Positions 1-64,000 of a stretch of 64,000 nt of DNA are shown one piece after another. Source of the stretch: Gallionellaceae bacterium (GTDB taxonomy: Bacteria > Pseudomonadota > Gammaproteobacteria > Burkholderiales > Gallionellaceae); contig DAIDMQ010000010.1 of assembly GCA_027448945.1 (NCBI GenBank), positions 1-64,000 on the forward strand, given 5' to 3'. Each line of letters starts with the position of its first letter. Positions within the stretch are counted from its first letter, which is position 1. The position numbers were made by a program, and so were the translations under genes. The notes beneath the pieces were generated by a model. That model saw nothing but the letters and a program-made list of their open reading frames with translations. It ran no database searches and was not told where the DNA came from.

Positions 1-160
1 CGAAATCACCGTACCAGAGGATGTTGCCGGTGATGCGATGCCGACCATAGACGATCTGCTTGGGCAGCCCGAAGGTCGAGCTTTGCATGCGCACGCCAGA
101 CAGACGTTGCGGGGCTGGAGCACTGGGAGCACTGCCGCCACCGCCAAACAAACCGCCCAT
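1..160 (-). CDS. N-terminal copy of the phage tail-tip gene (partial)
   Basis: This minus-strand reading frame starts at 160 with the same first 53 codons as the tail-tip gene at 627 and runs off the left edge of the window. It follows the reversed NlpC/P60 gene in the order normal for lambda-like and GTA-like tails (NlpC/P60, then tail-tip protein). The only base differing from the other copy, at 119, is a synonymous third-position change in an Ala codon. It may be a second full gene, a fragment of an inverted duplication, or one side of an assembly fold-back; the window cannot tell. Confidence 0.55.
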   Translation of the reverse strand, partial: MGGLFGGGGSAPSAPAPQRLSGVRMQSSTFGLPKQIVYGRHRITGNILWYGDF

Positions 161-175
161 TTCTTATCCCTGAAA
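1..175. repeat. Left arm of a 175-bp inverted repeat
   Basis: Positions 1-175 are the reverse complement of 612-786 (paired coordinates sum to 787), with one mismatch at 119/668. The arm may extend left of the window. The 436-bp spacer (176-611) contains nearly all of the NlpC/P60 gene. Confidence 0.95.
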
Positions 176-598
176 AAAACTATAAAACTTGATGGATCGC
201 TGCATCAGGTCGACATCCTGATCGAGTTGCCCGAGGCAGACACATCCGGCCACCCGATAGGCGTGGATGAACTGCGGCCACGCCACGACGATGGCTCCGT
301 GCGAAAACGATCGACCGAAACGCCATATCGCCACATCCCCCGGTAGAGGTGATTCCACTTCCACCAGCTAGCGCTCGACCCATGCCAAAAAGCGTTCTTC
401 CTCGCGGTGCAGCATCCAGTCCGGCGGATAGTCACCGGTGTCGAAGGCTTCTATCAGCCCCGCCTCGGCGTACACGCCAATCAGGAGTTGCGCGCAATCC
501 ACACCGGCACCCTTGACCCGTGCTTTGTGGTGGTAGGGCGTGTTGAGCCAGCTGCGCGCAGCTTCCACCAGCGCAGTTCGTTGTTGAGCTTCGGTCAT
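164..598 (-). pseudogene. NlpC/P60 tail-assembly peptidase, interrupted by an in-frame TAG
   Basis: The protein from 598 begins MTEAQQRTALVEAARSWLN and has the NlpC/P60 catalytic Cys context (GVDCAQLLIGVYAEAG). A TAG codon at 370-368 follows FLAWVER. The same frame then continues with VESPLPGDVAIWRFGRSFSH and GAIVV, which carries the catalytic His region, to a stop at 164. Read through, the product is about 144 residues, the usual size of tail-module NlpC/P60 proteins that cut peptidoglycan or mature the tail tip. As written it gives a 76-residue fragment lacking the His. The gene points opposite to the rest of the tail module and lies between the two repeat arms. It could be a decayed gene, a suppressed amber, or a sequence error. 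Confidence 0.8.
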
Positions 599-611
599 GA
601 TCAGTAAGCGG

Positions 612-786
612 TTTCAGGGATAAGAAATGGGCGGTTTGTTTGGCGGTGGCGGCAGTGCTCCCAGTGCGCCAGCCCCGCAACGTCTGTCTGGCGTGCGCAT
701 GCAAAGCTCGACCTTCGGGCTGCCCAAGCAGATCGTCTATGGTCGGCATCGCATCACCGGCAACATCCTCTGGTACGGTGATTTCG
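612..786. repeat. Right arm of a 175-bp inverted repeat
   Basis: This arm covers the ribosome-binding region and first 53 codons of the tail-tip gene at 627 and pairs with 1-175. If the two arms recombined, the NlpC/P60 gene would be placed directly upstream of, and co-oriented with, the tail-tip gene. Confidence 0.95.
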
Positions 787-3659
787 TGGCCACCGCACAG
801 ACCTCGCAAGCGGCCTCCGGTGGCAAGGGCGGCGGTGGTGGCGGAGGCGGAAGTCCTCAGGTGACCGGCTATCAGTACAGCGCATCGGTTGCCATCGGCT
901 TGTGTGAAGGTGCCGTCGGCGGCATCGTCAGCATCTGGGAAGGTAAAAAACAGGTCAACGGCATACAGGGTTCACCCACGACCAACAACTTCAAAGGGCT
1001 GCTCGCAGGCGGTGGTCAGGCCAAGTTCACCGGTGTGCCGGGACAAGCACCTTGGGCATATCTGTCCTCGCGCTATCCGGCACAGGCATTGAATTATCCG
1101 GGGCTGGCCTACATTGCCGCTACCAAGGTTGATCTGGGCACCAACGCGCAACTACCCAACTACTCCTTTGAGATGCAGGGCATGGCGCAATACTCCGCAG
1201 CCATCGTCGATGCCAATCCCCGTGATCTCATTTATGACTTTCTGACCAACGCCAAGCACGGTGCGCTGTTTCCGTCGGTGCAGGTCGGCGATACGGCGCA
1301 GTTCTCCAATTACTGTGTGGCCAACGGCATCTTCATCAGTGCCGTGGTGGATGCGCAGAAATCGGCTGCCGAATGGATATTGCAGTGGCTCAAGTGCTGC
1401 AATTCCACCGTGGTCTACTCGGACGGGCTACTCAAGTTCGTTCCCTATGGCGACGAGGTGGTGACCGGTAATGGCGTGACCTACACACCTGCCATCGCCC
1501 CGATTTACGACCTGGACGATGATGCATTCATTGCGGATACCGGCAGCGATCCGGTGACCGTGGTGCGCAAGGCGCAATCGGACACGCCCAATTCGATCAA
1601 GGTCGAGTTTGCAAACCGAGGCAACTTTTACAACCCGGAACTCGCAGAAGCACTCGATCAGGCCAACATCGAAGCCTACGGCTTGCGTCCGGCTTCACCC
1701 GAGAAATTGTCGGAAATCTGCAATGCCACGATCGCGCGTCATGTTGCGCAACTGATTCTGCAGCGCGGCCTGTACATCCGCAATCATTACGAATTCCGCC
1801 TGTCGTGGAAATACGCACTGCTGGAACCGATGGATGTGGTGACCCTCACCGATAGCGCCTTGGGACTGAACCGTGAACCGGTGCGTATCGTGAGCATCGA
1901 GGAAGACGAGTTCGGCTTGCTGACCGTGAGCGCCGAAGAGTTGCCGATCGGTGTAGCTGCCGCCGCCCGATACGCACAACAGGCAGGCAGCGGGTTTGCC
2001 GCCAACTATAACGTCGATCCGGGCAATGTTAATGCGCCAGTGATTTTTGAAGCGCCGGATCTGCTCACCGCAGGTACTGGGCTGGAAGTTTGGATTGCCG
2101 CATCGGGTGGTGCCAACTGGGGCGGTTGCGAAGTGTGGGTGTCACGCGACAACGCCACCTATCAGAAGGTCGGTGAGATTCATGGTGCGGCGCGTCACGG
2201 TGTACTGACGGCGGCCATAGCTAGCAGCAGTGATCCTGACCGAACCAACACACTGGCCGTGGATATATCGCTATCCGGTGGACAACTGACCGGCGGCACA
2301 CAGGCAGATGCCGATGCACTGAATACGCTGTGCTACGTCGATGGCGAACTGATCGCGTACCAGACAGCTACCCTGACCGGTACCGGCAAATACACGCTTG
2401 GTACCTATCTGCGACGCGGAGCCTATGGCACGACCATCAGGGCACACAACAAGGGTGGGCTGTTCGCACGACTGGATCAGGCGATCTTTGGTTACCCGTT
2501 CACCGCCGACATGATCGGGTTGCCGCTCTATATCAAGCTGCTGTCCTTCAACCAGTTTGGTAGTGCGAGGCAGTCGCTCGACATGGTGCAGCCGGTCACC
2601 TACAACGTGACCGGCATCGCATTGAAGTCCCCACTGCCGAATGTTGCAGGGCTGTCGAATGCCTACCGGAACGGACAAACATTGCTGTCGTGGCAGCCGG
2701 TAACGGATTTCCGCAGTGTCGATTATGAGGTACGACTGGGCGTCAACTGGCAAACCGCGATCGTGCAGGGTCGCACGCCGTTGCATGAGTTTGTTGTTGC
2801 GCAACCCGGCACCTATTGGGTGGCAGCACATTTCAGCAATGCCAGTGGAGTCACGGCCTATTCGGCTACTGCGCAATCCATCGCCATCGGTGGCGGCGTG
2901 TTGCCAGCCAATATCGTGGCCAGCGTGGACGAAGCAGTAACGGGATGGCGTGGTAGTTGCACCACCCCCGCTTTCCGCGATCCTGTAGAAAATGCCGTAA
3001 AACTCGGTGGTTCGGCCCTGTTCTCTGGCATTCCGCTGATCTCTGCTGCCAACACTGTGGAGTATTACGGCGGCATCGCCACCGGTGGTTACTACCAGAT
3101 CCCGGTTTCACACGAGATCGACATCGGTACCGCACAAGCCTGCAACGTGTCGGTCAGTGTGCAAGCAGTATCCGATACGCCGTTTGGTTCGGTGGCGGCA
3201 ATCCCGGTGTTCTCCGCGCAGGCCAGTGTGGCGGGCAATTTCTCGGGTAAATCGAGTCTGGCTATCGAGATCGATACCGCACCCAACACACTGGTCTGGC
3301 AAGGCTGGCGACCGTTCGTGCCGGGACAGTATGTCGCGCGCCGATTCCGTTTCAGGGTGAAGCTCGACAGTAACGATCCCACGGTCTCGACGATTCTGTC
3401 CGGCATGAGCTTCACGGTCGACATGCCGGATCGGGTGGATACCGGCACGGCACTGGCCGTACCGGCAGCAGGCAAAGCGATCGTGTTTGCCACACCGTTC
3501 CAGATCGTACCCAACGTGCAGATCACCATCCTCAACCCCAGTGCCGGAGACGTCATCGCCTTTCCGGCGCAACCCACGACAACCGGCTTCACGGTGCAGA
3601 TCACCAACGCGGGTGTCGGTGTGGCTCGCAACATCAACTGGCTCGCTAAGGGCTACTAA
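627..3659 (+). CDS. Phage tail-tip / host-specificity protein (J-like)
   Basis: A 1010-residue protein of the 'putative phage tail protein' family that forms the tail tip and contacts the host. The first 90 residues contain two glycine runs and the recognisable segment GLPKQIVYGRHRITGNILWY. The middle (about 190-450) has the conserved tail-protein segment with SAAEWILQWLKCCNSTVVYS. The C-terminal half is beta-rich with fibronectin-like stretches (about 660-760) and probably gives receptor specificity. The ATG at 627 follows GATAAGA. The gene is followed after 8 bases by the next tail gene on the same strand. The reading frame is intact. Confidence 0.85.
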   Translation: MGGLFGGGGSAPSAPAPQRLSGVRMQSSTFGLPKQIVYGRHRITGNILWYGDFVATAQTSQAASGGKGGGGGGGGSPQVTGYQYSASVAIGLCEGAVGGIVSIWEGKKQVNGIQGSPTTNNFKGLLAGGGQAKFTGVPGQAPWAYLSSRYPAQALNYPGLAYIAATKVDLGTNAQLPNYSFEMQGMAQYSAAIVDANPRDLIYDFLTNAKHGALFPSVQVGDTAQFSNYCVANGIFISAVVDAQKSAAEWILQWLKCCNSTVVYSDGLLKFVPYGDEVVTGNGVTYTPAIAPIYDLDDDAFIADTGSDPVTVVRKAQSDTPNSIKVEFANRGNFYNPELAEALDQANIEAYGLRPASPEKLSEICNATIARHVAQLILQRGLYIRNHYEFRLSWKYALLEPMDVVTLTDSALGLNREPVRIVSIEEDEFGLLTVSAEELPIGVAAAARYAQQAGSGFAANYNVDPGNVNAPVIFEAPDLLTAGTGLEVWIAASGGANWGGCEVWVSRDNATYQKVGEIHGAARHGVLTAAIASSSDPDRTNTLAVDISLSGGQLTGGTQADADALNTLCYVDGELIAYQTATLTGTGKYTLGTYLRRGAYGTTIRAHNKGGLFARLDQAIFGYPFTADMIGLPLYIKLLSFNQFGSARQSLDMVQPVTYNVTGIALKSPLPNVAGLSNAYRNGQTLLSWQPVTDFRSVDYEVRLGVNWQTAIVQGRTPLHEFVVAQPGTYWVAAHFSNASGVTAYSATAQSIAIGGGVLPANIVASVDEAVTGWRGSCTTPAFRDPVENAVKLGGSALFSGIPLISAANTVEYYGGIATGGYYQIPVSHEIDIGTAQACNVSVSVQAVSDTPFGSVAAIPVFSAQASVAGNFSGKSSLAIEIDTAPNTLVWQGWRPFVPGQYVARRFRFRVKLDSNDPTVSTILSGMSFTVDMPDRVDTGTALAVPAAGKAIVFATPFQIVPNVQITILNPSAGDVIAFPAQPTTTGFTVQITNAGVGVARNINWLAKGY

Positions 3660-3667
3660 GGAATCCC

Positions 3668-4609
3668 ATGTCTCAAAACTCTCTCGTCGTGGCCGATGGC
3701 ACCGGCGCGCAGGTGCTCGCCGCCATGAACAATGCGCTGGATACCCTGCGCACCCAGTTCTCGGGGCCAACACCGCCCGGCACGCCCTTACCGTATCAGG
3801 TCTGGGCAGATACGACCACCGGGGTGCTGAAGGTCCGCGATGTGACCAATACCGTCTGGATTCCGATCCAGCCTCTGAGTGGTCTCGGCTACAACGTCAC
3901 CAAGACACTGGTGGGCGGCACCTACACGCTGACCGAGTTTGAGGCACTGGCCTCCAGCTTCGAGTTCAACGGTGCGCTGACTTCAAATCTGGTGATCGTC
4001 GTGCCGAACAACATGCCGGTGTTCGCCGTAGAGAATCTCACCACCGGTGCATTTACGGTGACGATCAAGACCGCAGTTGGCACGGGACAAGCTATCGGTC
4101 AGGGCGAAATCTCGATGCTGTATTGCAACGGGGTGAACTGCGAGTTCATCAGCGACACACAGGGATCGGCTCCGCAGAAACCCATCCTGTCGCTGTTGCG
4201 CACGACAGCACAAACGCTGACCTCCAGCATATGGAACACCATCGTGTTCCCGATTCCGTCGGTGCAAGCGGTCAATGGTGGCATGAAGCAGGACCCGGCA
4301 ACAGGTGGTGCCGTGATCTCACAGACCGGGTGGTACCGCATCACCGGACAGATGACCTTCACAGTCAGCCCGGCCTTGCATGTGGCCATTGCCCTTCTGT
4401 TCAACCGTGGATTGGCCTGGTACGGCGGTGCCGCCACAACCACGGCAGGCTGGTACAGCTCGCCAGTGGTGGACTACATCGGCTATTTCGCCGCAGGCAC
4501 GATCATCGATCTGGCCGCCCTGCCGTGGGGAGCTACGGCCACGGCCATGAATTGGGGAGCTTCCTATGGCCCCGGTGCTTCACAACTCAAGGTTGAACGA
4601 ATCGCATAA
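3668..4609 (+). CDS. Phage tail-fibre-like protein
   Basis: A 313-residue protein 8 bases downstream of the tail-tip gene. Residues 1-60 resemble the attachment part of small tail proteins (MNNALDTLRTQFSGPTPPGT followed by PYQVWADTTTG). The middle is rich in Thr, Val and Gly. Residues about 175-313 look like a C1q/TNF-type jelly-roll, with SGWY-like segments (SQTGWYRITGQMTF) and short beta strands. Position and composition suggest a receptor-binding or fibre protein. No catalytic motif is seen. Confidence 0.6.
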   Translation: MSQNSLVVADGTGAQVLAAMNNALDTLRTQFSGPTPPGTPLPYQVWADTTTGVLKVRDVTNTVWIPIQPLSGLGYNVTKTLVGGTYTLTEFEALASSFEFNGALTSNLVIVVPNNMPVFAVENLTTGAFTVTIKTAVGTGQAIGQGEISMLYCNGVNCEFISDTQGSAPQKPILSLLRTTAQTLTSSIWNTIVFPIPSVQAVNGGMKQDPATGGAVISQTGWYRITGQMTFTVSPALHVAIALLFNRGLAWYGGAATTTAGWYSSPVVDYIGYFAAGTIIDLAALPWGATATAMNWGASYGPGASQLKVERIA

Positions 4610-4618
4610 GGAGGAGAC

Positions 4619-4987
4619 ATGCAACATCTCGATCACAACGTCATTCTGCGCATCCATCCACAGGCGATACCGAACGTGGATTTTTACGCGCGCATCGTCG
4701 GCGAAAACACGCTGCCCGAGTTGGTATGGCTGTCCGACAGTTTGCCAGAACCTACCCATGATGAATTGCAGACGGCGATCACCCGTGAACTTGCCGAGCG
4801 ACAGGCCAAAGCCTATATCGCCCAGCGCGCTGCCGAGTATCCGCCGATGCAGGACTACATCGATGCGCAGGTCAAAAAAGCATCCAGCGATCCTGCCGTC
4901 AGGGAAGCGGGAATCGCACAGGAGGCAGCCTACATCTCCACTTGCACCGCCATCAAAACCAAATATCCGAAGGGAGAAAACAAATGA
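4619..4987 (+). CDS. Small phage tail-module protein, XkdW-like
   Basis: A 122-residue protein starting 9 bases after the fibre-like gene, with a GGAGG ribosome site. It is hydrophilic, with a helical stretch (about 50-85: ELAERQAKAYIAQRAAEYPP). It resembles the XkdW-type or phage-tail-assembly chaperone-like proteins often found between fibre and lysis genes. The stop overlaps the next start by ATGA. The function is not known from sequence. Confidence 0.5.
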   Translation: MQHLDHNVILRIHPQAIPNVDFYARIVGENTLPELVWLSDSLPEPTHDELQTAITRELAERQAKAYIAQRAAEYPPMQDYIDAQVKKASSDPAVREAGIAQEAAYISTCTAIKTKYPKGENK

Positions 4988-5256
4988 GTCAGAACAATGC
5001 AGGTGAACGCGAACATTGGCATGTCGGCAAGGAAATCCCGCTGGCGCTGATCGTGGCAATCGTAACCCAGACCGCCACTGGCATCTGGTGGCTGTCCAGC
5101 GTATCGAGCAAATTGGACAACCTGTCCGGTCAGGTGAAGGAGATGCGTGACGAGCGCTATACCCGAAATGACGCCATGCGCGATGCGGCGCTGGTCAATC
5201 AAATGCTGCACGACATGGACCGCCGTGTCACCACACTGGAGGCGAGACACAAATGA
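4984..5256 (+). CDS. Small phage membrane protein, possible lysis accessory
   Basis: A 90-residue protein. The start at 4984 is chosen because ATGA overlaps the preceding stop. Residues 1-15 are polar, 17-38 form one hydrophobic helix (PLALIVAIVTQTATGIWWL), and the remainder is a charged heptad-like helix. The gene overlaps the endolysin start by ATGA, so it belongs to the lysis cassette. It could be a holin-accessory or spanin-like protein; no lipobox is present. Confidence 0.5.
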   Translation: MSQNNAGEREHWHVGKEIPLALIVAIVTQTATGIWWLSSVSSKLDNLSGQVKEMRDERYTRNDAMRDAALVNQMLHDMDRRVTTLEARHK

Positions 5257-5702
5257 TCGACAGTCGTGATTTGAATGAGCTCACCCCTGCTGCACGCAAA
5301 CGTGCGCAAGCCTTCTTCGCCGCGTGCGTCGCCGACCTGTATTTTCAGGCCAACAGCATCACGGTGATTGCCACAAGCACCTACCGTGATTTCGGGGCAC
5401 AGGATGCGATCTACGCGCGCGGCAGGACTTCCCCCGGCAAGGTGGTGACCAATGCCCGCGCAGGCGACAGCTGGCACAACTGGCGTTGTGCGTTCGATGT
5501 ACTGCCGCTGCGCTGTGGCAAACCGGTGTGGGCTACGACCGGCACGGACGGTGAGGTGTGGCGCAGATTGGGTGAAATTGGCGAATACTGTGGGCTGGAA
5601 TGGGCTGGACGCTGGACCACGTTCCGGGAGTTAGCGCACTTTCAGTACACGGGTGGGCTGACGCTGGCGGATTTCAAGGCTGGCAAGACGATGATGGCAT
5701 GA
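5253..5702 (+). CDS. Phage endolysin, M15 (VanY-type) peptidase
   Basis: A 149-residue single-domain zinc peptidase expected to cut peptidoglycan cross-links at lysis. The M15 zinc site is visible: His75 and Asp82 in DSWHNWRCAFD, and Glu127/His129 in FRELAHFQ. Length and layout match the phage L-alanyl-D-glutamate or D-Ala-D-Ala endopeptidase group. There is no signal peptide, so export needs the neighbouring holin at 5710. It is translationally coupled to the small membrane protein upstream. Confidence 0.85.
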   Translation: MIDSRDLNELTPAARKRAQAFFAACVADLYFQANSITVIATSTYRDFGAQDAIYARGRTSPGKVVTNARAGDSWHNWRCAFDVLPLRCGKPVWATTGTDGEVWRRLGEIGEYCGLEWAGRWTTFRELAHFQYTGGLTLADFKAGKTMMA

Positions 5703-5709
5703 GGGGAGA

Positions 5710-6240
5710 ATGATGAGTGATTTTGACTGGAAAAAAGCGGTGGCGACCATTGCGCCGAGTCTAGCGACGGCACTGGCACCGGAACTTGGATTAGCAGGGG
5801 TCGCCATTCGTGCCATCGGTGAAGCAGTCGGCGTACCCAATGCCACCGAGCAACAGGTGTCGGCTGCGATCGCGCAAGCCACGCCTGCCGACCTGCTCGC
5901 CATCAAGCAGGCTGATCAGCAATTCGAGAAGGACATAGCAGCCATCGGTGCCGATCTGGCCAAGATTGCCGCCGAGGACCGCGCAAATGCGCGCGACCGG
6001 GAAATCAAGACCAGCGACAGTTGGACACCGCGTATCCTCGCCGCTGTCGTGGTGCTGGGATACCTCGCGGTGCAGTGGTACATCCTGTCGCACATCGTGC
6101 CGACCGAGATGCGGGAGATCGTGCTGCGCTCGATGGGCACGATGGATATGGCGCTAGGATTGGTGCTGGGTTACTACTTCGGTTCCAGTGCGGGGAGTGC
6201 GCGGAAGGACGTTGTGATTGGAAGATTAACTGATGGGTAA
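5710..6240 (+). CDS. Holin of the 3TM (GTA holin) family
   Basis: A 176-residue protein following the endolysin by 7 bases. It has the family signature: a central charged segment (AAEDRANARDREIKTSDSW), then hydrophobic helices (about 104-125 and 140-160), and a glycine-rich end containing GYYFGSSAGSARK. This family makes inner-membrane lesions for release of phage or gene-transfer agents. An N-terminal hydrophobic stretch (about 10-35) supplies the third segment. ATG codons at 5710 and 5713 both follow GGGGAGA. It is the last recognisable gene of the phage module. Confidence 0.8.
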   Translation: MMSDFDWKKAVATIAPSLATALAPELGLAGVAIRAIGEAVGVPNATEQQVSAAIAQATPADLLAIKQADQQFEKDIAAIGADLAKIAAEDRANARDREIKTSDSWTPRILAAVVVLGYLAVQWYILSHIVPTEMREIVLRSMGTMDMALGLVLGYYFGSSAGSARKDVVIGRLTDG

Positions 6241-6273
6241 GATTAGCAAGCCAACTACACCTCGCATCAATGC

Positions 6274-6323
6274 TGCCGGTCTGCTGCTATTATGGAAACA
6301 CATTAAGAGGCAACCGACCGGCA
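6274..6323. repeat. 8-bp inverted repeat at the phage/chromosome boundary
   Basis: TGCCGGTC at 6274-6281 is repeated in reverse complement at 6316-6323, separated by 34 bases, in the gap between the holin and the HPP gene. It could be a weak structured end or part of an attachment region. No matching direct repeat was found elsewhere in the window. Confidence 0.35.
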
Positions 6324-6331
6324 TGTCCCCA

Positions 6332-6844
6332 TTAATACCAATACTTAGGGTAGGAACGCCCCTTACGAAGGTTGTTAAGAAAAAGCGCCACGATTACGAG
6401 TAGAACGGCACCGACTAGGGTTGGCGTTATTAGAAACTGCCAACTTGGGACGGTGAGCATCACAATCACAGGATTTGATCCCGCAGGCGGATGCACGGTA
6501 CGAGTAAATTGCATGATGGCAATACCACTTGCAGCAGCCAGTGCCATACTCCACCATTCCGAACCAACAAAATAAAGAAACAAAAGCCCAATCATAGAGG
6601 CTAAGAAATGACCACCGATTACGTTTCTTGGCTGCGAAAAAGGGCTATCGGGAAATCCGAAGAGCAATACACAGCTTGCCCCAAACGACCCGATCACCAG
6701 AGGAGCATGCACCAGAATCGACCCATATGCCACGATAGCGATGGCCACAGCCCCTCCTATCCAGGCTGAAACAATATCCGACATAGTGGCGCGCGGAGGG
6801 CAAGTTGCGCCGCCACTTTTCCATTTGCTGATAAAATTGACCAT
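6332..6844 (-). CDS. HPP family integral membrane protein
   Basis: A 170-residue membrane protein with the family motif in TVHPPAGSNPV and four or more hydrophobic helices. HPP proteins are little-studied membrane proteins; a plant member has been linked to nitrite transport in plastids. The start at 6844 is preferred over an upstream ATG at 6904 because it follows GAGGT at good spacing. It lies 61 bases downstream of the iron-containing redox gene on the same strand, so the two are probably co-transcribed and controlled by the divergent TetR regulator. Confidence 0.8.
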   Translation of the reverse strand: MVNFISKWKSGGATCPPRATMSDIVSAWIGGAVAIAIVAYGSILVHAPLVIGSFGASCVLLFGFPDSPFSQPRNVIGGHFLASMIGLLFLYFVGSEWWSMALAAASGIAIMQFTRTVHPPAGSNPVIVMLTVPSWQFLITPTLVGAVLLVIVALFLNNLRKGRSYPKYWY

Positions 6845-6905
6845 GTTGACCTCACATTTCAAGTTGGATTGGCACCACCTCGAAAAGAAGTGGTGCCGAC
6901 TCAAG

Positions 6906-7677
6906 TTATAATTTCTGATGGCGAATCAAGTCACCATCGAGATCAAACTTCGGCAAGTAATCCACCCCGATCCACGAGTTCAACATGGCAGCCCAAAGAC
7001 TAATTCCCTCAAGCGCCTTGGAAATCAGTTGCTGCCCACGAAAACTGCTTGGATCGTGCGGCTCGATGTAATCCAGCCCCATAATGCTGTGGTGCTCATC
7101 AGCTTCAACATGCACGTCGAAATAGGCATCACCGGCTTCGATGGCATGCATCTTTGGGGAAACCATTTTGAAGAAATCGTTCGAACACCGCTCAATGCCG
7201 CTGTTCAGTCCAACCAGCCATTTATCGCGATCCTGTTCAATGGCCATCTGATAGGCGTAGTTGACGCACGCATTTGTTTCTAGCGTAGTAATAACCTCAT
7301 TGATTTCTCCCCTGTTCCTGAGCAATTTATGGCGGAGCATCCACTGCATCAACATTTCATGGTGATCGGCCTCACCATAAGCATGCTTCGCATAGAATGG
7401 CATCATCCAGTTTTCCGCTAGGGAGGTGTGGCCGAGCATTAGGCCCATTACCTTAGGGAATGGTTGCGGAGTGGTAATAGAGTTGGACTGCCGCAGGCCG
7501 GAATTCCTGAGCTGTTTGGATGCTACCCAACCACTCGAAGAAGGGCATTTTCAAGACGGCATCACTAGCACGATAGATCGGCTCGACTATCCAGCCGTGC
7601 TGGTCTCGGAGTTGCGCGACTTTGACAGCATCAATTTTAGTATAAGGGGTGTGTTGCTGAATTTCAGTGGTATGCAT
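6906..7677 (-). pseudogene. Iron-containing redox enzyme (haem-oxygenase-like fold), split by a +1 frameshift
   Basis: Two minus-strand frames together give a protein of about 256 residues typical of the iron-containing redox enzyme / Haem_oxygenas_2 group. The first part runs 7677-7453 and ends HSATIP then TAA. The second continues in the next frame with KVMGLMLGHTSLAENWM. It carries the expected iron-ligand pattern (HTSLAENW, GEADHHEMLM, VHVEADEHHS). Start 7677 follows AAGGAG. The break lies at CCC-TAA (7458-7453). Dropping one base restores the frame, and a ribosome slipping from CCC to CCU would do the same. It may be disabled, programmed, or a sequence error. Confidence 0.75.
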
Positions 7678-7751
7678 GGGCTCTCCTTGTTCGGTGCTTG
7701 TTGCGAAAGATGGACGGTCATTCAATATTTGAGGCCGCCTAAAACAAAGTG

Positions 7752-7767
7752 TACAGACCTGTCTGTA
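7752..7767. promoter_or_regulatory. Probable TetR operator
   Basis: A perfect 7-bp inverted repeat, TACAGAC-CT-GTCTGTA, lies between the divergent redox-enzyme and TetR genes, 75 bases upstream of the former and 107 upstream of the latter. Its size and position fit a TetR-family dimer site controlling both directions. Confidence 0.75.
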
Positions 7768-7874
7768 TTTTGCAAGCCTCTTTCATGCATATGGCTATCT
7801 GAAAGATGCATAAAACGGCTATGAAATAGAAAATGTATAATGACCATTCTGTCTACTATGCGAGCCTATAACGT

Positions 7875-8462
7875 ATGCTCAATAAGCGCCAAGCCATCGT
7901 TGATACCGCTACACGTCTCTTCTATGCACACGGCTATCATGCCATCGGAATCGATCGCATCATCGCCGAAGCAGGCGTAGCCAAGATGACTATGTATAAG
8001 CACTTCGCTTCAAAAACCGATTTAATCTGTGCTGTGCTCAAGGAACGCGATCTCCGTTTTCAAGAGTCGCTGTTTGCCTTCGCGAACTCGTTTTACGAGC
8101 CGCTCGAAAAACTAAAGGCAGTTTTCACTTGGCATGACCGTTGGTTGAATGAGTCAACCTTCAATGGATGTATGTTTATCAGTGCAGCAGCAGAGTATTC
8201 AGACCCCAGTGATGAAATTCACCAGATATCCAAGTTGCACAAAAAGGTGATCCAGGACTACTTAACTTCAATACTCAAAGAGATTGCAGAGGAAAAAGTG
8301 GCATTAAAACTGGGCGCACAAACGCTTCAAATTTTGGAGGGAGCCATTGTCACAGGACTCATCTTTAGCGACCGCAATGCTGCCATAACCGCGTGGCGTA
8401 CAGCAGCCACCGTACTCAAAGCTGAAGGGTTGATTAGCGCCGATACGCCACAAGTGGTTTAA
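7875..8462 (+). CDS. TetR/AcrR family transcriptional repressor
   Basis: A 195-residue protein with an N-terminal TetR helix-turn-helix (residues 5-50, including YHAIGIDRIIAEAGVAKMTM followed by YKHFASK) and a variable ligand-binding C-terminal domain (about 75-190). It is divergent from the iron-containing redox enzyme and HPP genes, and the palindrome at 7752-7767 is the likely operator. The ligand is unknown. No strong ribosome site is seen before ATG 7875. It ends 5 bases from the convergent folB. Confidence 0.85.
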   Translation: MLNKRQAIVDTATRLFYAHGYHAIGIDRIIAEAGVAKMTMYKHFASKTDLICAVLKERDLRFQESLFAFANSFYEPLEKLKAVFTWHDRWLNESTFNGCMFISAAAEYSDPSDEIHQISKLHKKVIQDYLTSILKEIAEEKVALKLGAQTLQILEGAIVTGLIFSDRNAAITAWRTAATVLKAEGLISADTPQVV

Positions 8463-8467
8463 CACCC

Positions 8468-8848
8468 TCAATCCCTACTACGCGCAATCCGCACCCCCAC
8501 CCGCGCCAGATCGCCCAGCGCGCCCGGCTTCTCAATACCGATCACGACACGACGGCAAGGCCACTCCCGCAACATGTGCTGTGCAAGGTGCTCGGCCAGC
8601 GCTTCCAGCAAGCGGTAGCGGCAGGGTTGAAGCCAGACTGTCATTTGTGCGGCAAGCTCGCTGCGTGAAATGTTGAACGAAACCGGCGCAGTCAGATGTA
8701 TGTCGAAAATGAGAGGCCGCAACGCCTCCCGCTCCCACTCATACACACCAATCAGGGCAGACAGCTCGATGCCCGCGTAACTTTCGGTGTGCGCTGCCAG
8801 ATGACCCTCAATTGATGCGTCGCAACTGTCATGTTTCACTAGCATCAT
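8468..8848 (-). CDS. folB: Dihydroneopterin aldolase-like protein, lacking the usual D-Y motif
   Basis: A 126-residue protein of the FolB family, which converts dihydroneopterin to the pterin precursor of folate. Seen: IGVYEWERE with the conserved Glu near residue 40, RYRLLEALAEHLA, and EKPGALGDLARVGV with the catalytic Lys. In place of the usual VDYAA segment this protein has ISRSE, and about five residues just before it appear missing, so the conserved Tyr is absent. It is the last gene after glyA, only 3 bases apart. It may be inactive or altered, or the segment may contain a sequence error. Confidence 0.75.
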   Translation of the reverse strand: MMLVKHDSCDASIEGHLAAHTESYAGIELSALIGVYEWEREALRPLIFDIHLTAPVSFNISRSELAAQMTVWLQPCRYRLLEALAEHLAQHMLREWPCRRVVIGIEKPGALGDLARVGVRIARSRD

Positions 8849-8851
8849 AGA

Positions 8852-10102
8852 TCAACGATAAACCGGGAACATCCCCGTCAGTTTTGTCACCCGCTCGCGC
8901 ACTTGTGCAATGCGGCTGGCATCCTGTGGAGCATCAAGCACGTCGGCGACTAGGTTGCCGACGAGACGCGCCTCCTCTTCCCGGAAGCCGCGCGTGGTCA
9001 TGGCCGGTGTGCCGAGACGAATGCCGGAGGTGACGAAGGGCTTTTCGGGGTCGTTGGGAATGGCGTTCTTGTTGACCGTGATATGCGTCTCACCCAGCAC
9101 GCGCTCGGCCTCCTTGCCTGTGATCCGCTTGGCGCGCAGATCAACAAGCATGACATGACTCTCGGTGCGTCCCGAGACAATGCGCAGACCGCGCTCAATC
9201 AGCGTTTCAGCCAGCACGACAGCGTTCCTGACCACCTGTTGCTGATAAACCTTGAACTCCGGCGACATGGCTTCCTTGAAGGCTACGGCCTTGCCCGCAA
9301 TCACATGCATCAACGGGCCTCCCTGCAAACCGGGGAAAATAGCCGAATTGATTTTCTTGGCAATCTCTTCATTGTTGGTCAGCACAATGCCGCCACGCGG
9401 ACCGCGCAAGCTCTTGTGCGTGGTCGATGTGACCACATCGGCGTGCGGCACTGGATTAGGATAAGTGCCTGCTGCGATCAGCCCCGCATAGTGGGCCATG
9501 TCCACCATAAACCAAGCCCCGATCTCTTTGGCGATCTTGGCAAAGCGCTCGAAGTCGATACGCAACGCAAAAGCCGAAGCGCCCGCGATGATGAGCTTGG
9601 GTTTGTGCTCGCGTGCTAGGGATTCCATCTTTTCGTAGTCGATGTCTTCCTTGGTATCAAGACCATAACTGATGGCCTTGAACCACTTGCCCGACATATT
9701 CAGATGCATGCCGTGAGTCAGGTGACCGCCTTCGGCCAGATTCATGCCCATGATAGTGTCGCCCGGTTGAAGCAGTGCAAAGAACACCGACTGGTTGGCC
9801 TGCGAACCGGAGTTGGCCTGCACGTTGGCGAACGCAGCCCCATAGAGCTGCTTCACACGGTCGATGGCGAGCTGTTCGACAAGATCGACGTATTCGCAGC
9901 CGCCGTAGTAACGTTTGCCGGGGTAGCCCTCGGCATACTTGTTGGTGAGCTGCGAACCCTGCACGGCCATCACAGCGGGCGAAGTATAATTTTCGGAGGC
10001 AATCAGCTCAATGTGAGCTTCCTGCCGTCGGTTTTCTTGTTGGATAGCAGCGTAGATTTCAGGGTCGATCTGGTCAACGGCATATTGGGCGCGTTCAAAC
10101 AT
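8852..10102 (-). CDS. glyA: Serine hydroxymethyltransferase
   Basis: A 416-residue PLP enzyme that interconverts serine and glycine while charging tetrahydrofolate with a one-carbon unit. The family start [17 protein letters not shown] is at 10102, preceded by GAGAG; a longer upstream frame is not used. The PLP lysine lies in [14 protein letters not shown], with IELIASENY near the N-terminus. It sits between metE upstream and folB downstream, all minus strand, making a one-carbon/folate unit. A terminator-like hairpin lies just ahead of its ribosome site. Confidence 0.97.
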
Positions 10103-10117
10103 GGGTAATCTCTCATG

Positions 10118-10143
10118 TAAAAGTCCCGGCAGTGTGCCGGGAC
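10118..10143 (-). terminator. Terminator or attenuator hairpin between metE and glyA
   Basis: On the minus strand, GTCCCGGCA, a 3-base loop and TGCCGGGAC (10143-10123) form a perfect 9-bp stem followed by TTTTA. It ends about 15 bases before the glyA start, so any glyA transcript must start upstream of it and pass through. Confidence 0.8.
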
Positions 10144-10166
10144 GGTTGTTGCGAAAGTGAAGTAAA

Positions 10167-12461
10167 TCAGGCCACCGTGGCGCGCAGGGTCTTGGCCGCA
10201 GCAACCATGTTGGTCAGTGCAGGGATCACCTCGTTCCACTGGCGCGTTTTCAAGCCGCAATCCGGATTGACCCACAGGCGTTCGGCAGGCACGCGCTCGG
10301 CGGCCTTCTTCATCAGCTCGACCATGTGCCGCTCGGTCGGGATGTTGGGCGAGTGAATGTCATACACGCCGGGACCGATCTCGTTCGGATACTTGAAGTG
10401 GTCGAATGCGTCCAGCAGTTCCATGTCGGAACGCGAGGTCTCGATGGTGATGACATCGGCATCCATGTCAGCGATGGCGGCGATAATGTCGTTAAACTCG
10501 GAGTAGCACATATGGGTGTGAATCTGTGTTTCGTCCGCCACACCGTTGGCGGTGATGCGGAACGATTCCACTGCCCAATTCAGGTACGTGCTCCATTGCG
10601 CCTTGCGCAGCGGCAGGCCTTCGCGCAGCGCGGCCTCGTCAATCTGGATCACGCGCACTTCGGCCTTTTCCAAATCCAGCACTTCTTCACGAATGGCGAG
10701 AGCCAGCTGGTAGCACGACACCGAGCGCGGCTGGTCGTCGCGCACGAACGACCAATTGAGGATAGTTACCGGGCCGGTCAGCATGCCCTTCATGGGCTTG
10801 GTGGTGAGTGACTGCGCGTATCGCGTCCATTCGACCGTCATCGCCTTGGGACGGCTGATGTCGCCGAACAGGATGGGCGGCTTCACGCAGCGCGAACCGT
10901 AGGATTGCACCCAGCCGAATTCGCTGAAGGCATAGCCGTCAAGCTGCTCGCCGAAATACTCCACCATGTCGTTGCGCTCGGCTTCGCCGTGCACGAACAC
11001 GTCCAGTCCCAGCACTTCCTGCTCGCGCACGCTGCGGGCAATTTCGGCCTGCATTGCAATGGTGTAGGCCGCTCCATCAATCTCGCCCGCCTTGAACTGG
11101 CGGCGCGCTAGGCGGATCTCCGCCGTCTGCGGAAAAGAGCCGATGGTGGTGGTAGGGAACTTGGGCAGTTTCAGCAGCGCGGCTTGCTTGGCGGCTCGCT
11201 GGGCATAGAAGCTCTTGCGCTGGCCGAGCTGTGCGTCAATTTGAGCCAGCGCGGCTTTGACCTCCGGATTATTGACGCGCGGCGAGTGGCGGCGAGATTC
11301 GATGGCGGCCCGGTTGGCTGCGAGTTCGTCCTTCACGGCATCGCGGCCTTGGTTCAGCGCGGTGGCGAGCACGGCTAGTTCTTTCAGTTTCTGCTTGGCG
11401 AAGGCCAGCCACGATTTGATTTCACCATCCAACTTCTGCTCGCTGTTCAAGTCCACCGGCACATGCAGCAAGGAACACGTGGGTGCGATCCACAAGCGGT
11501 CGCCCAGTTGCTTAGCCAACGGTTCCAGCCAAGCCAGCGTCTCATTCAGGTCTGCTTTCCAAATGTTGCGCCCGTTGATGACACCCAGCGATAGCACCTT
11601 GAATGAGGGCATCAGATTCAGCAGCGGCTGAATATCGTCGAACCCGTTGATCGCGTCCACATGCAGCCCGGCCACAGGCAGATTAGCGGCCAAGTATCGG
11701 TTCTCACGCAGTTCACCGAAATAAGTAGCCAGTAACAACTTGATGCGCGAGCTTTTCAGATGGTGGTAGGCGATGTTGAAGGCATGCTGCCATTCCGCAT
11801 TGAGTTCGGTGACGAGGATGGGCTCGTCGATCTGAACCCATTCCATACCCTGCGCAGCCAGCGTGTCCAGCAATGCACCATACACGGGAAGCAGGCGCGA
11901 CAGCAGCGCGAGACGGTCGGAGTCGTCCTTGGATTTGCCGATAGCAAGATAAGTCACCGGGCCGACAATGACTGGTTTGGCCTTGATGCCTTGGGCGCGG
12001 GCTTCTGCCAGTTGCTCCAAGAGGCGCGAAGCATCCAGCTTGAACTGGGTATCGGCAGTGAATTCGGGGACGATGTAGTGGTAATTGGTATCGAACCATT
12101 TAGTCATCTCGCCCGCTGCGACTCCGCCGCAGCACGATGCATGATCTTCCGCCGTTTGTGCCGAACGTCCACGTGCCACGCGGAAATAGTTGTCCAGCGT
12201 GTCGCCCTGAAAACCGCGCACGCGTTCTGGCAAGTTGCCCAGCGTAAAGCTCATGTCCAGCACTTGGTCGTAGAAAGAAAAATCGCCGACCGGCACAAAA
12301 TCTAGATTGAACTGGTCTTGCCAGTGGCGCTGGCGCAGTTGCGCACCTTGAGCTTCGAGTACGTTGCGGGAGGACAGTCCTTTCCAGTAGGATTCGAGGG
12401 CGAATTTCAGTTCGCGTTTTGCGCCGATGCGCGGGAAGCCGAGGTTATGGGTGATTGCCAT
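10167..12461 (-). CDS. metE: Cobalamin-independent methionine synthase
   Basis: A 764-residue enzyme of the usual MetE length that transfers the methyl group from methyl-tetrahydropteroyl-triglutamate to homocysteine. The C-terminal domain shows the zinc ligands in [10 protein letters not shown] (His, Cys) and NPDCGLKTR (Cys). The N-terminal domain begins [19 protein letters not shown]. It is divergent from metR, and a candidate MetR site lies between them. No SAM or B12 riboswitch is recognised upstream. It is followed by a strong hairpin and then glyA. Confidence 0.97.
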
Positions 12462-12514
12462 GGTTTGTGCCTTAAAGAAATGAACAGGTACGCCATAGTA
12501 GGTAACTCACCCCA

Positions 12515-12537
12515 TGAATAAAAATGGTATTATTTCA
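12515..12537. promoter_or_regulatory. Candidate MetR-binding site
   Basis: An imperfect palindrome with TGAATAA at the left and TTATTTCA at the right lies in the 112-base gap between metE and metR. Its ends match the TGAA/TTCA half-sites known for MetR, but the spacing is longer than the E. coli consensus. Confidence 0.4.
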
Positions 12538-12573
12538 CGCATCTATTATTTTATTTCATACAATCGCTTCCCT

Positions 12574-13476
12574 ATGGGTACTTTGGAACGCATCCATCTC
12601 GAAATCGTCCGCGCCGTCGCGCAGCATGGTTCACTCACTGCCGCCGCAGAGAAATTGCACCTCACCCAGTCGGCCTTGAGTCACACCGTGCGCAAACTGG
12701 AGGATCAACTCGGGCTCGCCATCTGGTACCGGGAGGGGCGCAGCCTGCGTCCGACCCAAGCGGGTGGATATTTATTGGCCGTCGCCAACCGGCTGTTACC
12801 TCAGCTCGCCCATACCGAGGAACGCCTCCAGCAATTCGCACAGGGTGAGCGCGGCAGCTTGCGCATCGGCATGGAATGCCATCCCTGCTATCAATGGTTA
12901 CTGAAGGTTGTTTCACCCTATCTTGCGCAGTGGCCGGATGTGGATGTGGATGTGAAGCAGAAATTCCAGTTCGGCGGCATAGGCGCGTTGTTCGCTTATG
13001 AAATAGACATGCTGGTGACACCCGATCCGCTGTATAAGCCCGGCTTGACCTTTGAGCCGGTGTTCGACTATGAGCAGGTACTGGTGGTCGGTCCGCAACA
13101 CCCTCTGCGCGGAGCCGAGTATGTGCAGCCAGAGCAGTTACTGGACGAGACGCTCATCACCTACCCGGTCGCCATCGAGCGGCTCGACATCTACAACCTG
13201 TTTTTGACCCCTGCGGGCATCGCGCCCAAGCGCCACAAAATCATCGAGACCACCGACATCATGTTGCAGATGGTTGCGAGCGGACGCGGTGTGGCGGCAT
13301 TGCCGCGTTGGCTGGTGGAGGAGCAATCCGCCAAGTTTGATGTCGCGCCGGTGAAACTGGGACGGCGAGGCGTGGCCAAGCAGATATTCCTAGGATTCCG
13401 CGAAGTGGATGCGGACATAGACTACCTGCGAGCGTTCGTTGATTTGGCGCGTACTCATCGCGATAAGCGACAATGA
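12574..13476 (+). CDS. metR: LysR-type activator of methionine genes
   Basis: A LysR-family protein of 300 residues from the start MGTLERIHLEIVRAVA. It has the N-terminal winged helix (GSLTAAAEKLHLTQSALSHT) and a C-terminal co-inducer domain resembling MetR, including GRGVAALPRW near 250. MetR activates metE and related genes with homocysteine as co-effector, and this gene is divergent from metE. The frame is open 20 codons further upstream (to 12514), but family length favours 12574; neither has a strong ribosome site. Confidence 0.88.
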   Translation: MGTLERIHLEIVRAVAQHGSLTAAAEKLHLTQSALSHTVRKLEDQLGLAIWYREGRSLRPTQAGGYLLAVANRLLPQLAHTEERLQQFAQGERGSLRIGMECHPCYQWLLKVVSPYLAQWPDVDVDVKQKFQFGGIGALFAYEIDMLVTPDPLYKPGLTFEPVFDYEQVLVVGPQHPLRGAEYVQPEQLLDETLITYPVAIERLDIYNLFLTPAGIAPKRHKIIETTDIMLQMVASGRGVAALPRWLVEEQSAKFDVAPVKLGRRGVAKQIFLGFREVDADIDYLRAFVDLARTHRDKRQ

Positions 13477-13640
13477 ACGACGTACATTCGTTCGGTTTCA
13501 AACGCACCATTATTTCAGCACATGCGGATTTTTTTCTAACGGCTGACTTTGCAGGATATACCGCTTACCCCCCATGCTAATTCCGCGAAGTCAGCGAACT
13601 GTTTTAAATATCAACTGATTACCGCCATACAGATATACCT

Positions 13641-14960
13641 TTAAGCTCCGAACTCTGCTAACTGTGCATCGAATAGTTGGTAAACCGTTGTTGGGCCGCC
13701 CGGTGATGCTTTTGGGCGCGGAACGATCTGGACACTGATACGCGGAATCCCTGAATTCAGCAGGCCGTTGATAGCTGCATCGATCTGCACCTTTGACACA
13801 TGACCACGAAAACACTCCACCGAGATTTCCTGCCGGGTCGCACGCCCGCGCTGCCGCAGGAATTCAACAATACGGTCTGCATGATCGGTTTTCACGATGG
13901 CCTTGCCCGGTTTGGCTCCATCGCTAAACACATACCGCACCGAAGCATCCGCATAATGAATCCAGGCCATGGCGGCCTCGATGTGGCACAGGTCAATGCA
14001 CGTTTGCAGGTCAGTCAGCGCAAAAAGCATGGCCATGCGCAACAGCATCGGCGCATGGCGCTCTTTCAAGGAGGCAAAGTGATCTGCGCCATGCTCGTCA
14101 TTCAGCTCATGCCGGTAAATTTGCGCATACCGCTGCTGAGCCTGCCCCGTCAGTTCCATCCGCATATGGTTACGGCGCTGATACTGATCGACCCCGACAA
14201 ATTTCAGAATCTGCAAAATCCGCAGTGACAGCGCATCCACGACGGCTTGGGATGTGGCCTGCGGGAATGGCAAAACATGTTGTCGCTCTGCCCAGATCAT
14301 CAGAAACCGGTTGGCAAAACCGTTCGTCAAATCGCGCGCGGACAGCATGCCGGACAACTCGCCGGGCGTGATCGCACCACTCAGGCACACATGCGGATTG
14401 CTGGCGAACATTCGATTGGTCTTGGTGGCTGGCTTCAGACACACTCCATCCCAGCAATCCCGAAGTGCCGCCGACAAAGTATTGCCATCGCGTCTGCCCT
14501 GATGCAGCACATTGGCAAATTCCGATTCCACCACCCAGAGACGTTTGTCATCCACTGCTGGTATGTCGAGCCTGCCTTGCCGGTAACCATCATGGATCAA
14601 TGCGACCAAACCCTCGCGCGTCGATAGACCACCCCGATGCAGTTGCGGTGCATACGGCTCGTCCAATTTACGCACGGCAGCATCGAGCCGCAGCACCAGC
14701 GACAAGGCATCGCCCTTGCGCCCCCGACCGGAGCGGCCAATATGCAGCGTGAACAGTCTGGGATGATGCCATGTGTTGCCGACTGGCAGGTACGGACCGC
14801 ACCCAACCGCACAAGAGAGATAGGCCATGAAGTTGACCGCAATGGCATAGGGATTGGCCTCGGTACCATCACCGCCTGCTCGGGCCACGTCGCCCACCAA
14901 GCCATACAGGCACGCCTGACTGGCGGTCGGCGCATCATCCGGTGCTTGCTTTGGTTTCAA
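13641..14960 (-). CDS. DUF3987 P-loop ATPase (primase/helicase-associated type)
   Basis: A 439-residue protein matching DUF3987, a group often fused to or encoded beside primases and helicases on mobile elements. A degenerate Walker A is seen as GRSGRGRKG (75-83) and a Walker B-like segment as LWVVESEFANVL (141-152), followed by RDGNTLSAALRDCWDG and NGFANRFLMIW, typical of the family. The C-terminal part (about 355-425) looks like a winged helix. Its start overlaps the upstream ParB-like gene by ATGA, making it the last gene of a four-gene operon. No primase catalytic domain is present. It is convergent with metR. Confidence 0.75.
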   Translation of the reverse strand: MKPKQAPDDAPTASQACLYGLVGDVARAGGDGTEANPYAIAVNFMAYLSCAVGCGPYLPVGNTWHHPRLFTLHIGRSGRGRKGDALSLVLRLDAAVRKLDEPYAPQLHRGGLSTREGLVALIHDGYRQGRLDIPAVDDKRLWVVESEFANVLHQGRRDGNTLSAALRDCWDGVCLKPATKTNRMFASNPHVCLSGAITPGELSGMLSARDLTNGFANRFLMIWAERQHVLPFPQATSQAVVDALSLRILQILKFVGVDQYQRRNHMRMELTGQAQQRYAQIYRHELNDEHGADHFASLKERHAPMLLRMAMLFALTDLQTCIDLCHIEAAMAWIHYADASVRYVFSDGAKPGKAIVKTDHADRIVEFLRQRGRATRQEISVECFRGHVSKVQIDAAINGLLNSGIPRISVQIVPRPKASPGGPTTVYQLFDAQLAEFGA

Positions 14961-15844
14961 GCCGTGCCGTCCAGAGAAGTTGCCTGAACGATATTTTGCA
15001 GCTCATGCAGCACGTCAGGCTGGTGCAAAGTCAAATAGCGCACGACCGACGGATTATCCAACAGTTTGGTCAAATAGCCTCGCGCCAGCACCAGATTCAG
15101 CACATCCTGCCCATAGCTTTGCTCGACCAGCCTGTACCGCTCTTGCAGGTTGCCCATTTCCTGTTCCATCTTGGCCATTTGTTCCGATGAGACTCCTTTG
15201 ATTTTCTGGGGCTTGCTGTTCTGAACCAATTGATGACCCGGTGTGGCCGCCAAGAGAGCCTCCGCGTAGCTCACCGTCAGGTTATTGGCGGACACCATGA
15301 GTTCTACGCATTCGATTTGCCGCATCGATTTCATCTTGCGCAGAATCCCTCCCACATTGGCGGAAAAATGCTGATCTTCCAGCATCTCGGCGGCCTCCGG
15401 GCATATGCCATCCAGCAGATTGAGTTTCCTGGTGATCTGGCTGACATCCACATCCAAGGCTTGTGCAAGCCTAGCAGGTGTCACCCCGCGTTCAACGGCA
15501 CGCCGGATCATGAAATGCTCCTGAACCGAGGAAAGCCTGCTGATCCGGTTGTTGTAGGTATAGGTCTCGTCGTCAGTGGCAACCAGACAGGGAGCATCAG
15601 CATATCCAAGTTCGTGCATGGCCAACAGGCGGATGTGCCCATCCAGCAAGGTATGCAGGCCGGATTCCTTGTCTGCGCGGCTGATGGTAAGCGGCTCGAT
15701 CAGTCCTACCGCCTCGATGGATGCCTTGATCTGTTTGAATTTCTTTGACCCACTCAGACCAGCTGACATTTTTCGGGATGGCAGAATGCGCTCGAGCGAC
15801 ACCCTCAATTGTTCCGGAATGAACCCAAGCGGTAACTGTTTCAT
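14957..15844 (-). CDS. ParB/RepB-like protein 2
   Basis: A 295-residue protein with a ParB-type N-terminal domain (about 15-110), including the loop LLDGHIRLLAMHELG (67-80) that corresponds to ParB box II. A helix-turn-helix follows (VTPARLAQALDVDVSQITRK), then a RepB-like C-terminal region with a coiled-coil stretch (about 225-255). It differs from its neighbour at 15841 but shares its layout. Both junctions overlap by ATGA. No ParA is present in the window, which argues against ordinary plasmid partition; a role in regulating or targeting the recombinase is inference. Confidence 0.75.
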   Translation of the reverse strand: MKQLPLGFIPEQLRVSLERILPSRKMSAGLSGSKKFKQIKASIEAVGLIEPLTISRADKESGLHTLLDGHIRLLAMHELGYADAPCLVATDDETYTYNNRISRLSSVQEHFMIRRAVERGVTPARLAQALDVDVSQITRKLNLLDGICPEAAEMLEDQHFSANVGGILRKMKSMRQIECVELMVSANNLTVSYAEALLAATPGHQLVQNSKPQKIKGVSSEQMAKMEQEMGNLQERYRLVEQSYGQDVLNLVLARGYLTKLLDNPSVVRYLTLHQPDVLHELQNIVQATSLDGTA

Positions 15845-16740
15845 GCAGAGCGATCTCCGGACCAGACACGATCGGACAGATATTTCGGCAAGGTATCCAA
15901 CCCCTCCGCACGCAACAGGGTTGTAAAATTCTCGTCGGCCAGCATGCTACGCAACGCGCCAACAATGAACATCAACCACTGTTGGCTCACATGAGCTTTC
16001 TTGACGAGAAGTTTCTGCCGGTCGACTTCGCGCTGGTAATTCCTGATCAGACTGGACGTGCTGATTTCGGATGATTTTTTGAGGATGTGTCGTGAACCCG
16101 CCTTGCCGAACCGCTGGCGGCTTTCCATCACGCGGCGCGCCTGAATCAGTTGCTTGCCGCGCAGTTTTCCCGACTCATAGGCTTCCTGCAGGGCAGCCTG
16201 CACGTTTTGTTCGTCAACCCCTGCACGCGCAATGTCGAGCGCGGCATTCAACGGAATTTTGCCGACCTCAACTGCCGCCATCAGGCGCTCTTCACCATTC
16301 TCGATAAGGTTCAATATCCCGCCCACATATTCCGCAGTCAGTCCGGTTTTGCTGGCGATGTCGTGTTTGTTATACCCCTGTTCCGCCAGACGTCCGATAC
16401 CTGCCAGAAGCTCGAGTGGCTGGTGCTGGCGACGGGCAATGTTTTCCGCGAGGCTCATGATGAAAGCCTCCTCGTCATCCACCTGAACCACCATAGCCGG
16501 AATTTCTTCTGCACTCAGCGATTGATATGCCTTGAGCCGTCCCTCGCCACAGATCAACAGGAATCGCTCCCCATCCCTGCCGGATCGGGGCGTGACCGTG
16601 ATCGGTTTTTTCAGGCCAACCGTTTTGATATTGCCAATGATTTCGTCAAACTTCTGCTTGTTTCTGGCCCGAGGATTGAGTACGTCAATCAGGCCAACAG
16701 GAATCATGCGTATCTCGCCAGTGCGATGCGGTTCGCTCAT
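15841..16740 (-). CDS. ParB/RepB-like protein 1
   Basis: A 299-residue protein with a complete ParB N-terminal domain: an NPR motif (22-24), VGLKKPITVTPR, and box II CGEGRLKAYQSL (64-75, GExRxxA type), then SLAENIARRQHQPLE. A helix-turn-helix lies near 118-141 (YNKHDIASKTGLTAEYVGGI) and the C-terminal third is helical and basic. The box II pattern is the one used for CTP binding in canonical ParB, so switching is possible here but not shown. ATGA overlaps couple it to the recombinase upstream and the second ParB-like gene downstream. Confidence 0.8.
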   Translation of the reverse strand: MSEPHRTGEIRMIPVGLIDVLNPRARNKQKFDEIIGNIKTVGLKKPITVTPRSGRDGERFLLICGEGRLKAYQSLSAEEIPAMVVQVDDEEAFIMSLAENIARRQHQPLELLAGIGRLAEQGYNKHDIASKTGLTAEYVGGILNLIENGEERLMAAVEVGKIPLNAALDIARAGVDEQNVQAALQEAYESGKLRGKQLIQARRVMESRQRFGKAGSRHILKKSSEISTSSLIRNYQREVDRQKLLVKKAHVSQQWLMFIVGALRSMLADENFTTLLRAEGLDTLPKYLSDRVWSGDRSA

Positions 16741-18296
16741 GCCGCTCTCCTAATAGAGGTGCGCACGCCCATGCCGTACAGGTAATCGAGCGTGTCGAAA
16801 CGATAGCTTTCAAATTCGATGGCGTTCTGTTCTGCCAACCGGATACCATTCCCGCCAAAATCCAGTTTCGGCAGCAGGTAATAGTCGAGCGGAGACTGAT
16901 TATCCTGATCCAGCCGGATAGCGATCGTTATATCCGGCGACAGGCTGGTATCGAATCTGACTTTCCAGCGAAAACCGCCACTGGGCAAGGCTTGGCATCT
17001 GGCCAGCACCAGAGAGATGGTGATCTCCCGGTTGATGATGAGCAGGTCAGTTTCCGGATCGTGCTCCACCAACGCGCCCAAAGCAGACATTTTCTCGATG
17101 GTCTGGAAAACGACCTGCGGGTGCAGGCGGCGCAGAAACTTGTTGATCTCGATGTAACGGTAATCCCGGTCGGGCGTAAATCCCACGGCTTGATAGGCAC
17201 GCAGCAGGCTGCCGAAATGATGCAAATAAGCCGCCTTGGATGGCATACCATCGGTTTCATCGATGATGAGGCCTGACAGAAACCCGCGTTGCTCGTACAG
17301 CATGCGCAACTTTTCGATCAGTTCTTCCTTGGAGTAGCGATAGGCACGAGCGCGGATGATGCCCTGTGCGGTATAGAACAGCTCCGGCTGGACGATCCCT
17401 TCGAAGGCTCCGTCCTTTCTGATCCACATGTCGGGTGTATTGGAAACGCGATGCCGTTTGAGCTTGAACGAGATCCGGTTATAGACGTTGTTGCCGATAT
17501 ATTTCTCGTTGGACAGCACCTCCCGTACTGTGCCGCGCGTCCAGTGCCTGCCAAGGTCGGTCAGAATGTTGCGCTCATTGAGCCGGTTGGCGATTTCGGA
17601 TTCCATCAATCCTTCATCGGCAAACCAGCGGTAGATCTGGTTGACGACTGCGGTTTCTTGTTCGGGGCCGGGTGTCAGAATGACACGATCCGTTTGCAGG
17701 CTTTTGTGCTCGCCTTTGGCAAGCTCTGATTTGACAGCGCCGGTCTGGTCCAGCAACGTCCGGCGCAAACCGAATCCGGCAGGTCCGCCTTGCCGGTAGC
17801 CGAGTTCGATCAGGCGGCACTGTCCGGCAAATACCTTGACCGACAATTCCCGGCTGTACTCTCCCGCCATGGCCCGCTTGACGCCTTTGACGATGGTAGA
17901 AACCGGCGAGCCGTCATTCTCGAACTGCTCGGCACAATACGCGACCTGGATGCCTGCCCGGCGGCAGATGTATTCGTAATAGGCGCTCTCGTCGGCATCC
18001 TGGAATCGCCCCCAACGACTGACGTCATACACGAGGATGATGGAGAAATCCGCTTTCCCGTTCTCGACATCATGGATGAGTTGCTGGAGCGATGCCCGAC
18101 CTTCCATACGCAATCCGCTCTTGCCATCGTCGGCATAGGTGCGCACGATTTCAATTCTGCGCCGTGCCGCATACTCGCGGATTTTGTCGCCCTGATTTTC
18201 TGTGGAGTATTGCTGATGCTCGGTCGACATCCGCACATATTGGGCTGCCCGGAAAACAGGTTCTCCGGGCACTGATTCATCGTTTATTGCTTCCAT
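16737..18296 (-). CDS. Large serine recombinase
   Basis: A 519-residue site-specific recombinase. The resolvase catalytic domain spans about 15-165, with nucleophile Ser24 in YVRMSTEHQQYS and VYDVSRWGRF. The recombinase DNA-binding domain spans about 180-300 (GPAGFGLRR, NERNILTDLGRHWTRGTVRE, LSNEKYIGNNVYNR). The last 200 residues form a second region without the usual Cys-rich zinc ribbon. AGGGG precedes ATG 18296. It heads the operon with two ParB-like genes and DUF3987, all overlapping by 4 bases. A 10-bp inverted repeat lies 40 bases upstream. It may move or invert the element; no att site was identified. Confidence 0.85.
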   Translation of the reverse strand: MEAINDESVPGEPVFRAAQYVRMSTEHQQYSTENQGDKIREYAARRRIEIVRTYADDGKSGLRMEGRASLQQLIHDVENGKADFSIILVYDVSRWGRFQDADESAYYEYICRRAGIQVAYCAEQFENDGSPVSTIVKGVKRAMAGEYSRELSVKVFAGQCRLIELGYRQGGPAGFGLRRTLLDQTGAVKSELAKGEHKSLQTDRVILTPGPEQETAVVNQIYRWFADEGLMESEIANRLNERNILTDLGRHWTRGTVREVLSNEKYIGNNVYNRISFKLKRHRVSNTPDMWIRKDGAFEGIVQPELFYTAQGIIRARAYRYSKEELIEKLRMLYEQRGFLSGLIIDETDGMPSKAAYLHHFGSLLRAYQAVGFTPDRDYRYIEINKFLRRLHPQVVFQTIEKMSALGALVEHDPETDLLIINREITISLVLARCQALPSGGFRWKVRFDTSLSPDITIAIRLDQDNQSPLDYYLLPKLDFGGNGIRLAEQNAIEFESYRFDTLDYLYGMGVRTSIRRAA

Positions 18297-18335
18297 TTCT
18301 TGCCCCTGACAAATCTTTTCACTCGAAATCTCCGA

Positions 18336-18365
18336 CCGGAAACCTGATGCAGCCGAGGTTTCCGG
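18336..18365. promoter_or_regulatory. Perfect 10-bp inverted repeat upstream of the recombinase operon
   Basis: CCGGAAACCT (18336-18345) and AGGTTTCCGG (18356-18365) are separated by exactly 10 bases and end 40 bases before the recombinase start. Half-site centres are 20 bases apart, about two helical turns, which suits a dimeric protein site such as a ParB/parS-like or recombinase site. In RNA it would make a leader hairpin instead. Confidence 0.6.
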
Positions 18366-18455
18366 GCCGGACTGGTGCGATCACGAGCGAAGATAACAGA
18401 CAATCAAGGGGTTACAAATGACGGCTTCACCTTGCAATCAATGGGATAAAAGGTG

Positions 18456-18878
18456 TTAAGTGGCTGATAAAACTGCGATCTCCACAATCCACGAGGTTTC
18501 CTTTGCAATCACCCCGTCCGCAATTAACGTGAGTCTGTATCTGCCTGATGGAATAGCTGAAAATGATTCTGACGCGGCTTCCTTTGCAATCCCTGCTTGC
18601 CGCCGTTTCTGGTTGCGCTGGTTTTGCCGATCCCGATTACGGATGACATATTCCGGATTTGCAGCCCGGTATTTCTTCGAGTAGTCTGGATTCTTGGCTG
18701 CCCAGTCACGGCTGGCTTGGGCGTGATCCAGCAGTGAGTCCTCTGACCGGCGGCGCTTCTGCTGAGCTTTTCGTCGGCGCTCACGCTGACAGGCCGGGTC
18801 GGAGCAGTATCGCTGGCTGGGTGTTTGCGGCACGGGCCGGAAAGTTTTGCCGCAAGATGCGCATCGTTTTGTTTGCAT
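18456..18878 (-). CDS. Small zinc-ribbon protein of mobile-element type
   Basis: A 140-residue basic protein. Start 18878 is chosen because it follows GGAG; the open frame continues to 18917. The N-terminus has a four-Cys site (Cys6, Cys9, Cys25, Cys30: CASCGK followed by RYCSDPAC), then a strongly basic helix and a NPDYSKKYRAANPEYVIRNR segment. Proteins of this kind recur beside recombinases and insertion elements. A DNA- or RNA-binding role is inference. It lies 160 bases upstream of the recombinase gene on the same strand and is divergent from the Fic gene. Confidence 0.65.
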   Translation of the reverse strand: MQTKRCASCGKTFRPVPQTPSQRYCSDPACQRERRRKAQQKRRRSEDSLLDHAQASRDWAAKNPDYSKKYRAANPEYVIRNRDRQNQRNQKRRQAGIAKEAASESFSAIPSGRYRLTLIADGVIAKETSWIVEIAVLSAT

Positions 18879-18963
18879 TGCTTTTCTCCATACGTTATTA
18901 AGGGAATGGAGACGCAACGGCTGTTATTTTCCAAACTCAGTCGCTATTAAATAGGCACACATG

Positions 18964-18992
18964 TTGACATTTATTGCACACTAAAGCATTAT
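18964..18992 (+). promoter_or_regulatory. Candidate sigma-70 promoter for the Fic gene
   Basis: TTGACA at 18964-18969 and CATTAT at 18987-18992 are separated by 17 bases, 32 bases before the Fic start. A second TTGACA lies at 18995-19000. The gap (18879-19023) is AT-rich and shared with the divergent zinc-ribbon gene. Confidence 0.5.
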
Positions 18993-19023
18993 TATTGACA
19001 ATATTTCCCGATCTGGCTACTTA

Positions 19024-20562
19024 ATGCGCACAAATAATGACATTCTCCCGCTTCTGATCTTCAGCTCTGCCGAAGATCAGGCGAACGCGCAGCGCGTTTC
19101 CAGATTGGCTCGCGCCGGGAAGTTACGTCCCATTCATCGCGGCATTTACACCAGCGATCTGGAAACGCCGCTCGAACAAATCGTGCGGCCAAACTGGCGG
19201 CAGATTGCCGAGTATCTCTATCCCGGGTCGGTTCTCGGCTATCGCTCTGCGCAAGAGGGAAAGCCAGATCCGGAGGGGCGAATTTTTCTGGTTCAGGGAA
19301 ACCGGGCGCGACGGACTGAATTACCCGGCCTCACGCTGATCACCATTCCCGGCCCCGGTCCTGTCTTGGGGCTGGAACCTGCACTGAATGACACCCCTTA
19401 CGGCAAACTGTTTGTTTCGTCCGAAGCCCGCCGTCTTTTGGAAAATCTTTATGCCGGTCGTGATTCCGCCATACGGACGATGGGGCGAGCTTGGGTGGAA
19501 TCCCACCTGAGTCGGCTCTGCACGCTACGCGGCGAATACAAGGTCAACGACCTGCGCGACACTGCCCGGCAACTGGCAGAAATACTGGGACTGGATACCC
19601 AGTTCAAAATCCTGAACGGCATCGTCTCGGCATTGATGCAGACCGGTGAAGCCAGACGTTTAAGTGCCGTTGATGCGCTCGCGCGCGCCGCTGGAAAACC
19701 CTACGATCCTGATCGTCTGGTTATTTTTGATGCTCTGTTTACAGCGCTGCGGCAATCGTTTCCACAGGTGCCTGATCCAACCACACCGGGGTTGAGCAGC
19801 ATCAATTTTGCATTCTTTGAATCCTATTTCTCCAACTACATCGAGGGCACGACCTTCACCGTAGAGGAAGCCAGCGAGATTATTTTTGAAGGCAAGATGA
19901 TCGAGAAACGTCCCGAGGACTCGCATGACGTGCTCGGCACTTATCAGGCCATCACCCGCCAACCTTTCCGGTCAAGCCCTCCGGGCAATGAAGATGAATT
20001 TTTGGAATGGCTGAAACTCACCAACCATATGGTGCTGTCCAGCCGCCCGGAGAAACATCCGGGACAGTGGAAAGTAAAACTCAATCAGGCTGGCTCTACC
20101 TTGTTTGTTCATCCCGAACTGGTGCAAGGCACCCTGCGAGAAGGATTCAAGCGTGTTGCGTTACTGGAAGACCCGTTTGCCCGAGCATTGATGGCCATGT
20201 TCGTCGTGACGGAGGTGCATCCTTTTGAGGATGGCAATGGCCGAACTGCACGACTGGCCATGAATGCCTATCTGACTCAGGCATCCGCCTGTCGCATCAT
20301 TATCCCGACGGCCTATCGCGAGGATTATTTACTCCCCCTTAAAGCACTATCCAGGAATGCCGACCCGGTTCCATTTCTCCGTTCAATGACTCGCGCTCAG
20401 GCATGGTCGGCTGCATTCGACTATTCCGACTTCCAGAGCACATGGAAACAAATGGCAGCATGCAATGCTTTTGCCGATGACATCACCAGAAACAAGTTAC
20501 TGCATCCTCACGAAGTGCGCAGTCTTGTTGACGACAACGAGATCAATAACAAGTCTTATTGA
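19024..20562 (+). CDS. Fic-domain AMP-transferase with an AbiEi-like N-terminal domain
   Basis: A 512-residue protein. Residues about 1-110 resemble the winged-helix antitoxin domain of AbiEi type (AQRVSRLARAGKLRPIHRGI followed by YTSD). Residues about 260-455 form a Fic domain with the complete catalytic motif HPFEDGNGRTAR (His399 to Arg410). The inhibitory motif of class II Fic proteins, S/T-x3-E-G, is present as SNYIEG (270-275), so activity is probably self-restrained. Fic enzymes usually transfer AMP onto target proteins. It is divergent from the zinc-ribbon and recombinase block and followed by a terminator after a 264-base gap. A toxin-antitoxin or defence role is inference. Confidence 0.85.
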   Translation: MRTNNDILPLLIFSSAEDQANAQRVSRLARAGKLRPIHRGIYTSDLETPLEQIVRPNWRQIAEYLYPGSVLGYRSAQEGKPDPEGRIFLVQGNRARRTELPGLTLITIPGPGPVLGLEPALNDTPYGKLFVSSEARRLLENLYAGRDSAIRTMGRAWVESHLSRLCTLRGEYKVNDLRDTARQLAEILGLDTQFKILNGIVSALMQTGEARRLSAVDALARAAGKPYDPDRLVIFDALFTALRQSFPQVPDPTTPGLSSINFAFFESYFSNYIEGTTFTVEEASEIIFEGKMIEKRPEDSHDVLGTYQAITRQPFRSSPPGNEDEFLEWLKLTNHMVLSSRPEKHPGQWKVKLNQAGSTLFVHPELVQGTLREGFKRVALLEDPFARALMAMFVVTEVHPFEDGNGRTARLAMNAYLTQASACRIIIPTAYREDYLLPLKALSRNADPVPFLRSMTRAQAWSAAFDYSDFQSTWKQMAACNAFADDITRNKLLHPHEVRSLVDDNEINNKSY

Positions 20563-20826
20563 CAGAACGACTGACTGATGTGGGGGGATTTGCTGTTCTG
20601 TTGACCCCACAATCATGCGGCACGCCTTCCAGTTCAATTCCCAAACCCGAAATTGAACCCGCGTCCGCAGCCACTCTATCGGCAACGAAACAACCGGTGA
20701 GTTTCCTGATAAGATGCTTGTCGAATAAGGGGTTTTGGTAGGTTTTCGCAGCTGCCCGCAATGACTCGCAGGCGTTGGGAGAACTTAAATTGACACGGGG
20801 TTGCACCCCACCACCAATATAAGCAA
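20563..20826. other. Non-coding stretch after the Fic gene
   Basis: No supported gene is seen here. Short open frames on both strands lack ribosome sites and family signals. A GGGG-TTGCA-CCCC hairpin near 20797-20809 looks superficially like a tRNA T-arm but has a 5-base loop and no matching tRNA body. The stretch may be remnant sequence at the right edge of the mobile region. Confidence 0.5.
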
Positions 20827-20852
20827 GCCTCGCAGAAATGCGGGGCTTTTTT
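20827..20852 (+). terminator. Intrinsic terminator (plus strand)
   Basis: GCCTCGCA, a GAAA loop and TGCGGGGC form an 8-bp stem (one G-T pair) followed by six T. It probably ends the Fic transcript. The stem is identical to the opposing terminator at 21036-21061. Confidence 0.8.
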
Positions 20853-21035
20853 ATTTGGGGGTAGTGTTCAAAATTGGACAATCACCTCGGAGTTAAGTCG
20901 AATAGCTTTACTACCTATCAGGTCTCAGCAAAACAGACTTCGTTTCCAATATTTACTATTTATAGCGTTTTCAGGTGATGTAACTGTACATCTTACATAC
21001 GAAGCTATGTCGCAACTAGCTGAGCATGCATTAAT
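20853..21035. other. AT-rich spacer between two opposed terminators
   Basis: 183 bases with no open frame, promoter or repeat that can be supported. It separates the plus-strand and minus-strand terminators. Confidence 0.5.
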
Positions 21036-21061
21036 AAAAAAGCCCCGCATTATTGCGAGGC
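21036..21061 (-). terminator. Intrinsic terminator (minus strand)
   Basis: Read on the minus strand, GCCTCGCA, an ATAA loop and TGCGGGGC (21061-21042) are followed by six T, 28 bases after the stop of the small gene at 21089. Stem sequences equal those at 20827-20846. Confidence 0.8.
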
Positions 21062-21088
21062 TCTCAGGCTAGAAATATCTACGATTGT

Positions 21089-21481
21089 TTACATGCCAGT
21101 TGCAAATCTCTTGTCGTAAACTGACTGACACTCAGCGTTTGCGTCTTCTAATGTTTTAGCTGCTTCTTCTGTTGCTTCTGGAGGAATTGTGAATTGACCA
21201 GGTTTATGGCGTACAGGAAGTTGGTGTTGGGTTAGGAATTCAGTATTGGCATTTTCAGCAACTTCCTTGCAACTCTTAAGGTCTGCAATAATTTGTGTTT
21301 CAAACTGTGCTCTGGCTTTGATTTTTGCATTCTCGGCAGCAACGGCTAGTGCACGATTACTTTCTACTACTTTTCTCATTTCCGCAGCAGCTGCCAGTTC
21401 CTCTTTATTCAGATGATCTAGATAAAACCATCCACCTGCAGCTAATAAAATCATTACGACGCCAACTATAGCTTTGACCAT
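21089..21481 (-). CDS. Small single-helix membrane-anchored protein, unknown
   Basis: A 130-residue protein with one N-terminal hydrophobic helix (residues 3-22, VKAIVGVVMILLAAGGWFYL), then a charged alanine-rich coiled-coil-like region (about 27-75) and a periplasmic-looking tail with two Cys that could form a disulfide. ATG 21481 follows GGGAG. It is monocistronic by its own terminator downstream and lies 100 bases after nrdJ on the same strand. I do not recognise the family. Confidence 0.55.
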   Translation of the reverse strand: MVKAIVGVVMILLAAGGWFYLDHLNKEELAAAAEMRKVVESNRALAVAAENAKIKARAQFETQIIADLKSCKEVAENANTEFLTQHQLPVRHKPGQFTIPPEATEEAAKTLEDANAECQSVYDKRFATGM

Positions 21482-21580
21482 CTTTTTCTCCCGTGAAGTT
21501 ATTATGCCTGTGGAGATGTTAACTAAAACCGCATCAGCTTACCACCACAAATCTTAAGCTGATTTTTAAAGCTCCTATTT

Positions 21581-24409
21581 TCAACCGCAAGCACCAATGG
21601 CCCCGCAGCTCGTGCAGAATTCGCAACCATCCTTTTTGATCAAGGTGGAGTTACCGCACTCTTTGCATACTTTGCCTGCCAGTGGTTTGATAGCACTGGT
21701 CGGTTTGATCTGTCCCTCGGGAATTTCAAGAACGCCCATCTGTTGCACCGGATAACCACTCTCGTCGAGTATGCCCAACATCGCATAACGATGGATGATG
21801 AGTTTGGCGACATAAGATACGGTAGAAGGGTAGCTTTCCATCTTCACACCGCCGGGTACGCGTGCCATGAAGTCTCCTAACGGCTCACCAAAGTTCAGCA
21901 GTTTGCGTAACTTCATGCCTATCCAAGCGGGATCGATGACGCGCATATCCAAGCTGAGTAGTTTGCACAGGCCATCCAGTGCACGTGGATAAACACCTGA
22001 CAACCACATCGAGTAAGGACGACGCTGACCGTCAGGCAACACCAGCTCCTTTAATCCCAATACAAAGTCATCACCACTGCCCGCATTTGAGATGTCCACC
22101 GTCCAACTCATAGTGCCATCTGTACCCGTCTTGGGTTCTTTTTTGGCAAATAAGGCATCCATCATCGGCGTGGTCGCGCCATCACATATCTCCAAAGCAC
22201 CTAACTCCTCTATACGGAATTTAAGCAGATGTGCAAATGCAGCCACCAAGCTGGGCATGCGCATCACCTCCCCATTGGGGGGCATGCGCATCTCGAATAC
22301 ATCATCACCTGCCGTCTTCATCAGCATCTCAAGTTTCATGCGTATCCATACTGGATCACGGGTACGTAGATCCATGGACAGCGATTTCGCCAATGCGCCT
22401 AAGCCGCGCGGTTGTTCAGATCCGTTGACCCAGACCTCGAAGGGATGGTTACAGCCATTTTTGGTGTGAGAGACAAAGGTAACGAAACTACCCAGCGGAT
22501 GTTTGACGACCTGTGAAACCCAACCTTCACTGCCTGCAGGCAGTTCGGGTCGGCCAGGCCAACGCAATGAGGCGAGCGCAGGTTTTGGGGCAGCCTCTAA
22601 CATGATGCGTCTATCTTGATCGAAGACGAAGTCCTGCGGTTGTTCTTCCGCCTTTTTCTCTGGTGTGACCGACAATACCGAACCCAACACACTGTTGGGG
22701 CGATAGGTTGCTAAGCCTTTCAGACCAGCTTTCCATGCCTCTGTGTACAAGTCTTTAAATTCATCGTAAGGATAATCGGCTGGTACGTTGACGGTCTTGC
22801 TGATAGAAGTATCGATATACGGCGCGACCGCCGCCACCATCTTCATGTGGTCTATGGCAGAAATCTCCAGTGCGGTAACAAAGGCAGGAGGTAGTTTATT
22901 GACATCTCCACCCTGTTGCTTAAACACACGCCATGCGTGATCTTCCACCGAATAGTCTTTGTTGCTGCCATCCATCATCCGTTTCTTGCGGGTATAGAAC
23001 CATGAAAAGGCTGGCTCGATACCGTTCGAAGCATTGTCCGCAAAAGCCAAGGAGATAGTTCCAGTTGGTGCGATGGACAGTAGATGAGAATTGCGTATGC
23101 CGTGTTGACGGATTTTTTCCTTGAGCTCATCAGGAAGGCGTGATGCAAATCGAGGGGCTGATAAATATTGCCCCGCTTCTAGTAGCGGAAAGGCACCGCG
23201 CTCTCTGGCCAACTCTACCGAGGCCAGATATGCCTCGTCGCGCATGATTCGGGTAATGTCTGCGGCAAAGTTTCGTGCCTCATCGGTGTCATAGCGCTTG
23301 CCTAGCATCACCAGGGCATCTCCAAGTCCGGTGTAGCCCAATCCGATGCGGCGTTTGTTCTGAGCTTCCTGCTGTTGCTCAGGAAGTGGCCATGCGGTGA
23401 CATCTAATACATTGTCCAACATGCGCACGGCGACTTGTACCAGTTTCTTGAACGGTTCGTAGTCGAACCCCGCATGATTGGAGAAAGGATTCTTCACCAT
23501 ACGGGACAGGTCAATAGAGCCCAGACAGCAGCAGCCATATGGCGGTAAAGGCTGTTCGGCGCAGGGATTGGTCGCTTCTATAACTTCGCAATAGGAGAGG
23601 TTGTTGTCACTGTTCATTCTGTCTATGAATAGTACACCTGGCTCAGCATGGTCATAGGTACTCGCGATAATCTGTTTCCACAGGTCGGCTGCACGCACTT
23701 TGCGATAAACCCATTTCCCGTCCGCTCGTTGTATTGCACCTTGCTCTATCAGTGCTGTAGCAGGTGCTGCAATATGTACCAGTTCAAACTCACTATCGCT
23801 TTCGACTGCTTGCATCAAAGCATCGGTGACACCGACCGAAATGTTGAAGTTACGCAAGTCGCCTTTGTCTTTGGCACTGATGAATTTTTCGATATCCGGG
23901 TGATCACAGCGCAATACGCCCATCTGCGCACCACGACGAGCACCTGCCGACTCAACAGTCTCGCATGAGCGATCGAATACACGCATATAGGAAATTGGAC
24001 CGCTGGCACGCGAATTGGTACCTTTGACATGCGCTCCTTCTGGACGAATGGTGGAAAAGTCATAACCCACGCCACCGCCACGGCGCATGGTCTCGGCGGC
24101 CTGTTGCAGGGCGTCATAGATACCGGGTTTGCCATCACTAAAGCCAGAGATTGCATCGCCTACCGGTTGTACAAAACAGTTAATTAATGTTGCCTGTATT
24201 TTTAGTCCTGCAGCCGAATTGATACGACCTGCTGGTACAAATCCATTCTCTTGGGCAAGAAAGAAGGCTTCTTCCCATTTTGCACGGTGTTCGGCTTTTT
24301 CTGCTTGCGCTAGACCACGTGCCACACGACGACGCACATCCTGCACTGATATTTCATTCGCTTCCGCGTATTTTTCCAATAGGACTTCTGTGCTGATTTC
24401 TTGTGTCAT
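21581..24409 (-). CDS. nrdJ: Adenosylcobalamin-dependent (class II) ribonucleotide reductase
   Basis: A 942-residue enzyme that reduces ribonucleotides to deoxyribonucleotides using a radical from adenosylcobalamin, independent of oxygen. Seen: the first redox Cys in [11 protein letters not shown], the active-site segment [14 protein letters not shown], and a C-terminal pair of CxxC motifs (VCKECGN and [14 protein letters not shown]) that re-reduce the active site. Length and the extra C-terminal modules fit the vitamin B12-dependent RNR family. Two NrdR-like boxes lie about 170-217 bases upstream. No B12 riboswitch is recognised. The presence of MetE nearby shows methionine synthesis need not use B12. 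Confidence 0.95.
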
Positions 24410-24810
24410 TTTTGTGCTTTCTTCTTGTGCGCGTGATGAAATTACTGCGCCGTTATAGCGAATTAATTTGGGTAGAGAGCTGCAATGCCTTTACTTAGTA
24501 GGGGAGTAGTGTGCGGTCCTACTTTATGCCGATGTTAATCCATGATCTGCTTCTGGTTTCAAATGCTTATGGATGAAAAGCACTATAGGTAGTTGAAATT
24601 TCTTATTGTCATACTAATTGTAGTGTTTTTGGGTGTAAATGCAAGGTTAATACAGGCCTATGTATTCTGGACGATTGACCAGCCGTTTGGCTTGGAGTAG
24701 CAAAGTGTTGAGTGAATAAATTTTGCTATGAAGATAAATGTTTTATCAGTTGTGCCGATATAAGAATCAACGGGGCAAGTTTCCGCCCGAGCAACCAACG
24801 GAGGTGTGAC
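24410..24810. other. nrdJ upstream region, about 400 bases without a gene
   Basis: An AT-rich region between nrdJ (minus) and a small plus-strand gene. Apart from the two NrdR-like boxes at 24580-24626, no open frame with a ribosome site, riboswitch or terminator is supported. Confidence 0.6.
24580..24626. promoter_or_regulatory. Pair of candidate NrdR boxes upstream of nrdJ
   Basis: Two 16-base sites, 24580-24595 and 24611-24626, each contain the palindrome ACTA-N4-TAGT and lie exactly 31 bases apart, three helical turns. Against the published NrdR box consensus they agree at about 11 and 12 of 16 positions by eye. NrdR is the ATP/dATP-sensing repressor of ribonucleotide reductase genes and binds tandem boxes with this spacing. 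Confidence 0.7.
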
Positions 24811-25023
24811 ATGAGCACAATGACCATGGACATGAGCAGTTATGAAATTGATGCGGACTGCGCTAAAGATGTCGGATATGCAGAAGAAATATTGAATTCT
24901 GGTTGGAATCCGGAGTTGTCGGTGCAACATCATCTCGCAACAGAACATCATGATATGTCCCGTACTATGGCAATCGAGGACATACCAGCATTCTTACGCA
25001 AGATGTACGCTAGTCAACGCTAG
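24811..25023 (+). CDS. Small protein, unknown
   Basis: A 70-residue acidic, Met-rich protein. ATG 24811 follows GGAGGTGTGAC, an excellent ribosome site, which supports it as a real gene; the open frame extends further upstream without such a site. No transmembrane helix. A histidine cluster (QHHLATEHHD) lies at about 39-48 and could bind metal. It is divergent from nrdJ. I do not recognise a family. Confidence 0.6.
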   Translation: MSTMTMDMSSYEIDADCAKDVGYAEEILNSGWNPELSVQHHLATEHHDMSRTMAIEDIPAFLRKMYASQR

Positions 25024-25102
25024 TTGGGTAACATTGCTATGCAGTTGAGTCGGTGTAGAGCTGAGCGTGTTGGTTGCGCGATGGGGAAGTATTAAGTCGA
25101 CC

Positions 25103-25285
25103 TCATGAGTCTGCCAATAAGTTAGCACCGCGCCCTTCCTTTTTGACTCGGTACATCGCTTTGTCAGCTCGCTTCATCAATTGATTGATGCCATCATCAT
25201 TGGTACTTTGTGAAGGTCTATTGCAGATAAAAAGTTGTTGATTAGATTTCATCTTAGCGGGGCTTTTTACCCGTAAGTTGGTCAT
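25103..25285 (-). pseudogene. Remnant of a GGDEF (diguanylate cyclase) domain
   Basis: The 60-residue frame ends with INQLMKRADKAMYRVKKEGR, which is the typical last helix of a GGDEF domain, but nothing upstream encodes the catalytic part. Its ATG overlaps the mfd stop. This looks like the 3' end of a deleted diguanylate cyclase gene joined behind mfd; the first 30 residues are not GGDEF-like. Confidence 0.7.
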
Positions 25286-28200
25286 GCCAGTTCTTTGAAG
25301 AAATTGCTCACTGCGTTGACTCGCAGCTTCAAGTCCTCATGCTTGGACTCTATGCGGAGTTTGTCCTGTCCGGTCATTTTTATATGACGCTTGCTTTGGA
25401 TCATGGTGATGATCTTCATCGGGTCGATGGGCGGATTAGGGACGAACTGGATGACGATAGCTTCGGACGAGGCATCAACCTTTGCGATACCCAGCGGTTT
25501 AGCCAAGATGCGCAATCTGTGACTATCTAGCAGTGTCTGTGCGGGTTCAGGCAATAGTCCAAAGCGATCTATGAGTTCTTGCTGCATGTCGTCTAAATCT
25601 GACTGGGATGCGCAATTGGCGAAGCGTTTGTAGATGACCAGACGCTGGTGAATATCGCCGCAATAATCATTAGGTAACAGGGCGGGAGTGTGTAGATTAA
25701 TTTCGGTGGTGACACCCAATGGATGCGCCATATCTGGTTCGTGACCCTGTTTGAGCGAAGCGATGGCCGCACCGAGCATGTCGTTGTATAGCGAGAAGCC
25801 GATCTCCTGCATCTCGCCACTTTGTGATTCGCCAAGCACCTCGCCTGCACCACGAATTTCCAAGTCGTGCATGGCGAGATAGAAGCCAGATCCCAGTTGT
25901 TCCATCGCCTGTATCGCCTCCAGACGCTTCTTGGCCTGTGCGGTCAGCCCATCCATGCTGTCTACCAGCAGATAGGCGTAGGCTTGGTGGTGCGAGCGCC
26001 CGACACGACCACGTAACTGATGGAGTTGTGCAAGTCCGAAGCGGTCAGCGCGATTCATGATGATGGTGTTGGATGTGGGCACATCGATACCGGTCTCGAT
26101 GATGGTGGTGCACAGCAGCACGTTGAAACGTTGATGCGTGAAGTCGCGCATCACGCTTTCCAGCTCGCGCTCGTTCATCTGACCATGCGCAACACGTATG
26201 CGTGCTTCAGGTAGTAAGGCTACTAACTTCTCCAACATATTGGAGATAGTATCGACTTCGTTATGTAAGAAATACACTTGCCCGCCGCGTTTGAGTTCAC
26301 GCAGTACCGCTTCGCGTATCACGCCCTGACTGTAGCTGCTGACAAAGGTCTTAATGGACAGGCGACGCTGTGGCGCGGTTGCAATAACCGAGAAGTCACG
26401 CAGGCCTTCTAGCGACATCGCCAGCGTGCGCGGAATAGGGGTGGCGGTAAGTGTGAGTACATCTACTTCGGCACGCATTGCCTTCAGACGTTCCTTCTGT
26501 TGCACGCCAAAACGGTGCTCCTCGTCCATTATGACCAAACCCAGATTGTGAAACTTCACATCTTTCTGGATAAGTTTGTGTGTGCCTATGATGATGTCCA
26601 GTTTGCCTTCAGCCAGTTCCTTGAGCGCTTGTGTACTCTCTTTAGTAGAACGGAAGCGTGACAACTCCGCGATGCGTATTGGCCAGTCGGCGAAACGAGT
26701 ACTGAAGTTTTGGAAGTGTTGCTCAGCAAGTAGTGTGGTGGGGACTAGAACCGCGACCTGTTTGCCTCCCATTGCGGCGACGAAAGCTGCGCGCAAGGCC
26801 ACCTCAGTCTTGCCAAAACCGACATCACCGCAGATGAGCCTGTCCATAGGTTTGGCGGATTGCAGGTCTTGTAGTACAGCTGAAATTGCTGCGGCCTGAT
26901 CGGCCGTTTCCTCAAAACCGAAGTCTGCGGCGAACGCATCGTAATCGTGAGGGCTGAGCGTAAAAGCGTGGCCTTTGCGCGTAGCCCTTTGCGCGTAGAG
27001 GTTGAGTAACTCGGCTGCTGTGTCGCGCACTTGTTGCATGGCGCGTCGTTTGGCTTTATCCCAAGCGCCGCTGCCGAGTTTGTGTAAAGGGGCACCTTCA
27101 GGGGAGCCGCCGCTGTAACGGCCGATGACATGTAGTTGTGATACCGGTACATAAAGCTTGTCGTTACCCGCATATTCCAACAGCAGGAATTCGTTTTCAC
27201 CTTCACCCAGATCCAGATTGACCAGGCCTTGATAGCGCGCGATACCGTGTTGTTCATGCACAACGGGATCGCCGGGCTTGAGTTCGGACAAGTCGCGCAA
27301 CATGTGTTCGACGTTACTTTTCTTGGCTGCGCGCGCGGATCTGGTTCTAGGTTGCGAGGCATATAACTCTGTTTCGGTGACGATGGCGTAGCCATCTTCA
27401 TCCAGCGTAAAACCCCGTTGCACCAGTGCGGTTCCCAACATGAAGCGTTGTTTGCCTGCTAGGAAGCTGGCGTAGTCTTCGCATACGGTAGGTGTTAGTC
27501 CGTACTCTTGCAGATAGCCCGAGATGATCTCGCGTCTTCCCAAACTATCGGCAAGTAATAGCACCCGTCCTTTATGGTTTTGCAGAAAATCTTGGAATGC
27601 CTGCGTTGGAATATCTGCACGCCTGTCTACAGCGATGTTCGGTATGGGAGAAGTCGGGCACTGTGTGAGTGTTGTGCCTTGCGACTGAAGTATGTCTATG
27701 CGTGCGAAGTCTTTGGCGCGGATGAAGAAGCGTTCTGAATCCAAAAATAATTCTTTGGGCTCAAGCAAGGGGCGTTGCGGATCACCTCGCAACAAGTTGT
27801 AGCGGCTGGCTGCATCCTTGCTGAAAGTGGTGATGGCCTCGTCGATGTCGTGATGCAAACATAAGGTTGCTTGCTTGGGTAAATAGTCAAACAAAGTCGC
27901 GGTCTGTTCAAAGAACAGCGGCAGATAGTATTCGATGCCACTGGGAGCGATGCCTTTACTCACATCCTTGTAGATACGAGCTCTGGATGGGTCACCCTCG
28001 AAGCGGTCACGGAAATTCTGCCTGAAGGTCGCCTGACCTTTCTCATCCATAGGGAACTCACGTGCTGGCAACAAGCGTATCTCGGGTACGGGATACAAGG
28101 TGCGCTGAGTGTCCACATTGAAGGTGGAGATGGTCTCGATCTCATCATCGAATAGGTCTATGCGATAGGGTAGGACGCTACCCATGGCGAACAGGTCGAT

Positions 28201-28683
28201 GATGCCGCCGCGCACACAATACTCGCCGGGTGTCAGAACTTGTTGAACATGACTGTAGCCGGCGATAGTGAGTTGTTCGCGCAACTGGGTGAGATTTAGC
28301 TTCTCCTTGCGTTTGAGGAAGAAGGTGTAAGCGGCCAGATGTTCGACAGGCGGCAATGGGTAGAGCGCTGTGGTGATAGGCACAATGACAACATCGCAGG
28401 CCTCGCTGCGGATGTGATGCAAAGTCGACAAGCGTTCCGAAATCAGATCCTGATGTGGTGAAAAATGATCATAAGGCAGCGTCTCCCAGTCAGGCAGCAG
28501 ATGCACGCGTAATCCGGGTGAGAAGTAAGGTATTTCCTCAATGAGTCGTTGCGCCTCTAGTGCATTGGCGGCAATTACAATCAATGGAGACTGGCGCTCG
28601 GCAAGTTGTGCCAAAGCCAGCGCATCGGCTGAGCCCGCTAAATGCGTATAACGAGGCGAGGTGTGTGCGGAAGAGAACAGCAT
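25282..28683 (-). CDS. mfd: Transcription-repair coupling factor
   Basis: A protein of about 1133 residues that removes RNA polymerase stalled at DNA lesions and recruits UvrA. The N-terminal third is the UvrB-homologous region; an RNAP-interacting region follows (about 455-530, GDPVVHEQHGIARYQGL). The translocase has Walker A GDVGFGKTEVALRAA and the DEEH box in VIMDEEHRFGV. The TRG region and C-terminal domain complete the protein. Start 28683 (MLFSSAHTSPRYTH) is chosen by family length; a longer frame begins at 28737, and neither has a clear ribosome site. Confidence 0.95.
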   Translation of the reverse strand: MLFSSAHTSPRYTHLAGSADALALAQLAERQSPLIVIAANALEAQRLIEEIPYFSPGLRVHLLPDWETLPYDHFSPHQDLISERLSTLHHIRSEACDVVIVPITTALYPLPPVEHLAAYTFFLKRKEKLNLTQLREQLTIAGYSHVQQVLTPGEYCVRGGIIDLFAMGSVLPYRIDLFDDEIETISTFNVDTQRTLYPVPEIRLLPAREFPMDEKGQATFRQNFRDRFEGDPSRARIYKDVSKGIAPSGIEYYLPLFFEQTATLFDYLPKQATLCLHHDIDEAITTFSKDAASRYNLLRGDPQRPLLEPKELFLDSERFFIRAKDFARIDILQSQGTTLTQCPTSPIPNIAVDRRADIPTQAFQDFLQNHKGRVLLLADSLGRREIISGYLQEYGLTPTVCEDYASFLAGKQRFMLGTALVQRGFTLDEDGYAIVTETELYASQPRTRSARAAKKSNVEHMLRDLSELKPGDPVVHEQHGIARYQGLVNLDLGEGENEFLLLEYAGNDKLYVPVSQLHVIGRYSGGSPEGAPLHKLGSGAWDKAKRRAMQQVRDTAAELLNLYAQRATRKGHAFTLSPHDYDAFAADFGFEETADQAAAISAVLQDLQSAKPMDRLICGDVGFGKTEVALRAAFVAAMGGKQVAVLVPTTLLAEQHFQNFSTRFADWPIRIAELSRFRSTKESTQALKELAEGKLDIIIGTHKLIQKDVKFHNLGLVIMDEEHRFGVQQKERLKAMRAEVDVLTLTATPIPRTLAMSLEGLRDFSVIATAPQRRLSIKTFVSSYSQGVIREAVLRELKRGGQVYFLHNEVDTISNMLEKLVALLPEARIRVAHGQMNERELESVMRDFTHQRFNVLLCTTIIETGIDVPTSNTIIMNRADRFGLAQLHQLRGRVGRSHHQAYAYLLVDSMDGLTAQAKKRLEAIQAMEQLGSGFYLAMHDLEIRGAGEVLGESQSGEMQEIGFSLYNDMLGAAIASLKQGHEPDMAHPLGVTTEINLHTPALLPNDYCGDIHQRLVIYKRFANCASQSDLDDMQQELIDRFGLLPEPAQTLLDSHRLRILAKPLGIAKVDASSEAIVIQFVPNPPIDPMKIITMIQSKRHIKMTGQDKLRIESKHEDLKLRVNAVSNFFKELA

Positions 28684-28954
28684 GCGGAAAATCTTGAAGC
28701 GGCAAAGATGCGCATTATAAGTCAGTTCGAATTGCATGGTGCTGCATAGGGCAAAAGTGCGGCAGTTTTAAAGGTCTATTCTCGTGATGACGTGTAACTG
28801 GAGTCGCTACGCTTGCAGCTACAATGAGACAAATCAGAACTTGGCCGTGTCATGATGTGTAGAATTCACAGCCTTTCTGTTGATATGCGCAGCGTGAGCG
28901 TGCTATTGCGTATTTTCAGTCGACAAAAACCGTAGCAAAACAAGGAATATTTGA

Positions 28955-29929
28955 ATGCAGAAGTCCAATAATGTGATGCCTAAAGTGCTGGTGGTAGAGG
29001 ATAGCAAGGTCACGATAAGTGTATTGAGCACTTATCTTGAGAATATGGGCATCACCCAGATATTCAAAGCTGAGTCTGGCGAACAGGCAATGGCACTCTA
29101 TCGCAAGGAGCGACCCGATATCATCTTGCTGGATATCCAGCTTCCCGATATAGATGGATTTTCAATCGCGCAACAAGTGCGCAAGTTAGAGCAAAAGGAT
29201 GATTGGACGGCCATTATTTTCTTGACGGGTATGTCCAAAGATGAGGATTTGGCACGCGGCATCGCAGTAGGCGGGGATGATTATCTGACTAAGCCGGTCA
29301 GCTCCGTGGTGTTGGAAGCCAAGGTGCGAGCTATGCAGCGACTTTTGAAGATGCAGCGTGAACTAGTCAAAGTCACGCGTGAGTTGAATGTCGCTAATGC
29401 AGAGTTGCAACGCTTGTCTACCACAGATGCACTCACAGGTATCGCCAATCGCCGTGCTTTGAATGATTTTATGTCGCGTGAATGGCGCCGCTGTTTGCGT
29501 ATCAAAAAACAAATGTCCTTGGTCATGTTGGATATTGATTTCTTTAAGCTCTATAACGACAAATATGGTCATCAAGCGGGTGACGACTGCCTCAGAAGCG
29601 TAGCCGAACAAATTTTGCGTGCTGCACCGCGTGGTACCGATATGGCTGCCCGTTATGGCGGGGAAGAATTTATGCTGGTGTTGAGTGAAACTAATGTGGA
29701 TGGTGCGGTATGGATCGCCGAGCGGGTACGCCAGATGGTGTCAGATCTCAGAATTCCTCATTATGCGACCCCTAGCAAACTCGTGTCCGTGAGTTGCGGG
29801 GTGGTGACCATATTGCCTGAAAGTGGCCGTACTTTAGAGGTGTTCCTGAAGTCTGTAGACGCTGCCCTGTATCAAGCTAAGCGTGGTGGTCGTGACCAAG
29901 TGGTATGCGGAGAGTACGGTAAGACTTGA
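28955..29929 (+). CDS. Response regulator with diguanylate cyclase (GGDEF) output
   Basis: A 324-residue protein. The receiver domain (8-125) has the acidic pair Glu15/Asp16, phospho-acceptor Asp60 in ILLDIQLPD and Lys113 in LTKPVS. A linker helix (about 125-155) leads to a GGDEF domain (155-318) with active motif GGEEF (235-239). The allosteric inhibition site RxxD is present as RGTD (226-229). It resembles PleD/WspR-type enzymes that make cyclic di-GMP on phosphorylation. No histidine kinase is adjacent. ATG 28955 is preceded by AAGGAAT. Confidence 0.92.
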   Translation: MQKSNNVMPKVLVVEDSKVTISVLSTYLENMGITQIFKAESGEQAMALYRKERPDIILLDIQLPDIDGFSIAQQVRKLEQKDDWTAIIFLTGMSKDEDLARGIAVGGDDYLTKPVSSVVLEAKVRAMQRLLKMQRELVKVTRELNVANAELQRLSTTDALTGIANRRALNDFMSREWRRCLRIKKQMSLVMLDIDFFKLYNDKYGHQAGDDCLRSVAEQILRAAPRGTDMAARYGGEEFMLVLSETNVDGAVWIAERVRQMVSDLRIPHYATPSKLVSVSCGVVTILPESGRTLEVFLKSVDAALYQAKRGGRDQVVCGEYGKT

Positions 29930-29933
29930 AGCT

Positions 29934-32501
29934 TCACACCTTGATCAATAGGTCGTTGAGCAAAGCTGCAGACTGAGCCGGGGTGGCGAATATTGCCCCG
30001 CTCACCCAAAATACGTCCTCGGCACGACTACCTAATGTATTAACCTTGGCGCGATGCAAGCGCACCTGATATTGGTCGAATAATCGTGCGATACGTGCCA
30101 GTAATCCAGGGCGATCACCCGCCACGAAAGACAGTACAAAGAAGCCCTTGTTGTCGGACACAAGGTTGACTTTATTGCCTATGGGGAAGTGTTTGAGTTG
30201 CCGGCTGACACGACCGCTTACCAATATTGTGAGAGGTTTTTCCAGTGCGATTTCTTGGGCTAACTCAAATTCTATATAAGCCATGATGTCACGATAGGCA
30301 GTGTCGCTTTCAGCCACCTGCATAATCTGAAAACTGTTCAGTGCGTAACCATGTTGTGTGGTGTGTATCTTGGCTTCGACAATGGTGTAATTCATACGCG
30401 CGAAGAAGTCACAGATACGCGCAAACAGGGCATGCTGGTCATTGCAATACACCATCACCTGCAGACCTTCACCCACCCGACTCAGCCTCGCCTTAACGAT
30501 GGGCTTATCAGTATTGACTTTGTATGCCAGCAAACGGGTATGCCAGGCAATCTCCTGTGCTTCGTGATCCAGGAAATAACTGTCTTCGAGCTGCGCCCAG
30601 AACAGTTGGTAGCTCGGTGCTGCCAGCGCGTAGAGATTCAGCGTGGTAGCTGCTTCCTGACGAATCTCACTCAATTGATCGGCTGCTTGCCCATCACGCA
30701 AGTAGCGTCGGGTACGCAAGAATAGATCCTCCATGAGTTTTGCTTTCCATGCATTCCACACTTTGGGGCTGGTGCCCCGTACATCGGCTACGGTCAACAG
30801 GTATAGCGCCACCAGATATCGGTCATTCTTGATTTTAGTGGCGAAGTTGGCGATGACATCTGGATCGGATATATCCTGTTTTTGTGCGGTCGAAGAGAGA
30901 TTAAGATGTTGTTCTACCAGCCAAACGACCAAGTCGGTATCGTCACGGCTCAGTTCATGTTGCTTGCAGAAAATGCGCGCATCCTTCTTGCCTAGTTGTG
31001 AGTGATCGCCCCCGCGCCCCTTGGCGATATCATGGAATAAACCGGCCACATACAGTACTTCCGGTCTGGCGAATTCGTTGATCAGCTTGCTGCACATTGG
31101 ATGTTCATGGGCGAAATCTTCCACGGCGAAACGTCGTAGGTTACGTACCACCATCAGGATGTGTTCATCCACCGTATAGACATGGAAAAGATCGTGTTGC
31201 ATCTGTCCGACGATATGTCCAAAGGCGGGGATGTAACGCCCCAGTATGCCGTACTGGTTCATGCGCCGCAGACCATGTAGTAGCCCTTGGGGTTGGCGGA
31301 AGGTCGACATAAATAGTTTGCGATTCACCGAATCGCGACGAAACTTTGCATCGATGCGGTCGCGTGCGCGCCACACTGCACGAAGCGTCTTTGCGGTAAG
31401 GTCGGTTAATTCTGGATGTTGTTGCAGCAATAGAAATAATTCAAAGATTGCATGTGGGGTGTGCTCGAAAAGGTGTTCGTCACGAATATCCAGTAGGTTG
31501 CCAATTACACGGAAACGTTCATTGAGCGCATGTTGTGGTGGACTTTCGCGAAATAAATGATCATGCAGGTTTTGCAGCAAGATGGTGTTGAACTGACGCA
31601 CTGCACGCCTAGTCTGGTAGTAGCGCTGCATCAGGTGCTCGCTGGCGCGTCTATGGGAAGATGCAACTATGCCCATCTGTTCGGCCAACTGAGTTTGAAA
31701 ATCGAACATCAAGCGGTCTTCGCGACGTTTGGCCAGATAGTGCAGCCGCGCTCGCAGAGTCTTTAACAGAGAGTCATGGCGTGCGATTTGACGCGCTTCA
31801 CTCATGCTGATCAAGCCTGCGCTCGCTAGATCTTTCCAGCTATTGCCCAAACCTGCTGCACGACTGATCCAAGAGATGGTTTGCAGATCTCGCAAGCCGC
31901 CAGGGCTTTCTTTTAGATTGGGTTCCAGATTGAAGTCGTAGTCTGCGTAACGCGCATGTCTTTGTTGTTGCTCGCGGAGTTTCGCAAGAAAGAATGCGCG
32001 CGGATCTAATTGCGCCGAGATGGCCTGCTGCATTTCTTCGAATAGTGATGGGTCGCCTGTGATGAGCCGTGCTTCCAGTAGATTGGTCTGCACTGTGATG
32101 TCGTTGGACTCATTTAAACACTCCGCGATGGTTCGTATGCTGTGGCCTACTTCCAAGCCTATGTCCCATAACTGGGCGACTAGTTCAGAGAGCTTGACCT
32201 GCAAGACTTCGTCCGCATCTTGCGACAACAAGATTAGCAGGTCTATATCGGATTTGGGTGAGAGTTCGCCGCGCCCATATCCGCCCACTGCGACGAGTGC
32301 GATAGTGTCGGGTAGTCCCAGCGCATTCCAGACACGGCGCAAATATTGGTCTATCAGGTGGCTATGGGCCGCAAGTAGACGCGTGACGCGGCCATGTTGC
32401 AGATAACGCCGCTCTAAATCTGCCCTATCTTTGCGCAAAGCGTCGCGCAGGGTAGGGATGGAGACTGCAGTGATTGGTCGCAACGCTTGATGCATACGCA
32501 T
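29934..32501 (-). CDS. glnD: Bifunctional uridylyltransferase/uridylyl-removing enzyme
   Basis: A protein of about 855 residues, the nitrogen sensor that uridylylates PII under low glutamine and removes UMP when glutamine is high. Seen: the nucleotidyltransferase motif GGYGRGELSPKSDIDLLIL, an HD domain (LFHDIAKGRGGDHSQLG), and two C-terminal ACT domains for glutamine (about 690-770 and 790-855, DRPGLLARIARLF). The start is uncertain; ATG 32501 avoids deep overlap with map, but the frame is open to 32540. It lies downstream of map. Confidence 0.95.
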   Translation of the reverse strand: MRMHQALRPITAVSIPTLRDALRKDRADLERRYLQHGRVTRLLAAHSHLIDQYLRRVWNALGLPDTIALVAVGGYGRGELSPKSDIDLLILLSQDADEVLQVKLSELVAQLWDIGLEVGHSIRTIAECLNESNDITVQTNLLEARLITGDPSLFEEMQQAISAQLDPRAFFLAKLREQQQRHARYADYDFNLEPNLKESPGGLRDLQTISWISRAAGLGNSWKDLASAGLISMSEARQIARHDSLLKTLRARLHYLAKRREDRLMFDFQTQLAEQMGIVASSHRRASEHLMQRYYQTRRAVRQFNTILLQNLHDHLFRESPPQHALNERFRVIGNLLDIRDEHLFEHTPHAIFELFLLLQQHPELTDLTAKTLRAVWRARDRIDAKFRRDSVNRKLFMSTFRQPQGLLHGLRRMNQYGILGRYIPAFGHIVGQMQHDLFHVYTVDEHILMVVRNLRRFAVEDFAHEHPMCSKLINEFARPEVLYVAGLFHDIAKGRGGDHSQLGKKDARIFCKQHELSRDDTDLVVWLVEQHLNLSSTAQKQDISDPDVIANFATKIKNDRYLVALYLLTVADVRGTSPKVWNAWKAKLMEDLFLRTRRYLRDGQAADQLSEIRQEAATTLNLYALAAPSYQLFWAQLEDSYFLDHEAQEIAWHTRLLAYKVNTDKPIVKARLSRVGEGLQVMVYCNDQHALFARICDFFARMNYTIVEAKIHTTQHGYALNSFQIMQVAESDTAYRDIMAYIEFELAQEIALEKPLTILVSGRVSRQLKHFPIGNKVNLVSDNKGFFVLSFVAGDRPGLLARIARLFDQYQVRLHRAKVNTLGSRAEDVFWVSGAIFATPAQSAALLNDLLIKV

Positions 32502-32515
32502 CTTAAATGATGGGC

Positions 32516-33310
32516 TTAGATGGTCGCAGGGGCTGGGCACCCATCTGAGACTGTTAACACTTCATAACCTATCTCGGTCACCAAGATGGTGTGCTCATAC
32601 TGTGCTGACAGGCTGTGATCTTTTGTTACCACCGTCCAACCATCGCCCAATTGTTTGATGTCTTTCTTGCCCGCATTGATCATGGGCTCGATGGTGAAGA
32701 TCATGCCGGGCTCTAAGCGCAGTCCTGTTTTGGGGCGGCCGTAGTGAAGAACCTGGGGTTCTTCATGAAAACGCAATCCTATACCGTGGCCGCAAAACTC
32801 ACGCACTACGCTATAACCCAGTGGCTCAACGAAGCTTTGGATGGCATGACCGACATCCCCAAGATAGGCACCGGGTTTAACGACGCGTATACCACGCCAC
32901 ATCGCTTGATAGGTGGTTTCGCATAAGCGTTTGGCTTGGATGGAAGGTTCGCCAACATAGAACATACGGCTGCTGTCACCATGGTAGCCGTCTTTGATGA
33001 CAGTGATATCGAGATTGACGATGTCGCCATTCTTGAGCACCTTGTCACTGGGAACGCCATGGCAGATCTGGTGATTGATGGAGGTGCAGATCGATTTGGG
33101 ATAAGGTTTGTGGCCGCCGGGTGCGTAGTTCAACGGCGCAGGTATGCCTTTTTGCACTTCAACGATCAGATCATGGCAGAGCTTGTCTAGCTCGTTGGTT
33201 GTTACGCCTGCCTTAACGTATGGCCCGATGTAATCGAGTACCTCGCTGGTCAGTCGACCTGCTATGCGCATCATTTCGATGTCGGCTTGGTTCTTAATGG
33301 AGACAGACAT
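32516..33310 (-). CDS. map: Methionine aminopeptidase, type I
   Basis: A 264-residue metalloenzyme removing the initiator Met from nascent proteins. The pita-bread fold motifs are visible: LDITVIKDGYHGDSSRMF with two metal Asp, CGHGIGLRFHEEPQ with metal His, TIEPM with Glu, and the final Glu in QYEHTILVTE. It lies just upstream of glnD, a common order in proteobacteria. In many genomes map is next to rpsB; here the two glycine-zipper genes separate map from rpsB and point the other way. Confidence 0.97.
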   Translation of the reverse strand: MSVSIKNQADIEMMRIAGRLTSEVLDYIGPYVKAGVTTNELDKLCHDLIVEVQKGIPAPLNYAPGGHKPYPKSICTSINHQICHGVPSDKVLKNGDIVNLDITVIKDGYHGDSSRMFYVGEPSIQAKRLCETTYQAMWRGIRVVKPGAYLGDVGHAIQSFVEPLGYSVVREFCGHGIGLRFHEEPQVLHYGRPKTGLRLEPGMIFTIEPMINAGKKDIKQLGDGWTVVTKDHSLSAQYEHTILVTEIGYEVLTVSDGCPAPATI

Positions 33311-33497
33311 TGTTTTTGTAGGTTATTGCGGGTTGGTAGGTATTCGAGAATATCACGCGATTTCCTTGCATGACAATCGTTAAGGAGCGGATTTTAAATG
33401 CTCACTTGGGGCTTGTGGCGTGCAATCTAAGGAACTAAACTGCCGCCGCGTGTAACTAAGCGATGCAGTGAACATTATTATTCATTCAGGAGTCATC

Positions 33498-33824
33498 ATG
33501 AAAAAATCGTTGATATTGGCTTTGTTGTTATCTCTCGGCGCACAAGCACAAGCAGTTGACATGGGCGCGGTATTAGGTGGCGCATTGGGCGGCGGTGCTG
33601 GCGCGGCAGTAGGCCAGAATGCGGGTGGCAAAAATGGTGCGATTGTAGGTGGCGCGATTGGTGGTGCTGCGGGTGCAGCTATAGGCAGCAGTAATAATTC
33701 GAACGCACAAGCAGCTCCTCAAGCTGCTCCGCAACGGGTTCGTCAGCGCGATGACGAAGAGCATGATCGCAGACATAAGCATGAGCATGAGAGCCATCGT
33801 GATCATGATCGTGGTCGCGACTGA
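33498..33824 (+). CDS. Glycine-zipper envelope protein with a His/Arg-rich tail
   Basis: A 108-residue protein. Start 33498 follows AGGAG. Residues 1-19 form a signal peptide (MKKSLILALLLSLGAQAQA). Then comes a long glycine zipper (GGALGGGAGAAVGQNAGGKN and more), likely membrane-inserting, a short Gln/Ala linker, and a highly charged tail dominated by His, Asp, Glu and Arg. The tail could bind metal. The paralogue at 33864 has the same plan. The exact role is unknown. Confidence 0.7.
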   Translation: MKKSLILALLLSLGAQAQAVDMGAVLGGALGGGAGAAVGQNAGGKNGAIVGGAIGGAAGAAIGSSNNSNAQAAPQAAPQRVRQRDDEEHDRRHKHEHESHRDHDRGRD

Positions 33825-33863
33825 TTAGTTTGGAACTTACATCAATAATACAAGGGAAATACC

Positions 33864-34265
33864 ATGAAGAAATATAGTTTGGTCGCAGTGTTGTTCTTGG
33901 CGGCCTGTGCCAACGATCCGCAGATGGGTAGTACGGTCGGTGGTGCTGTCGGTGGCGGTGCCGGGGCGGCGGTGGGTTACGGTTGGGGTGGCCAGCAGGG
34001 TGCAGTCATCGGTGGCGCAATTGGCGGCGCTACAGGTGCTGCTGTCGGTGGTAATAGCTCACGCGTGCAGCAATCCGGTAGTGTGGCTGGCGGAATGAAT
34101 AATGGCCGAGTACAACAGCGTGATGAAGGTCGTAGTGAGCGTGGCGATAGACGTGGTCGTGACGGTGAGCGACGTGATCGTCGAGGTGATGGCGAAGAAG
34201 AAGATCGCGGCGATGATGGTGATCGGGGTGGTCGCGACCGAGGCAATCATTACGGACACGATTGA
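33864..34265 (+). CDS. Glycine-zipper lipoprotein with an Asp/Arg-rich tail
   Basis: A 133-residue protein with a lipobox (VLFLAAC, lipid Cys15), then a glycine zipper (GGAVGGGAGAAVGYGWGG and a second repeat), and a low-complexity tail of Arg, Asp, Gly and Glu ending GNHYGHD. Lipoproteins of this plan are usually outer-membrane. It follows its paralogue by 39 bases and ends at a terminator, so the two form a small operon. Confidence 0.7.
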   Translation: MKKYSLVAVLFLAACANDPQMGSTVGGAVGGGAGAAVGYGWGGQQGAVIGGAIGGATGAAVGGNSSRVQQSGSVAGGMNNGRVQQRDEGRSERGDRRGRDGERRDRRGDGEEEDRGDDGDRGGRDRGNHYGHD

Positions 34266-34285
34266 TCGCGGGTAATATTTCGGGC

Positions 34286-34312
34286 AAAAAGGCACGTTTA
34301 AGTGCCTTTTTG
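34286..34312 (+). terminator. Intrinsic terminator after the glycine-zipper pair
   Basis: AAAAAGGCAC and GTGCCTTTTT form a stem around a 6-base loop, with a T-run. It separates the envelope pair from rpsB. Confidence 0.85.
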
Positions 34313-34403
34313 ATTTTCTACATTAGCGATCTGTTTGTGTTGAGTCGGAGTGCGCATTAATGCTAGAATATTGGCCGCATCGAAATAGGTCGATGTAAAT
34401 TCC

Positions 34404-34450
34404 CCGCTCGCACCAGTTGGGGTGCTCATCAGAGTCAAGCTAGCGAGTGG
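34404..34450 (+). promoter_or_regulatory. Candidate structured leader of rpsB
   Basis: CCGCTCGC (34404-34411) pairs with GCGAGTGG (34443-34450) over 8 bp with one G-U, and an inner CACC/GGTG hairpin lies at 34411-34424. The structure ends 33 bases before the rpsB start. S2-responsive leaders are known in gammaproteobacteria; equivalence here is inference. Confidence 0.45.
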
Positions 34451-34483
34451 TAGTTTTAACCCTTAACAAAGATGGAGTAAGTC

Positions 34484-35206
34484 ATGGCAGTAACTATGCG
34501 TCAAATGTTGGAAGCAGGTGTGCACTTTGGTCACCAAACTCGTTTCTGGAATCCTAAGATGGCTCCGTTCATCTTCGGTCACCGCAACAAGATTCACATT
34601 ATCAATCTGGAGAAAACAGTAGCGATGTTCGCTGAGGCGGAAAACTTCGTGCGTAAACTGTCTGCTAAAAAAGGTAATGTGTTGTTTGTTGCAACCAAGC
34701 GTCAAGCGCGCGACATTCTTCAGGAAGAAGCGGTTCGTTCCGACTCTCCTTTTGTTAACTATCGCTGGTTGGGCGGGATGTTGACTAATCACAAGACAGT
34801 GCAATTGTCTATCAAGCGCCTGCGTGAGTTGGAGCAGTTGACTGCTGACGGCGCAAACGAAAAAATCTCCAAAAAAGAAGCGCTGATGATGAAGCGCGAA
34901 CTGGAGAAGCTGGAGCGCAGCCTGGGTGGTATCAAAGATATGCAAGGTTTGCCGTCGGCGCTTTTTGTAATTGACGTGGGTTATCAAAAGGGTGCCATCG
35001 TTGAGGCCCAAAAGCTGGGTATCCCGGTGATCGGTATCGTTGATACCAATAACTCTCCATTGGGTGTGGATTACATCATTCCGGGTAATGATGACTCTAC
35101 GCAAGCTATCCGTTTGTATGCTCGCGGTATCGCCGATGCGATCTTGGAAGGTCGTGCTCAGGCTATGAATGAGTTGGTTGAGCAAGTTGCGGAACAAACA
35201 GCCTAA
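34484..35206 (+). CDS. rpsB: 30S ribosomal protein S2
   Basis: A 240-residue small-subunit protein with the family start [20 protein letters not shown] and conserved [10 protein letters not shown] and [13 protein letters not shown] segments. GGAG precedes ATG 34484. It heads the rpsB-tsf-pyrH-frr cluster. A terminator follows it, so tsf expression partly depends on read-through or its own promoter. Confidence 0.98.
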
Positions 35207-35224
35207 GTAGTATTGGGCGCAGGG

Positions 35225-35247
35225 AAGGGGCGCAAGCCCCTTTTTTT
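35225..35247 (+). terminator. Terminator/attenuator between rpsB and tsf
   Basis: AAGGGGC, a GCAA loop and GCCCC are followed by seven T. The hairpin lies between two genes normally co-transcribed, which gives reduced distal expression. Confidence 0.85.
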
Positions 35248-35279
35248 GTAAGTTTTTATCAGAATTAATGGGGTACAAA

Positions 35280-36179
35280 ATGGCGGAAATTACTGCAAGC
35301 ATGGTCAAAGAATTACGTGAATTAACCGGTCTGGGCATGATGGAGTGTAAAAAAGCTTTGGTTGAATCGAATGGTGATTTGAAGCTTGCTGAAGAGCAAA
35401 TGCGCATCAAGAGTGGCGCCAAGGCTAGCAAGGCGTCGAGTCGAGTGACTGCTGAAGGTGTGGTCGGTGCTTTTATTGCTGTGGATGGTAAAGTTGGCGC
35501 AGTTGTTGAAGTGAATTGTGAAACTGACTTTGTGGCTAAAAATGATGACTTCGTGGCATTTGCCAAGCATGTTGCCGAAACAGTGGCGAAGCACAATCCT
35601 GCGGATATCGCCGCATTGTCAGCTTTGACGATAGCAAACGGCGGGTTGAGTGTTGAGGAGGCACGTAAAGCGTTGTTGGTCAAGTTGGGTGAAAACCTGA
35701 CTATCCGTCGTTTTGAGCGTTATGAGACGGCAGTCGGTAAGTTGGCTAGCTACTTGCACGGCAGCAAGATCGGTGTTTTGTTGAGCTTCACGGGTGGTGA
35801 TGAGGCGATGGGTCGCGATATCGCTATGCACATTGCGGCAAGTAAGCCTAAGTCTGTGGATGTTTCCGGTGTGAATCCTGAGGATATCGAAACCGAACGT
35901 CGTATCGCGATTGAAAAAGCGCGTGAGGGTGGCAAGCCTGAAGCAATGTTGGAAAAAATTGCAGAAGGTACTGTGCAGAAGTTCTTGAAGGAAGTGACGT
36001 TGCTGGGCCAGGTCTTTGTTAAGGCTGAAGATGGCAAGCAGACTGTCGAGCAGTTGCTGAAGAGCAAGAGCGCTACCGTCGTGGCATTCCAGATGTTCAC
36101 TGTCGGTGAGGGTATCGAGAAGAAGGTGGAAGATTACGCGGAAGAAGTAGCTAAGGCTGTTGCAGCTTTGCAGGCGTAA
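35280..36179 (+). CDS. tsf: Elongation factor Ts
   Basis: A 299-residue nucleotide-exchange factor for EF-Tu. It has the N-terminal UBA-like domain ([20 protein letters not shown] followed by MECKKAL) and the EF-Tu contact motif [11 protein letters not shown]. The start at 35280 is the family start; the frame is open 4 codons further upstream. It lies 5 bases ahead of pyrH. Confidence 0.97.
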
Positions 36180-36184
36180 TCACC

Positions 36185-36904
36185 ATGAGCACACCAGTCT
36201 ATAAGCGCATTCTGCTCAAACTCAGTGGCGAAGCCCTGATGGGTGATGACAGCTATGGTATCAATCGTGTCGTAGTAGAGCGTATCGTTGCCGAGATCGC
36301 TGAAGTCGTAAATATGGGTGTGCAAGTGGCCATGGTGGTCGGTGGTGGCAATATCTTCCGTGGTGTGGCTCCGGCTGCTGCGGGTATGGATAGGGCGACA
36401 GCCGATTACATGGGCATGCTGGCTACGGTGATGAACTCTATGGCTTTGCAAGATGCGATGAAGCGAGCGGGTCTAGACTGTCGCGTGCAATCTGCGCTGA
36501 GTTTGGAGCAGGTCGCCGAGCCGTTCATTCGTGGCAAAGCACTACGTTATCTGGAAGATGGCAAGGTTGTAATTTTCGCCGCTGGTATTGGTAGTCCTTT
36601 CTTTACAACAGACACCGCAGCTGCTTTGCGTGGCGTGGAAATGTCTGCCGAAATCGTGATCAAAGCCACCAAGGTGGACGGTATTTATACGGCGGACCCC
36701 AAAAAGGATCCACATGCGATTCGTTATCAGAGCCTAAGTTTTGATGAGGCGATTAGCAAGAATTTGCAAGTGATGGATGCGACTGCTTTGACGCTGTGCC
36801 GTGATCAGAAGCTCCCCATCTGTGTGTTCAGTATCTTCAAGCCGGGTGCGCTCAAGCGAGTCGTCTTTGGTGAAGGCGAGGGTACTATCGTACGTTGTGA
36901 CTGA
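36185..36904 (+). CDS. pyrH: UMP kinase
   Basis: A 239-residue hexameric amino-acid-kinase-fold enzyme that phosphorylates UMP to UDP. Motifs include [13 protein letters not shown] at the N-terminus, [10 protein letters not shown], and [14 protein letters not shown]. It is directly after tsf and is followed by a terminator-like hairpin before frr. Confidence 0.97.
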
Positions 36905-36913
36905 TAGCCAACA

Positions 36914-36934
36914 CCCAAGCCCTGCTTGGGTTTT
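36914..36934 (+). terminator. Hairpin with T-run between pyrH and frr
   Basis: CCCAAGC, a CCT loop and GCTTGGG form a 7-bp stem followed by TTTT, 10 bases after the pyrH stop. It may terminate part of the transcripts. Confidence 0.7.
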
Positions 36935-37008
36935 GACTTTTCGGAGTTGTATAAGTTGTTCTAGTGTCGGTCGTGCTGCGGTGTGACGACATCATCAGGA
37001 GATAAATC

Positions 37009-37566
37009 GTGATTGCTGACATCAAAAATACCACTGAACAAAAAATGAACAAGTCGCTGGACTCTTTGAAGGCTGATTTGAGTAAGGTGCGCACGGGACG
37101 TGCACATACAGGTTTGCTGGATCATGTGACTGTAGATTACTACGGCAGCCCTACGCTCGTGACGCAAGTCGCCAACGTTACCTTGGTCGATGCTCGCACC
37201 ATAGGTGTCCAGCCTTGGGAAAAGAACATGGTCGGTCCTGTCGAGCGTGCCATCCGCGATGCGAATCTTGGTTTAAACCCGGCGACCAACGGTGAAATGA
37301 TACGTGTGCCTATGCCTATGCTTACAGAAGAGCGCCGCAGGGATCTAATCAAGGTAATCAAGGCTGAAGGTGAGAACGCCAAGGTCGCGGTACGCAACAT
37401 TCGTCGTGATGCGAACAATACTTTAAAAGAAGCGTTGAAAAAGAAAGAGATCGCAGAGGATGAAGAACGTCGCACCCAAGACGATATCCAAAAATTGACC
37501 GATCGTTTTGTTGTTGAAATCGACAAGGCTTTGGCTGCAAAAGAAACTGATCTGATGGCAGTTTGA
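37009..37566 (+). CDS. frr: Ribosome recycling factor
   Basis: A 185-residue factor that, with EF-G, splits post-termination ribosomes. It has the family signatures [18 protein letters not shown] and [18 protein letters not shown]. It uses a GTG start at 37009 with an AGGAG site 9 bases upstream. uppS follows 16 bases after it. Confidence 0.97.
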
Positions 37567-37582
37567 TAGTCAAACTATCAAG

Positions 37583-38374
37583 ATGACTAATCAGTCGAGT
37601 TCTACGCGGACTATTCCCGAGGTATCCATTGTGCCGCGTCATATTGCCATCATCATGGATGGGAATGGGCGATGGGCAAAACAGCGTTTCATGCCGCGCG
37701 TGATGGGCCATCAACGCGGGGTGGAGTCCTTGCGTGAAGTTGTCCGGGCATGTCGGGATATGGGGGTGGGCTATCTGACGGTGTTCGCCTTCAGTAGTGA
37801 GAATTGGCGCCGCCCAGCCGATGAAGTCTCATTTCTGATGGGACTCTTCATCAAGGTCTTGGAGCGCGAGGCGGCCAAGATGCATCGCAATAATATCCGT
37901 TTGAAAATCATAGGCGACCGAAGTCAGTTCGACGAGAAATTGCGTATTGCGATGGAAGAGGCCGAGCGACTCACGTCTGGGAATAGTGGCTTAACCTTGA
38001 CCATCGCCGCAAATTACGGCGGCCGCTGGGATGTCATGCATGCTGTGCATTCCCTACTGCAAGACCACCCGGAATGGGGGCAGAGCTTCACAGAAGATCA
38101 GCTGCAACCCTATCTTTCCATGAGCGATGCGCCGGAACCGGATCTGTTTATCCGTACCGGAGGTGAGCAGCGCATCAGCAATTTCATGCTCTGGCAATTG
38201 GCTTACACGGAGTTGTATTTCACCGATACCCTGTGGCCTGCATTCAATAAGATTGAGCTCGAAAAGGCCATCGCTTCTTATCAAAACCGTGAACGTCGTT
38301 TCGGACGCACCAGCGAGCAAGTACAGCAAATTTCGGCGCAAGTCCAAACTGATAAAGGAACAACGCGTGCTTAA
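37583..38374 (+). CDS. uppS: Undecaprenyl diphosphate synthase
   Basis: A 263-residue cis-prenyltransferase making the C55 lipid carrier for cell-wall synthesis. The catalytic segment HIAIIMDGNGRWAKQR is present, as are FAFSSENWRRP and the C-terminal PDLFIRTGGEQRISNFMLWQ substrate-binding region. It overlaps the GTG start of cdsA by 8 bases. Confidence 0.97.
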   Translation: MTNQSSSTRTIPEVSIVPRHIAIIMDGNGRWAKQRFMPRVMGHQRGVESLREVVRACRDMGVGYLTVFAFSSENWRRPADEVSFLMGLFIKVLEREAAKMHRNNIRLKIIGDRSQFDEKLRIAMEEAERLTSGNSGLTLTIAANYGGRWDVMHAVHSLLQDHPEWGQSFTEDQLQPYLSMSDAPEPDLFIRTGGEQRISNFMLWQLAYTELYFTDTLWPAFNKIELEKAIASYQNRERRFGRTSEQVQQISAQVQTDKGTTRA

Positions 38375-39191
38375 ATCTAGAGTCATCACTGCCATCGTGT
38401 TGTTGGTATTGTTGTTGTCCGCACTTTTTTTGTTGCCTGCCACGGTGTGGGCGGTGCTGGCCATCGTCATGGTGATGCAAGGTGCTACCGAATGGAGCAA
38501 GCTGGCTAAGCTGGGGCCTACGGCTGGCAAGGCTTATTGGGGTTTGACGCTAGCAATCATGGTGGCTTTGCAATGGCTAGTTCCGCAGGCAGAGGGCGCA
38601 CAACTTGCTTCGCATCTGTGGATATATGCTGTGTCGGCGGTACTGTGGTTGTTCATCGTCCCCACTTGGATGATCGCATCTTGGAAAGTTGAAAATCCTA
38701 TCGTCATGGCCTTGGTCGGCTGGGCATTATTGATCCCTACCGGACTGGCGATGATGGATCTGCGCGCCATCAGTCCGTGGTTGCTGTTGTTTGTGATGGG
38801 CTTGGTATGGGTCGCTGACAGTACGGCATACTTTGCGGGGCGTAAATTCGGCAAGCGCAAGCTGGCACCCAGCATCAGTCCCGGCAAGACATGGGAAGGT
38901 GTGGCGGGTGCGATGGTGGGTGTCACCGTCTATGTGGTGGCAGTATGGAGTTATCTGGGTGGCAGTATGGGTGGTCATGCCGTTCTGCCCATCCTCTTAT
39001 TGGCTGCTTGGTGGTGGGTAGGGTTGGCCATCATTGGCGATCTGTTTGAGTCCGCCATTAAACGACAGGCGGGAGTCAAAGACAGTGGAGCCTTGCTGCC
39101 GGGGCACGGTGGTTTGTTGGATCGTATCGATGCACTGACTTCTACTCTGCCACTGGCAGCGCTAGTCGTTTTGTTGCAGATCTTGCGCTAG
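38367..39191 (+). CDS. cdsA: Phosphatidate cytidylyltransferase
   Basis: A 274-residue inner-membrane enzyme that makes CDP-diacylglycerol for phospholipid synthesis. It has about eight hydrophobic helices and the C-terminal CDS signature KRQAGVKDSGALLPGHGGLL followed by DRID. GTG 38367 is chosen because it follows AAAGGA and the protein then begins VLKSRVITA, the family start; an upstream in-frame extension lies within uppS. Confidence 0.95.
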   Translation: MLKSRVITAIVLLVLLLSALFLLPATVWAVLAIVMVMQGATEWSKLAKLGPTAGKAYWGLTLAIMVALQWLVPQAEGAQLASHLWIYAVSAVLWLFIVPTWMIASWKVENPIVMALVGWALLIPTGLAMMDLRAISPWLLLFVMGLVWVADSTAYFAGRKFGKRKLAPSISPGKTWEGVAGAMVGVTVYVVAVWSYLGGSMGGHAVLPILLLAAWWWVGLAIIGDLFESAIKRQAGVKDSGALLPGHGGLLDRIDALTSTLPLAALVVLLQILR

Positions 39192-39259
39192 GCATATCTG
39201 GTCGTTATCCGTGATCATCAGTGCACAGTTCCTCTAAATGTATTAAAGCAGGATCACTC

Positions 39260-40429
39260 ATGCAAAATCTAACTATCTTGGGATCCACAGGCAGCATAGG
39301 CACGAGTACGCTGGATGTTGTTGCACGTCATCCAGATCGTTTTCGTGTTTTTGCGCTGACAGCCTTTCGTCAAGTCGACCTGTTATTCAAGCAGTGTGTG
39401 CAGTTCAAGCCGCAATACGCGGTGTTATTGGACGCTACTGCAGTGGCTCAGATGCGAGTGCGGGTGAAGGAGGCGGGCTTGCAAATGGAGGTGTTGAGCG
39501 GTGTAGAGGCACTGGAGCAAGTTAGTCAGGCTGCTGAGGTCGATGCGGTGATGGCTGCCATTGTCGGTGCGGCCGGTTTGCGCCCTACCTTGGCCGCTGC
39601 CAAAGCCGGCAAAAAGATATTGCTGGCCAACAAAGAGACCTTGGTCATGGCGGGCAATGTATTTATGGATGCCGTTAAACTCAGTGGCTCCGCCTTGCTG
39701 CCTATAGACAGTGAACACAATGCGATCTTCCAGGCTTTGCCTCGCGGCTACGACGGTGATAAAGCGAGTGCGGGTGTTCGCCGCATCTTGCTGACTGCAT
39801 CGGGCGGGCCGTTTAGGAATACACCGTTGGAACAATTGCGCGATGTCACGCCCGAGCAAGCGTGTGCCCACCCCAATTGGGTGATGGGCCGTAAGATTTC
39901 AGTTGACTCCGCCAGCATGATGAACAAAGGGCTGGAAGTCATAGAAGCGCATTGGCTGTTCAACGCCAGCGCGGATGATATCCAAGTGGTGGTTCATCCG
40001 CAGAGTGTAATCCACTCGTTGGTCGAGTATGTCGATGGTTCGGTGATCGCTCAGCTCGGTAATCCTGACATGCGCACACCGATAGCCTATGGCTTGGCAT
40101 ATCCCGAGCGTATCGATTCGGGCGTTGGTTCTTTGGATCTTTTCAAAGTCGCCACGATGAATTTCGTCGCCCCGGACTTCGAACGCTTCCCTTGTTTGGC
40201 ATTAGCCTATCAGGCGTTACGCACCGCAGGAACCGCGCCCGCGATGTTGAATGCGGCTAATGAGGTTGCTGTAGAAGCCTTTCTGGACAAACGGATCACT
40301 TTTCTAGATATCCCCAAGATCATAGAGCAAGTGTTGAACCAATTGTCTGTCTGTCCAGTCCATGAGCTCGAAGATGTGCTGCTTGCAGATGCGCAGGCAC
40401 GTACTGCGGCTGCAGCTAAATTAGGGTGA
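39260..40429 (+). CDS. dxr: 1-deoxy-D-xylulose 5-phosphate reductoisomerase
   Basis: A 389-residue NADPH enzyme of the MEP isoprenoid pathway, supplying precursors used by UppS. Motifs include the nucleotide-binding [33 protein letters not shown] with metal ligands, and LLTASGGPF. Start 39260 follows AGGA. rseP begins 4 bases after the stop. Confidence 0.97.
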
Positions 40430-40433
40430 TCAA

Positions 40434-41789
40434 ATGATGACAATACTGGCTTTTATCGTAGCGATTGCATTGTTGGTGGTGTTCCATGAGTTGGGGCACT
40501 ACTGGGTCGCGCGACGCTGCGGAGTCAAAGTGCTGCGTTTCTCTTTTGGTTTTGGCAAGCCACTGTATACCAAACGTTTTGCAAATTCTGAAACCGAGTG
40601 GGTCATTTCGGTTATTCCGCTGGGCGGATATGTGAAAATGTTAGATGAGCGCGAGGGTGATGTCGCGCCTGAGGAACGTCAGCACGCATTCAATAACAAA
40701 ACAGTTTGGCAGCGTATGTCCATCGTGGTAGCGGGTCCCTTGGCGAACTTCATCTTGGCAATCTTTCTGTATTGGGTTTTGTTCATGCACGGTGTACCCG
40801 GTATCAAACCTATCCTGGGCGAAGTGAGCTCAGCCAGTCCGGCCGCGTACGCTCAATTGCAGGCGGGTGAGACCATCACTCGTATCGATGGTGATGCAGT
40901 TCCTAGTTGGCAAGAACTGCGCTGGCGTTTGTTGGACCTAGGCTTACAGCAAAAGACTATACGTGTAGAAGGGGTGTCGTCGAGTGGGATAACTTTGTTT
41001 CACGAGCTTGATTTGTCAGCTGTGCAAGCTAAAGATCTGGATGATGATTTTTTAGACAAATTAGGTCTGCATCTTTATCAGCCTAAAGTGTTGCCCGTAA
41101 TCGGTCGTTTGACGGAAGATGGCGTGGCACGAGAGGCGGGTTTGCAGGAGGGCGATGTCATTCTGAGCGCGGATGGCAAGTTGCTGCAACGCTGGGATGA
41201 ACTGGTGCAATCAGTCAGCTCGCATCCTCAACAAACCGTCGTGCTAGAAGTGCAGCGCGGTGAGAAGGTCTTCAATATCTCAATGCAACCCAGGGCGACG
41301 CAAGAAGCTGGCAAAACGGTCGGCAAGATAGGCGCGGGTCCGAAATTGAATGAGGCTGAATGGCGCGCCTTGTTGAACGAAGTCAGCTATGGCCCTGTGG
41401 ATGCGCTCTACCAATCTTGGCGCAAGACGATAGAGACCTCTGTCATTAGTCTGAAGATGATGGGCAAAATGTTGGTGGGGCAAGTTTCAATGAAAAATCT
41501 CAGCGGCCCAATCACCATAGCAGATTTTGCAGGGCAGTCCGCTCAGATGGGCGTTGCTGCCTATTTGGGATTCTTGGCCTTGGTCAGTATCAGTCTTGGT
41601 GTGTTGAATTTGCTGCCTGTACCTTTATTAGATGGCGGGCACTTGCTGTATTATGTCGCCGAAGCAATTAAAGGCAGTCCCGTCTCTGAACAGGCTTGGG
41701 AGATAGGACAAAAGATAGGCATCGCCTTCCTTGGAACGCTGATGTTTTTTGCGCTGTATAACGATGTGAACCGCCTGATTTCTGGTTAG
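40434..41789 (+). CDS. rseP: RIP zinc metalloprotease (site-2 protease)
   Basis: A 451-residue membrane protease that cleaves anti-sigma factors such as RseA in envelope stress. The HELGH zinc motif lies in VVFHELGHYWVARRCG (about 17-30) and the second metal motif in NLLPVPLLDGGH near the C-terminus. Two PDZ domains lie between (about 125-310). Two ATG codons, 40434 and 40437, are possible. It is directly upstream of bamA, as in most proteobacteria. Confidence 0.96.
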   Translation: MMTILAFIVAIALLVVFHELGHYWVARRCGVKVLRFSFGFGKPLYTKRFANSETEWVISVIPLGGYVKMLDEREGDVAPEERQHAFNNKTVWQRMSIVVAGPLANFILAIFLYWVLFMHGVPGIKPILGEVSSASPAAYAQLQAGETITRIDGDAVPSWQELRWRLLDLGLQQKTIRVEGVSSSGITLFHELDLSAVQAKDLDDDFLDKLGLHLYQPKVLPVIGRLTEDGVAREAGLQEGDVILSADGKLLQRWDELVQSVSSHPQQTVVLEVQRGEKVFNISMQPRATQEAGKTVGKIGAGPKLNEAEWRALLNEVSYGPVDALYQSWRKTIETSVISLKMMGKMLVGQVSMKNLSGPITIADFAGQSAQMGVAAYLGFLALVSISLGVLNLLPVPLLDGGHLLYYVAEAIKGSPVSEQAWEIGQKIGIAFLGTLMFFALYNDVNRLISG

Positions 41790-41796
41790 AAAAATA

Positions 41797-44085
41797 ATGA
41801 ATTTTAAAATGATCGCGGGAGTATTTCCGTCCCTCTCCTTATTGCTTTTTTCGCTGAATTCTTATGCCTCAATCACGCCATTTGTCGTAACAGACATCCG
41901 CGTGGAAGGTATACAGCGCACAGAAGCCGGCACGGTATTCAGTTACTTACCTGTGAAGGTGGGCGACACTTTGGATGAGAGACAGGCGACCAATTCGATA
42001 CGTGCATTGTTTGCAACTGGCTTCTTCAAAGATGTGCGTCTATTGGCAGATCAGGGTGTCCTGATCGTCAAAGTAGAAGAGCGTCCTTCTATCGCCAGCA
42101 TCGAGATTAAAGGCGTCAGAGACTTCTCCAAAGATCAGCTCAAGGACAATATGAAATATGCCGGCCTGGTAGAGGCTCGCATATTTGATAGGTCAGCGAT
42201 GGAAAAAGCTGCGCAAGACCTTAAGCGTCAATATGTTGCGCGTGGCAAATATTCGGTCAAGGTTGATACACAAGTCACCGAATTGGAACGCAATCGTGTG
42301 GCCATCGTATTCACCGTTGTTGAGGGATATGTCTCCAAAATCAAGCAGATCAACATCATCGGCAATCACGATTACAAGGAACAAGATCTGCTCGACATGA
42401 TGAAGTTGAGCACGCCGGGTTGGTTCAGCTGGTTGGGTAGTAGTGATCAGTATTCCAAGCAGAAACTCTCTGCCGATATGGAGACTTTGCGCTCTTTTTA
42501 CCTGGATAGCGGCTATCTGGAGTTTGCGATCGAGTCCACGCAAGTCTCGATCTCGCCAGATAAGAAAGATATCTATATCACCCTTAATATCAAAGAGGGT
42601 GCCAAATACACCGTGGGTAAGATCGGCATCTCGGGCAATACCCTGATACCCAAAGCAGATGTGGAGAAACTGATCGATATCAAAGCGGGCGATGTGTTCT
42701 CGCGCAAAGCATTAACGGATACCAGCAAGAAAATCGGTGAGCGTTTGGGCGTGGATGGCTATGCCTTCGCGAATGTAAATGCTGTACCCGACATCAACAA
42801 AACGTCCCATACAGTTTCTTTTAATTTTGTGGTCGACCCTGGCAGTCGTGTGTATATACGACACATGGATATAGAGGGAAACACCAAAACGCGCGATGAA
42901 GTGATACGTCGCGAGTTCCGGCAGGTGGAAGGTTCTTGGTTCGATATCGAGAAAATCAAAAAATCCAAGCAGCGCGTGGATAGATTGAACTTCTTCTCGG
43001 AAGTGAATATAGAGACACCGGCAGTACAAGGTACGAGCGATCAGATGGATGTGAAGATGTCGGTGAAGGAAAAGTCTACCGGCACTTTCTCAATTGGTAT
43101 GGGCTATAACAGCGGCGAGGGTATCGTGTTCAACGGCGGTATCACTCAGGCGAATCTCTTTGGTAGCGGCAACAATCTCTCTACCACGATGAATACCAGT
43201 AAGGTGAATCGCAACGTTTCTATTTCTTATACAAATCCATATTGGACCGACGATGGCGTTAGCCGTGGTTTTGATATCTACAATCGCAATACCAACGCAT
43301 CTAATCTCGCTGTCAGCCAATACACTTCATCGACTCAAGGCGGGGGAGTTCGATTTGGCGTACCGATAGGCGAGGATGAAAATGTCAGTTATGGTTTGTC
43401 GGTAGAACGTTCCAAAATTGGTCTGACGGCATTCAGTCCGCCCCGATATCTGACCTATGTAAACCAATTTGGCTCACGGAACACTACGGTGATGGGTACG
43501 GCAGGTTGGGGTAGGGATACGCGTGATAGTGCCATTTACACCACTTCGGGTACCGTGCAGCACTTGTATCTAGAAGCGGCATTGCCGGTATTGGATATGC
43601 GTTATGCCAAGTTGAATTACGACCAGCAGAACTATTTCAAAATTAATGAAGACTGGGTGTTGATGTCTAACGGCCAAGCCGGTGTCGGTGGCGGATATGC
43701 GGGTAAGCAGATGCCGTTTTTTAAGAACTTCTATGCCGGCGGTCCTGGTTCGGTGCGTGGTTATGATCCCAATTCATTGGGGCCTCGCGACGCGAGCAAT
43801 CTATCTATAGGCGGCACTAAGCGTGTCGTGGGTAGTTTGGAGATGTTCGGCCCATTCCCCGGTAGCAAGGAAAAATCTATGCGGCTTAGCGGCTTCATTG
43901 ATGGCGGTGCAGTTTACGGACCAACAGACATACAAGGTAGCATGGGGATGCGTTATTCTGCAGGCTTGGCATTCACGTGGTTGTCACCTATGGGTCCGCT
44001 GAAGTTCAGCTATGGTCTGGCATTGAATAAACAGCCTATAGATAAGATACAAAAGTTACAATTCACGCTGGGTTCGATGTTCTAG
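41797..44085 (+). CDS. bamA: Outer-membrane protein assembly factor BamA
   Basis: A 762-residue outer-membrane insertase. It has a signal peptide (1-25), five POTRA domains (about 28-425) and a C-terminal 16-strand Omp85 barrel with the conserved VRGYDPNSLGPRD loop and terminal Phe. It folds and inserts beta-barrel proteins with the Bam lipoproteins. It lies between rseP and skp. Confidence 0.97.
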   Translation: MNFKMIAGVFPSLSLLLFSLNSYASITPFVVTDIRVEGIQRTEAGTVFSYLPVKVGDTLDERQATNSIRALFATGFFKDVRLLADQGVLIVKVEERPSIASIEIKGVRDFSKDQLKDNMKYAGLVEARIFDRSAMEKAAQDLKRQYVARGKYSVKVDTQVTELERNRVAIVFTVVEGYVSKIKQINIIGNHDYKEQDLLDMMKLSTPGWFSWLGSSDQYSKQKLSADMETLRSFYLDSGYLEFAIESTQVSISPDKKDIYITLNIKEGAKYTVGKIGISGNTLIPKADVEKLIDIKAGDVFSRKALTDTSKKIGERLGVDGYAFANVNAVPDINKTSHTVSFNFVVDPGSRVYIRHMDIEGNTKTRDEVIRREFRQVEGSWFDIEKIKKSKQRVDRLNFFSEVNIETPAVQGTSDQMDVKMSVKEKSTGTFSIGMGYNSGEGIVFNGGITQANLFGSGNNLSTTMNTSKVNRNVSISYTNPYWTDDGVSRGFDIYNRNTNASNLAVSQYTSSTQGGGVRFGVPIGEDENVSYGLSVERSKIGLTAFSPPRYLTYVNQFGSRNTTVMGTAGWGRDTRDSAIYTTSGTVQHLYLEAALPVLDMRYAKLNYDQQNYFKINEDWVLMSNGQAGVGGGYAGKQMPFFKNFYAGGPGSVRGYDPNSLGPRDASNLSIGGTKRVVGSLEMFGPFPGSKEKSMRLSGFIDGGAVYGPTDIQGSMGMRYSAGLAFTWLSPMGPLKFSYGLALNKQPIDKIQKLQFTLGSMF

Positions 44086-44131
44086 AATGGGTGCATGCAG
44101 CTTGCACGGCAAGAAAGGTTGAGGAATTACC

Positions 44132-44662
44132 ATGAGAAATTTGATTTATATGATGTTGTTTGCATTGATGGCTGTCGCCGGCTATGCGCATGCAACTGAC
44201 TTCAAGGTGGGCGTGGTGGATACCGAGCGCGTGCTACGAGAGTCCGTCCCAGCGATGAGTGCCGAAAAGAAAATCGAAAAGGAGTTTTCGGCGCGCGATG
44301 CCGATATCAAGGCGCTGGCTAAACAGGCTAAAGAACTGCAGACCACCCTAGAAAAAGATAACAACAAGCTGACTGATGCCGAACATCGCAATAAGGAGCG
44401 TGAACTGACCAGCATGAATGTCAATTTGCAGCGTATGCAACGCGAGTTCCGTGAAGATTTGAATCTGCGTAAGAATGAAGAGTTGGCTATCGTGTTGGAT
44501 AAAGCGAATAAGGCGATACAACTGATTGCTGCTACCGAGAAGTTCGACCTGATTTTGCAAGAGGCGGTGTATCGCAATCCAAAAATAGACATCACCGACA
44601 AAGTTATCAAATTCTTGGCTAACGAGAAAGTGGATGACGCGAGCAACAATACAGCTAACTGA
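44132..44662 (+). CDS. skp: Periplasmic chaperone Skp/OmpH
   Basis: A 176-residue protein with a signal peptide (cleavage probably after AHA at 21) and a long coiled-coil body (about 45-125, FSARDADIKALAKQAKELQT), the family plan of a trimeric chaperone for unfolded outer-membrane proteins. It sits between bamA and lpxD, its usual location. Confidence 0.93.
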   Translation: MRNLIYMMLFALMAVAGYAHATDFKVGVVDTERVLRESVPAMSAEKKIEKEFSARDADIKALAKQAKELQTTLEKDNNKLTDAEHRNKERELTSMNVNLQRMQREFREDLNLRKNEELAIVLDKANKAIQLIAATEKFDLILQEAVYRNPKIDITDKVIKFLANEKVDDASNNTAN

Positions 44663-44672
44663 AACAATACGT

Positions 44673-45716
44673 ATGACCAAGAAGACCTATCGTTTGGATG
44701 ACATCGCCGCGCGCTTGGGTGGGAAAGTCATGGGTGATGGCAGCGTTGCCATAGATCAAATATCCACGCTGGATGCTGCGACCAGCAGCCAGATCAGTTT
44801 CCTGACCAACAGTAAATATCGCACACAATTGGCGCACACCAAGGCAGGCGCCTTGATTTTAAGTGCAGCCGATGCGGATGCGACAGAACTGCCGCGCATC
44901 ATTTCCGACAACCCTTATGCATATTTTGCCAAGGTGTCAGCACTGCTTAATCCCTTGCCACAAGCACCGAGGGGCATTCATGCGAATGCCGTAGTGGCCG
45001 CAAGTGCGGACATCGCTGCGACTGCCAGCATCGCCGCAACGGCGGTGATAGGCGAGGGTGCAATCATAGGTGAGCACAGCGTCATCGGTGAAGGTTGTGT
45101 CATCGGCGAGCGTGTTCGGATCGGGAGTTACGTGCGCATGTATCCCCGTGTGGTCGTGTATCACGACTGCGTCATCGGCGACCGTTTGATTGCCCACTCG
45201 GGTGTGGTGATAGGCGCGGATGGATTTGGCATCGCCATGGATGGCGACCACTGGATCAAGATACCGCAGATAGGTCGAGTGGTGATAGGCAATGACGTGG
45301 AGATCGGGGCCAACACCACCATAGATCGTGGCGCTTTGTCAGACACGGTGATAGAAAACGGCGTGAAGATGGACAACCAGATACAGATTGCGCACAACGT
45401 GCATGTGGGTGCACATACCGCAATCGCCGGCTGTGTAGGCATCGCGGGTAGCGCGGTGATCGGCAAATATTGCCGTATCGGTGGTAGCGCCGGGATATTG
45501 GGACATTTGCAGATCGCCGATAACGTCGAGATCGCTTCGTTCTCGCTGATTGGGAAATCGATACGCGAAGCGGGTTCGTATGCGGCCATCTATCCCTTCA
45601 GTAAGACAGAAGAGTGGCGCAAGAATGCGGTTCACTTGCGTCACTTGGATGATCTGGTAGGACGTATTAAAACATTAGAAAAACAAGTCAAAACATTACA
45701 GGGGGAAGCACCATGA
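44673..45716 (+). CDS. lpxD: UDP-3-O-acylglucosamine N-acyltransferase
   Basis: A 347-residue lipid A enzyme. An N-terminal uridine-binding domain (1-100, [11 protein letters not shown]) precedes a left-handed beta helix of hexapeptide repeats (about 100-315) and a C-terminal helix. Catalytic His is expected in [16 protein letters not shown]. Start 44673 gives the family N-terminus [12 protein letters not shown]. Its stop overlaps fabZ by ATGA. Confidence 0.97.
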
Positions 45717-46162
45717 GCATACAAATGAATATCCACGAGATATTGGAGACATTACCGCATCGCTACCCATTCTTGCTGGTAGACCGCGTGATTTCCATGG
45801 AGCCCGGTAAGTCCATCGTGGCTCTGAAAAACGTAACCATTAATGAGCCATTTTTCCCGGGCCACTATCCGCATCACCCGGTCATGCCGGGTGTGTTGAT
45901 TATTGAAGCGATGGCGCAAGTGGCAGCATTGTTGTCCTTTAAATCGATGGTGGCTGATCCCACCAAGAAATCCGTCTACTATTTTGCAGGTATCGATGGC
46001 GCGCGTTTCAAGCGTCCGGTGAGTGCTGGCGACCAGATTATCTTCAAGGTGGAGTTATTGCGCAGCATGCGTGGCTTGTTCAAATTTAAAGCCGAGGCTT
46101 TTGTTGATGAGCTACTGGTGGCAGAGGCCGAATTGATGTGCACATCTAAGGTCGTGGAGTAA
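45713..46162 (+). CDS. fabZ: 3-hydroxyacyl-ACP dehydratase
   Basis: A 149-residue hot-dog-fold enzyme in fatty acid elongation. The catalytic His is in [11 protein letters not shown] and Glu in [11 protein letters not shown]; the N-terminal [13 protein letters not shown] is typical. It lies between lpxD and lpxA, linking acyl-ACP supply to lipid A. Confidence 0.97.
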
Positions 46163-46167
46163 TTAAG

Positions 46168-46938
46168 ATGATACATCCGACCGCGATCATACATCCCGGT
46201 GCCCGACTGGCTGACGATGTCGAGGTGGGGCCTTACAGCATCATCGGCGAACATGTGGAGATCGGTGCCGGCACGAAAGTGGGGCCGCATGTGGTTATTC
46301 ATGGTCACACTCGTATCGGCAAGAACAATCACATCTTCCAGTTCTGCTCCTTGGGTGAGATTCCGCAGGACAAGAAATATGCTGGTGAACCGACACGCCT
46401 GGAGATCGGTGACAACAACACCATACGTGAATTCTGCACTTTCAATTTGGGCACAATACAAGACGGTGGTTTGACCCGAGTGGGCAGCGACAATTGGATC
46501 ATGGCTTATGTGCATATCGCACATGATTGCCATGTTGGAAACCATACCATCATGGCTAACGGCGCAACTTTGGCCGGCCATGTACAAGTGCAGGACTGGG
46601 TGATACTGGGCGGCCTGTCCGGTGTGCACCAATTCGTGCGCGTGGGTGCGCACTCCATGACCGGTTTCCAGTCACGCATCACACAAGATGTGCCGCCATA
46701 TTTTACTGTGGCCGGAAATCCAGTCGAGGCACACGGTATCAACGCGGAAGGTCTCAAGCGTCGCGGGTATTCTGCGGCCGCCATCTCCGCTATCAAAGCC
46801 GCATACAAGACCCTGTATAAATCCGGCTTGAGTTTTGCAGACGCGCAACTGGCCATCAAGTCAGAAACGGCGAACTGTCCCGAGCTGCAATTATTGGTCG
46901 ATTTCTTAGCCGCTTCAGAACGCGGTATCGTTCGTTAA
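46168..46938 (+). CDS. lpxA: UDP-N-acetylglucosamine acyltransferase
   Basis: A 256-residue first enzyme of lipid A synthesis, adding a hydroxyacyl chain to UDP-GlcNAc. It has hexapeptide repeats throughout the first 190 residues, with the catalytic His region MAYVHIAHDCHVG, GGLSGVHQFVRVGAH, and the C-terminal helical domain (GLKRRGYSAAAISAIKAAYK). Confidence 0.97.
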   Translation: MIHPTAIIHPGARLADDVEVGPYSIIGEHVEIGAGTKVGPHVVIHGHTRIGKNNHIFQFCSLGEIPQDKKYAGEPTRLEIGDNNTIREFCTFNLGTIQDGGLTRVGSDNWIMAYVHIAHDCHVGNHTIMANGATLAGHVQVQDWVILGGLSGVHQFVRVGAHSMTGFQSRITQDVPPYFTVAGNPVEAHGINAEGLKRRGYSAAAISAIKAAYKTLYKSGLSFADAQLAIKSETANCPELQLLVDFLAASERGIVR

Positions 46939-46947
46939 GGTCGTTTG

Positions 46948-48096
46948 ATGCAAGAAAAAAAATGGGTAGTCGGTATCGTCGCGGGTGAAGCTTCGGGCGA
47001 TCTTCTGGGCAGCCACTTGATCACCGCGCTCAAGCAAGCTCGGCCTAATCTGGAATTCGTCGGCATAGGCGGACCCAAGATGAAGTCGGCGGGCATGACC
47101 GTGATGTTTCAGATGGAAAAGCTGGCCGTCAATGGCTATCTGGAAGTGCTCAAGCATTACCGTGAGATTTCAGGTATACGTAACAAGCTGCGCGATTATT
47201 TCCTCGCCAATAAGCCTGATTTATTCATCGCCATTGATGCGCCAGATTTCAATCTCGATCTGGAGATGGTGCTCAAACAGAGTGGTATCACTACCGTACA
47301 CTATGTGAGTCCGTCCATCTGGGCTTGGCGCGGTGAGCGTATCCACAAAATTAAGCGTGCCGTCTCGCGTATGTTGTGTCTGTTCCCCCATGAGGAGAAG
47401 CTCTATAAGGACGCCGGCGTACCCGTCGATTTTGTCGGACATCCGCTGGCCGATATACTGCCGCTGGTGAGCAAGCGCGCCGAGATGCGCGAGACTATGC
47501 GGATACCGCAGAGTGCCAAGGTGTTCGCGCTACTGCCAGGTAGTCGTCAAAGTGAAGTGAAGAGCCTGATACAGACTTATATCGAGACGGCCAAACTGAT
47601 TCTAGAGCAGCTTCCTGAGGCACGCTTTCTGATGCCGCTGGTGAGTCGCGAGACACGTGGCATCGTCGAACAAGCCTTATATGACCATGAAGCTCAACAT
47701 CTACCCTTCACTTTATTGTTCGGCCATGCACAAGATGCCATGATCGCTGCGGATATGGTGCTGGTCGCATCGGGTACTGCAACATTGGAGTGCGCTTTGC
47801 TCAAGCGGCCTATGGTGATTACTTATAAATTGTCCAAGCTGAGTTATTGGTTGATGAAGGGTAAGGGCTATCTGCCCTATGTCGGTTTGCCGAATATTTT
47901 GTGTGGTCGCTTCGTCGTGCCGGAACTGTTGCAACAAGATGCAACGCCGCAGAACCTTGCTCAAGCGATGCTGAATCTGCTCGATGATAAAGATGCGGTA
48001 GCTGAGCTGGAAAGTGCATTCACCGACTTGCATCTTACTTTGCGTCAGGACACGGCGCAGAAAGCCGCCGCGTCCATCCTGCAATATCTGCAATGA
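46948..48096 (+). CDS. lpxB: Lipid A disaccharide synthase
   Basis: A 382-residue GT19 glycosyltransferase condensing UDP-diacylglucosamine and lipid X. It starts [13 protein letters not shown] and contains [16 protein letters not shown] and [13 protein letters not shown] 46948 follows AAGG. It overlaps rnhB by ATGA. Confidence 0.97.
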
Positions 48097-48677
48097 ACGA
48101 ATCACTGCTGATCTGCGGTGTGGATGAAGCCGGTCGCGGCCCACTCGCAGGTCCGGTAAGTGCGGCAGCGGTGATACTCGATCCGCTGCGTCCTATCGCG
48201 GGTCTGGCCGACTCCAAAAAACTCTCCGAAAAGAAGCGCGATGCTTTGGCGCCCTTGATACGCGAGCGCTCCATTGCTTGGGCAGTGGCTTATGCCAGTG
48301 TGGAGGAAATAGACGAACTCAATATCCTGCAGGCGACACTCTTGGCGATGCGCCGTGCCGTGTTGGCCCTGCAGGTTCAACCACAGCAAGTGTTGGTCGA
48401 TGGATTGTTTTGTCCTCAGACTGGCATACCTAGTCGGGCCATCGTGCAGGGTGATAGCAAGGTCGCCGCTATTTCGGCCGCGTCTATCTTGGCTAAGACT
48501 GCGCGTGACGGATTGATGCTGGAATTGCACCAGTGCTATCCACAATATGGCTTTGCCGGACACAAGGGTTATCCCACTGCGGCGCATCTGGCCGCCTTGC
48601 GCGAGCATGGTGTCTCCGAGATACACAGACGCAGTTTCAAACCGGTGCGCAATATTTTGTTGGCGACAGAAAACTAG
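48093..48677 (+). CDS. rnhB: Ribonuclease HII
   Basis: A 194-residue enzyme that nicks RNA in RNA-DNA hybrids, notably misincorporated ribonucleotides. The family signature [20 protein letters not shown] carries the first catalytic Asp-Glu pair; the later Asp residues are in QVLVDGLF and the [10 protein letters not shown] segment. It is translationally coupled to lpxB and ends the lipid A cluster. Confidence 0.96.
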
Positions 48678-48686
48678 AGGTCCGAC

Positions 48687-49130
48687 ATGAGCATCATTAC
48701 ATTGTTGCACTTGTATGCCGTGGTGATCTGGATAGGTGGGATGTTTTTCGCCCACATGGTGTTGCGACCCAGTGCGATGCAAGTATTAGAAGGTGCGCCG
48801 CGCTTGCGGCTATGGTTGGACGTGTTCACGCGTTTTTTCCGCTGGGTATGGCTGAGTGTGGTGGTGCTGCTGGTCAGCGGCTTATATTTGATGCACCTGC
48901 GCTACCGCGATGGCGGGATGACCGCCGGCATACAGTTCATGGCTGTCACCGGTATGCTGATGATGGTGATCTATAGTTATCTCTATTTCGGTTGCTATAT
49001 GAATCTGCGCAAACAACTCGCTGTTTCAGATATCCAAGGCGCGGCTGCAACGATGCTGAAGATACGAAGTTTGGTGGGCGTCAATTTAGTGTTAGGAGTC
49101 GTGACGATTGCCGTTGCGGTTATTTTTTGA
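48687..49130 (+). CDS. CopD-family integral membrane protein
   Basis: A 147-residue protein with four hydrophobic helices (about 3-22, 50-72, 83-102, 124-147). The opening LLHLYAVVIWIGGMFFAHMV resembles the CopD/YebZ group, possible haem or copper membrane proteins. It has a conserved His near the N-terminus. It follows rnhB by 9 bases. The function is not established. Confidence 0.65.
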   Translation: MSIITLLHLYAVVIWIGGMFFAHMVLRPSAMQVLEGAPRLRLWLDVFTRFFRWVWLSVVVLLVSGLYLMHLRYRDGGMTAGIQFMAVTGMLMMVIYSYLYFGCYMNLRKQLAVSDIQGAAATMLKIRSLVGVNLVLGVVTIAVAVIF

Positions 49131-49226
49131 CGCATACTTGCTACAGTGACCGCGCGCACAGAAAAATATCTTTAAATTGCGTGCAAAAAGTCGCGAAATT
49201 GCAGTCGCAGTATTGTTACCCTCTGC

Positions 49227-49232
49227 TATAAT
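49227..49232 (+). promoter_or_regulatory. -10 element of the tRNA-Pro promoter
   Basis: TATAAT lies 9 bases before the tRNA. The upstream -35 (TCGCAG at 49205-49210, 16-base spacer) is weak. Confidence 0.6.
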
Positions 49233-49240
49233 CCGCGCCC

Positions 49241-49318
<78 letters not shown>

Positions 49319-49358
49319 GATAATCTACAACCCAGTCCACTCTCTCTATTGAATGCCG

Positions 49359-50105
49359 ATGCGTATATTGATCAGCAATGACGATGGTTATTTCGCTCCC
49401 GGACTGGCGATCCTTGCAACACACCTTTCCACCCTGGCAGAAGTCGTCGTGGTCGCACCCGAACGTGACCGCAGTGGCGCGAGCAACTCTTTGACTTTGG
49501 ATAGGCCGCTCAAGTTGCGTAAAGCAGCGAGTGGCTACTATTACGTCAACGGTACGCCTACCGACTGCGTGCATCTGGCCGTCACGGGCATGTTGGATCA
49601 TCAGCCGGATATGGTGGTGTCGGGTATCAATGCCGGTGCCAATATGGGCGATGACACCATCTACTCGGGTACGGTCGCGGCGGCGACAGAGGGATTCTTG
49701 CTGGGCATACCCGCTATTGCTTTATCTTTGGTCGGTAAGGAGCTTAGGAATTACGAGACAGCCGCCAAGGTGGCTGTCGAGTTGGTGCAGCGTTTCTCGC
49801 AACAAACCCACAGCAAACCTTGGTTACTCAACGTCAATGTGCCGGATGTGCCCTATGAACAACTGAACGGCATTAAAGTCACCCGCTTGGGCAAGCGTCA
49901 CAAGGCCGAGCCTGTGATCAGGGCACTCAATCCACACGGCGAGACAGTCTATTGGGTAGGAGCTGCAGGCAAGGCTCAGGATGCGGGTGAGGGCACTGAC
50001 TTTCATACGGTCGCACAGCAAAGTGTTTCCATCACGCCGCTACAAATAGACCTCACGCAATACAGCCAACTGGATGCGGTGCGTGATTGGATACAGACGC
50101 GATGA
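49359..50105 (+). CDS. surE: 5'/3'-nucleotidase SurE
   Basis: A 248-residue stationary-phase survival phosphatase with the metal-binding start [11 protein letters not shown] and conserved [16 protein letters not shown] and [13 protein letters not shown] 49359 gives the family N-terminus; 49353 is also open. It overlaps pcm by ATGA. Confidence 0.97.
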
Positions 50106-50752
50106 ATATCAACGGCATAGGCATGACTTCACAGCGCACACGGATGCGCATGATAGACAGACTACGTGAGAAGGGCATCAAGGATGAGGCGGTGTTGGCA
50201 GCAGTGTTTGCCGTGCCGCGCCATCTGTTTGTCGATGAGGCTTTAGCGAGTCGCGCTTATGACGATGTTTCGCTGCCAATTAACTTCAATCAGACCATTT
50301 CTCAGCCCTATATCGTGGCGCGCATGATAGAAGTATTGCGTAATGCACAGCCCTTGGGACGCGTGCTGGAAATTGGTACAGGTTGTGGTTATCAGGCGGC
50401 AGTATTGGCGCAGATTGCTACCGAGGTTTACAGCGTGGAACGCATCGCGCCCTTATATGAACGTGCCAGAAAACAGCTGCGTGAGTTAAAGTTACGCAAT
50501 GTCTCGGTGCGTCATGCCGATGGTTGTGCGGGCTTGCCCGATATCGCTCCCTTTGACGGCATTATCATGGCGGCGGCCGCGCCCGCATTGCTACCTGCAC
50601 TACGCGAGCAACTCAAGGTCGGCGGTCGTATGGTGTTGCCGGTAGGGATGAACGAGCAACATCTATACCTCATAGAACGTGACGCGCACGGGTTTCGTGA
50701 AACCAAGCTGGAAGCGGTGAAATTTGTACCGCTGTTGATGGGAAAAGCATGA
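50102..50752 (+). CDS. pcm: Protein-L-isoaspartate O-methyltransferase
   Basis: A 216-residue SAM enzyme repairing isoaspartyl residues in damaged proteins. It contains [30 protein letters not shown] and [10 protein letters not shown]. The start 50102 ([15 protein letters not shown]) is chosen for the ATGA overlap with surE; the stop overlaps nlpD. Confidence 0.96.
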
Positions 50753-51687
50753 AACGACTTACTGTTATTTTTGGTACGACGATATCCTTGTTGTTGGGCG
50801 CTTGCTCGACGACGGTTGAGCAAGCGCCCGGCTCCAAACCTTCAGTCGTGACAACTGAAGCGACGCGTATGAAGGTTGCCGGTGAGAAGGACTGGCGTCC
50901 CGCCTCGCATGTGGTGTTGAAAGGTGACACCTTGTACAGCATCGCGTTCTACTACGGCTTGGATTATCACGATCTTGAAGAATTGAACGACATCAAAAAT
51001 CCACGCTTGATCCAGGTCGGTCAGGTGTTACGCTTGTTCCCAAGCGGTGCTACAAACATTGAGTCAGCAGCAACGGAGGTGAATGCGGCGCCGCTGATCA
51101 AGGATCAGCCACGCGTAGTGAAGTACGTCTACAACGCAACTGCCATGGTTCAGATCGATGACGTGCAGAATAGCAATGCTAAGAGCTACAAGGTGCCAGG
51201 CGCAACTGTTGAGGTACTGCCGCTGGATTACAAGCCCGGCACGACCGGCAAGGTCGTAGCCAAGCCTGCCAAAGTTGAACCACGTGGAGACTCACCTGTC
51301 ATCAACACTGAAGAAGATTCATTGCAATGGGCGATGCCGGCAAACGGCAAGATCGTCGCCAACTTCTCGGAAGCCGATAATCGTAAAGGCATAGATATCG
51401 CTGGAAAAATCGGACAAGACGTGTTGGCAAGTGCGCCGGGCAAGGTCGTATATAGCGGAAGCGGCCTGCGTGGCTATGGCAAGCTGATCATCATCAAACA
51501 CAATAAGACCTATCTGAGTGCCTATGCGCATAACGATAAGATACTGGTCAAAGAAGGTCAGACGGTCTCGCGCGGTCAGAAGATCGCTGCCATGGGTAAA
51601 ACAGATTCCAGTACTGTGAAGCTACATTTTGAAGTGCGCCGACTGGGCAAGCCTGTAGACCCGAGTAAATTTTTACCTAAGTCTTAA
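50749..51687 (+). CDS. nlpD: Murein hydrolase activator NlpD
   Basis: A 312-residue lipoprotein (LLLGAC, lipid Cys19) with one LysM domain (about 54-100, [18 protein letters not shown]) and a C-terminal LytM domain (about 195-310). The LytM zinc ligands are degenerate: KGIDIAG replaces the H-x3-D motif, as in NlpD proteins that activate amidases instead of cutting peptidoglycan. It overlaps pcm by ATGA. In many beta- and gammaproteobacteria rpoS follows; here it does not. Confidence 0.92.
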
Positions 51688-52569
51688 TTGGATGCCTTGA
51701 GCGAAAATCCCAAATCATCAAGCATCACCCTCAGCGTCGTCAATCACGACCGAGATAGCGCGAATCTGCATTACGTTTATCCGGTTATCTCGCGCCGTGC
51801 CGGCGGCGTTTCGGTCGGCATTAATCTCAATACTAATAATGCCTGTAACTGGCGCTGTATTTATTGCCAAGTACCCGAGTTGACACGCGGCACTGCGCCT
51901 GCTGTCGATTTGGTGTTGCTGGAACAGGAGCTAGGCGGTTTCTTGTATGAGTTGCTGCATGGCGACTTCATGACCAAGCGCGTGCCGGAAGAAATGCGCC
52001 GTATCAATGACATCGCTTTGTCCGGCAATGGTGAACCAACTAGTTGTGCCGAGTTCAAGGCGGTGTTGGATGTCATTGCCAAGGTCAGAGCAGTGTCCGG
52101 TTTGCCAGAAAGCGTGAAGACTGTGCTGATCACCAATGGCAGTTTGATGCATAGAGCCGGCGTCCAGCAGGGGCTACAAGCGATGGCCAAGATCAACGGT
52201 GAAGTATGGTTCAAGCTGGACAGGGCGAGCGAGGCTGGTATGGCTGCAATCAACGATACGCAATCCAGTATGCAGAAAGTGCGCGAGCATCTGAGCATGG
52301 CTATCCCTTTATGCCCGACTTGGTTGCAGACTTGCTGGTTCGCAATCGATGGCGTGCCACCCGGCGCGCTAGATGAGCAAGATTATCTAGACTTCGTCGC
52401 CTCTATCCTGCAATCAGGGAGAGATCTTAAAGGCGTGTTGCTATATGGTTTGGCGCGTCCTTCTTTGCAGGTTGAAGCTCCCCGCTTGAGCGCATTACCT
52501 AAGGAGCATTTAGAAGCGTTTGCGCAACGCATACGGGGGGTAGGTTTGACGGTGAAGGTGGCGGATTAG
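51688..52569 (+). CDS. Radical SAM protein
   Basis: A 293-residue protein with the radical SAM cluster motif CNWRCIYC (C-x3-C-x2-C) near residue 53, and a GNGEPT motif resembling the GGE segment of the family. It likely starts with TTG at 51688, immediately after the nlpD stop, so it is co-transcribed with it; no ATG precedes the cluster motif. The N-terminal NLHYVYPVISRRAGGVSVGI and the overall plan resemble uncharacterised wybutosine-like/AmmeMemoRadiSam-related enzymes. The substrate is unknown. Confidence 0.75.
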   Translation: MDALSENPKSSSITLSVVNHDRDSANLHYVYPVISRRAGGVSVGINLNTNNACNWRCIYCQVPELTRGTAPAVDLVLLEQELGGFLYELLHGDFMTKRVPEEMRRINDIALSGNGEPTSCAEFKAVLDVIAKVRAVSGLPESVKTVLITNGSLMHRAGVQQGLQAMAKINGEVWFKLDRASEAGMAAINDTQSSMQKVREHLSMAIPLCPTWLQTCWFAIDGVPPGALDEQDYLDFVASILQSGRDLKGVLLYGLARPSLQVEAPRLSALPKEHLEAFAQRIRGVGLTVKVAD

Positions 52570-52655
52570 GTGTTGCGCCAGCGCATGTGCGAATGATTTC
52601 CCCACGTTGAGAGCCGCTTTGCAACACACAAGCTACGAAAAAACTCGCCGAAAAG

Positions 52656-53144
52656 TCAGACAGATGAGTGGGCGGGAACCGCTAAAACGTAAGCCTTCAC
52701 CACCAGTATCATCCCCAATACACTTTCAATCAGATACAAGATGCTTGATACGCCGTGCAACATCTTGAAGTGATCGGCAAAGGGACTGGACATTACATCC
52801 AAGGGATGCGCTTGTACTTTCAGATCAGCCATCACTGGAGAGATGCCGAACTGGATGACGAGTCCCAGGATCAGCATGGCGACGATGAGATAAAGCCGAG
52901 TCTTGCTGGCGCTGTCTTGTTTATATAGGCGTTCGCCTAACAGCAAGATGCCACCGCACACCAAGCCCACATACGCCATCATGTGGAAGATTTCGCCCGC
53001 TAACAAACCGGCCAACTGCCTATCCGGTTGGGTTTGGAATAGCACGGGTACAGCCAGATAGCCTGTGGCCCAGAGTCCACCTACCCACAGCGTGAGTGCG
53101 ATGGCGCTTAGATAAGAAATAAGTTTCTGCATGTCTATTTGCAA
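52656..53144 (-). CDS. DUF4149-type membrane protein
   Basis: A 162-residue protein with four transmembrane helices (about 9-30, 55-72, 83-102, 133-155). The start ALTLWVGGLWATGYLAVPVL is typical of DUF4149/CopD-like proteins with unknown function. Starts at 53144 or 53132 are both possible. It lies 34 bases downstream of folD on the same strand. Confidence 0.7.
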   Translation of the reverse strand: MQIDMQKLISYLSAIALTLWVGGLWATGYLAVPVLFQTQPDRQLAGLLAGEIFHMMAYVGLVCGGILLLGERLYKQDSASKTRLYLIVAMLILGLVIQFGISPVMADLKVQAHPLDVMSSPFADHFKMLHGVSSILYLIESVLGMILVVKAYVLAVPAHSSV

Positions 53145-53178
53145 GTGCCTGCTACCGAGCGGTAACAGGCGTCGTTGT

Positions 53179-54030
53179 TTACGCGCTGAGTCGTTCCGCC
53201 GCTCTCACGGTGTTTGCGACCAGCATGGTGATGGTCATAGGGCCTACACCGCCAGGAACTGGGGTGATGTGACCTGCCACTTCCTTAACGCTGTTGAAGT
53301 CCACATCGCCGACCAACTTACCTTCGGCATTGCGGTTGATACCTACGTCTATGACAACTGCGCCCGGTTTGACCATATCGCCCGTGATGAAGTTGGCCCG
53401 GCCCACTGCCGCGACCAGTATGTCTGCATCGCGGGTGTGCTTGGCCAGATCCACGGTCTTAGAGGTGCAGATAGTGACGGTGGCGTTCTTGTGCAACAGC
53501 AGCAAAGCCATAGGCTTGCCGACGATGTTGCTGCGGCCTACTACTACTGCGTGCTTGCCTTCCAGGCTGATACCACTCTTTTCCAGCAATACCATCACGC
53601 CATAGGGTGTGCAGGATGGAAAGGGCGTTTCACCGGTGACCAAAGCGCCCACGTTCATTTGATGGAAACCGTCCACGTCCTTGTTTGGATCAATCGCTTC
53701 GATGACAGTGTGCGAATCCAAATGTTTGGGCAGGGGCAGTTGCACCAAGATGCCGTGTATCTTGGGGTCGTTGTTCAATGCTTCGACTTCGGCGAGCAGC
53801 TGCGCTTCGCTGACGTCGGCGGGCAGTTCACGGTGTATGGAGTACAGGCCGAGTTCGGCACAAGCTTTGACTTTGTTGGCAACGTAGACTTTGGATGCGG
53901 GGTCGTTGCCCACAATGATCACAGCCATGCCGGGCGTGATGCCGCGTGCCTTGAGGGCATCGGCACGCACTTTCCATTCGGCCCGAACCTGTTGGGCAAT
54001 GGCTTTGCCGTCTATGATCTGTGCAGTCAT
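53179..54030 (-). CDS. folD: Methylene-THF dehydrogenase/methenyl-THF cyclohydrolase
   Basis: A 283-residue bifunctional enzyme linking methylene- and formyl-tetrahydrofolate. Catalytic Lys is in [13 protein letters not shown]; the NADP motif region is [20 protein letters not shown] and [14 protein letters not shown] is at the C-terminus. Its ATG overlaps the ppa stop (TAATG), so the two are coupled. Confidence 0.97.
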
Positions 54031-54572
54031 TATTTTGCCGCCACCGATTCTTTATAAGCTGCCAGGCCGTTCTCGATCTCGGCGTGGGCTTCAGCTACAC
54101 CCTTCCAACCGTTGATCTTGACCCACTTGCCTGGTTCAAGCGCCTTGTACAGTTCGAAGAAGTGCTTGATCTGTTCCAAGGTGATTTTAGGCAGATCTTC
54201 GTAGGTTTGAATTTCGTGATATAGCGGCGTCAGCTTGTCGACTGGCACGGCGATGATCTTGGCATCGTCACCACCTTCATCGGACATGCTCAGCATACCC
54301 ACCGGACGGCAGGCGATGATCGCGCCATGAACGATAGGGAAAGGCGTGATGACCAAAACGTCTACTGGATCACCGTCGTCCGCAATGGTTTCAGGGATGA
54401 AGCCGTAGTTACATGGATAGCGCATCAAAGAGCCGATAAAACGATCAACCACCAGTACGCCGGACTCTTTGTCGACTTCGTATTTAACAGGGTCTGCGTG
54501 TTTGGGGATTTCGACGATAACGTTGCATTCGTGTGGGAGTTTCTTGCCGGGGCGTACGTTTAACAGGCTCAT
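54030..54572 (-). CDS. ppa: Inorganic pyrophosphatase (family I)
   Basis: A 180-residue enzyme hydrolysing PPi. The metal site [11 protein letters not shown] is present, with conserved [16 protein letters not shown]. The start 54572 gives [15 protein letters not shown]; a longer frame to 54683 has no support. It is divergent from a PPi-type phosphofructokinase across 115 bases. Confidence 0.96.
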
Positions 54573-54687
54573 AGTGTGCTTTCGTTGAGGTTGAAAAATT
54601 CGGTGCGAGATTATAAGCGATGCGCGGCCATAACGCAGTGGGCTATTGCGGGTAGAATGGACGCACTTTTTAAGGAGATGCATTGAG

Positions 54688-55881
54688 ATGGGTAATCAAG
54701 GTAAATTAGTCGGCAAGATGGTAATCGGTCAATCAGGCGGCCCAACCGCAGTCATCAACCAATCACTGGTAGGCGCGGTACTCGCAGCCCGCAAGCAAGC
54801 TAATATCACAGGCATCTTGGGCGCGCATCACGGTATCGCGGGCATCATGAAGGAGGACTTCATCGACCTCACCACGCAGAGTCTGGCGCAACTGGAGTTG
54901 GTTGCGACCACACCCGCGGCGGCATTGGGTTCGGTGCGTCTGAAGCCCGGCAAAGCAGAGTGCGAAAAGGTATTCGAGGTATTCAAGAAGAATGACGTAC
55001 GTTATTTCTTTTATATCGGCGGTAATGATTCCGCCGAGACTGCGCACATCATCGCGGAGATGGCAAAAGAAGCAAATTACGATTTCTGCACTGTGCATAT
55101 TCCCAAGACTATCGACAACGATTTGAAAGTCACTGACCATTGTCCTGGTTTCGCTTCCGCCGCGCGTTTTGTGGCGCTGGCGTTTATGGGTGATGATCGC
55201 GACAACCGTGCTTTGGCGGGTATCAAAGTCAACGTGGTGATGGGTCGTAGTGCAGGCTTTTTGACTGCCGCTTCCGCCTTGGCACGTCAAGCACCGGGCG
55301 ATGGTCCTCATCTGATCTATCTGCCAGAGCGCGTGTTTAGCGTCGAGCAGTTCAAGCAGGATGTACGTGATGCGGTGGCGAAGTATGGTCGTTGTGTGAT
55401 CGCTGCTTCAGAAGGTATCAGCGATAAAGATGGCAACCCCATTTCTACCAGTGGTGAAAAGGATTCTCACGGCAATATCCAATTGTCGGGTAGTGGTGCT
55501 TTGGGTGACACGCTCGCGGCATTGGTCAAAGATGCATTTGCGGGTCAAAAAGTGCGCGTGCGCGCCGATACCTTCGGTTATCTGCAGCGTTCTTTCCCGA
55601 CTATCATCTCGCCTATTGATGCACAGGAAGCACGTGCGGTTGGTGATTATGCGGTGAACCATGCTGCGACGACAGGTCAGCCGGGTTCGGTGGCGATACG
55701 CCGCCTGAGCAGCAAGCCTTACGCCAGCGAATGTTTCATTACACCCTTGTCTTCTGTTGCACGTGAAGCGACCCATATGAAGGATGAGTTCGTCAATGCT
55801 GCCGGCAACGATGTGACGCAAACATGGATAGATTATGTCGCGCCGCTGGTGGGTGATTTGCCCAAGATGGGTAGCCTATAA
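54688..55881 (+). CDS. Phosphofructokinase, probably PPi-dependent
   Basis: A 397-residue enzyme phosphorylating fructose 6-phosphate. The substrate-binding motif is PKTIDND with Lys where ATP enzymes usually have Gly, and the nucleotide site reads IGGNDSAETA, a variant of the GGDD motif of PPi enzymes. These features favour PPi as donor. ATG 54688 follows AAGGAG at a somewhat long spacing. It is divergent from ppa. The GGND form means donor preference should be regarded as likely, not certain. Confidence 0.85.
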   Translation: MGNQGKLVGKMVIGQSGGPTAVINQSLVGAVLAARKQANITGILGAHHGIAGIMKEDFIDLTTQSLAQLELVATTPAAALGSVRLKPGKAECEKVFEVFKKNDVRYFFYIGGNDSAETAHIIAEMAKEANYDFCTVHIPKTIDNDLKVTDHCPGFASAARFVALAFMGDDRDNRALAGIKVNVVMGRSAGFLTAASALARQAPGDGPHLIYLPERVFSVEQFKQDVRDAVAKYGRCVIAASEGISDKDGNPISTSGEKDSHGNIQLSGSGALGDTLAALVKDAFAGQKVRVRADTFGYLQRSFPTIISPIDAQEARAVGDYAVNHAATTGQPGSVAIRRLSSKPYASECFITPLSSVAREATHMKDEFVNAAGNDVTQTWIDYVAPLVGDLPKMGSL

Positions 55882-55928
55882 GAGGCTGCAAGTCGCGAGT
55901 TATCGCTGACGACTGCGCGCTGTTACCT

Positions 55929-56861
55929 ATGACTGACAAAGACAATCTGCATCCGCGTAATTTACATCGCGCCCGTTATGACTTTCCCGTGTTGATCGCC
56001 ACCAGCCCAGAGCTGGCGGCTTTCGTGTCGGTGAATGAGTATGGCGACGAGAGCGTAGACTTCACCGATCCGCAAGCAGTCAAGGCACTCAATTGTGCCT
56101 TGTTGAAACATTACTACGACATACAAGACTGGGATGTGCCTGCGCAATATTTGTGTCCGCCCATCCCCGGTCGTGCCGATCATCTGCATCATCTGGCGGA
56201 TTTGTTGGCCGATGGTGGCGAGATTCCGCAAGGTGATTCTGTGCGTGTGTTGGATATCGGGGTAGGGGCGAACTGCATTTATCCGCTCATCGGCCAGCGC
56301 AGCTATGGTTGGCGCTTCGTCGGTACCGATATAGACGCGAACGCACTTAACAACGCACAGCGGCTATTGGAGGCGAATGGCTTAAGTAGCTTGGTAGAGT
56401 TGCGCATGCAGCCTTCGCGCACGGCGATCTTTGCCAATGTGACGCAGGCGGATGAGTACTACTGCCTGACCATAAGCAACCCGCCTTTTCATGCCTCTTT
56501 GGGCGAGGCCAAGGCGGGTACCGAGCGCAAGTGGCGCAATCTGGGTAAGTCACCGGATGCAGCATTGAACTTCGGCGGACAGGGCAGGGAGTTGTGGTGC
56601 AAGGGCGGTGAGCAGGCTTTTGTACGACGCATGGTAGAAGAAAGCGTCTCCGGTCAGCGCAATGTGATGTGGTTCTCCACCCTGGTCTCGAAGGCTGAAC
56701 ACCTTCCTGCCATCTATCGCTTGTTGCAAGAGGCGGGTGTGGTCGAGACGCGCACTTTGGAGATGTCGCAGGGACAAAAGAAGAGTCGCATCGTGGCTTG
56801 GACCTTTATGGATAAAAAACAAAGAAGCGCATGGCAAAGCGCACACGCTATAAGAAAGTAA
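55929..56861 (+). CDS. rlmF: 23S rRNA A1618 N6-methyltransferase
   Basis: A 310-residue methyltransferase of the RlmF family. It begins NLHPRNLHRARYDFPVLI, has SAM motif VLDIGVGANCIYPLIG and the catalytic NPPF in ISNPPFHASLGEA. It overlaps the next methyltransferase gene by 31 bases. Confidence 0.92.
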   Translation: MTDKDNLHPRNLHRARYDFPVLIATSPELAAFVSVNEYGDESVDFTDPQAVKALNCALLKHYYDIQDWDVPAQYLCPPIPGRADHLHHLADLLADGGEIPQGDSVRVLDIGVGANCIYPLIGQRSYGWRFVGTDIDANALNNAQRLLEANGLSSLVELRMQPSRTAIFANVTQADEYYCLTISNPPFHASLGEAKAGTERKWRNLGKSPDAALNFGGQGRELWCKGGEQAFVRRMVEESVSGQRNVMWFSTLVSKAEHLPAIYRLLQEAGVVETRTLEMSQGQKKSRIVAWTFMDKKQRSAWQSAHAIRK

Positions 56862-57988
56862 ATGTGATCGATCACCCGATGTTGAGTTGGAACGAAGCTG
56901 GAAAACAATGTACCGCACGTTGGCGCTCGGAACAAGGTCTGCCACCCCCCAAGAAACTCATCATCGCGGATGACACGCTCAAGGCTGATGATGCCTATCG
57001 CTTAGCCAGTGAAGGTACGGCATTCTTGTGGCGCGGTGACTTCCAGAATGCCAAGCAGTTGTTAATCGCCATGGCGCGTCGGGCCAGTCGCAAATCTGCC
57101 AAATCTTCCAGTATTCCTAGTGAGGCTTTCAATCTGCATCGTCAAGCACAGGGGCAACGTGCGCGCGTGTTGGGGACTATCCTGATTCCGCTGAACTCCG
57201 ATTACTCCATTCCACTGCGCCGCGCACCGGATGTGAAACTGGCTTGTAATGAAGTGTATGGCTCCAGTGACGGCATGTCGGTGGTGTCCTTGCGCGAGTT
57301 ATCGGGCCTGATAGGCGCGCACGAGTGGCGCAAGAAGGGCGTGGATGTCGAAGTTCTGGGCGAAACCATACATCCGCATTACGGAGTGTATTCACCAGTG
57401 CGCGGCGAGTATCTGCAGCTGGTCAATGCAGCACCTTTGCCTGCCACTGAACTGGCTTTTGATATTGGGACAGGTACTGGGGTGTTGGCGGCCCTGTTGT
57501 TGAAGCGCGGTATCAATAAGGTGATTGCTACCGATCAGGATGAGCGCGCTTTGAAATGTGCACGCGCTAATCTCAAACGCCTAGGCTTGGCTGAGCAAGT
57601 CGAGGTGCAACAGGCTGATTTGTTCCCGTCTGGGCGCGCATCGCTCATCGTGTGTAATCCACCCTGGATTCCGGCGCGTCCGAGTTCGGCAATCGAATAC
57701 GCGATTTATGATCCGGACAGTCGCATGCTGCGCGGCTATCTAGCCGGTTTGCCTGGGCACCTGACACCACAAGGTGAAGGCTGGTTGGTCCTCTCTGACA
57801 TCGCCGAGCATCTGGGCTTGCGTAGCCGTGATTCTTTACTGGAATGGATCGCCGCCGCCGGCCTGCGCGTGATCGAACGCCATGACATCAAACCGCATCA
57901 TCCCAAGGTGTCTGATAAGAGCGACCCGCTGCACGCCGCACGTGCCGCTGAGACTACCTCCTTATGGCGCTTGGCACTGGCGGTTTAG
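56831..57988 (+). CDS. Class I methyltransferase, N5-glutamine or nucleic-acid type
   Basis: A 385-residue protein. The C-terminal half (about 195-330) has SAM motif AFDIGTGTGVLAALLL and the NPPW catalytic motif in LIVCNPPWIPARP, as in enzymes that methylate amide or adenine nitrogen. The N-terminal 180 residues are not a recognised domain; they are basic at first and may recognise substrate. It overlaps rlmF, so co-expression is likely. The target is unknown. Confidence 0.75.
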   Translation: MAKRTRYKKVNVIDHPMLSWNEAGKQCTARWRSEQGLPPPKKLIIADDTLKADDAYRLASEGTAFLWRGDFQNAKQLLIAMARRASRKSAKSSSIPSEAFNLHRQAQGQRARVLGTILIPLNSDYSIPLRRAPDVKLACNEVYGSSDGMSVVSLRELSGLIGAHEWRKKGVDVEVLGETIHPHYGVYSPVRGEYLQLVNAAPLPATELAFDIGTGTGVLAALLLKRGINKVIATDQDERALKCARANLKRLGLAEQVEVQQADLFPSGRASLIVCNPPWIPARPSSAIEYAIYDPDSRMLRGYLAGLPGHLTPQGEGWLVLSDIAEHLGLRSRDSLLEWIAAAGLRVIERHDIKPHHPKVSDKSDPLHAARAAETTSLWRLALAV

Positions 57989-58055
57989 ACATAGAGTAGG
58001 ATGACCTTGTGTGTTATGTTCACCACTCCGCTAACCCATTGAACTTATCGCTGCC

Positions 58056-58988
58056 ATGAGCTTTCTCGCTTTGATTGCCGCATTGCTACTTGAACAATAT
58101 CAGCCGCTCTCGGCGCGCAGGTATTTGTCTGATGCGCTGATCGCCTACATGGATTTCTTCCAGCGTAATTTCAATGCGGGTGAGCATAAGCACGGCATGG
58201 TTGCATGGTTATTCGCCATCATCCCTTTATTGCTGGCAACGATACTTTGCTATCAATTATTGGATGTGGTAAATCCCCTGTTGGCCTTGCTGTTCAACGT
58301 ATTGGTGTTGTATCTCACCATGGGATTTCGCCAGTTCAGTCATTACTACACCGACATTCATCAGGCTTTGCGAGACGAAAAGTTAGACGAGGCGCGCCGT
58401 TTGTTGACTGAATGGCGCAAAGTCCCGTCACTCGACCTGAATGCGGAAGAGATTGCACGCGTGACGATAGAAGAAGCCTTGCTCGCCTCGCATCGCAAGG
58501 TGTTCGGTGTGATTGTATGGTTCGTGTTGTTCAGCGTGCTGGGGCTGGGGGGGGCTGCCGGTGCTTTGCTGTATCGTTTGGGACAGTTTTTGCGTACATA
58601 CTGGAGCGATCAAGTTAAGCATGGCGAATTTTCACGCTATGCCCATCAGGCTTTTTATTTGATTGAGTGGTTGCCAGTGCGGCTGACTGCTTTCACGTTT
58701 GCCATCGTCGGTGATTTCGAAGACACCCTGTATTGCTGGCGTGCGCAAGCTGCGACGTGGCCTGATAGAGAGGCCGGTATTCTGTTGGCTAGTGGCGCGG
58801 GTGCTTTGGGTGTGCGGTTAGGTATGGTAATCGTGCAAGCCGGTGTGCCTCAGGATAGACCTGAGCTGGGGCTGGGGGACGATGCAGATACGGAAATCAT
58901 GCAGAGTGCAATTGGTCTGGTTTGGCGCTCCGTGTTGTTCTGGCTGATACTCTTGCTGATGTTGAGCGTTGCACACCTGCTTGGCTGA
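58056..58988 (+). CDS. AmpE/CobD-CbiB-like membrane protein
   Basis: A 310-residue integral membrane protein with about four or five helices. The opening FLALIAALLLEQYQPLSARR and the helix-spaced Arg/Tyr segments resemble the CobD/CbiB and AmpE group. True CbiB acts in cobalamin synthesis; AmpE-type proteins are signalling-related. No other cobalamin genes are near, so a cobalamin role is not supported here. Confidence 0.65.
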   Translation: MSFLALIAALLLEQYQPLSARRYLSDALIAYMDFFQRNFNAGEHKHGMVAWLFAIIPLLLATILCYQLLDVVNPLLALLFNVLVLYLTMGFRQFSHYYTDIHQALRDEKLDEARRLLTEWRKVPSLDLNAEEIARVTIEEALLASHRKVFGVIVWFVLFSVLGLGGAAGALLYRLGQFLRTYWSDQVKHGEFSRYAHQAFYLIEWLPVRLTAFTFAIVGDFEDTLYCWRAQAATWPDREAGILLASGAGALGVRLGMVIVQAGVPQDRPELGLGDDADTEIMQSAIGLVWRSVLFWLILLLMLSVAHLLG

Positions 58989-59039
58989 GCATTTCACCAT
59001 AACGCAGGCTAAAACTGTGTGCTCGCGTACAATGCATCG

Positions 59040-60017
59040 ATGCAAAATAATCTCTTCTCGTCACTCAATCCCGATGCGGTACTTGATGCCGTGGATAGCA
59101 TAGGTCTACGCAGCGACGGTAGGCTGCTGACCCTCAATAGTTACGAGAATCGCGTCTATCAAGTCGGGATGGAAGATGGCCCGCCACTGATCGCGAAATT
59201 TTATCGTGCGGCGCGTTGGTCGGATGCGGCGATATTGGAAGAGCATGAATTCATTGCCACACTTGCGGAACGGGAGATTCCGGTTGTTCCTGCACGGCTT
59301 ATCAACGGCAACACCTTGCATACTGCACATGGATTCCGCTTTGCCCTGTTTAACAAGCAAGGTGGACGTGCGCCCGAGTTGGACAGGGCGGACACGCTGC
59401 AATGGATGGGGCGCTTCATCGCACGCATCCATGCTGTGGGCGCGATGCAAGCCTATCAACACAGGCCCACACTGGATATACAGAGCTTCGGTGTGGAGTG
59501 CAGCGAGTATCTGCTTACACATGATTTTATTCCGGCCGAATTATGTGAGGTCTATCGAGGTGTGGTTGCACATGCGCTGGACAGTGTGCGCCGTAATTTT
59601 GAGCGGGCTGGCGCGGTTTCGATTTTGCGTTTGCATGGCGATTGCCATGTGGGAAATGTATTGTGGACCGACGACGGTCCGCACTTCGTCGATTTCGACG
59701 ACAGCCGCATGGGGCCAGCGATACAAGATTTATGGATGTTGTTGTCGGGGGACAGGGCGGAGCAGACGCGACAGTTCAACGAACTGTTAAGCGGTTACGA
59801 GGACTTTTATGATTTTGATACGCGCGAACTCCATCTGCTGGAGGCATTGCGTACGCTCAGACTGATACATTATTCGGCGTGGATAGCACGTCGCTGGGAT
59901 GATGCAGCTTTTACTACAGCCTTCCCCTGGTTCAACACGCAACGCTATTGGCAAGATCGCATCTTGGAGCTACGCGAACAAATCGCACTGATGGATGAGC
60001 CACCGCTGCCTTGCTGA
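59040..60017 (+). CDS. srkA: Stress-response Ser/Thr kinase SrkA (YihE)
   Basis: A 325-residue kinase with the aminoglycoside phosphotransferase fold. The catalytic loop LHGDCHVGNVLW and metal motif FVDFDDSRMGP are intact. ATG 59040 gives the family start. SrkA proteins protect against envelope and oxidative stress-induced death in enterics. It is convergent with the H1-like gene. Confidence 0.93.
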   Translation: MQNNLFSSLNPDAVLDAVDSIGLRSDGRLLTLNSYENRVYQVGMEDGPPLIAKFYRAARWSDAAILEEHEFIATLAEREIPVVPARLINGNTLHTAHGFRFALFNKQGGRAPELDRADTLQWMGRFIARIHAVGAMQAYQHRPTLDIQSFGVECSEYLLTHDFIPAELCEVYRGVVAHALDSVRRNFERAGAVSILRLHGDCHVGNVLWTDDGPHFVDFDDSRMGPAIQDLWMLLSGDRAEQTRQFNELLSGYEDFYDFDTRELHLLEALRTLRLIHYSAWIARRWDDAAFTTAFPWFNTQRYWQDRILELREQIALMDEPPLPC

Positions 60018-60045
60018 AGCGGGGCAGCGGGACTAGCCTTGGGAT

Positions 60046-60444
60046 TTAGCCGTGCAGTTTTGAATCGACTTCGAATTCGGCAGCGATCCAGTCTTGCATT
60101 TCGTAACCGCTGGCAAAACCGCGACGTTCAGCTAGGTAGTAGGCTCGTGTCGCAATCATGTTGTAACGCTGCTCACGAGTCAGATGTGCCGCCAGCTTGG
60201 CTTCGGCAACTTCTTTAGGCGCTGCGGACTTCTTGGCAGCAGGCGCTTTGCTTGCTTCAACAGCTTTAGGTGCTGCGGTTTTTTTTACAGCAACTTTAGG
60301 TTCTGCAACCTTTTTAGCAACAGGCTTTTCCGCGACGACAGCCTTAGTGACGGCTTTCTTGGCGGCAGTCTTGGTTGCAGCGGGATCTTTCTTTACGGCA
60401 GTCTTTTTGGTGGTAGTTGCTGTCTTGCTTGCTGTGGTAGCCAT
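60046..60444 (-). CDS. Histone H1/AlgP-like protein with a C-terminal DUF2934
   Basis: A 132-residue protein. Residues 1-85 are low-complexity Ala/Lys/Thr/Val repeats (KKTAVKKDPA, AAKKAVTKAV) like eukaryotic H1 tails and bacterial AlgP/Hc1 proteins. Residues about 90-130 are a DUF2934 domain (REQRYNMIATRAYYLAERRG). The tail should bind DNA nonspecifically. The GC- and repeat-rich DNA is prone to slippage. Confidence 0.75.
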   Translation of the reverse strand: MATTASKTATTTKKTAVKKDPAATKTAAKKAVTKAVVAEKPVAKKVAEPKVAVKKTAAPKAVEASKAPAAKKSAAPKEVAEAKLAAHLTREQRYNMIATRAYYLAERRGFASGYEMQDWIAAEFEVDSKLHG

Positions 60445-60586
60445 GATGAGTCCTAAAGAATAAAAAATTTATGCGATTGATGAAGTTAATATTAACACGA
60501 ACGCCCATAACGCAAATAGGGTAAAGCAAGTTTGTTACCAAAACAAGACAGAGTGCCGCATTCGATTACTTAAAGAGGGATATTTT

Positions 60587-61129
60587 ATGACGACGCAAAA
60601 CGAGACCATTATCAACGCGACACGCAACTGGTTGGAAAAAGCCGTTATCGGCTTGAATCTATGTCCATTCGCTAAAGCTGTGCATGTGAAACAGCAAATT
60701 CGCTATGTGGTCAGCGAGGCCACGGCACCCGAACAACTATTGGAAGAGTTATTGAACGAGCTGCGCTTGTTGCAAGATACGCCCGCCGAGAAGATAGACA
60801 CCACCTTGCTTATCCATCCCTATCTGTTCAACGATTTCTTGGACTTCAACGATTTCTTCGACACCGTGGACATCGCTGTAGCAGAGCCGGAATTCAATGA
60901 CGAGTTCCAGGTTGCAACCTTGCATCCGCAATATCAGTTTGCAGGTACGCAAATAGACGATATTGAAAACTACACCAATCGCGCACCTTATCCAACGCTG
61001 CATTTGTTGCGCGAAGCTAGCGTCGATAAAGCAGTGGACGCCTTTCCTGATGCCGACCTGATTCCGGAACGCAATATCGAGACTATGCAGAAATTGGGAT
61101 TGCAGGGATGGAAGAAGTTGGGCTTGTAG
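60587..61129 (+). CDS. DUF1415 family protein
   Basis: A 180-residue cytosolic protein with the conserved start TRNWLEKAVIGLNLCPFAKA and C-terminal Leu/Arg-rich segment YPTLHLLREASVDKAV. The family is widespread in proteobacteria with no known function. GAGGG lies 8-12 bases before ATG. It is convergent with rsgA. Confidence 0.85.
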   Translation: MTTQNETIINATRNWLEKAVIGLNLCPFAKAVHVKQQIRYVVSEATAPEQLLEELLNELRLLQDTPAEKIDTTLLIHPYLFNDFLDFNDFFDTVDIAVAEPEFNDEFQVATLHPQYQFAGTQIDDIENYTNRAPYPTLHLLREASVDKAVDAFPDADLIPERNIETMQKLGLQGWKKLGL

Positions 61130-61144
61130 GACCGAGTATGCGGT

Positions 61145-61200
61145 ATGCAGGCTTTAGGAAACCCGATACACCGTTCTTGGCGGTATCCAGAATCCTGCAT
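61145..61200. repeat. Nested inverted repeat between convergent genes
   Basis: ATGCAGG (61145-61151) and CCTGCAT (61194-61200) flank an inner GATACACCG / GCGGTATC hairpin. The structure lies between the ends of the DUF1415 gene and rsgA and may act as a two-way terminator or a REP-like element. Confidence 0.45.
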
Positions 61201-61213
61201 TCTGATGCTGGCA

Positions 61214-62098
61214 CTACGCTTTATTCGCCGCGATCTGCAAGAACAACTCTAAGCGACGTGCATCGATCTTGCCCTTGTTGACCGCATCACGTAAGGCGCA
61301 GTCAGGCTCTTTGAGATGATGACAATCGCGGAAACGACAGAGCCCCAGATAGGGCGCGAATTCTATGAAGCCCTGCTCTAGTGAGCCAAAGCTCAGATGA
61401 TGCAAACCGAAGGCCTGTACACCGGGACAATCAATCACGCTGCTGTTCTCGTCCAGACGATAGAGCTTGGCATGGGTGGTGGTGTGTTTGCCCGAATCCA
61501 GGACAGTGGAGATTTCGCGGGTGGCCGCTTGTGCATCGGGTAATAAGCCGTTGATGAGTGTGGATTTTCCCATGCCTGATTGGCCGACCAGCACGCTGAT
61601 ATGACCATGCAGCAATACACGCAATTGCGTGACGTCCTCAAGAGCAGACAGTTCTAGTACTCGGTAGCCGATGTTGCGATAGGCTTGCAGTTGCTTGTGC
61701 GCGGCCGCAGATGGTAGATCACATTTATTCAGGACAATGATGATTTCCAGTTTTTGGTCGTATGCGGCGACTAGGCAACGGGATATTAGCTCATCACTAA
61801 AAGAGGGTTCGGTCGCCACAACGATGACGATTTGTGTCACGTTCGCCGCGATGAGTTTCTGCTTAAAAGCATCGGAGCGGAACAACAAGGAACTGCGCTC
61901 GGTGACCTTGTTGATGACGGCTTGACCGATGTTGTCAGTGGTAACTTCACCTGTACGTTGTAGCTCGACCAGATCGCCGCAAACTACATCGCTCTTCTTC
62001 CCCCGCGTCAAACAGGTGAGCAGCTCGCCGTCTTCCATTTTGGCCAGATATTGGCGACCAAAGGCCGCGATGATGCGGGCGTGTAGCGGTGTACTCAA
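61214..62098 (-). CDS. rsgA: Ribosome small-subunit GTPase RsgA
   Basis: A 294-residue circularly permuted GTPase that helps 30S maturation. An N-terminal OB fold (1-60) precedes G4 (NKCD), then G1 (GQSGMGKSTLING) and G3 (DCPGV), with a C-terminal zinc region (CRFRDCHHLKEPDCAL). It overlaps phhB by ATGA. Confidence 0.96.
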   Translation of the reverse strand: MSTPLHARIIAAFGRQYLAKMEDGELLTCLTRGKKSDVVCGDLVELQRTGEVTTDNIGQAVINKVTERSSLLFRSDAFKQKLIAANVTQIVIVVATEPSFSDELISRCLVAAYDQKLEIIIVLNKCDLPSAAAHKQLQAYRNIGYRVLELSALEDVTQLRVLLHGHISVLVGQSGMGKSTLINGLLPDAQAATREISTVLDSGKHTTTHAKLYRLDENSSVIDCPGVQAFGLHHLSFGSLEQGFIEFAPYLGLCRFRDCHHLKEPDCALRDAVNKGKIDARRLELFLQIAANKA

Positions 62099-62433
62099 AG
62101 TGTATCAACCAATGCATTTACCTTGGCGGCGCAGATGAAGTCGTTTTCTGACAGACCATGGATGACATGTGTGGAGTATTCGATTCGGCATTCTTTGTAA
62201 CTGACGCCGAGATCGGGATGATGGTCCTCTTGATGCGATATCCAGGCCACCGCGTTGACGAAAGCCATTGTCTGGTAATAGTTCTTGAAGCTGAAGGTCT
62301 TGCTGATGATGTGGTCGTATTGCTGCCAGCCCGGTATCTGTTTCATGAGATTATCGATCTCTGGTTGCAACAGCGCAGGCATATCACCATTGCAAGGTTT
62401 GCAGCGCTTGGTACTCAGCTCGCAAGTTTTCAT
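62095..62433 (-). CDS. phhB: Pterin-4a-carbinolamine dehydratase
   Basis: A 112-residue enzyme that regenerates tetrahydrobiopterin-type cofactors. The active-site EDHHPDLGVSY motif is present. ATG 62433 follows GAGGG; 62445, overlapping the cytochrome stop, is also open. No phenylalanine hydroxylase is near. Confidence 0.92.
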   Translation of the reverse strand: MKTCELSTKRCKPCNGDMPALLQPEIDNLMKQIPGWQQYDHIISKTFSFKNYYQTMAFVNAVAWISHQEDHHPDLGVSYKECRIEYSTHVIHGLSENDFICAAKVNALVDTL

Positions 62434-62441
62434 GTTGTCCC

Positions 62442-62741
62442 TCATTTGAAGTTGTAATAACGATTGAGATAAGCAGCAATATTTTGTTCTTCTTGAGTTG
62501 AAAAATCTTTATCGACATTGCCACCGCAACGGCCTATCTGTGAGATGAGTTGAGCAGGATTGTGCACCTTGGAATTGGGGCGAGTGAAGATGGCACTACC
62601 ATCGCCACCATACATATTGATGTGGCAACTGTTGCACTTCAATTCGTTGAATAGTTTCTGTCCTGCCTTGGCATCACCTTGGAAGGGCGAGGCATGTGCG
62701 GCGCAACTGACGGTCAGCAGCAGTGCGAAAAGGTATCTCAT
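62442..62741 (-). CDS. Small periplasmic cytochrome c
   Basis: A 99-residue protein with signal peptide (1-17), haem motif CNSCH (Cys36, Cys39, His40), and a compact fold. AGGAG precedes ATG 62741. No Met lies in the usual distal position in the C-terminal half; a His (KVHNPAQL) could be the sixth ligand. It is between phhB and the Ste24 protease. Confidence 0.85.
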   Translation of the reverse strand: MRYLFALLLTVSCAAHASPFQGDAKAGQKLFNELKCNSCHINMYGGDGSAIFTRPNSKVHNPAQLISQIGRCGGNVDKDFSTQEEQNIAAYLNRYYNFK

Positions 62742-62751
62742 AGTTATTCTC

Positions 62752-64000
62752 CTAGAGTGATTGCAGATGTGCGATACGCACGGCAGCGGGGGGGTGTGAG
62801 TCATAAAACTTGGAGTACAGCGGATCGGGTGTCAGTGTCGCGGCATTGTCCTGGTACAGCTTGACTAGCGCATTCACTAATTCGCCAGCCGCAGTCTGCT
62901 GCGCTGCATATGCATCTGCTTCGAACTCATGTTTGCGCGAATAAGCCGACATCACAGGGCTGAGCAAAAAGCTGAACACTGGCAGCACCATGAAGAACAG
63001 CAACAACGCGACTGCGGTTGAGGCCTGCCCCGAGTCAGTTGTAGGGTCTACACCTAAACCCAGATAGAACCAGTCATGCTGCATCAAAACCGCCAGCAAC
63101 CACAGGAAACCTAGGCTCATCGCAAAGGTGGAGATGATGCGTTTGAGGACATGGCGATGTTTGAAGTGTCCCAACTCGTGAGCCAGAACGGCCTCGATCT
63201 CACTGATGTTCAGTCGCTCCAGCAAAGTGTCGAAAAATACGATGCGCTTGCTCTTGCCGAAGCCCGTGAAATACGCGTTACCGTGGGCACTGCGTTTACT
63301 GCCGTCCATCACGAACAGGCCGCTGCTGGTGAAGCCGCAGCGTGCTAAGAGCGCGTTGATGCGTGCCTTCACAGTGTCATCCTGCAAGGGGGTGAACTTA
63401 TTGAACATCGGTGCGATGAAGGTCGGGTAGATGAACAAGATGAGCAGATTGAAAGTCACCCATACCAACCACACGTATAGCCACCAATATTCACCCATGC
63501 GTCCCATCAGCCACAACACGCCAGCGAGTAGCGGCAGCCCCAACAGTGCACCTACCAGCATGCCCTTGAGCGCGTCTTGGATATACAGTTTCAGCGTCAT
63601 CTTGTTGAAGCCGTACTTTGCTTCGATGACGAAGATTCGATACCAGTTGAACGGTGCTTCCAGCGCCGAGTACAACATCAGGATGAACACCATAGTTGCC
63701 ACGCCTTGCAACAACGGGCTGCTGAACCATTCGTTGCAATGTGCGGCGACCCGCTGGATCACGCCTCCCAGCGTAAAGATTAGCAACAATGCCGTATCGT
63801 AAGCCAGCCCCCAGAGGGAGAAGCGTGTCTTGGCGCTGGTGTAATCGGCGGCCTTCTGATGATCGGCCAGATTTATCTTGCTGCTGAAGGCAGCAGGCAC
63901 TTGTGCGCGGTGTGAGGCGATATATGAGAGATGGCGTCTGGCCAACCACAGCTTGGTCAATGTGGAAACGAGCAGGGCGGTGATGAAGAGGTAAGTGAAT
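62752..64000 (-). CDS. M48 (Ste24-type) zinc metalloprotease, partial
   Basis: A membrane protease running off the right edge; the frame stays open from 63999, so its start is outside. It has several transmembrane helices, the zinc motif HELGHFKHRH and the third ligand in EFEADAYA. The length and helix pattern fit Ste24/HtpX-like CAAX-prenyl proteases. It is upstream of the cytochrome gene on the same strand. Confidence 0.93.
   Translation of the reverse strand, partial: FTYLFITALLVSTLTKLWLARRHLSYIASHRAQVPAAFSSKINLADHQKAADYTSAKTRFSLWGLAYDTALLLIFTLGGVIQRVAAHCNEWFSSPLLQGVATMVFILMLYSALEAPFNWYRIFVIEAKYGFNKMTLKLYIQDALKGMLVGALLGLPLLAGVLWLMGRMGEYWWLYVWLVWVTFNLLILFIYPTFIAPMFNKFTPLQDDTVKARINALLARCGFTSSGLFVMDGSKRSAHGNAYFTGFGKSKRIVFFDTLLERLNISEIEAVLAHELGHFKHRHVLKRIISTFAMSLGFLWLLAVLMQHDWFYLGLGVDPTTDSGQASTAVALLLFFMVLPVFSFLLSPVMSAYSRKHEFEADAYAAQQTAAGELVNALVKLYQDNAATLTPDPLYSKFYDSHPPAAVRIAHLQSL

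Follow-up and report, generated by a model that had tools for sequence, protein, structure and literature searches.

A widespread and apparently unnamed recombinase-ParB-ParB operon, probably serving a family of small genomic islands as integration module

An operon encoding a serine recombinase (REC), two ParB-type proteins (ParB1 and ParB2) and a DUF3987 protein lies in a 64,000-nucleotide stretch of a Gallionellaceae genome, called the window below. We consider, with a probability of roughly 0.7, that this operon serves a family of small serine-recombinase islands, which carry varied cargo, as their module for integration and mobility. The family is widespread and not confined to the window, and it is apparently unnamed; a first-pass annotation of the sequence had described a system without an accepted name, and the literature searched yielded none.

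Open reading frame (ORF) and domain searches recovered all four genes on the minus strand in the annotated order, recombinase, ParB1, ParB2 and DUF3987. The annotated span, 13641..18296, proved too short, as the inserted block probably also takes in a Cys4 ORF (18456-18917) and a Fic gene (19024-20562). The features are as follows.

13585..13598, minus strand: pair of degenerate, iteron-like TTCGC repeats spaced 9 bp apart, 3' of the DUF3987 gene
13641..14960, minus strand: DUF3987 ATPase-like protein, optional fourth gene, TTG start (439 aa; PF13148)
14957..15844, minus strand: ParB2, divergent ParB/RepB (295 aa; PF07506, E 3e-45)
15841..16740, minus strand: ParB1, ParB_N and RepB-type region (299 aa; PF02195 and PF07506)
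16737..18296, minus strand: REC, serine recombinase (519 aa; PF00239 and PF07508)
18456..18878, minus strand: ZN, small Cys4 zinc-ribbon-like protein (ATG at 18878; the ORF reaches 18917)
18885..18912: palindrome TCTCCAT-N14-ATGGAGA, from a palindrome scan, overlapping the likely ZN ribosome-binding site
19024..20562, plus strand: Fic-domain gene with AbiEi-like N-terminus (PF02661), cargo, divergent from the operon
20631..20659: two sequences resembling a tRNA T-arm, in inverted orientation, following the Fic gene
20632..20816: outer end of the inserted block, conserved over about 185 bp and finishing ...CCCCACCACCA
about 20825-20856: terminator-like hairpin beyond this outer end, seen by eye

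The REC/ParB1 and ParB1/ParB2 junctions are ATGA overlaps, as annotated; the third, also given as ATGA, reads TTGA because the DUF3987 start codon is TTG. The 4-bp overlaps in the operon exceed chance. Among related loci they recur 76 times at REC/ParB1 and 81 times at ParB1/ParB2 (counts without a denominator), and other gaps also occur at both junctions, partly through crude start choice.

Once five ORF-boundary artefacts had been read by eye, 72 of 74 scorable genome loci and 46 of 46 scorable IMG/VR loci showed the order REC-ParB1-ParB2. REC is preceded by a ZN homologue at 69 of 71 scorable genome loci and at 7 of 38 IMG/VR loci, and DUF3987 directly follows the trio in 26/74 genome loci, 9/70 IMG/VR loci and 0/12 plasmid and near-genome loci. 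The counts bear out the annotated idea of one conserved, mobility-linked unit, against which rare joint occurrence of the genes had been named as the telling observation. Of the proposed four-gene unit the trio stands; the core is REC-ParB-ParB preceded by the Cys4 gene, to which DUF3987 is an optional addition. Two modules lie less than 20 kb apart in L131, L142 and L143, and L134 and L139 have no recombinase. Of 398 genomes sampled from the phylum, 26 have ParB2. A DNA-level comparison of one Pseudomonas recombinase gene with E. coli gave no match.

This conservation bears on whether the operon is a plasmid remnant, with the ParB genes of a partition locus left beside a resolvase and a replication protein. 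Both ParBs match RepB/ParB families, relatives are present on 108 PLSDB plasmid records and DUF3987 resembles phage helicase/primase families, all of which would suit such an origin. The idea is nevertheless largely refuted by the conserved gene order, in genome loci that come from many genera and mostly from draft contigs, and we regard it as highly improbable. On two annotated module plasmids, ParA with RepA or ParA with ParB lie several kb outside the module, and the ParA family PF13614 has no match on the contig of the window (six elsewhere in the genome), in line with the annotated absence of ParA beside the operon.

The module appears to move as a block, since near-identical copies occur in different genera, many of them with unrelated flanks. 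Modules are 85-98% identical across records named Thiomonas, Comamonas, Cupriavidus, Rhodanobacter, Acidovorax and Pigmentiphaga, and in many near-identical pairs sharing is limited to the module. Some pairs share long flanks too, and these may therefore have been inherited inside larger islands. The barest example is a 3.9-kb unit (L026, 4996-8899) on plasmid pAt of A. fabrum C58, of which pAt1D1460 carries a 96.9% copy with other flanks, and which is bounded by two tRNA T-arm-like junctions. Twelve chosen junctions on Agrobacterium and Rhizobium plasmids resemble CCTTGANNGGANTYGAACC (nine by pattern, three degenerate); at eight of them no recombinase module is adjacent. Four other plasmids share the Fic flank of pAt1D1460, every match stopping in a CCTTGANNGGANTYGAACC-like motif.

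In the window, each member of the T-arm-like pair has one mismatch to the consensus, and shuffled sequences yield 0.83 such matches per 7.6 kb; L074 and L075 likewise carry an inverted T-arm-like pair after their Fic genes. The outer end of about 185 bp is 69-89% identical to copies in congeners, and similar ends, CACCACCA, lie outside other modules. A tmRNA identity of this end was rejected because the beta_tmRNA gene of this genome lies intact on a different contig and the Rfam matches score below gathering. In two groups examined, the right end consists of iterons or of a GGCGAACAGCGGCACC end and not of a T-arm. On the other side of the block, homology downstream of metR stops at 13508 at the latest, near which no clear T-arm motif was seen. 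The first-pass annotation had suggested comparing empty and occupied metR sites, and for the window copy no empty site was found: relatives differ downstream of metR, one having another serine recombinase there. In Sphingobium plasmids the block boundary varies between plasmids, and no exact empty site was found. The strict T-arm motif was also rejected as a universal end, as the 153-locus set shows no enrichment of it in the 400 bp 3' of modules (3 hits in 58,000 bp, compared with 116 in the 2.30 Mb overall). The tRNA genes near L037, L083, L111, L154, L168, L178, L208 and L212 were not retained as direct targets, none being shown to adjoin an end.

In the recombinase, the catalytic-type residues R22, S24, D91, R94 and R97 do not vary among 32 aligned sequences, that of the window included; large serine recombinases have an active-site serine and arginines. 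PF00239 and PF07508, the catalytic and Recombinase domains of large serine recombinases, were both found in 11/11 sequences scanned, and PF18780 matches weakly in 6/11. Large serine recombinases typically carry a C-terminal zinc-ribbon (CxxC) domain, and CxxC was absent from the last 330 aa of all 119 related recombinase ORFs; ZN, encoded separately, keeps its C2-C2 pattern in 85 of 86 homologues. The family would provide a natural example of a serine recombinase that lacks this typical zinc domain. No second serine recombinase was found among six window proteins scanned, nor inside the module of 12 relatives by blastp with the window REC, which a very divergent one could escape; L024 has one upstream of its module.

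Serine recombinases include invertases, REC matches a PHROG DNA invertase family and the T-arm-like pair after the Fic gene is inverted, so that a DNA-inversion switch governing the neighbouring Fic/AbiE genes was considered. We consider it very improbable, as the long architecture of REC includes PF07508, its PHROG integrase match is stronger (1.2e-57), and modules sit beside different neighbours.

Among solved structures, the profile of ParB1 hits Spo0J, Noc and ParB chains (best E 1.6e-17), and its CGEGR/CGQGR and ENxARR motifs are conserved in 10 sequences. The ParB2 profile matches a Noc chain (7e-11), with no PF02195 match at E<=0.01, and ParB2 carries NRISRLSSVQEH where ParB1 has ENIARR. 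GEGR/ENxxR-like motifs are the CTP-binding motifs of ParB; ParB1 keeps them, and ParB2 does not keep the second. ParB1 thus resembles the ParB of ParABS, repABC and Noc systems in its motifs, and both proteins resemble solved Noc/Spo0J chains, but here there is no adjacent ParA and the genes form a fixed operon with a recombinase. The pair would be accessory DNA-site proteins rather than a ParA partition system, and the job of ParB would then be recombination instead of segregation. A parS-type site might be provided by the palindrome that precedes ZN; for some relatives the palindrome scan found one in the corresponding position, for many it found none, and in groups 1 and 2, whose left flanks differ, conservation starts near it.

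Two motifs of DUF3987, GRSGRGRKGD and WVVESEF, are invariant in 18 aligned sequences, window included, and the protein matches PHROG phage helicase/primase families. A 9-bp iteron array, scored as at least three copies of TTTCGC (chance level 20/7000 simulated stretches), is usually found 3' of the gene (24 of 35 loci), and at 0 of 112 loci without DUF3987; most DUF3987-bearing relatives have 3-8 copies. In the window, exact TTTCGC is absent downstream of DUF3987, and the two TTCGC copies, at positions 42 and 51 past its stop codon, are both degenerate. The annotated absence of replication genes is doubtful, because of these helicase/primase matches and the iterons that trail the gene in most relatives. 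DUF3987 and the iterons look like an optional replication part.

Toxin and anti-phage genes are often neighbours of the module. An AbiEii cluster occurs at 13 loci, and JetD, RmrA and type I restriction-modification genes were also found; the Fic gene of the window matches PF02661 (2.9e-11) and PADLOC SoFic (2e-14), with AbiEi_4 below its cut-off. According to an excerpted account, a serine recombinase has been tied to phage defence (PMC12529663). A stand-alone anti-phage or stress system, in which the recombinase and the ParBs act on invading DNA, would agree with both observations. We consider it improbable: PADLOC matches of ParB1 and ParB2 are at chance level (E 0.0017 or worse) and REC, DUF3987 and ZN have none, Agrobacterium has the bare 3.9-kb unit, and the cargo is inconstant. 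The neighbour survey gave 320 clusters from 398 crude ORFs, of which 140 clusters were scanned, and cargo ranged over Fic/AbiE, VapBC, restriction and other genes. An integration module of temperate phages, the islands being prophage relics, is very unlikely. It would account for the 74 IMG/VR loci with relatives, the PHROG matches of REC, ParB1 and ParB2, a tRNA-Met upstream on two contigs of one group and lysis-like genes recognised by eye; however, only 1 of 50,697 deposited phage records matches, and six flanking proteins from four IMG/VR contigs hit no phage structural family, two matching nothing. Between L204- and L206-type contigs, a 1.6-kb difference falls within lysis-like genes rather than forming a clean cassette.

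Under the preferred reading, that of an island integration module, REC would cut and rejoin DNA at short sites at the block ends, which in Agrobacterium and Rhizobium plasmids resemble the T-arm of tRNA genes, and would thereby allow excision. ParB1, ParB2 and the Cys4 protein may be co-expressed as site-binding accessory factors for synapsis, direction or regulation, DUF3987 with the iterons could provide an optional replication or unwinding function, as in SCCmec, and varied cargo would travel adjacent to the module. The window copy may itself have moved recently. Given how often its ParB2 marker occurs in the phylum, a ParB-linked integrase of this kind would be a frequent carrier, still without a name, of toxin-antitoxin, defence and other genes. 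A bolder version, which we hold to be rather unlikely, is a new integrase machine, in which the zinc ribbon is a separate protein, a CTP-gated pair of ParB clamps loaded at the palindrome sets synapsis or direction, recombinase-less cassettes (AbiE, VapBC, Fic) are mobilised in trans between T-arm-like sites as in integrons, and an optional DUF3987-iteron replicon amplifies the machine itself.

Phage large serine integrases (PHROG 95, SPbeta YokA) share the catalytic and recombinase domains of REC, which differs by its missing zinc-ribbon-type cysteines and the Cys4 gene upstream. The closest described relatives are SCCmec and the Dehalococcoides ssrA islands, and for each of them defining features were looked for and not found here. 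In excerpted descriptions, SCCmec carries CcrA/B/C with a Cch or Cch2 helicase and iteron-like repeats, and replication after excision has been proposed (PMC7581432). A serine-recombinase island is common to both, and DUF3987 with its iterons may correspond to the helicase-type gene and its iteron-like repeats, but REC falls far below the Ccr cut-offs of 900 (CcrB NF047343, 9.6e-18, 64 bits; CcrC, 22 bits), DUF3987 stands in place of Cch/Cch2, two ParBs are present, the hosts differ, and the window has only its two degenerate repeats. The Dehalococcoides islands, as far as the excerpted source describes them, have at one edge a CcrB-like large serine recombinase and a ParB-domain protein (the DsiB/DsiA module); this module comprises two recombinases, a single ParB-domain protein and genes of RecF-like and Mom-like type, and its target is ssrA. 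The islands lie in tandem, carry diverse cargo and have their insertion point within the T-loop of the targeted RNA gene (PMC3146451). Compared with this description, the present module has a single recombinase but two ParB/RepB proteins, together with a Cys4 protein and an optional DUF3987, no equivalent of the small second recombinase DsiA was found among the window proteins scanned, the tmRNA gene of the window's genome is intact, and junctions are T-arm-like, with none recognised as ssrA. The two families are alike in encoding a large serine recombinase with a ParB protein, in tandem arrangement and in diverse cargo, and the T-loop insertion point recalls the T-arm-like junctions in Agrobacterium and Rhizobium.

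The genes considered here, and the neighbours that bear on their extent, lie in the window as follows.

13585-13598: two degenerate iteron-like copies, spaced 9 bp
13641-14960, minus strand: DUF3987 gene (PF13148), TTG start
14957-15844, minus strand: ParB2 gene (PF07506)
15841-16740, minus strand: ParB1 gene (PF02195 and PF07506)
16737-18296, minus strand: serine recombinase gene (PF00239 and PF07508)
18456-18917, minus strand, as the operon: small Cys4 ORF, 5' of the recombinase gene
beyond the Cys4 ORF, divergent from the operon: Fic gene with an AbiEi-like N-terminus

The first-pass annotation had proposed a recombinase/ParB/ParB/DUF3987 operon lacking ParA, and Pfam backs the four names, in that order and all on the minus strand. 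Two of its three ATGA overlaps are present (recombinase/ParB1 and ParB1/ParB2); the third is TTGA, DUF3987 starting with TTG. ParA is indeed absent, the ParA-type family PF13614 having no match on the contig versus six in the whole genome. The limitation to four genes had to be given up, as the Cys4 ORF extends the unit on the same strand. Our best inference from sequence comparison is that this module would be a serine integrase with ParB accessories, to which DUF3987 and iterons would add an optional replication part.

The order of the module is well supported. A ParB2 profile search of genome contigs gave at least 592 confirmed places, the best 80 of which yielded 79 loci; the same search of IMG/VR gave 74. 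Both sets are nearest relatives, with counts skewed to the window's type. Among the 74 best-80 genome loci extending far enough upstream, a script scored the recombinase in 72 and ParB1 in 71; by eye, the three ParB1 misses (L125, L100, L093) are ORF-boundary artefacts, which leaves L134 and L139, without recombinase, as true exceptions to the trio. In IMG/VR the recombinase was found in all 46 scorable loci and ParB1 in 44, the other two being ORF-boundary artefacts. Of 71 scorable best-80 genome loci, 69 have a Cys4 relative upstream of the recombinase, against only 7 of 38 IMG/VR loci; 85/86 of the relatives show a C2-C2 pattern. DUF3987 lies directly downstream in 26/74 best-80 genome loci; among the 70 IMG/VR loci whose downstream sequence reaches 1.5 kb or more, it does so in 9. 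Twelve loci examined earlier, six from the 108 plasmid records and six from 19 matching genomes, all keep the trio, once with both ParBs as a single frame, and DUF3987 was found in none of them. A record labelled Lactiplantibacillus plantarum (L027, NZ_CP110863.1, 7083-8867) has ParB1 and ParB2 joined in a single open frame of 594 aa, possibly a fusion or record contamination. ParB2 occurs in 26 of 398 genomes evenly sampled from the phylum (E<=1e-40, source genome counted).

At least three TTTCGC copies, adjacent ones mostly 9 bp apart, lie within 250 bp 3' of DUF3987 in 24 of 35 loci, after ParB2 in 0 of 112 loci lacking DUF3987, and in 20 of 7000 simulated first-order stretches; six of the 35 have none. 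GRSGRGRKGD and WVVESEF, unchanged in 18 DUF3987 sequences, would be Walker-type motifs; a PDB sequence search with DUF3987 returned nothing useful. Active-site-type residues of the recombinase are kept in 32/32, and no CxxC was found in the last 330 aa of 119 related ORFs; speculatively, the separate Cys4 protein might stand in for the zinc ribbon. ParB1 matches solved chains of Spo0J, Noc and ParB, and ParB2 matches Noc best.

The full-text literature searched, with most subscription papers and preprints outside its scope, gave no description of the gene set. The closest described case is in PMC3146451: the Dehalococcoides ssrA islands, which encode a CcrB-like recombinase and a ParB-domain protein and are inserted at the T-loop of ssrA. 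PMC7581432 deals with the SCCmec helicase and iterons, and PMC6536676 and PMC9658991 with ParB or recombinase in other contexts.

Block-wise spread of the module is well supported. Records named Thiomonas, Comamonas, Cupriavidus, Rhodanobacter, Acidovorax, Pigmentiphaga and others carry modules that are 85-98% identical to one another; many near-identical pairs have the module alone in common, and others several kb of flank too. Where left flanks differ, the common block begins near a palindrome overlapping the likely ribosome-binding site of the Cys4 gene, and a palindrome scan found many loci without one there. The block extends ~90 bp beyond DUF3987 in group 1 and ~220 bp beyond ParB2 in group 2. 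Two modules lie less than 20 kb apart in three of the 79 best-80 genome loci (L131, L142, L143). Between two IMG/VR contigs of one group, L206 (5832-7412) and L204 (5715-5722), a ~1.6-kb difference right of the module consists by eye of lysis-like genes.

Because homology to congeners downstream of metR ends at 13508 in the closest two of four (sooner in the others), the inserted block probably spans ~13509-20816. This comparison revealed no empty site for the window's own block. The place may be an insertion hot spot, since by eye the ORF list of congener G025 shows a different serine recombinase gene at the equivalent position (L034, 7660-9015). 3' of the Fic gene come two tRNA T-arm-like sequences in inverted arrangement and then a conserved ~185-bp stretch (20632-20816) ending CCCCACCACCA, followed by a terminator-like hairpin recognized by eye. 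This stretch is a cassette-like repeat. It also occurs elsewhere in congeners (L074, L075, L077-L079), following a Fic gene in the first two; the 5 kb examined beside these copies contained no such module.

Junctions were also compared on plasmids. The unit of A. fabrum C58 pAt (L026, 4996-8899; an ORF plus the trio) recurs at 96.9% in pAt1D1460 (three deposited records) with different flanks. Its AbiEii-side flank also occurs on plasmids without the module: among the 50 of 230 matching records listed, 10 matches continue through, 10 end at 4941-5019, three are the unit alone and 27 end elsewhere. The Fic-side flank of pAt1D1460 is common to four further plasmids, with matches ending at query 3023, 3023, 3015 and 3023, all inside the motif CCTTGANNGGANTYGAACC, which resembles a tRNA T-arm on the opposite strand. 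Twelve hand-picked junctions looked similar by eye; the pattern matches nine, those of L244, L249 and L250 being degenerate. Plasmid L242 carries VapBC between two such motifs, and A. larrymoorei L243 a single motif at that place. As a general feature, T-arm ends are weakened because the 400 bp that follow modules on the downstream side showed no excess of strict motifs across the 153-locus set (3 in 58,000 bp vs 116 in 2.30 Mb overall). Betaproteobacterial blocks mostly end in CACCACCA, often followed by a hairpin and sometimes not; these ends may be related.

Neighbours are diverse, 398 crude ORFs around the 79 best-80 genome loci falling into 320 clusters, of which AbiEii is the largest (13 of these loci). 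Pfam and PADLOC scans of 140 of the 320 cluster representatives (Pfam viewed for the 25 commonest of 120 families) matched helicases, type I restriction, JetD, NYN, Fic, AbiEi and RmrA, with few members each, together with families unconnected with defence. Immediately left of the module on Sphingobium plasmid pMSHV (L239) are three genes for tyrosine-type recombinases (6746-10337). The Sphingobium conjugative plasmids L240, L025 and L239 have a variable region right of ParB2, beyond DUF2493-SSB, which holds, depending on the plasmid, McrBC, SNF2-related or AAA ATPase plus restriction endonuclease genes.
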